Below are positions 1-25,979 of a stretch of DNA of 25,979 nt, piece after piece. The DNA comes from a virus: the IMG/VR virus record IMGVR_UViG_3300025771_000160, positions 1-25,979 of that record; one strand, given 5' to 3'. Each line of letters opens with the position of its first letter. Position 1 is the first letter of the stretch. Position numbers and translations under genes: made by a program. The notes under the pieces are model-generated. The model saw only the letters and a program-made list of their open reading frames with translations, did not search any database and was not told the DNA's origin.

Positions 1-686
1 GCAATTCCCACGTCTCTTCCGTCCTCATCAACCACATACATTTCGTTGGTGTCATGATTAAATTCACCCGGAGTCTTTTGAACCTCACCCCCTTCCTCCA
101 TGAATCCCGTTGCAACCTTCACGCCACCCTCAATAAACCCAGCTATTCCTTGCGCTAATTGCTGTTGCTTTTGAGCCAACCTAGCCTCAGCCATCGCCTT
201 CTCGTCGTAAGCGTATTCTAAATTTCTACCGTACTGAGCGTCTTGCATTTGCTGCGTGAACTGCTGAGCCTGACCAAGATTACTCAAAGCCTGAGTCTGA
301 GCTTGCTGTTGAGTAGCTGCCTCTGCCCTCATTTGCTGTTGAGCCGCTTGTTGAGCCTGCATCACAGCACCTAAGCCTCTAGAGCCATACTGCTGAGCCG
401 CTTGCGTTGTAGTGGCTAAAGACCTGTTAATGTCTTGCGTTCTCATCTGCATGAGTCGCTGGTCATAGGCGTTCTTCACTGCATCGTAATACGCAGATGG
501 TGTAGTAATAGACGGTTGAGTGGCCTTGATATTCTCCACGTTTTGTTTTGCAGATTCAATATCAGCTTTGATGGCTTTTCTTCCTGTTGCGCCAGCAATG
601 ATGCCAGCCAATCCTCCAGCGGCTCCAGCGATTCCAGCAATTTGGTCTTCACCAAATTGAAAAGTTTTCTCGTTCTCTTCCGGCAT
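1..686 (-). CDS. Ala/Gln-rich internal virion protein (partial)
   Basis: The gene starts at ATG 686 and runs off the left edge after 228 codons, so its C-terminus is missing. Its first A is the last base of the preceding gene's TAA (TAATG overlap), which supports the start and implies translational coupling. A short acidic/polar start is followed by a Gly/Ala-rich hydrophobic stretch at about residues 16-33 (AGIAGAAGGLAGIIAGATG), then a long helical region very rich in Ala and Gln with many Gln pairs. Near the edge comes the motif EEGGEVQKTPGEFNHDTNEM, a type of segment I recall from other phage internal or structural proteins. Position after the connector genes and composition resemble the internal virion (ejected) proteins of podoviruses such as T7 gp14. 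A cargo or ejection role is inference; the glycine-rich segment could insert in a membrane. Confidence 0.6.
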   Translation of the reverse strand, partial: MPEENEKTFQFGEDQIAGIAGAAGGLAGIIAGATGRKAIKADIESAKQNVENIKATQPSITTPSAYYDAVKNAYDQRLMQMRTQDINRSLATTTQAAQQYGSRGLGAVMQAQQAAQQQMRAEAATQQQAQTQALSNLGQAQQFTQQMQDAQYGRNLEYAYDEKAMAEARLAQKQQQLAQGIAGFIEGGVKVATGFMEEGGEVQKTPGEFNHDTNEMYVVDEDGRDVGI

Positions 687-3600
687 TATTTCTCTTGTTC
701 GTTATGTAGTGGTGATGGAGTGAGTGATAAGTTTACGGCATATAACTCAACATCATCAGTATTATCGTTCGTTAATTCTACCTTGGCATAGTAGTCTCTA
801 ATGTGGTCTCCGTTGATTACGCTGTTAGAAACCGCGATTAACGTTTGACCAAACAACCCGATAGCAGAGGAGCTAGTCTTAATTGTCTTTCTGTCTAACA
901 CCTCAGTGACGGTCAGTCCTGTTGGACTGGTTGACGAGCTGCCGAGTATTCTTATTTCGTCGCCAATTCCAAACGGCAAATTACTAATCCTCCCGTCAAA
1001 CCCTACCTGATTAAGCGCCGAACCAGATAATGAGGTTACTTCACCAAGCACAATAATGTTTGAGCCAGAGGAATCAGAAACAGCAGAAGATGTATCCTTT
1101 GGGATAACAGAGTACCTCAGACCCTCCTTGGTTTCAAACATAGGTTCAGTGACATCCGTCGTCTGGGTTGAGTTTGATATGGTTGCTGACCAGCTATCGT
1201 TTCCCTCCAAGCTAATAGCGTCATAGACCTTTATCATGGAAGGATTAATCCTAGAGACCATTGTCAATTTTGAGTTGTATTGAGTACCGTAAAAATTATT
1301 GTTCGTGTTATTTACGTTGTGCCTATACATCTGCCCCTCCTCAAATGAGAAGAAGCGGTTATGGAGGTTGGTGTACATCTCTGGGTTAAAGGAATAAAGG
1401 CTTAACCAGTATCCCTTCTTTGTTCCATACGCAACGGTATTACCGTCGTCGTCTACCCCATCAGTAACCGATATGGAAACGGATGAATCAGCGAGTATAC
1501 CAAACTTAATTAACGTCGAGGGGAATGATATTGAACCGTCTGCAGGGTTAATTAAGCCAACCCCACGATACGCTAAGTCTGATGTTAGTATATCAATCTT
1601 AAGGGGTGCTGTCCCTTTGCTTCGACTTGGGTCAACAAACACCGAACCCCGCTCTGTGAGTTTGTCAATGAACATGATTGAGCCACCCAAGCTATCCCAC
1701 TCTGGTAAGTACGAATCGGACGTGATATTGGTGTCATTCCACTTAATGTAATCCTTATCCCAAGTCAGCATATTGTTACTCCCGTAAACCGGTTTTACTT
1801 TACCAGAAGGATTCGCTACCCTTGCGTCAGCTGGTGGTTTAGGCACATCGCCTATCGCATCACCGTCAACAATAATGTCATTAACATCTTGAGCCTCTGT
1901 CGTTACAATGTACTCGTCATTTTCGGGGTCTAGTCCACAAGGGATTTTTGGTATGGAGTCTCTAAGCAATAACTCTGCAAACAAATCCTCAAAGAATGAA
2001 GACATGCTCTTGTCACTGATAGGTTCTATACCATTGCTCGATATAGAGAATACCTTACCTGCATCCATGTCGCAGAAATAGACAATCCCGAATCTGTCTA
2101 CGATGGACTCTGGGTTTAATCCCGGACCGAATGAGCCCGCAAAATATGTCTCATTTCCAAGCACGTTTGTACTCGTTACCAGCATCCCATCGCCCGCAGC
2201 CTCTATAAGCTGTCTGCCGATTGGGGTTGCGCTAATCTTTTTCTCCTGCATCACTAGGATACCATCACCCCTATCAACCAAGAAGCAAACAGCTCCGTGC
2301 TTAGAGTTGTAATCTTTATATGGATACAACACTGGGTTGAATGAAGACAGGTTGAGAACTGAAGAATCAGAAGCAAATGGTGCGCTGTAGGTAATCGCGG
2401 TATGCCTCCTTATTTCTCTTTGGTCTGGTGTTTCGATAGCAGGCCTCCCAATACTAACCGCTTTCGAATCAAAAAAATCATTCACTGATTCGTCCTCAAC
2501 AATCCATTTTCTGTAAAGCTGGTTATCTGGTTTCGTTGGGTTGTAAAGGTATTGAATGGCCGAGTTAGAGTTTGGGTTGTATTCTATTTCAGGGTTGCTT
2601 AGCTGCTCCCTAATTCTCATATAAACATCCCCCTCCTCAATGGTCACGACACCCGGGTGTACACTGCTAGGTGAGCCTACCGTTGTAGTTGGTGTTGCGT
2701 AAATTTGGGCGGGTTGAACCGTAACACCTTGGCCCATAGGAGGAAAGCAGGTGTATCTAAAACTCCCATCATCTAACGGTTTAATAGATTGAACAATTAC
2801 ATTGTTGGCACTTCCGGTAATGTTAAGTTGGTCACCCTTGTAAAACCTCTCGGGTGATGAAAAGCTGTTTAAGGAGCTGGATATATTATATATTGGAGAA
2901 GAGCTTGCGCTGTCATTTGGCCTGTCTCCTGCGTGAGTCAAAACGCCACCAACTTCCACAATATCATACTGCTTGCCAACTTCATAGTACACTCTAGCTG
3001 AGTCCTCCGAACTCTTCTTTGGCCTACATATTTCAACTAGGCAGTTCTGAGAAAAGAAATCTTTACCAGTCGTAACATCACCACGCCCGAAGCCGCTGAT
3101 GTTGTTGTCTCTAACAGTAAGGAACCATCCGGTCCTCCTATAATTGTTTTCATCTTCAGCTTCACTTGCGTCTGATAAGAGGATAGGGTTCTCATCATCA
3201 TCGCCGTAATATGCATATGATGTGATTACGAATTCATGCAATGGTCGCTGAACATTCCCCTCCTCATCTTCATACTGAAGTACCCTAAGTATGTCGCCTT
3301 CATTGAAAGAATAAGAAATGTTAGCGCCCTTAAAATCCCTATATGAGTTTGACTTCCCCTCTAGCCCTCGGAGCGATAGAAATATTTGACCATTGATACC
3401 ACCCTCTAACCCCTGAAGAATTGGTCTGGTCTTCAATCCATCATTTGACCTGATGTCAGTAAAGTCTGTTTGCTTTCCAAGAGCCGCTTCATTTACGATA
3501 ATCTGGAGAATTTTGTCGTAAGAGGTGTTTTTAGAGTAGACTATAGAATACTTTGAAGCCCAGCCCGGAGGTGTGTGCAACAGCCTAAAATCAATCTCAG

Positions 3601-5896
3601 TCCTTCCTTGGTTGCCACCACGAGCCTGTTCTCCGAAGTGGCTAACGTACTTCTCATCGAGAGGTTGAACTCCGCTCTGACGGTTTCTATCATCGTAATA
3701 AACAATTCCAAAGTCATGAACAGCCCCAGCCTTAAAAGAAGTTACAGCTTCACCGTCTTGAGATACTATCTCAATAAGACCGTTATTAAGTTTGTAATCG
3801 AACCAATGAGAACGAATTGCACCGTCACCAACACTGTAATCTCTTAGGGTGTAGCCAGTTCCGTTAGTCTGTTGGTTTATGCTTAAATCAATCTTATCGT
3901 TTTGGTACATCCAAAGCGTAGAATATCTTACGCATCCCCCACGGTCCACTAAATTTCCATTAAAGGCTGGCTCATTAGTATCAATAAAATCGTTGCCGAC
4001 GTTGGTGGAGCCGTTGTTCGCAAAGTGATATGGAGCTATCACAGTGTCGGCTGATAGCTCGACACCCGTGCACCTAACCTTGCAAGTAATCTTTTGTTCT
4101 TGTTCGTTGTAGATGGCTCCGGCTACAGAGAAACTAGCTGTGCCTGACATCCATGCAATCAATCTATTTTTTTCAGCGCCACTGGCACCGTTTACAGATT
4201 GGAATCCAGTTGTTCCTGCAAACATTGCGGTTGCCCCGCCAAAATTATCGTAATTAAAAAAACCCGGAGATACCCCAACTATGGCCTCAGGCATGTTAGA
4301 TAATATCTCATTAGCTAAAGCCTCACCAAAATCTGAAACGGTTTCGTATCCCCCTACGGTAAAATCATGCACAAATTGACATGGTGATTCCATTATTAAA
4401 TTCCCCACCCCTTGCTGGTGGCTATCTGGGTCTAGGATAGTAAGATTTTGAGAGTGAATTTCTTCATTGTCTAAATCATAGGTTGTTGCAGAAATCGAAA
4501 ATCTCGTTTCAGCGGGGTCGCTATCTAAGTCGCAAGAGAACCCTAGTGCGCTACACGAAAGAGAAACGTTAATCGAACATTGACCGTTTTCAGGGATTCC
4601 TTCTTCTGGGAAGTCGCTAAGGTTAATGTCAAAGGAAATACCATTGGTGGTGCTATCACCAAATCTAGCCCTATTAAAAGTCCCGGTTTCTATGGTAGCC
4701 GCAAGAGCTCCACCGGCTTTTGCGCGTCTAGCTTCTTTATATTGGTCAGAGCTGATGTCGCTAAGGGACTCATTCATGGGCTCATTATCCTCCATGAAGA
4801 AATCTGCCTCCTGAGCAATTTGAATATTTGGGTGGTAAACCGGATAGCTATTAACGTTAGTACTTGAAAGGTTGTCAAAACCCTCTAGGTAGTTTCCATA
4901 AAGCAAACGACCGTTTGATACGGCTTGAGCCATTGCTGCTCTAGGTACAGAGTCGTATGGCTTGTTAGCTTCTTCGTCAGAGATAAACGAATAGACTTTA
5001 TCGTTCCTAAACGTATGTAACTGATAATCTTGATTAGCGTCGTTATTGAGTTCGGCTATCTTTTGAAACCCCCCATCGTTGTTTCTTCTAGCGAACACCC
5101 TAATCTTATCTACGGGCCCGTCAGAATTTTTAATCGTTAACCTAAGCTCGTTGTTGAAAGACTCTAAGTACTGAACTGCATTAGAGTTGTATGCTAAGTT
5201 TGTGCTACTAACCGCGAGAGACGAGTAAGCAGAGAGAGCGCTTACCTCACCATCATCATAAATGTACTGGTACGCAAACTGAAAACAACTCTCCTTTAGA
5301 TTGTTTGTCCTCCTACTTGAATTGGTTTGAAATTCCCAAGTGATAACGTCTTGTGGGGGTTGCTTGCAAACCGTTAGGTACTTGTTCTTTTGAGTATCAG
5401 TACCAGTAGTCATTATGCTGTTGTACCCTCCGAATAACAAGCGCGTTGCGTTCACCTTCCTCGGCTCATTCCTGTTATCGGTGAAGTACAGCAAGTGTTC
5501 CTGAAATTGATTAATAACAACGTCGCCCTTGACAAATCCGTCGCGCTCAAAATTGAGAACAGAGTCTTCGTAAAGCTTTACGTAGTTGTCATTCACTGAG
5601 TCGTAACGGTAAATGCCGTGGTTCAATTCAGAGTTGTACAAAAAGAAGTAGATGCACTTACCTGCTTCACATGGTACAACTCCGATAACCCTATTGTCTC
5701 CAGAGCTTGGGATAGCATCAGCAGTGGTTGCGGCTGACACAGCTTCAGTCCCTTCAATATTTTTTACAATCCCTTGGTCACCACCATCCTCATGGGACAC
5801 GCGAATGTTGAGCGCGTCTGTCATTTCAAACGGCTTAACTAACCTCTCATCTTCATCCTTGTTGAGGTACTGAGGTACAAGCTTATCTATAGCCAT
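686..5896 (-). CDS. Giant muzzle/nozzle-like tail protein
   Basis: This 1736-residue protein is probably the distal part of the short tail tube, as in crAss-like muzzle, T7 gp12 or P22 gp10 type proteins. Seen in the sequence: an N-terminal propeller-like region with LYFTDNRNEPRKV at residues 136-148, YIYDDGEVSALSAYSSLA at about 211-228 and VSNGRLLYGNYLEGF at about 326-340. A block with FGIVYYDDRNRQSG lies near residue 725 and PPGWASKYSIVYSKN near 770. A later beta-rich block around residues 1200-1300 contains NPESIVDRFGIVYF and ends near SNGIEPISDKSM. These motifs recur, from memory, in large connector-distal proteins of Bacteroidota podoviruses. It begins inside the TAATG overlap with the ring protein gene. 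No signal peptide or membrane segment is evident. The family is fairly sure; the exact place in the virion is inferred from gene order. Confidence 0.8.
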   Translation of the reverse strand: MAIDKLVPQYLNKDEDERLVKPFEMTDALNIRVSHEDGGDQGIVKNIEGTEAVSAATTADAIPSSGDNRVIGVVPCEAGKCIYFFLYNSELNHGIYRYDSVNDNYVKLYEDSVLNFERDGFVKGDVVINQFQEHLLYFTDNRNEPRKVNATRLLFGGYNSIMTTGTDTQKNKYLTVCKQPPQDVITWEFQTNSSRRTNNLKESCFQFAYQYIYDDGEVSALSAYSSLAVSSTNLAYNSNAVQYLESFNNELRLTIKNSDGPVDKIRVFARRNNDGGFQKIAELNNDANQDYQLHTFRNDKVYSFISDEEANKPYDSVPRAAMAQAVSNGRLLYGNYLEGFDNLSSTNVNSYPVYHPNIQIAQEADFFMEDNEPMNESLSDISSDQYKEARRAKAGGALAATIETGTFNRARFGDSTTNGISFDINLSDFPEEGIPENGQCSINVSLSCSALGFSCDLDSDPAETRFSISATTYDLDNEEIHSQNLTILDPDSHQQGVGNLIMESPCQFVHDFTVGGYETVSDFGEALANEILSNMPEAIVGVSPGFFNYDNFGGATAMFAGTTGFQSVNGASGAEKNRLIAWMSGTASFSVAGAIYNEQEQKITCKVRCTGVELSADTVIAPYHFANNGSTNVGNDFIDTNEPAFNGNLVDRGGCVRYSTLWMYQNDKIDLSINQQTNGTGYTLRDYSVGDGAIRSHWFDYKLNNGLIEIVSQDGEAVTSFKAGAVHDFGIVYYDDRNRQSGVQPLDEKYVSHFGEQARGGNQGRTEIDFRLLHTPPGWASKYSIVYSKNTSYDKILQIIVNEAALGKQTDFTDIRSNDGLKTRPILQGLEGGINGQIFLSLRGLEGKSNSYRDFKGANISYSFNEGDILRVLQYEDEEGNVQRPLHEFVITSYAYYGDDDENPILLSDASEAEDENNYRRTGWFLTVRDNNISGFGRGDVTTGKDFFSQNCLVEICRPKKSSEDSARVYYEVGKQYDIVEVGGVLTHAGDRPNDSASSSPIYNISSSLNSFSSPERFYKGDQLNITGSANNVIVQSIKPLDDGSFRYTCFPPMGQGVTVQPAQIYATPTTTVGSPSSVHPGVVTIEEGDVYMRIREQLSNPEIEYNPNSNSAIQYLYNPTKPDNQLYRKWIVEDESVNDFFDSKAVSIGRPAIETPDQREIRRHTAITYSAPFASDSSVLNLSSFNPVLYPYKDYNSKHGAVCFLVDRGDGILVMQEKKISATPIGRQLIEAAGDGMLVTSTNVLGNETYFAGSFGPGLNPESIVDRFGIVYFCDMDAGKVFSISSNGIEPISDKSMSSFFEDLFAELLLRDSIPKIPCGLDPENDEYIVTTEAQDVNDIIVDGDAIGDVPKPPADARVANPSGKVKPVYGSNNMLTWDKDYIKWNDTNITSDSYLPEWDSLGGSIMFIDKLTERGSVFVDPSRSKGTAPLKIDILTSDLAYRGVGLINPADGSISFPSTLIKFGILADSSVSISVTDGVDDDGNTVAYGTKKGYWLSLYSFNPEMYTNLHNRFFSFEEGQMYRHNVNNTNNNFYGTQYNSKLTMVSRINPSMIKVYDAISLEGNDSWSATISNSTQTTDVTEPMFETKEGLRYSVIPKDTSSAVSDSSGSNIIVLGEVTSLSGSALNQVGFDGRISNLPFGIGDEIRILGSSSTSPTGLTVTEVLDRKTIKTSSSAIGLFGQTLIAVSNSVINGDHIRDYYAKVELTNDNTDDVELYAVNLSLTPSPLHNEQEK

Positions 5897-6702
5897 TAGT
5901 ACTTAGGTGATTGCTTGAAGTTCTTTCTGATAGTCTTCAATGCTTCTTCAGCACTGAATGCCTTCAACCGTGCGTTTGCCTTACGGCGCTCGTTGTAATA
6001 TTCTTGCCGTGCTCTAGCCTTCTCGCCCATAGGTACGCTAGACTTGCGCTCAATCAGTTTGTAGTAAATGTACATTCTAAGAGCCTCTTCAGCCTCGACC
6101 TGAATTGTTGGGTCAACCGACCTAGCCTCATCAGCAATGTACTCGATTACAACTTCATCTTCAGTGACACCTGAAAGCTCGATTCTATTTTGGTCTAGGT
6201 TTAGTCTGTATTGCCCTTCGTAGAATCCACCGCCTAGCCCATAAATCTGACCGACGTTATTCTGGTAGATGTAGTTGCTGAATACAACGTAATCATCATC
6301 ACCAAAGATTCCAGTTCCCGTTGCACCTGTCTTGGATTCAACCCTATCGTAAACACCATCTCCGTCTGAATCAATAAAGTTTCCAGCTGCGTCAGCGTCA
6401 TACTTCTGAGAGTAGTTGATGTTCTTGTTCTCACCAAAAACATAGACTAACCCATCCTCTTTAACCACACCAATCTTTACCAAGCTTACAAAGTCGTCTG
6501 GCAAAGCCACAGTATCGTTAGAGGCAACTGACAGCTTAAGAGAGCGAACACGCTTCAGCATATCAAACCCCATTTCTCGGATTCCTCTGAGAGCAAAGTT
6601 TCTAATCACTACATCAGACACGTTGCTAACGTAGTCGTCAGAGTCAAGCGTAAGAACAAAGTCATTGATTACTTGGTCTATGGTTACTAGGTTCCTTGCC
6701 AT
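5896..6702 (-). CDS. Head-tail connector ring protein with calcium-type loop
   Basis: A 268-residue protein placed between another adaptor-type gene and the muzzle gene; the order suggests a ring below the portal, comparable to P22 gp4 or T7 gp11 tail adaptors. The N-terminal half is helical and includes VALPDDFVSLVKIGVV (residues 65-80), a pattern common in such adaptors. The C-terminal third is a charged helix rich in Arg, Lys and Glu (ARQEYYNERRKANARLKAF), ending in a basic tail. Residues 111-122 read DSDGDGVYDRVE, matching the EF-hand calcium loop with acidic residues at positions 1, 3, 5, 9 and 12 and Gly at 6; a glycine-rich stretch follows. The TAA overlaps the ATG of the next gene by one base. 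Ring or adaptor role is inferred from motifs and position. Confidence 0.72.
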   Translation of the reverse strand: MARNLVTIDQVINDFVLTLDSDDYVSNVSDVVIRNFALRGIREMGFDMLKRVRSLKLSVASNDTVALPDDFVSLVKIGVVKEDGLVYVFGENKNINYSQKYDADAAGNFIDSDGDGVYDRVESKTGATGTGIFGDDDYVVFSNYIYQNNVGQIYGLGGGFYEGQYRLNLDQNRIELSGVTEDEVVIEYIADEARSVDPTIQVEAEEALRMYIYYKLIERKSSVPMGEKARARQEYYNERRKANARLKAFSAEEALKTIRKNFKQSPKY

Positions 6703-6705
6703 CTA

Positions 6706-7443
6706 TTATCGCTTTTGAGATTGACTTTCTGCGTAGGTGTAGATGTTAGTGTCACGCAGATTAACACCAATCAACCTAGCCATCTCCTCTATAATCTCTG
6801 GGGTGTAGTGCTCAGGCAGTTCAAAGTCAACACTTGTAGAAGCATCGTATGTTTCTTTGTTGTTGTTTGTGGTGAACCCGAACTTAGGCATAGACGCTGT
6901 CCTTGCACCCGTGGTTGGATTGATACCCTCCGGCTGCTTGTAGTATCTCACCCGAATCTTCTTTATGCTTTGTGGGTAGACTTCAATCTCGTCGTCAAGA
7001 AAGGCTACCGGGGATGTTTCAGTTGGGGCGCTAAGGTTACTATTAAGTATGTACTCAATCTTTTCCTCATCATACTCAACTGGAACGGTGACAGAAGTGT
7101 TAGTCCCCAGCAACAAGCTACCGTCGGTCTTAACACTAATGATTTTAGCTAGGTCGTCTGGCTTTTCGAAGTGAGCGTTTAACGTTCTTGTAATCGCATT
7201 GGATGTCTTAGAGAACATTGACATATCCTCCTTGAGTTGCTTCGTCTCAGACTTGTCCCTACCGCCATCTATGCCGCGTTTGCGCATAGCGTTAGCAGTC
7301 ATCAAGCGCTTAAAAATAGCGTTGAAGACATTTGCCTGAGCAATAGGAGCAAAGGAGTTAAACTCAGTGGGTGTGACAAAACCTCGCTGGTCCTTATTTG
7401 CGATGTCTTTCAGTGCATTGTAAACCTCTCGAACGCTTGCCAT
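6706..7443 (-). CDS. Head-tail connector/adaptor protein
   Basis: First gene (245 residues) of the connector group, starting 17 bases after a TATATTTG promoter-like box that itself follows a terminator. The start MASVREVYNALKDIANKDQ and the next residues RGFVTPTEFNSFAPIAQANV form a pattern I recognise from many Bacteroidota phages: an N-terminal helical segment followed by a beta-rich region (residues about 100-180). The C-terminus is helical and contains an ELPEHYTPEIIEEMARLIGV segment. Only three bases separate it from the ring protein gene. The position points to a collar or ring component between portal and muzzle. I do not know a solved homologue with certainty, so the precise structural role is inference. 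Confidence 0.65.
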   Translation of the reverse strand: MASVREVYNALKDIANKDQRGFVTPTEFNSFAPIAQANVFNAIFKRLMTANAMRKRGIDGGRDKSETKQLKEDMSMFSKTSNAITRTLNAHFEKPDDLAKIISVKTDGSLLLGTNTSVTVPVEYDEEKIEYILNSNLSAPTETSPVAFLDDEIEVYPQSIKKIRVRYYKQPEGINPTTGARTASMPKFGFTTNNNKETYDASTSVDFELPEHYTPEIIEEMARLIGVNLRDTNIYTYAESQSQKR

Positions 7444-7460
7444 AGTTAGGGAATCTACAG

Positions 7461-7468
7461 CAAATATA
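7461..7468 (-). promoter_or_regulatory. TATATTTG promoter box before the connector genes
   Basis: On the minus strand the sequence reads CTGTATATTTGCTGTA, containing TATATTTG, a match to the Bacteroidota -7 consensus TAnnTTTG. It lies 17 bases upstream of the connector ATG at 7443 and immediately downstream of a strong terminator, where a new promoter is expected. The same 16 bases occur at 25644-25659 before the first gene of the block. I see no clear -33 TTTG element. Confidence 0.65.
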
Positions 7469-7470
7469 CA

Positions 7471-7498
7471 GAAAAAGAAAGGGGGCGTGTTGCCCCCT
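7471..7498 (-). terminator. Intrinsic terminator
   Basis: On the minus strand a GGGGGC/GCCCCC stem (7492-7497 paired with 7481-7486, one more A-T pair outside, five-base loop) is followed by TTTCTTTTTC. It lies about 27 bases after the stop codon of the 274-residue gene and just before the promoter box of the connector genes, so it separates two transcription units. The opposite strand has no T tract after the stem, so the direction is clear. Confidence 0.85.
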
Positions 7499-7524
7499 CT
7501 CCCCAGTTAGAGTACGATAGACAG

Positions 7525-8349
7525 TTAAGCAATGTCATCCAGCTGGCGTTCCAGCTCAGATAGGACACTTGAACCCTTATCAGTCATTACAAATCTAGTC
7601 ATAACTTCTGTTTTATCCTGTCCTACAGGCACAGAAACTATCAACTTTCCAGTATCAAACCACACCACAGCTCCACTTCGCTGTTCAATAATTTGAAAAT
7701 CAAATGATTGTGCGACTGTAGTTCTAGCCATTACCATAGGGCTGTCGATAAGTCCCATGAATTGCGATGCGTTACGCTTAGCCGCCTGAACCAGCGCCCT
7801 CTTAATTGATAGGTCTGACTGATTCGTGTTGATGTTTAATGCCATGGCTACCGGCAGCAAGTCATCAATCGATTTGGATTTGATGAGTGAGATAGCATCA
7901 GTCGTAGCAAACTCTGCCTCAAGCTCAAGCTCTGATTTTTTCTCATCATTCGCCAGCTCAAATACACTACCACCGTTGGCCTTGTTGTCTGGATGTAAGT
8001 CCAAGAACTGTTGAAGATTTGGCTTGTCGTATGGTACAGACAAAATCTTATTCTCGAATACTACGTGCTCAAGCTTTGAAATTTGGGATTGCTCATCAAC
8101 ATAGATTGAAGGCTCTCCGGGACAGTATCTAATCTGTCTCACCGCTTTCTTTTCCTCGTCGAAAATATTAACGTTCTTACATCTAAGCTTGAAAAAGATT
8201 CCCCCTTTGTTACCAACCATCTGGTAAACCTTTGGGACTCTGGTTCCGTCTGGTAGCTGTCTTTTGACCTTAGCTACTTTCTTTTTAGACGTTGTTTCGG
8301 GTGCTGTTTGTGGAGGTCTACCCGGTGACCTTTTAGTTGCCTGTGGCAT
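7525..8349 (-). CDS. Post-capsid protein with AT-hook-like start
   Basis: A 274-residue protein between the capsid and connector genes. Residues 6-13 (KRSPGRPP) carry the GRP core flanked by basic residues seen in AT-hooks, followed by a Lys/Arg-rich low-complexity stretch to about residue 31, so contact with DNA is possible. The middle part contains LSVPYDKPNLQQFLDLHP (about residues 103-120), a pattern I recall from Bacteroidota and other marine phage proteins. The C-terminal half is helical, then beta-rich with VVWFDTGKLIVSVPVGQDKT. It is bracketed by a probable terminator upstream and a strong one downstream, suggesting separately tuned expression. I do not recognise a characterised function; a head or head-completion component is a guess from position. 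Confidence 0.6.
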   Translation of the reverse strand: MPQATKRSPGRPPQTAPETTSKKKVAKVKRQLPDGTRVPKVYQMVGNKGGIFFKLRCKNVNIFDEEKKAVRQIRYCPGEPSIYVDEQSQISKLEHVVFENKILSVPYDKPNLQQFLDLHPDNKANGGSVFELANDEKKSELELEAEFATTDAISLIKSKSIDDLLPVAMALNINTNQSDLSIKRALVQAAKRNASQFMGLIDSPMVMARTTVAQSFDFQIIEQRSGAVVWFDTGKLIVSVPVGQDKTEVMTRFVMTDKGSSVLSELERQLDDIA

Positions 8350-8384
8350 ATTGAATCGGATTTAATTAAAAGGAAAGTAATGAA

Positions 8385-8405
8385 GGGGAGAGCCATTCCC
8401 TCCCC
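8385..8405 (-). terminator. Probable terminator after the major capsid gene
   Basis: On the minus strand GGGGAG (8405-8400) pairs perfectly with CTCCCC (8390-8385) around a nine-base loop, followed by TTCATTACTTTCCTTTTAATT. The stem is short and the T tract is interrupted, so it may be a partial terminator that lowers transcription past the capsid gene and not a complete stop. It begins 18 bases after the capsid stop codon. Confidence 0.45.
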
Positions 8406-8422
8406 CGCATTACGTATCAGAA

Positions 8423-9799
8423 TTATGCAGTCGCCTTAATCAAAACGTGCTGGTTAGCAGCACGAGTGACCAAGCAGCACTCAGAGCGGTAGTTGAACTT
8501 AGCCAAGTCCTGAGTATCGTTGGTGAATCCGAGGACACCACCACCAGTTACCCAGTGCTCCATCTCACGGCTGTAGCCGTTAGTAGCCTTGTAGTTCATC
8601 TCCAATGCAGGAGCTCTGTTGCCAGACTTTGGGTCAACAACGTTAGCGATTGGAATCATAACGCCAGAAGCAACCTGCTGTCCGATTGAAGTTTGTCCCA
8701 AGAGAGTTGGGTCATTCAACAATTTCCATGCGTGCTTGTGGAACGTGTAACCACCACGGCTGAACGACTTGAAGCCCAAGTTCAAAGCCATGTCCTTGTC
8801 GTTGTTGAACGCACCGTATGCAGCCATCAGACCACCGTTACCAGACTCGATACCAGCGATAGCATCGTCGAGCTTGAGGAACTGGTTACTGTTAGCGTAG
8901 ACAGCGTACTCTGCAGGAGCGCCGTTCTTGTCCAACTGCTTTACGATAACATCGAGGTCATCCAAAGCGTCGATGATATCAGAAGTAACGATACCTCTGT
9001 CCTCAATAGCAGCGAAGTACCCTTCAGTACCTGCAACTCCAGTAACAGCAGAAGTCTTCTCGCCGAGCAACATGGTCATCTCACGCTTGTCCAAGAAGCG
9101 CTGACGAGTGTCTGCCTCAGACTTGATGTACCATCTGTAGTCGCCACCACCGAGGTCGATGTAGCCGATGTTGGTTGCCTGAGAACCGCTAACCTCGTAC
9201 ACCTCCTTAACGATGGCGTAGTCATTGATTCTTCTAACAACATTAGACTGCAAGAAATTACCGGGCTGGTCTGAACCCTGAGCGAACATGTTACCTACGA
9301 TTGGCAGGACTGCAGCATCGGCAACAGCACTCGCATTTCCGCTAAGAGTAGCAACACTTACCGTAGTGCCAGAAGCAGCTGTAACGTACAAGCGCTCACC
9401 GTCAGCTGGGTTAAGCAGGATGTCACCAACTCTAGCAACCATTGCTGTGGCGTTATCACTACCAGCAGCAGTTACAGTGATGTCACCAGTAGTTGCTGAT
9501 GCAAAACCAGTTGCGACTGCTTGACCTTGGTGCAAACGAGCTTCTTCGAAGTACTGAACTTGGTCAGCAGTTCCGGCTGCGTTTACAGCACCGGTCAACT
9601 TCAAGAAGCCGGTGATACCTTGGTCACCATATTGCTTAACGAGCTGAGCTCGAACGTCAGGTGCGTTAACTTCGTTGATGAAGTCATAGAGAGAAGTGTA
9701 CTTGGTGGGGTCAGCCAAGTTGAACAAGCTGTTCTTAACCCCTTTGGGAGTAAATCCATCATTGGAGTTACCCGTTGGTTGAGAGACTGTAATAGCCAT
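8423..9799 (-). CDS. Major capsid protein
   Basis: A 458-residue protein directly after the scaffold-like gene; the size fits HK97-fold capsid subunits of this phage group. Seen: an N-terminal arm ending near DFINEVNAPDVRAQLVKQYG; a Thr/Ala/Val-rich beta segment at about residues 98-170 that looks like an inserted beta domain; DYRWYIKSEADTRQRFLDKR, a stretch I recall from capsid proteins of marine and crAss-like phages; and a C-terminal beta-rich region with REMEHWVTGGGVLGFTNDTQ. The leader between scaffold stop and ATG is short and A-rich (CTAAAAATTAGGAACTA), as expected where Shine-Dalgarno pairing is little used. Codon choice looks more C-ending here than in neighbours, fitting high expression. 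The capsid call rests on scaffold adjacency plus these motifs. Confidence 0.85.
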   Translation of the reverse strand: MAITVSQPTGNSNDGFTPKGVKNSLFNLADPTKYTSLYDFINEVNAPDVRAQLVKQYGDQGITGFLKLTGAVNAAGTADQVQYFEEARLHQGQAVATGFASATTGDITVTAAGSDNATAMVARVGDILLNPADGERLYVTAASGTTVSVATLSGNASAVADAAVLPIVGNMFAQGSDQPGNFLQSNVVRRINDYAIVKEVYEVSGSQATNIGYIDLGGGDYRWYIKSEADTRQRFLDKREMTMLLGEKTSAVTGVAGTEGYFAAIEDRGIVTSDIIDALDDLDVIVKQLDKNGAPAEYAVYANSNQFLKLDDAIAGIESGNGGLMAAYGAFNNDKDMALNLGFKSFSRGGYTFHKHAWKLLNDPTLLGQTSIGQQVASGVMIPIANVVDPKSGNRAPALEMNYKATNGYSREMEHWVTGGGVLGFTNDTQDLAKFNYRSECCLVTRAANQHVLIKATA

Positions 9800-9812
9800 T
9801 AGTTCCTAATTT

Positions 9813-10925
9813 TTAGAATTTAAAAGATAAAGAGCTCCCTCCTCCGAATGCTTTCAAAATCTGCTCGTCAAGACTATTTGATTGTGGTGTAGTGTCTCTT
9901 TTAGTAGGCTCGTTGCTAATGTTGGCTGCGTTCTGAACAACCTTACGTTGTCCGTCACTTAGCCCTTGTTGGTATACCGACTTCACAATGCTATCGATGT
10001 TGTCCACCAAAGCTCTGTGAGCATTAAGCTTTTCAAAGTTCCAACTACCACCCTCATTCACATAGTCATCAAAGTATTCTTCAAGACGAGAGTTCTTGCT
10101 GATGAGAGATTTTCTGTACTCATCTTTGATTCCATAGGTGAAGTTCTCACCTGAAGGTAACTGGAAGATAAGTCCGTCAAAGTCATTTACCTCAGCAGTC
10201 ATGGATTGAATCCATTCATCGGTAATGGGAGATTGCACTTCAGTTTCTCCTCGCTCGTTGACTGGCAATTGATACCCGTCTCTAAGTTCAGAGATTGTTT
10301 TACGTGCTGATTCCGCGTCCATCTTAAGCTGCAGCTTTGCAAGGGCAACTTCGTTTTCGTCGTATCGGTCCGCATCCAGTTTGTACTTGTTATTAACCAG
10401 CATGTTAATCTCATCCATGGACAGATTATCGTGCTCAATAACCATCTGGTTTCTGATAGCAGTTACGTCATCCATTTCGGTTGGGTTCAACTGCTGATAC
10501 TTATACCAGTCTTCTGGGCTACGTCCCGTCTTCTTAACGAAGTCGTTAATCGCTGCTACGCGCTCGTCGATTTCTACGGGTTTATTTGAAATCATCTGAG
10601 ACAAGTAATCGTAATCAGAGACTTGAGTTCCAAGCTTTTCGCTTAGGTAATTCAAAACCTCTGAATCGATATCTACCTCAGGTTTGATATCATTCGTGTT
10701 GGTTACTTCCTCTTGAGCAGGCTCTGAAGGTTGAGCTTCAGGCTGAGCATCCATCTGGATGTTTTCAGGAGTAGTCTGTTCAACAGGAGTTTCGTTCTGT
10801 ACAGGCACATCAGTAGTGTCTGCAACGGTTTGGTCCACAGCATTGTCTGTAGGTTCTTGTGTAGGCATTTCATCACTGAGTGTAAACCCAGCATCTGCCA
10901 TCACAGTTTTTAAATTATCATTCAT
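9813..10925 (-). CDS. Capsid scaffold protein
   Basis: A 370-residue acidic protein immediately upstream of the capsid gene, 13 bases away. The first about 85 residues are low-complexity, rich in Glu, Asp, Gln, Pro and Thr, likely disordered; the middle is helical and charged (ALAKLQLKMDAESARKTISE); the C-terminus is short, with SNSLDEQILKAFGGGS before a basic/aromatic end (LSFKF). This arrangement and the position just before the capsid gene are typical of phage scaffolding proteins, which line the inside of the procapsid and leave or are degraded before packaging. No protease gene is seen in the window, so exit without cleavage, or a protease elsewhere, would be needed. The function is by context and composition, not a recognised domain. 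Confidence 0.7.
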   Translation of the reverse strand: MNDNLKTVMADAGFTLSDEMPTQEPTDNAVDQTVADTTDVPVQNETPVEQTTPENIQMDAQPEAQPSEPAQEEVTNTNDIKPEVDIDSEVLNYLSEKLGTQVSDYDYLSQMISNKPVEIDERVAAINDFVKKTGRSPEDWYKYQQLNPTEMDDVTAIRNQMVIEHDNLSMDEINMLVNNKYKLDADRYDENEVALAKLQLKMDAESARKTISELRDGYQLPVNERGETEVQSPITDEWIQSMTAEVNDFDGLIFQLPSGENFTYGIKDEYRKSLISKNSRLEEYFDDYVNEGGSWNFEKLNAHRALVDNIDSIVKSVYQQGLSDGQRKVVQNAANISNEPTKRDTTPQSNSLDEQILKAFGGGSSLSFKF

Positions 10926-10927
10926 GA

Positions 10928-11248
10928 TTAACTAAATTTCTTTTTTTGTCCCTTAGGGGGGTCTTTCTTGTGGCCACCTGCCGACCAGAGAAACCTATTA
11001 GCCCAATACGCTGCACTGCCTTTCCTAGCAATGTTCTTTGCATGCCTGCTCCTAAATGCTGAACGGGCCTCGTCGCTGTAGTTGTTGCCCATGCTCTGGT
11101 CGCCAAATCGAATGAGAACCCCATCCTCTTGGCCGGGACCAATAGTGCTTACCACGGCAGCTTTTTTGGTGCCATGACCTCTGGTTAACTTCGGCTTGTT
11201 TACACCAGCGAATCCTAACCTCTTTGCTTTCTCTGCAGCCTTAGACAT
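10928..11248 (-). CDS. Small basic conserved phage protein
   Basis: A 106-residue Lys/Arg-rich protein, first gene of the scaffold-capsid group. Signature stretches are GFAGVNKPKLTRGHGTKKAA (about residues 12-31), VLIRFGDQSMG (about 44-54), then ARSAFRSRHAKNIARKGSAA and the adjoining YWANRFLW, and a Pro/Lys-rich end. I recall this signature (a basic RxRHxK segment followed by a Ser/Ala-Ala-Tyr-Trp motif) from many phages, in structural gene clusters, without a known function. The ATG at 11248 lies only 4 bases after a TATATTTG box, so the message could be leaderless or nearly so. Two bases separate its stop codon from the scaffold start. High charge suggests nucleic acid or scaffold contact, which is inference. 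Confidence 0.7.
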   Translation of the reverse strand: MSKAAEKAKRLGFAGVNKPKLTRGHGTKKAAVVSTIGPGQEDGVLIRFGDQSMGNNYSDEARSAFRSRHAKNIARKGSAAYWANRFLWSAGGHKKDPPKGQKKKFS

Positions 11249-11252
11249 GCTA

Positions 11253-11260
11253 CAAATATA
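11253..11260 (-). promoter_or_regulatory. TATATTTG promoter box before the scaffold-capsid genes
   Basis: The minus strand reads TTGCTATATTTGTAGC and then ATG. TATATTTG fits the Bacteroidota -7 element, and TGC before it also makes an extended -10-like pattern. The core TTGCTATATTTG is identical to the box before the portal gene at 21149-21160. With only 4 bases to the ATG, transcription would start at or inside the gene's first codons, implying a leaderless message or a different real start. No clear -33 element. Confidence 0.55.
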
Positions 11261-11278
11261 GCAACATGTTGTGAATGT

Positions 11279-11572
11279 TTATTTTACTGGTAGTTCAGAA
11301 GACCTGAGGCTAATATGAGTCTCGTGAATTCCGTACTCACCCTCCGGTATAACATGAAGGCAAATAGCTCCGTCAGGCTCAATGATGGTAATCTCATAAC
11401 CCTCTGGACCCACATTCAACGTTTCATACGTAGCGTAGCTAACCCCGTCGATTATCTCGCACTCCTCAAACTCAGATTCAGCTGTGCAGAAGGTTATGTA
11501 CTGAGCTACCCTGTCATCATTCCAGACAATCGGCAGTTCAGTGCTTTCGTCAACTTCGATGTAATACGTCAT
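11279..11572 (-). CDS. Acidic small protein coupled to the RCC1-like gene
   Basis: A 97-residue protein with many Glu and Asp and few basic residues, including FCTAESEFEECEIIDG near residues 28-43 and a beta-rich second half ending in HISLRSSELPVK. Its ATG overlaps the stop codon of the RCC1-like gene by four bases (ATGA), so the two are very probably translated together. I do not recognise a family. No signal peptide or membrane segment is visible. A partner or assembly factor for the propeller protein, or a small virion protein, are possibilities suggested only by the coupling. It is the last gene before the scaffold-capsid promoter box. Confidence 0.55.
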   Translation of the reverse strand: MTYYIEVDESTELPIVWNDDRVAQYITFCTAESEFEECEIIDGVSYATYETLNVGPEGYEITIIEPDGAICLHVIPEGEYGIHETHISLRSSELPVK

Positions 11573-12780
11573 GATACTGAAACTAAAACCATATTCGACT
11601 GCTGCCCTTGTACTGGGATTACTCTATTAACGGTAAGTCCGTCAAACATGCTCAAATCCTCAATAGCCGTTCTTGATGCGCCCTCTATAATTAGTTCGCC
11701 TTCAGTAATGTTTCCAGCAGTGTGTCCTGTTACGTATGTCTTACCGTCCTTGACAAATGCAGCCCCATAACCAGACCTAGGACCACTACCATAAACCTTA
11801 GTGAATCCAGTGTAGGTACCATCTCTATCCCACCCAGAAGTCTTTGAGCCAGTCTCATCCCACTGGACATTGCTATTGGCATATCCAGCTCTATACAGAT
11901 ATCCGTCATCGGTTACGACATGGCTTGAATACCGTCCAAAACCAACAGAAATCACATCGTTCAATGCGCTACCACCAGCAATTGTTGTAATTACTGGAGT
12001 TGTCGTTGAACCCGACTTGCCTAAGCTATTGCCATTGTTGTATCCCCAGACGTAAAGACTGCCATACCCATCACCCGCTGTTGCTTCAATAATTGCTCCA
12101 CCTCCGTCATACCCAGCTGATATGTCTATTGCATTAGTCACGCCAGTAAGCTTTGTAAGTGTTGATGTGTTACCGCTAGTTGTTCCTTGTCCAGTTCGAT
12201 AACTAGCGTTGCGACCAGCCACATAAACTTCTCCGCTATCATTCATAATGATGGTGAAGTTTTCTCCCCTTTCTACTCTAGTCCAGTTTGTTGCGGTCCC
12301 TACTTTAGTCCAGCTGGTTGTGTTCGTGTTGGTTCCATTTCCGGCCTGCCGATAGTAGTTATAACCCAAGTGATAATACTCCCCGTTTTTTATTGCGGCA
12401 AACTCAAACCTACCCCCAGCAATATCCTCCCAGTCAGTATCGGTACCAAATTGAGTCCACGTTGTTTGAGTTCCATAGCTGTTGTAGCTACCACTCCTGT
12501 TAAGCATCCACAACGTTCCGTCGCCTTTTAGGGCCCAAAAGTTAAAGTATTGATTTGAAACTACCTTATCAAAGATATGTGTGGTTGAACTTGTGAATGC
12601 ATACTGCTCTGGGCCTAAGTCCGAATCAACGCTAGAAAAGTCGTATACCCAATTGTTTACAGAGTCCCCAAACATGTAGGTTCCAGCACCTAAGCTTCGA
12701 CCTCCAGCCGGAACGTCAAGACCTGATATAGAAGCTATGTTAGCCATTGATAATCCTGAGTATTCTGAAATGTCTGGCAT
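11569..12780 (-). CDS. RCC1-like beta-propeller virion protein
   Basis: A 403-residue protein whose body consists of RCC1/BLIP-II-type repeats of about 50 residues. Blade signatures include LWMLNRSGSYNSYG (90-103), YYHLGYNYYRQAGNGTN (135-151), VYVAGRNASYRTGQG (185-199), LYVWGYNNGNSLGKSG (242-257) and LYRAGYANSN (295-304). The first about 28 residues (SEYSGLSMANIASISGLDVP within them) look like the short N-terminal tags I recall on structural proteins of marine phages, fit to anchor a propeller on the virion. It lies between fibre genes and the capsid group. Likely role: surface appendage or receptor-binding head/tail decoration. RCC1 repeats also occur in unrelated enzymes and regulators, so the fold is surer than the job. 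Confidence 0.75.
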   Translation of the reverse strand: MPDISEYSGLSMANIASISGLDVPAGGRSLGAGTYMFGDSVNNWVYDFSSVDSDLGPEQYAFTSSTTHIFDKVVSNQYFNFWALKGDGTLWMLNRSGSYNSYGTQTTWTQFGTDTDWEDIAGGRFEFAAIKNGEYYHLGYNYYRQAGNGTNTNTTSWTKVGTATNWTRVERGENFTIIMNDSGEVYVAGRNASYRTGQGTTSGNTSTLTKLTGVTNAIDISAGYDGGGAIIEATAGDGYGSLYVWGYNNGNSLGKSGSTTTPVITTIAGGSALNDVISVGFGRYSSHVVTDDGYLYRAGYANSNVQWDETGSKTSGWDRDGTYTGFTKVYGSGPRSGYGAAFVKDGKTYVTGHTAGNITEGELIIEGASRTAIEDLSMFDGLTVNRVIPVQGQQSNMVLVSVS

Positions 12781-12794
12781 GTCCGGTCATCAAA

Positions 12795-13838
12795 TTACGC
12801 AATCTTGACATACTCTGGAGATGGGTCAAACCAAATGATGTAGTGATTCACTGACGATATGGTTACAGCGTTTATAACATAGCCCATCTGCCGTCTATAT
12901 GTACTTGATGTGGTTGGTGCAGCTAGCGTTAAAACGCCAGCACTAGCTGGGTCCAGATAAAGAGGGTCTCCATAGCTACTGCTGAATGTTCCGTTCACAG
13001 CAGACTGAGGAATCGCAACCATACCTCGGACATAAAAATTTCTGCTTCCTTGACCCCCATTTACTGTAATAACTGTAATACCTGCAATTTGGTTTATGTT
13101 AGTAGACGAACTAGAAGCATCCAGCAATTCTGGGGCACCCGCCGCCGCCGACATAGTGTGAACCTTGAAGGCTGTCACGTCGCCAGCCTTAGTAAAACCC
13201 ATTAGGTCTCCTGCACTATTTCCAGATAAGCCCAAGTACGGACCAACGTCTGAACCGTCATAAAACTCCCCGTATCTGACGTTTGCGTCTGGCTGATACT
13301 CTATTTTTCCCGACACCTCCATCACACTGCCATCCCACGTAAGGTCGGCTTCTGCGTCTATATTGGAGCTGCTGTCACCCGCTGTAAGGATTCGGTTTTC
13401 TGCGTAGTTATCTATGGTGACACCACCACTAGCGGAAGCCCACTCAAGGTTTACATCTGAGCCGGAGACAGAGTTGACCTGCAGAACCTGATTAGCCGAT
13501 GGCAGTCCTGCGGGGAAGAAAAGGTTCTGGTCTGCAGACGCAGACGAGTTTGCCATCAAGCAAACATAATCAGTACCTACAGCACCTGCGAACAGCTTAA
13601 GACACCCCTGCGCACCAGAAGTATCCTCAAGGATTTGCATGCCGCCAGAAAGAGAAGTTGTAGAGGCTCCGGCATCGCTTGAGAACATGCTAAAAACGTT
13701 GTCCCCTGACGAGTTTTGAAAGAAAAGCCCAGAGCTTCCTGACGCAAACGTAAAAATTCTGGTGCTGGACGTTGCGGTTAGGTTGGTTGTAGCTAGGTTA
13801 CCGTCCTCTTCAGTAAGTATTTTTTTCCAAGTGGACAT
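12795..13838 (-). CDS. Fibre/decoration protein with WKKIL start
   Basis: A 347-residue protein rich in Ser, Ala, Gly and Thr. The start MSTWKKILTEEDGN resembles MADWKRVLLETDIT of the 424-residue fibre, suggesting a shared attachment peptide. The middle is low-complexity beta-type sequence with fibre-like phrases (NQVLQVNSVSGSDVNLEWAS at about 115-134). The C-terminal about 110 residues contain FYVRGMVAIPQSAVNG, GDPLYLDPASAGVLTLAAPT and YIIWFDPSPEYVKIA. I recall the order GDPLYL, an Arg-x-x-Gly-Tyr step and a final phrase like FDPSPEYV from small beta-barrel ends of marine phage structural proteins. Nine bases separate it from the tiny 59-residue gene upstream. Head or tail fibre cannot be decided from sequence alone. 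Confidence 0.72.
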   Translation of the reverse strand: MSTWKKILTEEDGNLATTNLTATSSTRIFTFASGSSGLFFQNSSGDNVFSMFSSDAGASTTSLSGGMQILEDTSGAQGCLKLFAGAVGTDYVCLMANSSASADQNLFFPAGLPSANQVLQVNSVSGSDVNLEWASASGGVTIDNYAENRILTAGDSSSNIDAEADLTWDGSVMEVSGKIEYQPDANVRYGEFYDGSDVGPYLGLSGNSAGDLMGFTKAGDVTAFKVHTMSAAAGAPELLDASSSSTNINQIAGITVITVNGGQGSRNFYVRGMVAIPQSAVNGTFSSSYGDPLYLDPASAGVLTLAAPTTSSTYRRQMGYVINAVTISSVNHYIIWFDPSPEYVKIA

Positions 13839-13847
13839 GGGCTGCTA

Positions 13848-14027
13848 TTATTTAGCAACCTCCATAGCCTCGGCTGGCTGCTTTTTCTGCTCTGCTTTTT
13901 GAAGCCGTTCGAATTCCTTATCGACCTTCTCTAATAGGGCGCTTACTATTTTAGCGTCAGCGGCCTTTATGGTTTGATTTTCTACTGATGTCTTTACGAT
14001 GTAAAGTTCGTTAAGCTCTAATTTCAT
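13848..14027 (-). CDS. Tiny charged helical protein (59 residues)
   Basis: Reading from ATG 14027 to TAA at 13848-13850 gives 59 residues beginning MKLELNELYIVKTSVENQTI, then mostly helix with Lys/Glu-rich repeats (EKVDKEFERLQKAEQKKQPA) and ending EVAK. It fills the space between two fibre genes on the coding strand with short gaps (9 bases to the next gene, 18 from the previous), which argues that it is real. A second stop (TAG) directly follows the TAA. No known function; the heptad-like spacing suggests a short coiled coil. It forms a pair with the 57-residue gene upstream. Confidence 0.6.
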   Translation of the reverse strand: MKLELNELYIVKTSVENQTIKAADAKIVSALLEKVDKEFERLQKAEQKKQPAEAMEVAK

Positions 14028-14045
14028 TGTAATGATGTTTATGGT

Positions 14046-14219
14046 CTATTTGGACTTCAATTGATTTTGTAGCTTTTGCACTATGTCTGCCAACAAAAGT
14101 ACATCCTTCCCGTCAAATTTGCAATCATGCAAAATTTTTAGGATGAATGTTAACTCTTGTTGGGTCAGGGTGTCAGTGGTAACCCCACCGACATCCCTGC
14201 CCTTACCAAGAATAGGCAT
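14046..14219 (-). CDS. Tiny helical protein (57 residues)
   Basis: Reading from ATG 14219 to TAG at 14046-14048 gives 57 residues: MPILGKGRDVGGVTTDTLTQ, then QELTFILKILHDCKFDGKDV and a C-terminal helix LLLADIVQKLQNQLKSK. The pattern of a Thr/Gln helix cap, a helix with Phe-Ile-Leu, a short loop and a second helix ending in KLQNQ is one I recall from small proteins in other phage structural regions, with no assigned role. The start lies two bases from the stop codon of the 424-residue fibre gene, typical of tight operons. A fibre chaperone or capsid accessory role would be guesswork. Confidence 0.6.
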   Translation of the reverse strand: MPILGKGRDVGGVTTDTLTQQELTFILKILHDCKFDGKDVLLLADIVQKLQNQLKSK

Positions 14220-14221
14220 TA

Positions 14222-15496
14222 TTAATCGATATACAAGTACAGGCCTTTAGTACCAGCCGTTCCATCATTATAGAACAAAGCCCCGGTAGGCATAATCGAA
14301 GACGTTGGGTCAGCAGCACCCTTCGTAAGTGCAGCGACACCCATGCTTGGGTATGAGCCCACAGCACCGTCATCCTTAAACTCCCATCCAGCAACTCCTG
14401 CGCTGCTGTCCTTCCAGAGGAAGTTTGCTCTGTTGGCTGCTGTACCTGAAGTGTCTACAATGAGACCAGCTGAAGTGGCGTTGGCAGCTGTGCCAGCACC
14501 ATCTGCTACCAAGATTGTCTTGTCTTCAACAGTCAAAGTCTGAACATCAACTGAAGACGTTGCTCCGTTTACAACAAGGTCACCATAAATAGTGACAACT
14601 GGGTCACCACCATTGGTTGTTGCCGCAGCAATCTTCATTACATCTACAGCAGCGTTCTGAGTCATACCAGATGACGAGCCGGGGTCTGAAGCCTTAAAGA
14701 AGATGTCACCACCAACTCCAGTACCCGTACTAAGACCTGACGTGAATGTGAGGTCGCCACCCGACAAGTTAACGTCTCCAGAAGTAGCAGCATTGACACC
14801 ACTCATGGATATCATAGCAAGCAAGTTCTGGTCTAAGTCCAGCGTTGGGACTACGGTACTTCCGTCACTGGTGATGTTGTCTCCGCCAATAACGGACGTA
14901 ACCGTACCAGAATTGGTCGTGTATCCAAGGCCGGTGACGAATGCGTGAATCTGGTCACCTGTAGCAAGAGCAGTTCCACCGTCTGCCACCGCACCCGTTA
15001 CGATTGTCAGCGATGGGGTTGTCGTGCCGTTAGCAACAGTTAGCTGGCTAGTCGTTGCTGAAGAAACTGAAGTGACAGTACCTGTGTTCGTTGTGTACCC
15101 AAGTCCAGTAACGAATGCGTGAATCTGGTCAGCCGTAGCAAGTCCCGTACCTCCATCTGCAATAGCCGCTGTCTTAGCTCTTACCGCTCCACTTCCGTTT
15201 GTCGCAGACAGCTCGATGGTTACACCATCAACAGTAACTTCAATTTCGTCCGCGTTGGCAGTAATACCATCACCGCCAATCACATTCAGCGTGGGGTTTA
15301 TTGTAGATGTTCCGGTTTGGGTCATACCCGCTCCAGCAATAACTGACGTTACAGTACCCTCGGTGCTGCTTAAGCCACTAATTGCTGTCTGAATCGCGTC
15401 ATAAACCGCGTCCTCTGAGGGAACTGTGGTGGTTACGCCGTTCGTTACCGTTTGTGTAATGTCCGTCTCAAGTAAGACTCTTTTCCAATCTGCCAT
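14222..15496 (-). CDS. Phage fibre protein with GTVTSV repeats
   Basis: A 424-residue fibre protein. The start MADWKRVLLETDIT is shared in type with the 347-residue protein. Residues 47-202 hold three GTVTSV repeats (47-52, 139-144, 197-202), a motif common in trimeric phage fibres. Two near-identical 33-residue units lie at 112-144 and 170-202 (core DQIHAFVTGLGYTTN). The C-terminal part contains DLVVNGATSSVDVQTLTVED (about residues 306-325), a linker seen in many phage fibres, followed by an Ala/Gly-rich segment with ANRANFLWKDSSAGVAGWEF. It ends ALFYNDGTAGTKGLYLYID, a sequence without a recognised chaperone or enzyme domain. A weak promoter-like element lies 24 bases before the ATG. It is expected to be a trimer; head or tail location is open. 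Confidence 0.8.
   Translation of the reverse strand: MADWKRVLLETDITQTVTNGVTTTVPSEDAVYDAIQTAISGLSSTEGTVTSVIAGAGMTQTGTSTINPTLNVIGGDGITANADEIEVTVDGVTIELSATNGSGAVRAKTAAIADGGTGLATADQIHAFVTGLGYTTNTGTVTSVSSATTSQLTVANGTTTPSLTIVTGAVADGGTALATGDQIHAFVTGLGYTTNSGTVTSVIGGDNITSDGSTVVPTLDLDQNLLAMISMSGVNAATSGDVNLSGGDLTFTSGLSTGTGVGGDIFFKASDPGSSSGMTQNAAVDVMKIAAATTNGGDPVVTIYGDLVVNGATSSVDVQTLTVEDKTILVADGAGTAANATSAGLIVDTSGTAANRANFLWKDSSAGVAGWEFKDDGAVGSYPSMGVAALTKGAADPTSSIMPTGALFYNDGTAGTKGLYLYID
14891..15163 (-). repeat. Tandem-type 99-base repeat pair inside the fibre gene
   Basis: Two copies of a 99-base unit at 15065-15163 and 14891-14989 are in the same frame, 174 bases (58 codons) apart. They encode nearly identical 33-residue blocks; at the DNA level the run acgaatgcgtgaatctggtc is identical in both copies (14937-14956 and 15111-15130). 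This is a recent internal duplication, the kind that lengthens a fibre shaft by a fixed step. Confidence 0.8.
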
Positions 15497-15520
15497 GATT
15501 TTTTGCTTAGAATTTCGTTG

Positions 15521-15528
15521 CTAAGATA
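15521..15528 (-). promoter_or_regulatory. Weak promoter-like element before the fibre gene
   Basis: The minus strand reads CTGTATCTTAGCAACG: TATCTTAG differs at one place from TAnnTTTG and is preceded by CTG as in two of the stronger boxes. It lies 24 bases before the ATG at 15496, in a 39-base gap that is one of the longer gaps in this block. One mismatch and no -33 element keep this uncertain. Confidence 0.3.
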
Positions 15529-15535
15529 CAGAGTT

Positions 15536-16069
15536 TCAGTTTACCCCAAAATAAATATTATCATCTTCGTCGGCATACATGCCCCCCGCAAAAGCGGTTG
15601 GTGGACTAGCTACAGGAAATCGTTTAAATTCTACGACACCGTCGAGGTTAACATGACCGGTACCATTTGGTGTAAAGATAATATCCTGATTACTCGTAGA
15701 GACGATAGACTGTCCGTTGATATCTAGGTCGCCACCTAACTGAGGAGTCGTGTCCTCAACTACGTTTTGTAATCCAGAACCGCTACCGCCTACCGCAGTC
15801 CAGTTGCTTGTGTTTTGCCAATCACTATTATCTACTAACTGATACTTGTCTTCAAGCCCAACAACAGATTGACGCGGACCATCGTATACGTACAACGTAT
15901 CGTCGTTACACATATAAGCCAAGTATGGAGACGAGCGATTCGCCTCGGACAGACTATTCCTTTCGGATACGGTATTGAATATACCAATACCCCTAGTCTG
16001 CTGGAGAGCTAACTCAAGCAGCTTTGCTGAATCTGATGAATGCGATAAGGGGCCGTTAAACTCTGGCAT
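15536..16069 (-). CDS. Fibre adaptor-type structural protein
   Basis: A 177-residue protein. The N-terminal half contains a beta-rich region with PYLAYMCNDDTLYVYDG (about residues 48-64), like the small display domains at the base of phage fibres. The second half carries LQNVVEDTTPQLGGDLDING and DIIFTPNGTGHVNLDG, a linker phrase found in very many phage tail-fibre proteins. It ends in GMYADEDDNIYFGVN. One base separates its start from the stop of the 735-residue gene. It has no obvious receptor-binding tip, so it may connect a fibre to the virion or form a short spike. The fibre-related call is firm; partner proteins are unknown. Confidence 0.72.
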   Translation of the reverse strand: MPEFNGPLSHSSDSAKLLELALQQTRGIGIFNTVSERNSLSEANRSSPYLAYMCNDDTLYVYDGPRQSVVGLEDKYQLVDNSDWQNTSNWTAVGGSGSGLQNVVEDTTPQLGGDLDINGQSIVSTSNQDIIFTPNGTGHVNLDGVVEFKRFPVASPPTAFAGGMYADEDDNIYFGVN

Positions 16070-16070
16070 A

Positions 16071-18278
16071 TTAAGACTCCGTATTTCTTAGTAAGTAATA
16101 AGTACCTCTGAGGCCAACGTTGGCTAATGCCGTGTACAGCCTCAATACATGAAATGGAATTTTATTGCTCGCAGTTCCAAATTGAATCTGCAAGTCCAGC
16201 CCTTCTTTTAGGAGCCAGAAGTCGCCTGTAGTCTGTGGTGGTTCTTCTATTCGTTGTGTATAGTTATTGCCTCCGTAGTCCTCAAAGAAATCTTGATTAA
16301 GGTTTCCTCCGCCAGTCAAGTCCTGATAACCACCACTGCCATCAGAAAAATAATACGAAGGAACAAACACATATACATAATCACCTACCGCCTGAGTGTT
16401 AGGCACAATCATAGATACGCTGAGCTGAGATGTGTTACCATCAACTAAGTCCCCAGTAGAAGTAATCACCTCTGGGTAGCTGGAGATTCCGTTATTAGAC
16501 GTAACGCCATCGTACATGTTCTGAAAATCAGAATCAGAACTCGAAGCCGTAAGCCCGGTCGAGCTCATAATCATTCTAACAGGAACCCTGTTTACCACAT
16601 ATACCGATGACTCGAAGTCACAGTGAGGCGAGTTGATGGTGGTGTATGGCCTAACATTATCCCACACTTTTACTTTATAAGTATTGGAGTCGCCGATAGC
16701 AACATCACCGTCATCGATATTAATTGTAAACGTTCCGGTTCTTCCGTTACTATCTAATGACTCGCCTGATATATCTACCACGCTTCCGACTAAGCTATTG
16801 CTAGCATCTAGAACTGCATAGCTATCCAAGCCAACTCCTGAAGTCTCAACCTCTACTTTAAACTTTAGATTACTCTCCCCATTATATAACTGTCGATTGA
16901 AATCTGTTTCGTCACTAGAAACTGTGGCCGTAGCATTTGTAGCTCGCTGCAGGCTGATGCCATTGGTATTACTTACATTAAGTAACCTAGGCGGTGTGTA
17001 TGCAGGGTTGTAAGTAATCTCAGAACTAAATACCTCACCTTGACCATTGTCTGGTTCTTCAGCGCTGACCTTCCAAGTGATGTGTTCGTTAGTTGGGTTC
17101 TCTGAAGCAAAGGCAAAACTGTAAAGCTCTTCGTGCGTATAACTTGCAGTTGAACCTGTAACCCCTGTCTCTGTATGGATGAGAGAGAAGGAGCCACTAC
17201 CAATCTTTTTATAGAACTTGAAGGTAATGGTGGAGCCTTGGGATACGTTTGGATTTGTTACCGTGGCTGTAATCTGAGCCGTCGCGTTGGTGATTGGCGT
17301 GTCGCTAAAACCCACGTTACTCGGGTTAGCAGATATTGAAGGTGCTTCTATCTCACCTAATTGAATCAGCGCCTCTCTAATGATATCAAGAGCGGTCTTC
17401 GTTCCGTCGCCAATTGCGATGGTGTCGGTATGAGAGAACTTACCAAAGTTTCCCCCGTCAGGCAAGAACACCTCAATAGCCTCATCTAGAAAATCCTGAG
17501 AAGCTACGTCACCAAAAGCAACAGAGCCAGAACCATCTGTGATTAAGGCTTGACCTGAAGTTCCGTCAGATGTTGGGAGCGTGTATACTGATGCCTGCGT
17601 ATTCGTAGAAGAGCCAATAAAGAACTTACCGTCCGGAAGATTAGGAACATCGTTACTCCTTCCTGAACCATACACCATGCCGCTTCCATTGCTACCATGC
17701 GACTTGATGACTACACCTAGGTTCTGAATGAGATTCGTTCCGGTCGGCTTTACGTTTGTATAACCGCCTGTCTCCCCAACATAGACTACATCACCTGCGG
17801 TAAAAGCAGACGTATCAACCCCAGAAATCAACCCAACGACAAGAGCTTCGCCCTCAGCCTCATCGTCCAAGTCTTCATTCAAAACAAACGTAGCTGGCAT
17901 AGCGGAGGCAGTGTCTGCACGTGCCGCAATAACGTAAGCGAGCTGACCTTGTGGTGAAGCGTCAGTAACAGCGTGGACTGGAGTTCCCTTTAAGAGCTGA
18001 CCACCAGACACGTTCTTTACTTGCTGGGTTACGTTATTGTCATCAGGGATATGTTCGAGAGGTACATTTTCCCAAAACCCGCTGGAAGCATTATACTGAA
18101 GAATGTCATCATCTTGAACATTGGTGATGTTGACATCGGAGATTGTAGTTACTGAGATTGTGGCAACAGGAGATACTGTCGCGGAAATGCCTTTGCTTAC
18201 CGCGAACGATACTCCAGTAGTACTACCCCTTACTAAGGATATAGCTGGACCTTTGCTCAGTGAAAATTGAATCTCCAT
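16071..18278 (-). CDS. Large multidomain fibre/decoration protein with Ig-like regions
   Basis: A 735-residue protein. After a Ser/Val-rich start comes a linker (QDDDILQYNASSGFWENVPL, about residues 55-74) typical of phage fibres. A beta-barrel-like block of about 140 residues follows, containing VKNVSGGQLLKGTPVHAV and AGDVVYVGETGGYTNVKPTG, a module I recall in marine phage structural proteins. Then NLPDGKFFIGSSTNT and SDGTSGQALITDGSGS are linker phrases. Residues about 310-560 are Ig-like or fibronectin-like in texture (ITATVTNPNVSQGSTITFKF). The C-terminus has aromatic-rich strands (GDYVYVFVPSYYFSDGSGGY) and may be the binding tip. Its ATG overlaps the stop of the preceding gene by one base. 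Such Ig-bearing proteins often bind cell surfaces or sugars, but that role is inferred. Confidence 0.75.
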   Translation of the reverse strand: MEIQFSLSKGPAISLVRGSTTGVSFAVSKGISATVSPVATISVTTISDVNITNVQDDDILQYNASSGFWENVPLEHIPDDNNVTQQVKNVSGGQLLKGTPVHAVTDASPQGQLAYVIAARADTASAMPATFVLNEDLDDEAEGEALVVGLISGVDTSAFTAGDVVYVGETGGYTNVKPTGTNLIQNLGVVIKSHGSNGSGMVYGSGRSNDVPNLPDGKFFIGSSTNTQASVYTLPTSDGTSGQALITDGSGSVAFGDVASQDFLDEAIEVFLPDGGNFGKFSHTDTIAIGDGTKTALDIIREALIQLGEIEAPSISANPSNVGFSDTPITNATAQITATVTNPNVSQGSTITFKFYKKIGSGSFSLIHTETGVTGSTASYTHEELYSFAFASENPTNEHITWKVSAEEPDNGQGEVFSSEITYNPAYTPPRLLNVSNTNGISLQRATNATATVSSDETDFNRQLYNGESNLKFKVEVETSGVGLDSYAVLDASNSLVGSVVDISGESLDSNGRTGTFTINIDDGDVAIGDSNTYKVKVWDNVRPYTTINSPHCDFESSVYVVNRVPVRMIMSSTGLTASSSDSDFQNMYDGVTSNNGISSYPEVITSTGDLVDGNTSQLSVSMIVPNTQAVGDYVYVFVPSYYFSDGSGGYQDLTGGGNLNQDFFEDYGGNNYTQRIEEPPQTTGDFWLLKEGLDLQIQFGTASNKIPFHVLRLYTALANVGLRGTYYLLRNTES

Positions 18279-18694
18279 TATATGCTAACGTCCTCATTGA
18301 TTTTGAAAGTTCCGTACAGCCAAGTGGTAACCACACCACCCACTGTTGCTTGAATGTCGTACACGTATAGTCCTGAATCAACACCGGACATATTGGTAGC
18401 GGACACAGTAAATTGAAGATTGCCGCTATCGTCGGGGTCATATGTAATCTGCTTCCCTTCTGAGTTGTCAGTGTCCTCGGTAGTTAGAATCAAATCATCA
18501 GCAGCTTCACCGCCCGTCGATGTGTCGCTAGTCCTTACCTCAAACTTAAATGTATGCCCACTCATATCGAGAGCGGTTCCAGATGAGTTAGTGATGTCCA
18601 AGTCAAGCAAGAACGTATCACCCTTTCTGCAGGTGATGTCTACTCTTTGTGCTGTGTCTAAATTGATTACGTTAGCCATTTCCGAAAAGCTCAT
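18278..18694 (-). CDS. Small beta-sandwich structural protein
   Basis: A 138-residue protein following the portal gene. The pattern of a conserved RKGDTFLLDLDI strand, ALDMSGHTFKFEVRT, and a late GLYVYDIQATVGGVVTTWLY ending in a GTFKINEDV strand resembles the N-terminal domain of baseplate upper proteins and similar phage Ig-like modules. The longest frame starts at ATG 18694, overlapping the portal end by 23 bases. A second ATG at 18679 (MANVINLDTAQ) overlaps by only 8 bases and begins just where the conserved-looking part starts, so it may be the true start. It probably forms a small head or neck decoration or an adaptor for the fibre encoded next. Confidence 0.7.
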   Translation of the reverse strand: MSFSEMANVINLDTAQRVDITCRKGDTFLLDLDITNSSGTALDMSGHTFKFEVRTSDTSTGGEAADDLILTTEDTDNSEGKQITYDPDDSGNLQFTVSATNMSGVDSGLYVYDIQATVGGVVTTWLYGTFKINEDVSI

Positions 18695-21125
18695 TAATTA
18701 CATCTTGATTACCAGCAGAGCTAGTTCCCTCTAGCTCCCCCCGCAATCCTTGTCTTTGAGAAATCAACTTTGATTGCTCCATAGCCTGCTTAGCTACACG
18801 CTCATCCTTACGGTCCTCCTTGAGTACCTCAATCTTTTCTCTGAACTCTTTCTCATCGGCCTTGAAACCTAGGCTAGATTCAGCCCTTATAATTTCAAGT
18901 TCCTTTCTCATGGCATGAAGGGCAGAAGCCACTTGGACTTCCACCTGACCTTTGAGTTGAATCTTTTGAGCTTCCAACTGAGCCTGCATCTGCATCTTTT
19001 GAGCTTCTATCTGCATAGCCTGTTGTTGCGCTTGAGCGTTAGCTTGAGCTTGCAGTTGAATGTTTTGCTGCTGTTGCGACTGAAGTTCTGAGAGTCTTCT
19101 CTTTCTTCTCACAGCAAGAAGTCTTTGAGCTTGGTCAATATCCTTTACCTGACGAACAGCCATAGCATCCTCAAGGTCTATCTCTTTTTGAGCGAGGGTG
19201 GCTTGTACGTTTTGCTCAAGGAATATTCTATCGTCATCAGACATTTCCTGCGTCACCCTTACACCAAAATTGTACATGGGTAACTCGTTAAAGCTATGTA
19301 GAATCTCCATCGACCTTTCACCAATGGACTTCTCGTAGACCCTATACAATACCGAGTCGTTAGGAATTACCTGCAAGCACTTCACTACGTCGTCACAAAC
19401 CCTCTTGTACAGAACCATGCTAGCGTTCGTAATGTCATACAACGCATTGTTCCCTGCTGCAATTGCCTGCTGCTGAACACCAACCAGAGCATCACCCTTC
19501 GGTGTGCTAGCATCCATTACCTCGTTGATTCCGGTCGCATCCCGAATCATACGCAAGTAATGATTGTACAGATTAATGTACTCGTTAATGTTTCTGATAC
19601 TGTTTTCTATGGAGCGAATAGGAGGGTTTTGGAATCCGCCCTCTGGGTTCTTGCTTCTGTAGTAGAACACACCCGTCTGCTCATATATGTCCTGAATCTG
19701 AAGCGGTTGCAATTCACCACCTCTACCGAGCTGTACATTTTCCAATCCCTCGATGTCAACCAAAACTCCATCAGGTTTAGCTTTAGCTACGGCCTGCTGA
19801 ATCTTTAGGTGTGTGAGTTGAAGCTGGTCGGCAAACCCAATGACACTACCTACGATAGACTTCGGTTGCATCTTACGCAAATTGGTGCAAGCAATGCTAT
19901 ACGAAAGCCTAGCCTTTGTTAGGTCATGAATGTTTTTAGGGATATTCTTTTTGATTCCGTAATCGTAAATGATGTCCGTACCCATGATATAAGAACCTCC
20001 GTACACAGTCTGGTTCTCCATCTTGTATGGCTCTCTGTCGTAAACAGAACTACTCGGCATCTTGTAGTCAGAACCCTTAAAGTAGAATCCACTATTTCCA
20101 AATTGAGAGTCCTTGCTTTCGTAGTAGACACAATCCACAGACAAGTACTCGAACTCCATAACATCAATTAGATAGTCGTCATATCCATACGAGTGCTTTC
20201 TTGAGTTCCTGTCATACGCCCTATTGTGAAATGCAGAGGTGTCATTGTAGTTTTTGTGCATGACCGTCTGTGCCAGCTCCTCAAACTTCTTCTCGTCTAT
20301 CTGACCCGATGCTTGACGCTTCAGCTCCTGAATGCTTATCCTTCTAATGTGGCCAGCATAAACGATGTCAGACATGTTAGGGTCATCCGTGTAGCTGTGA
20401 AGGAAGAAAGCTGGGTCGATGTACTTTGTTGTGATTCCGTAGTTCGGGTCATTGTCCCTTTTAACTACGCTCATACCACACACCACTAAATCCTCAACAG
20501 CTCTTCGATAAACGTTCTGGTCGAAATCATTCCAATCCAAGGTTAGGGCTATACCAAGTTGCGCTGCAATCTCAGCATTGGTCTTCATGTTTTGCTCCAT
20601 GAATATCTCAGCCTCTTCCGTTGTTTCGGGAAGAATGTCTGGGTCAATCTTTGGGGACAAGCCAAGTGCCTTAGCCTGTTCAAGGATTTCTTTATCCTTA
20701 ATGGAAGACTCTACATCTGCTTTAGCTTTTTCCTTTTCAGCCTTGCTGATTGGGTCGATGGCCTCTACAGACGGGTAGGGCTTTCGGGATAGGATGCGGT
20801 TCACCACAACCTTCACGAACTTAGGAACAATTGGAACTGGGCTCCAATCTAGATTTAACAAACTCCCATCACCATTGTTCGGGTCGAGTGAGTTTAGAAT
20901 CTGTTTGTAAACAGACGTGTCTTGAGTTCCGTTTGCATAGTCACGATTTTTTTCAAAGTCATGCATCCGACGACGAAACAAAGACGACTGGTCATCTCCA
21001 TGACCCCACTGCCCTTCAATTGCTTTTGCAAACTTGAGGCCGTAAGCCTTACCCGATTTTTCTTCTGGTGACGCAAAGGGGTCTGGAAAATTTCCGTATC
21101 TGTTATTTTTGTTCCCTTGGGTCAT
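18672..21125 (-). CDS. Portal protein (crAss-like type)
   Basis: An 817-residue portal, the dodecameric ring through which DNA enters and leaves the head. Seen: RDYANGTQDTSVYKQIL (61-77), LNLDWSPVPIVPKFVKVVVN (90-109), an acidic/charged helical insert at about 125-195, VVCGMSVVKRDNDPNYG and a core ending with helices around INEVMDASTPKGDALVGVQQ. The LNLDWSPV...VPKFV segment matches my memory of crAss-like portals. Residues about 669-721 form a long Gln/Ala-rich coiled coil (LQAQANAQAQQQAMQIEAQK), followed by a charged tail. That length, above the 450-650 residues of many portals, is usual for this group, where the C-terminus may form an internal barrel. It follows the terminase gene and a TATATTTG box 23 bases before its ATG. 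Confidence 0.92.
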   Translation of the reverse strand: MTQGNKNNRYGNFPDPFASPEEKSGKAYGLKFAKAIEGQWGHGDDQSSLFRRRMHDFEKNRDYANGTQDTSVYKQILNSLDPNNGDGSLLNLDWSPVPIVPKFVKVVVNRILSRKPYPSVEAIDPISKAEKEKAKADVESSIKDKEILEQAKALGLSPKIDPDILPETTEEAEIFMEQNMKTNAEIAAQLGIALTLDWNDFDQNVYRRAVEDLVVCGMSVVKRDNDPNYGITTKYIDPAFFLHSYTDDPNMSDIVYAGHIRRISIQELKRQASGQIDEKKFEELAQTVMHKNYNDTSAFHNRAYDRNSRKHSYGYDDYLIDVMEFEYLSVDCVYYESKDSQFGNSGFYFKGSDYKMPSSSVYDREPYKMENQTVYGGSYIMGTDIIYDYGIKKNIPKNIHDLTKARLSYSIACTNLRKMQPKSIVGSVIGFADQLQLTHLKIQQAVAKAKPDGVLVDIEGLENVQLGRGGELQPLQIQDIYEQTGVFYYRSKNPEGGFQNPPIRSIENSIRNINEYINLYNHYLRMIRDATGINEVMDASTPKGDALVGVQQQAIAAGNNALYDITNASMVLYKRVCDDVVKCLQVIPNDSVLYRVYEKSIGERSMEILHSFNELPMYNFGVRVTQEMSDDDRIFLEQNVQATLAQKEIDLEDAMAVRQVKDIDQAQRLLAVRRKRRLSELQSQQQQNIQLQAQANAQAQQQAMQIEAQKMQMQAQLEAQKIQLKGQVEVQVASALHAMRKELEIIRAESSLGFKADEKEFREKIEVLKEDRKDERVAKQAMEQSKLISQRQGLRGELEGTSSAGNQDVINELFGNG

Positions 21126-21148
21126 TATGTATTCTTTGGGCTCATGTG

Positions 21149-21156
21149 CAAATATA
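21149..21156 (-). promoter_or_regulatory. TATATTTG promoter box before the portal gene
   Basis: The minus strand reads TATTGCTATATTTGCACATG. The TATATTTG element fits the Bacteroidota -7 consensus, and TTGCTATATTTG is identical to the box at 11253-11264. It sits in the 48-base gap between the terminase stop and the portal ATG, 23 bases from the start. An in-gap ATG (21145-21143) lies shortly after the box but reads out of frame with the portal. No clear -33 element. Confidence 0.6.
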
Positions 21157-21173
21157 GCAATACACGGCGAGCC

Positions 21174-23267
21174 TTATCTCGGTTTATATCTCCGGAAGAA
21201 AACCTTATCTTCAAAGTTTGCTGGTGGCTTCTTGGGCTTTACTTTTTGAGCCGCCAATAGCGCTAATCCTGAACTAATCGAAAGGTCGAACTTAGTTCTC
21301 TTGTCGATTTTAAATCCAATCCAATCTTCTAAGGTTCTGTTGAAATACATCCTACCCGGATTGCCCGATTCATCAAGACCTACATGGTTGTGGACATAGT
21401 CTTCAATAGCTGAAGCATGAGCCTGTATAACGTCTTGAGAGTTAGACGGTATGCCCTTTGTCTTCACCGCTGCACCCCCATATGACTTAAGATGCTCTGG
21501 CCTCTCCATAACATAACCATCGTAACCCCTTGATTCAAAGTATCTTACGATACCATACTTATTGTTTTCTATAAGGAGAGGGTACCCATAATACACAGCA
21601 GCCATCAACACATCCTCGTAGAATATCTTAGCCATGGGTGGGCGGCTTGCATACTCGGCTACGAACATATTGCTAGCATCGTTCATACTAAACTTGTTGT
21701 ATATGTGACAAGCTCCCTTCGAACCACGGCTATCTATCGTAGCGTCCAAGTCATAAGAGTCAACCCCACCGCAGCCTAGGTGTGAGTTTGGGGGGACCCA
21801 TTTACCTCTTTCAGAGCGAAGTATACTCCTGCTCTCCTTGTCCGGCATCCAACACACATGCCACCTGCCTTGAGGGTCTGGGTTAAATGTCACCTTGGTA
21901 TCCTTTACTCCGTTTGCCCACTGGAAATTCCCACGAACAACTGGGTTTGGGAACAGCTCATCGTTATGTTCTATCTGCTCGTAAATCTTTCCAATGTTAA
22001 ACAGACTACCCTCGATACTATCTCTGAATGCCTCGTCAGGTGTAAATGGAAACTGCCGAATTAATTCGTTTAGTTCTTTAGCGTCTCCCCTCAATGAATC
22101 TCTTTCATTCTTGAGAAAGGTCTTAGCACCAAAAGACATAGTATCTCCCTCAAGAGTTTCTATGGGTTCTTCCGGGTCTTCTACTATGGGGTTTCCGAAC
22201 TTGTCAAAGAACCCTTCGAGTGACTCGTAGGCAGGGATGAATAATCTGTACAGTCCTGATGTGGTTCGTCCGTTTGCGTTTCTGTTCGCTGGGTCTGAAT
22301 CACGCCAAATCTGTTTGTACTCTTCGCCTCCTTTGTCCATTGGGTTTACCGTAGAACCCACCATAGCCTTTCCTATGATTCGTCTACCAACTATTAAGCA
22401 GGTCCTCTCTATCCTCCAAGCCTCTCGGATATCAGTAGGCTTCTCCCACTTGCCTGCCTCATCGAGATAAAGCATGTGCAGCTTCTCACCGTCGTATGCG
22501 TTATTCGTTGTGTTCTTCCAGTTAAGTACTGTGTTCAGCGCATCACCAACACCGGTTGTCTTATTCTTTTTGGTGATTCTTTTGGAGGGCTCTCTAAAGG
22601 CTAGCTCCACCCTTGGGTTGGTAGTACCATCTTGAATGGGTTTGAAGAAGAATGGGTAGTGCCGAAACATCGACACCACCTTTTTCATGAAGATGTTTTC
22701 CTGAGCATCCTTACCAGTCTTCGACTGAATGCCAAGAAGCTTGTCTTTAACTTGAGTAGCTTCATCAACAAGAACAGAGCTACAGATATTAGTATACCCA
22801 GAGCGGCGACACTTAGTATAAAGCTGACCGATACAACGAGGGTCAGCTTCGCACGCAGCCATGTGAAGAAAGATGTCCCTTTGGAACGCGAGGTATGATG
22901 GGTATCCAATATCAATTTTCGTCCACTGTAAGAGCATGTAGTGTCTACCGGTAATATACGTAGGCTCACCCTTATTGTAGAACCAAAAACCATCCCTACG
23001 CCTTCGAAACTCCTCTTCGATATATGAATGAAATTTCTCTCGAAACTCTTTCGGCGCTTCTGACCACTCATCCATACTTCTAATACGGGACAATTCTTTT
23101 GGCATAGGTACTCTTTCCCACACCTGCATATTTGCCTCCAGCTCCTGTCCTTTGATTTTTCCTTTCGGAGTCTCGGGAAGGCCAATGCGAAGCCCACCAA
23201 TCTCGATGATATCTCCGAGTGTACCGTTGGGACAAATCTTGATAACATCATCTTCCTTGTCCTGCAT
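21174..23267 (-). CDS. terL: Terminase large subunit
   Basis: A 697-residue DNA-packaging motor with ATPase and nuclease parts. Seen: a group-specific lead (DGFWFYNKGEPTYITGRHYM, about 92-111; LQWTKIDIGYPSYLAFQRDI) that I recall from crAss-like terminases; a Walker A-like segment QLYTKCRRSGYT at 148-159, deviating from the classic GxxxxGKS; Walker B MLYLDE at 265-270; a coupling motif GSTVNP at 304-309; and a nuclease start GGVDSYDLD at 500-508. Another acidic site is likely at ENNK (567-570) and FDLS (660-663). All key regions are intact. Length is typical of the group. The start overlaps the preceding 44-residue gene by 20 bases. It would act at the portal, cutting and pumping DNA; whether packaging is headful or site-specific cannot be told. 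Confidence 0.95.
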   Translation of the reverse strand: MQDKEDDVIKICPNGTLGDIIEIGGLRIGLPETPKGKIKGQELEANMQVWERVPMPKELSRIRSMDEWSEAPKEFREKFHSYIEEEFRRRRDGFWFYNKGEPTYITGRHYMLLQWTKIDIGYPSYLAFQRDIFLHMAACEADPRCIGQLYTKCRRSGYTNICSSVLVDEATQVKDKLLGIQSKTGKDAQENIFMKKVVSMFRHYPFFFKPIQDGTTNPRVELAFREPSKRITKKNKTTGVGDALNTVLNWKNTTNNAYDGEKLHMLYLDEAGKWEKPTDIREAWRIERTCLIVGRRIIGKAMVGSTVNPMDKGGEEYKQIWRDSDPANRNANGRTTSGLYRLFIPAYESLEGFFDKFGNPIVEDPEEPIETLEGDTMSFGAKTFLKNERDSLRGDAKELNELIRQFPFTPDEAFRDSIEGSLFNIGKIYEQIEHNDELFPNPVVRGNFQWANGVKDTKVTFNPDPQGRWHVCWMPDKESRSILRSERGKWVPPNSHLGCGGVDSYDLDATIDSRGSKGACHIYNKFSMNDASNMFVAEYASRPPMAKIFYEDVLMAAVYYGYPLLIENNKYGIVRYFESRGYDGYVMERPEHLKSYGGAAVKTKGIPSNSQDVIQAHASAIEDYVHNHVGLDESGNPGRMYFNRTLEDWIGFKIDKRTKFDLSISSGLALLAAQKVKPKKPPANFEDKVFFRRYKPR

Positions 23268-23382
23268 AACGCTTCTTATACAGCTTAGAGCGCTTGTTCT
23301 TTGAGCTCTTGGTCTTGGAATGAACTCCCTTATTATTCGGCTTCGGCTTCCGAATGAATGTTACTATTTGATTCTTTGCCAT
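23248..23382 (-). CDS. Tiny strongly basic protein overlapping the terminase start
   Basis: Reading from ATG 23382 to TGA at 23248-23250 gives 44 residues. MAKNQIVTFIRKPKPNNKGV is followed by HSKTKSSKNKRSKLYKKRYA and GQGR. About a third of the residues are Lys or Arg. The gene overlaps the terminase start by 20 bases and starts 6 bases after the preceding gene's stop, so it fits the operon. I recall similar lysine-rich GVHSKTK...KYxGQGR-type peptides near terminase genes of Bacteroidota phages, without a known role. The composition suggests nucleic acid contact (for example DNA at the packaging motor), which is inference. Confidence 0.65.
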   Translation of the reverse strand: MAKNQIVTFIRKPKPNNKGVHSKTKSSKNKRSKLYKKRYAGQGR

Positions 23383-23387
23383 GAATT

Positions 23388-23681
23388 TTATTTTGAGAAC
23401 TTCTCCGCAAACCCTCCGGAGTAGTCTTTTTGTTCCTCGATGTTTCCGTTTGAGTGTAGGTCTTTAACCATCTGTTCAAGCCGCTGCCGTTCCACCAGAA
23501 GCTCCTTGCAGTCCACCGCAGTCTGCTTGATACTTTGCAGCTCAGCCTTTCTAGCACTCCCTCCAGCTTCCGGGTCAACAGGTCTTTTAACTTCATCAAT
23601 CATATTGTTTATAGCAATCTCCATAGACTTCATAAGTCTTTGGGCCGCTTCGACTGTGGTGAATTTAACTTGTCTTGACAT
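23388..23681 (-). CDS. Helical protein upstream of terminase (possible small terminase)
   Basis: A 97-residue, mostly helical protein: an N-terminal helix with EAAQRLMKSMEIAINNMIDE (about 11-30), the turn KRPVDPEAGGSARKAELQSI (32-51), a coiled-coil-like helix ELLVERQRLEQMVKDLH (59-75) and a short tail. It overlaps the co-chaperonin gene by 17 bases and precedes the tiny basic gene and the terminase. Small terminase subunits are short helical proteins often encoded just before the large subunit, so this is the natural candidate in the window. However, I see no clear helix-turn-helix DNA-binding domain, so the identification is only positional. A different assembly factor is possible. Confidence 0.5.
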   Translation of the reverse strand: MSRQVKFTTVEAAQRLMKSMEIAINNMIDEVKRPVDPEAGGSARKAELQSIKQTAVDCKELLVERQRLEQMVKDLHSNGNIEEQKDYSGGFAEKFSK

Positions 23682-24252
23682 AACTAATATCGTCTAGTCT
23701 CATTCTATACACAACAGTATCATCGTCAAGTTTCATCTTGTAGTCTGAGTCTCTGTCAAACCCAACGACATCACCAACCTTAACGCCTTGACGAGCCAGC
23801 TCTTTATGCGGCATAAACACAATGGCCTCTCTGTCGTCCCTCTCCTTTACCTTGATGTCTATGATGATTCCGGATGAAGTCACCTCTTCCTCAGTCTCGT
23901 CTTCAATCGGTTGTACGAACACCCACTCCGACAGCATATGAAGTTCCCCTTCCGAGTCCCGGTACGCAATAGCATGAGAGCCGCGAGGGTTCTCTTCATC
24001 GTACACAACAAGGTAGTTGTCGTCACCGAGCGATAGCGTCTTATTCTGGGTAACATGGTGATGAAAAAATAAAAGGTCTCCTTCCTTTACTCCTGTCTCA
24101 ATAACATGAGGGGCAGACATGACGAGCCCATAACAGATGCGATGGTTAAACTCGTCGAATCTCGTGTCAAGGAAAATCTCTTTATCGCCAAGCTTGATAG
24201 TGTCGTTAGTCTTGCTTGGCACGTTGACAATAAAATGTCTTAATGCTTTCAT
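23665..24252 (-). CDS. Two-domain GroES-like co-chaperonin
   Basis: A 195-residue protein that reads as two successive GroES (Cpn10) domains. Domain 2 (about 107-195) has WVFVQPIEDE, the mobile-loop-like VTSSGIIIDI (124-133), GVKVGDVVGF (156-165) and the ending VVYRMRLDDISYV, each in the order of GroES. Domain 1 (about 1-112) is more diverged: FIVNVPSK, EIFLDTRFDEF at the loop position, GVKEGDLLFFHHHV (54-67), LGDDNYLVVYDEENPRGSHA and HMLSEWVFV at its end. GroES closes the GroEL cavity; phage versions (T4 gp31) let large capsid proteins fold in host GroEL. Its start overlaps the upstream stop by four bases (ATGA). Fusion of two domains resembles chloroplast Cpn20; function as a capsid co-chaperonin is inferred. 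Confidence 0.75.
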   Translation of the reverse strand: MKALRHFIVNVPSKTNDTIKLGDKEIFLDTRFDEFNHRICYGLVMSAPHVIETGVKEGDLLFFHHHVTQNKTLSLGDDNYLVVYDEENPRGSHAIAYRDSEGELHMLSEWVFVQPIEDETEEEVTSSGIIIDIKVKERDDREAIVFMPHKELARQGVKVGDVVGFDRDSDYKMKLDDDTVVYRMRLDDISYVKTS

Positions 24253-24485
24253 TCGAAGTTACAATCGTATTCAATTAGAATTGGCTGGTTCTCAACCGTC
24301 TTCCAAATATACGTTGAATCTTCGTCCTCTAGGTAAACATGGTAACGCCTTACGTTGTACTTGTACAGTGCCGCATCGTCCTCTTTGATTGCTGAGACCT
24401 TCGCTCCGCCCGCTTTCATTCCGACGTAGTACGCCATTGCGTCTTTGGGGTTTGGCCCAATGACAATCTTTCTAATTACGTTCAT
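24249..24485 (-). CDS. Small conserved protein of unknown role
   Basis: A 78-residue protein: MNVIRKIVIGPNPKDAMAYY, then VGMKAGGAKVSAIKEDDAAL, a middle YKYNVRRYHVYLEDEDSTYI and the end QPILIEYDCNF. The alternating beta pattern and the phrase IRKIVIGPNPKDAMAYYVG look like a small protein I recall from Bacteroidota phages, without a known function. It is coupled by an ATGA overlap to the co-chaperonin gene and lies 5 bases after the upstream gene. A TATATTTG match inside it (24304-24311) falls in the Ile-Trp-Lys coding part, probably by chance. No catalytic motif or membrane segment is visible. Confidence 0.6.
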   Translation of the reverse strand: MNVIRKIVIGPNPKDAMAYYVGMKAGGAKVSAIKEDDAALYKYNVRRYHVYLEDEDSTYIWKTVENQPILIEYDCNFE

Positions 24486-24490
24486 GGTAT

Positions 24491-24775
24491 TCAGTTTAGT
24501 GAGTAACCAATAAATTCTGGTGGCTCCTCATCCGTGGATTCGGTAAAAGCTTTTACCTGAAGGCTCATGAACTCTGTAAACTCATCATCGTCTTTACAGT
24601 TGTATCCATAAGCTAGGCTCCAGCGATTCTCTTCCTCCCCTTGCTCTTCTAGCACCCCAAAGGCTGCGGTATACACCAAGTCTCCAGAGTAACCATACTT
24701 CTCAATAATCTCTTCAATCTGCTCCAGAACCACACTGACTTCTTGGAACATGGCTTTTTTAAGAATGTCATCCAT
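24491..24775 (-). CDS. Small acidic protein of unknown role
   Basis: A 94-residue protein with a strongly acidic middle and end (VLEEQGEEENRWSLAYGYNC, about 42-61; CKDDDEFTEFMSLQVKAF, about 61-78) and an N-terminal helix MDDILKKAMFQEVSVVLEQI. No recognised family. It lies 5 bases upstream of the 78-residue gene and 16 bases after the fibre-like gene's stop codon. The acidic composition recalls small regulators or chaperone-type partners, but nothing in the sequence decides this. Confidence 0.55.
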   Translation of the reverse strand: MDDILKKAMFQEVSVVLEQIEEIIEKYGYSGDLVYTAAFGVLEEQGEEENRWSLAYGYNCKDDDEFTEFMSLQVKAFTESTDEEPPEFIGYSLN

Positions 24776-24791
24776 GTCATGAAGTTACTAA

Positions 24792-25631
24792 TTATGGGGT
24801 AGGGAATACATCGAGAGCTCCAACCGTAGCGCTAGAGGTGGTTAGGCTTGCGTTTACAAGCCAATTGTCAAAATCAACAGCAAGCAAGTCAATAACGTCT
24901 CCGGTATTTCCACCGGTATCAGAAACGTCCGCGTCTAAGTTAATTATATTTTTAGAAGCGTTCGCAGCTAATGTTTGAACGCGAGACTGACCAGTAGCAG
25001 CATTCGAGGTCACAACAGCTTTACCGAAGAAGTAGTCACCGCTAGCAGTTAAGATGTTAACCTGACCGCCTAATATATTCTTGAGGATGATTTTAAAGTT
25101 AACACCAATCGCAGCAGGTGGAAGTGTGATGTTAAGCGTACCACTAAGATTAGTAACGTAGTATATCTTTCCTGAATCACTGCTATTCAGGGTTGTATTG
25201 ACGCTGATATTGTTTATGGTTTCATCACCCCTTCCGATAGTAATTGTATTACCAGAACGAGTGTACCCCAATCCATTTCTAGCTGAAAGAGTGATAGTTG
25301 TGCTGGAGGCATCCGCAGCTTCAATGGTAATGGTTGGAGATGTAGTACCTCCAAGAGTTGTTGTTACTGTCTCATTAGAAGGGAATGCTCTATACTCTAC
25401 AGCCTTACTGGTCGAGTTCCAAACCAATGCGTTGCCACTTGTGCTTCCGCTAGTAACGGTATTAATCTCAAGGCTCTCTGCCTTGACTGTTGTGGTAGAA
25501 AGAGAAAGCGCAGATGAGTTTCCTATGCCATCTTCGATTACCTTTAATGATGTGGTGAGAGATGATGCGTCGGATGTCTTGAGCATCCCTTGGTACGTAT
25601 CCTTTACTCTAGTTCCAGCAAGAGTCGCCAT
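24792..25631 (-). CDS. Fibre/decoration protein opening the structural block
   Basis: The first gene of the block (279 residues) is Ser/Thr/Gly/Ala-rich beta-type sequence. The start MATLAGTRVKDTYQGMLKTS is of the kind RxKDTYxxLLKT that I recall at the N-termini of phage fibre and decoration proteins, followed by SLKVIEDGIGNSSALSLSTT and a linker GNALVWNSTSKAVEYRAF. The C-terminal part (about 140-240) has a beta-helix-like LNITLPPAAIGVNFKIILKN and ILTASGDYF, as seen in small fibre-end domains. A TATATTTG box lies 16 bases before its ATG. Its separation from the other fibre genes, beyond the terminase and portal genes, is unusual. Role as head or tail fibre is inference. Confidence 0.7.
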   Translation of the reverse strand: MATLAGTRVKDTYQGMLKTSDASSLTTSLKVIEDGIGNSSALSLSTTTVKAESLEINTVTSGSTSGNALVWNSTSKAVEYRAFPSNETVTTTLGGTTSPTITIEAADASSTTITLSARNGLGYTRSGNTITIGRGDETINNISVNTTLNSSDSGKIYYVTNLSGTLNITLPPAAIGVNFKIILKNILGGQVNILTASGDYFFGKAVVTSNAATGQSRVQTLAANASKNIINLDADVSDTGGNTGDVIDLLAVDFDNWLVNASLTTSSATVGALDVFPTP

Positions 25632-25647
25632 GTTCTTAAATTTACAG

Positions 25648-25655
25648 CAAATATA
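25648..25655 (-). promoter_or_regulatory. TATATTTG promoter box opening the minus-strand block
   Basis: The minus strand reads AGCTGTATATTTGCTGTAAA, matching TAnnTTTG, 16 bases before the ATG at 25631 in the 30-base gap between two divergent genes. It shares 16 identical bases with the connector promoter (CTGTATATTTGCTGTA). On the plus strand TACAGC occurs twice, 10 bases apart (25644 and 25654 starts), a spacing of about one helical turn that could form an operator. No clear -33 element on either strand. Confidence 0.6.
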
Positions 25656-25661
25656 CAGCTA

Positions 25662-25979
25662 ATGAGTAGACACCATCCGGGTCGTCAACGCAGACAATTC
25701 AGTAAACTCAACAAACGTTACGTCAAAAAAAATGAACTTAAAAAGCTATCACTCGTTCTCCGAGACGTAAAAGCTAACTATGATATAGGGCAAGCCGAGG
25801 TTGAATTCCTTTTGTTTGCCTACGATTACGAGTTCTTCACCGTTAACCATATAGCTAAATCCCTTGCGAAGAGCAGGAAGAAACTGTATGAAAGGACCGT
25901 CCTCCCCTTGAAAAACAAAGGGTATGTAGAGATAGTATATCATGGAAAGGGAGTAGATTCATACATCAACGCCCTATTC
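25662..25979 (+). CDS. Winged-helix DNA-binding protein (partial)
   Basis: Reading from ATG 25662 the frame stays open through 106 codons to the right edge, so the C-terminus is missing. The start is very basic (MSRHHPGRQRRQFSKLNKRY, then VKKNELKK). Residues 45-95 look like a MarR-type winged helix: FLLFAYDYEFFTVNHIAKSL, AKSRKKLYERTVLPLKNKGY and VEIVYHGKGV. The recognition helix would be at about 67-82 and the wing at about 88-100. I recall closely patterned winged-helix proteins next to structural genes of marine Flavobacteria phages. Divergent orientation, with 30 bases to the block's first gene, suggests it controls the shared region. It is the only gene on this strand with support in the window. 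Autoregulation is inference. Confidence 0.75.
   Translation, partial: MSRHHPGRQRRQFSKLNKRYVKKNELKKLSLVLRDVKANYDIGQAEVEFLLFAYDYEFFTVNHIAKSLAKSRKKLYERTVLPLKNKGYVEIVYHGKGVDSYINALF

Follow-up and report, generated by a model that had tools for sequence, protein, structure and literature searches.

Proteins comparable to the one considered here have been described in a phage and in plastids. In gp31 of phage T4, the roof loops are absent and the mobile loop is longer, features that a published account gives as believed to suit the large capsid protein gp23 (PMC6318259). In plastids, Cpn20 is described by a review as working with Cpn60 as a homo- or hetero-oligomer, and its match of an even-numbered co-chaperonin with a sevenfold chaperonin as raising a "symmetry dilemma"; hetero-oligomers of seven domains are described there, along with working lids of six or eight (PMC5780408). 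Since plastid lids come in six, seven, and eight domains, an even-numbered chain is no obstacle. Complementation of groES depletion in E. coli has been reported for the Cpn20 of P. falciparum. The ClpP complex of Chlamydomonas is reported to carry CPN11, CPN20, and CPN23 (PMC8889267). Among phages, "chaperonin cpn10" is named as one of the core proteins of the Pervagoviridae (PMC8776804), and a study of the group of about 78 members that includes phi38:1 reports GroEL homologues in 36 of its environmental genomes (PMC5332604).

The stretch of DNA analysed here, called the window, is the entire virus record IMGVR_UViG_3300025771_000160 of 25,979 bases. No end repeat was found in the record, which is probably a fragment of a genome. 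The virus itself is a bacterial virus, kin of the phages of marine bacteria. One of its genes codes for a protein of two GroES-fold domains joined head to tail, a build known above all from the chloroplasts of plants. This reading can be considered nearly certain. The gene, its parts, and its neighbors are the following:

24249..24485, minus strand: 78-aa open reading frame (ORF) ending in an ATGA overlap with the start codon of the double-protein gene
23665..24252, minus strand: two-domain GroES-like protein, 195 aa, matching PHROG 13932 (co-chaperonin GroES) with residues 1-192 on profile positions 1-198 of 200, E 2.9e-32
23929..24252, minus strand: domain 1, residues 1-108, diverged GroES fold, from HHalign and from VIA-align of the model of residues 1-112
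24130..24222, minus strand: mobile-loop region of domain 1, residues 11-41, with the hydrophobic tripeptide IFL at 26-28 and low pLDDT
23668..23943, minus strand: domain 2, residues 104-195, Cpn10 domain, from Pfam PF00166 and HHalign
23830..23913, minus strand: mobile-loop region of domain 2, residues 114-141, with EEVTSSGIII and lower pLDDT
23388..23681, minus strand: 97-aa ORF between the double-protein gene and the terminase gene, overlapping the 3' end of the former by 17 nt
21174..23267, minus strand: terminase large subunit, phrog_6681, E 1.9e-205, a conserved downstream neighbor
18672..21125, minus strand: portal protein, phrog_6547, E 4.9e-197
8423..9799, minus strand: virion structural protein of 48.7 kDa, phrog_13704 "virion structural protein", E 1.8e-114

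A preliminary description of this DNA had given the same coordinates and the same 195 residues, to which the minus strand is now added. The motifs it named are all in place (EIFL at residues 25-28, GVKEGD at 54-59, TSSGIII at 125-131, and GVKVGD at 156-161), and so is the packaging and structural gene setting it proposed, with terminase and portal downstream on the same strand. The virion structural protein is likely the major capsid protein and a candidate substrate. Also within the virion gene block sits a gene (window 11569-12780, minus strand) for an RCC1-type repeat protein of 403 aa, which matches phrog_4219 "regulator of chromosome condensation" with E 5.1e-14.

The plus strand opposite 23665-24252 has six stops in the single frame translated. 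A sequencing artefact or a fusion of frames was considered as the origin of the double chain and rejected, since dozens of contigs, obtained from different samples, and seven Cellulophaga phage records all preserve the same build. Synonymous codon identity within the gene is highest at codons 191-195 (window 23668-23682, minus strand), at 0.92 compared to 0.43 for the whole gene. These codons overlap the start of the next ORF, and their conservation is in keeping with translational coupling to the 97-aa ORF. The second-highest block, at 0.56, is codons 31-40.

The C-terminal half is a clear Cpn10/GroES domain. PF00166 matches the double protein at residues 104-189 only (E 1.1e-6; 29 bits against a cut-off of 21.1), and solved GroES chains are matched there by the family profile with E 4.2e-5. 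The NCBIfam GroES models reach E values down to 4.3e-6, yet far under their cut-offs, and phmmer with the single window sequence found no GroES chain in the PDB, its matches there having E 0.061 or worse. For comparison by HHalign, a GroES profile was made of 33 sequences, namely that of E. coli, two from genomes behind named loci, and 30 from one phylum, with Bacteroidota GroES absent. Against this profile, domain 2 scores 64.8, compared to a maximum of 21.2 for 100 column shuffles. In the model of the whole chain, domain 2 aligns with GroES chain 4pko_O with a VIA-align Z of 8.6 and an rmsd of 4.0 over 82 residues.

The N-terminal half is more distant. Pfam finds no Cpn10 match in domain 1 alone, and Foldseek with the model of this domain alone ranks GroES first but weakly (E 0.41, probability 0.77), so domain 1 is a diverged member of the GroES fold. 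Its profile scores 28.2 against the GroES profile, above 100 of 100 column shuffles (maximum 18.3), and 27.1 against the profile of domain 2, where 100 shuffles of the domain 1 columns give a mean of 11.5, a standard deviation of 2.7, and a maximum of 20.3. Residues 1-112 were also modeled separately with AlphaFold2 from 39 rows (pLDDT 81). The best 11 rows of the VIA-align comparison of this model are all Cpn10, GroES, gp31, or 7ekq_R chains with Z between 6.7 and 5.3, a range below 8 in which, by the tool's own caution, a match may reflect a common arrangement. The best of them has a Z of 6.7 and an rmsd of 3.6 over 78 residues. The GroES fold of domain 1 is accepted because these rows are taken together with the HHalign score. 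Row 12 is a reductase with a GroES-like domain; such reductases were set aside as the fold of domain 1, with Z of 4.2 at most, lower than the Cpn10 chains. Pfam matches to Nmad3 (E 0.0024 for the whole protein and 0.024 for domain 1) and to NLPC_P60 (E 0.18) were below the cut-off. Domain 1 also carries the motif HHHV at residues 64-67 (window 24052-24063, minus strand), with a pairwise identity of 1.00 in 27 non-redundant members of the clade; His64 and His65 are each kept in 33 of the 34 sequences of the wider non-redundant set.

The whole chain was modeled from the family alignment A2 (49 rows, one contig being present twice), with a pLDDT of 82 and a pTM of 0.76. The pLDDT is low at residues 11-40 and dips more mildly at 111-140, and these are the two loop regions. 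The top Foldseek match in the PDB is 7ekq_R (E 2.1e-5, TM-score 0.53), and it spans both domains. The same chain, from a Chlamydomonas entry, is the best VIA-align match, with a Z of 10.6 and an rmsd of 4.8 over 165 residues within 1..194. Next come GroES entries, which align on domain 2 and reach a Z of 8.6. We take 7ekq to be the structure of the Chlamydomonas Clp complex and its chain R (length 194) to be a two-domain subunit of Cpn20 type. Among predicted structures of viral proteins, the best named match is the "Chaperonin cpn10" of phi18:3, of 200 aa, with TM-scores of 0.72 and 0.70.

The claim of the preliminary description that the GroES layout occurs twice in one chain is thus borne out by HHalign scores above the shuffles and by fold matches for both halves. 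Both halves align with GroES, and domain 1 places GroES-type entries first in VIA-align even when predicted separately. A Cpn10 profile search on each half had been proposed; Pfam and HHalign both find the domain in the second half, whereas in the first half HHalign finds it and Pfam does not. The comparison with Cpn20 also proved apt, 7ekq_R being the top match across both domains. The protein is not a lone oddity, for it belongs to a large phage family already annotated as GroES or cpn10.

As in T4 gp31, the roof hairpin of GroES is missing from both domains, and the mobile loops are long. Counted between strand motifs picked by eye, the roof stretch has 7 residues in domain 1 and 9 in domain 2, compared to 8 in gp31 and 15 in E. 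coli GroES, and the mobile-loop stretch has 31 and 28 residues, compared to 30 and 25. Counted between alignment columns across the family, all 52 rows have a roof of 5-8 residues in domain 1 and one of 3-9 in domain 2, compared to 15 in 33/33 GroES sequences. The domain 1 loop has 30-33 residues in 52 of 52 rows. The domain 2 loop has 26-30 in 49 of them and 17-19 in the other three, which are these double proteins:

L120, 9001-9543: elemoF, domain 1 loop tip GLIL
L121, 9001-9564: MW202828, domain 1 loop tip GGIEF
L123, 18001-18549: Panino, domain 1 loop tip GGVEF

The domain 1 tips of these three are GroES-like, and the shortening of their domain 2 loops means that not every member has two working loops per chain. 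All three phages encode GroEL. So does phi38:1, where the domain 2 loop still has 27 residues.

The domain 1 loop had been described as diverged. The residues EIFL are indeed found at 25-28, but the loop is not merely diverged, because its hydrophobic tripeptide is nearly universal. Among sequences non-redundant at 90%, hydrophobic residues occupy positions 26-28 in 34/34, 32/34, and 33/34 rows, and positions 129-131 of domain 2 in 33/33, 30/33, and 25/33 (one of the 34 rows is gapped here). The domain 1 loop, having kept this tripeptide, is also a candidate for binding GroEL. Its residues 25-41 are conserved in the clade at 0.63, like the folded parts, compared to 0.34 for the domain 2 loop, which suggests a constraint beyond simple docking on GroEL.

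An internal start at Met106 would yield a free domain 2 and so solve the sevenfold mismatch. It is not supported by the codons around it, as synonymous identity is 0.35 at codons 91-100 and 0.36 at codons 101-110, compared to 0.43 for the gene. All 25 thinned clade sequences have Met106, with Ala in its place in three outgroup rows, and Trp110 is just as invariant.

The family is widespread in phages. In a phage collection, tblastn with the window protein finds seven records; all belong to Cellulophaga phages and are 30% identical to it. Queried with the phi38:1 protein, the collection gives 77, the additions being 68 records of Flavobacterium phages, one of a Maribacter phage, and one labeled Caudoviricetes. 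The elemo protein finds 83, of which 77 cover at least 80% of the query length. Matches of the phi18:3 type to the elemo protein, among those listed, cover residues 1-84 with E 0.3; the membership of phi18:3 was set by PHROG 13932 (E 5.3e-102) and not by tblastn. For elemoF, MW202828, and Panino, it was set by tblastn together with PHROG 13932 (E 4.9e-15, 3.8e-21, and 3.2e-19). Five members outside the clade of the window have 20-34% identity to its protein, per domain. IMG/VR viral contigs gave 59 loci in a first scan and at least 437 confirmed related stretches in a second, of which 80 were kept. One scan with patterns derived from A2 gave no relatives in cellular genomes among 218 stretches, and distant copies could escape it. 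A terminase gene lies downstream on the same strand, 286-842 nt away, in 95 of 95 IMG/VR loci, a count in which one contig appears twice and many contigs are near-identical. What is known of this family is its annotation as plain GroES or cpn10; the two-domain build is apparently new, being unmentioned in the database records and open-licence literature examined. Among the matches listed, the open-licence titles and abstract openings contained no description of a two-domain phage co-chaperonin.

Partners of the double protein were sought with PF00118 (GroEL) and PF00166 (GroES) in 15 IMG/VR records and six phage records, phi38:1 and Calle_1 being in both sets. With PF00118, the window shows no GroEL, and neither do 12 of the 14 further IMG/VR records in that set. 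Three settings are seen. GroEL and a single-domain GroES accompany the double protein in phi38:1, Calle_1, elemoF, MW202828, and Panino. A single GroES accompanies it, with GroEL undetected, in phi18:3 and in G003 (the record of L096). The double protein alone is detected in the window and in 11 IMG/VR records (G004-G014). As GroEL is undetected in the window, the partner there would have to be that of the host. Exact end repeats of 123-141 bases make the records G005, G006, and G007 look complete; in G003, the repeat is 32 bases long. In these four records, searches with both profiles to E 10 find no GroEL and an extra single GroES only in G003. A single GroES that has diverged far could escape such a search, since in elemoF, MW202828, and Panino PF00166 failed even on the double protein. 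Where separate groES-groEL genes are present, they are located elsewhere in the genome than the double gene.

With its two GroES folds, missing roofs, long loops with conserved hydrophobic tips, and fixed place upstream of terminase, the double protein is most likely a roofless lid of GroEL that folds phage structural proteins, a reading to which a probability of about 0.65 can be given. We infer ring formation, GroEL binding, a partner subunit, and a substrate, either the capsid or the portal protein. Several double chains, either by themselves or joined by a single-domain GroES that phage or host encodes, would form a ring of about seven domains capping GroEL, and the loop tips, IFL in domain 1 and III in domain 2, would dock on it. 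Missing roof hairpins and longer loops should give a closed chamber that is more spacious and has an opening at its top. A product of the packaging and head genes encoded alongside would be the probable folding substrate. A more specific and distinctly doubtful version is that this phage lineage evolved, independently of plastids, a double co-chaperonin of the Cpn20 type that builds mixed seven-domain lids with single GroES, for example, from three doubles and one single. If so, phages with their own groES-groEL genes would make the entire lid themselves, and phages like that of the window would recruit the GroES of the host, so that the host GroEL would come to work as a roofless machine on phage proteins. 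Loops shortened in domain 2, as some lineages have them, would then tune the number of GroEL contacts per chain.

The sevenfold mismatch would vanish altogether if domain 2 were the only working GroES unit and domain 1 an adaptor, holding, for example, a head or packaging protein, so that seven chains would form a ring with seven extra domains. This is unlikely, even if the domain 2 loop (EEVTSSGIII) is more GroES-like and that domain scores better against GroES, and even if domain 1 has, unlike GroES, the conserved HHHV and the conserved loop stretch EIFLDTRFNEFEHR. It is the domain 2 loop that elemoF, MW202828, and Panino shorten while keeping a GroES-like tip on domain 1; almost all members retain the hydrophobic tripeptide of domain 1, and the full model matches a chain of Cpn20 type across both domains. 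It is also conceivable, though quite improbable, that the GroES fold has been co-opted as an assembly or packaging factor that acts with terminase or portal and never caps GroEL. The place of the gene just upstream of terminase in all 95 loci, with groES-groEL genes elsewhere, would fit such a factor, as would the retention of the double protein even in phages that own both GroES and GroEL. However, most of the family retains hydrophobic tips on the loops of both domains, and in Bacteroides phage crAss001, a single Cpn10-like domain (gp15) encoded upstream of terminase points to a co-chaperonin at this place. A slight further hint against it comes from phi18:3, where a note of MS/MS proteomics is found on five proteins of the listed stretch of its genome and not on the GroES-like gp096, so that a part in the virion is not indicated, although a missing note does not amount to a negative finding.

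For the question of how an even-numbered co-chaperonin fits a sevenfold chaperonin, the phage family supplies three natural situations: the double protein alone, with a single GroES, or with both GroES and GroEL. Its members are small, and for some of them (phi38:1, Calle, the elemo phages, and Panino) the phage has been isolated and its host is known. This, together with the short roofs in 52 of 52 rows, makes stoichiometry and cage size directly testable. A core protein of a phage family annotated "cpn10" also gains a refined reading as a double-domain protein.

Among known systems, the nearest are the proteins of the same family (PHROG 13932) in the Pervagoviridae (phi38:1 gp089 and Calle), the Pachyviridae (phi18:3 gp096), Elemovirus, and Maribacter phage Panino. 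They are annotated "chaperonin cpn10" or "co-chaperonin GroES," have 180-200 aa, and are encoded just upstream of terminase and portal. Cpn20 of chloroplasts and apicoplasts resembles the window protein in having two Cpn10-like domains head to tail; it differs in that the window protein is encoded by a phage, lacks the roof hairpins, and has no clear sequence link to it. No Cpn20 chain is among the sequence matches of phmmer or of the family profile against the PDB, where the sole plastid match is 7ekq_P (Chaperonin 11), with E 0.0095 to the family profile. The double build of the phages may have arisen by a duplication or fusion independent of that of Cpn20. T4 gp31 is alike in being a phage co-chaperonin with the roof loop absent and a long mobile loop, and the fold comparisons find it (1g31 with Z 6.5 and 2cgt with Z 7.5 on domain 2 of the whole model, and 1g31 with Z 5.5 on domain 1 alone). 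However, gp31 has one domain per chain, and the terminase gene is absent from the 11 kb around it; because of its two domains, the double protein was not filed as a gp31 member.

A similar gene order is seen in crAss001, in which a GroES-like protein is also encoded upstream of terminase and portal:

L252, 7411-7821: crAss001 gp15, four genes upstream of terminase

Compared to the double protein, gp15 is shorter, with 136 aa and one Cpn10-like domain (Pfam E 0.0036, below the cut-off; PHROG 3188, E 1.6e-5). Its neighbors gp16 and gp17 were considered as a separate second domain and rejected, as HHalign gives them a probability below 1% against both the double profile and GroES. The roofs of gp15 and of the elemo GroES, both single-domain proteins, are also short, with 6 residues each. 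By analogy, the comparison suggests that the double chain may be a variant of a co-chaperonin long tied to the head and packaging gene block.
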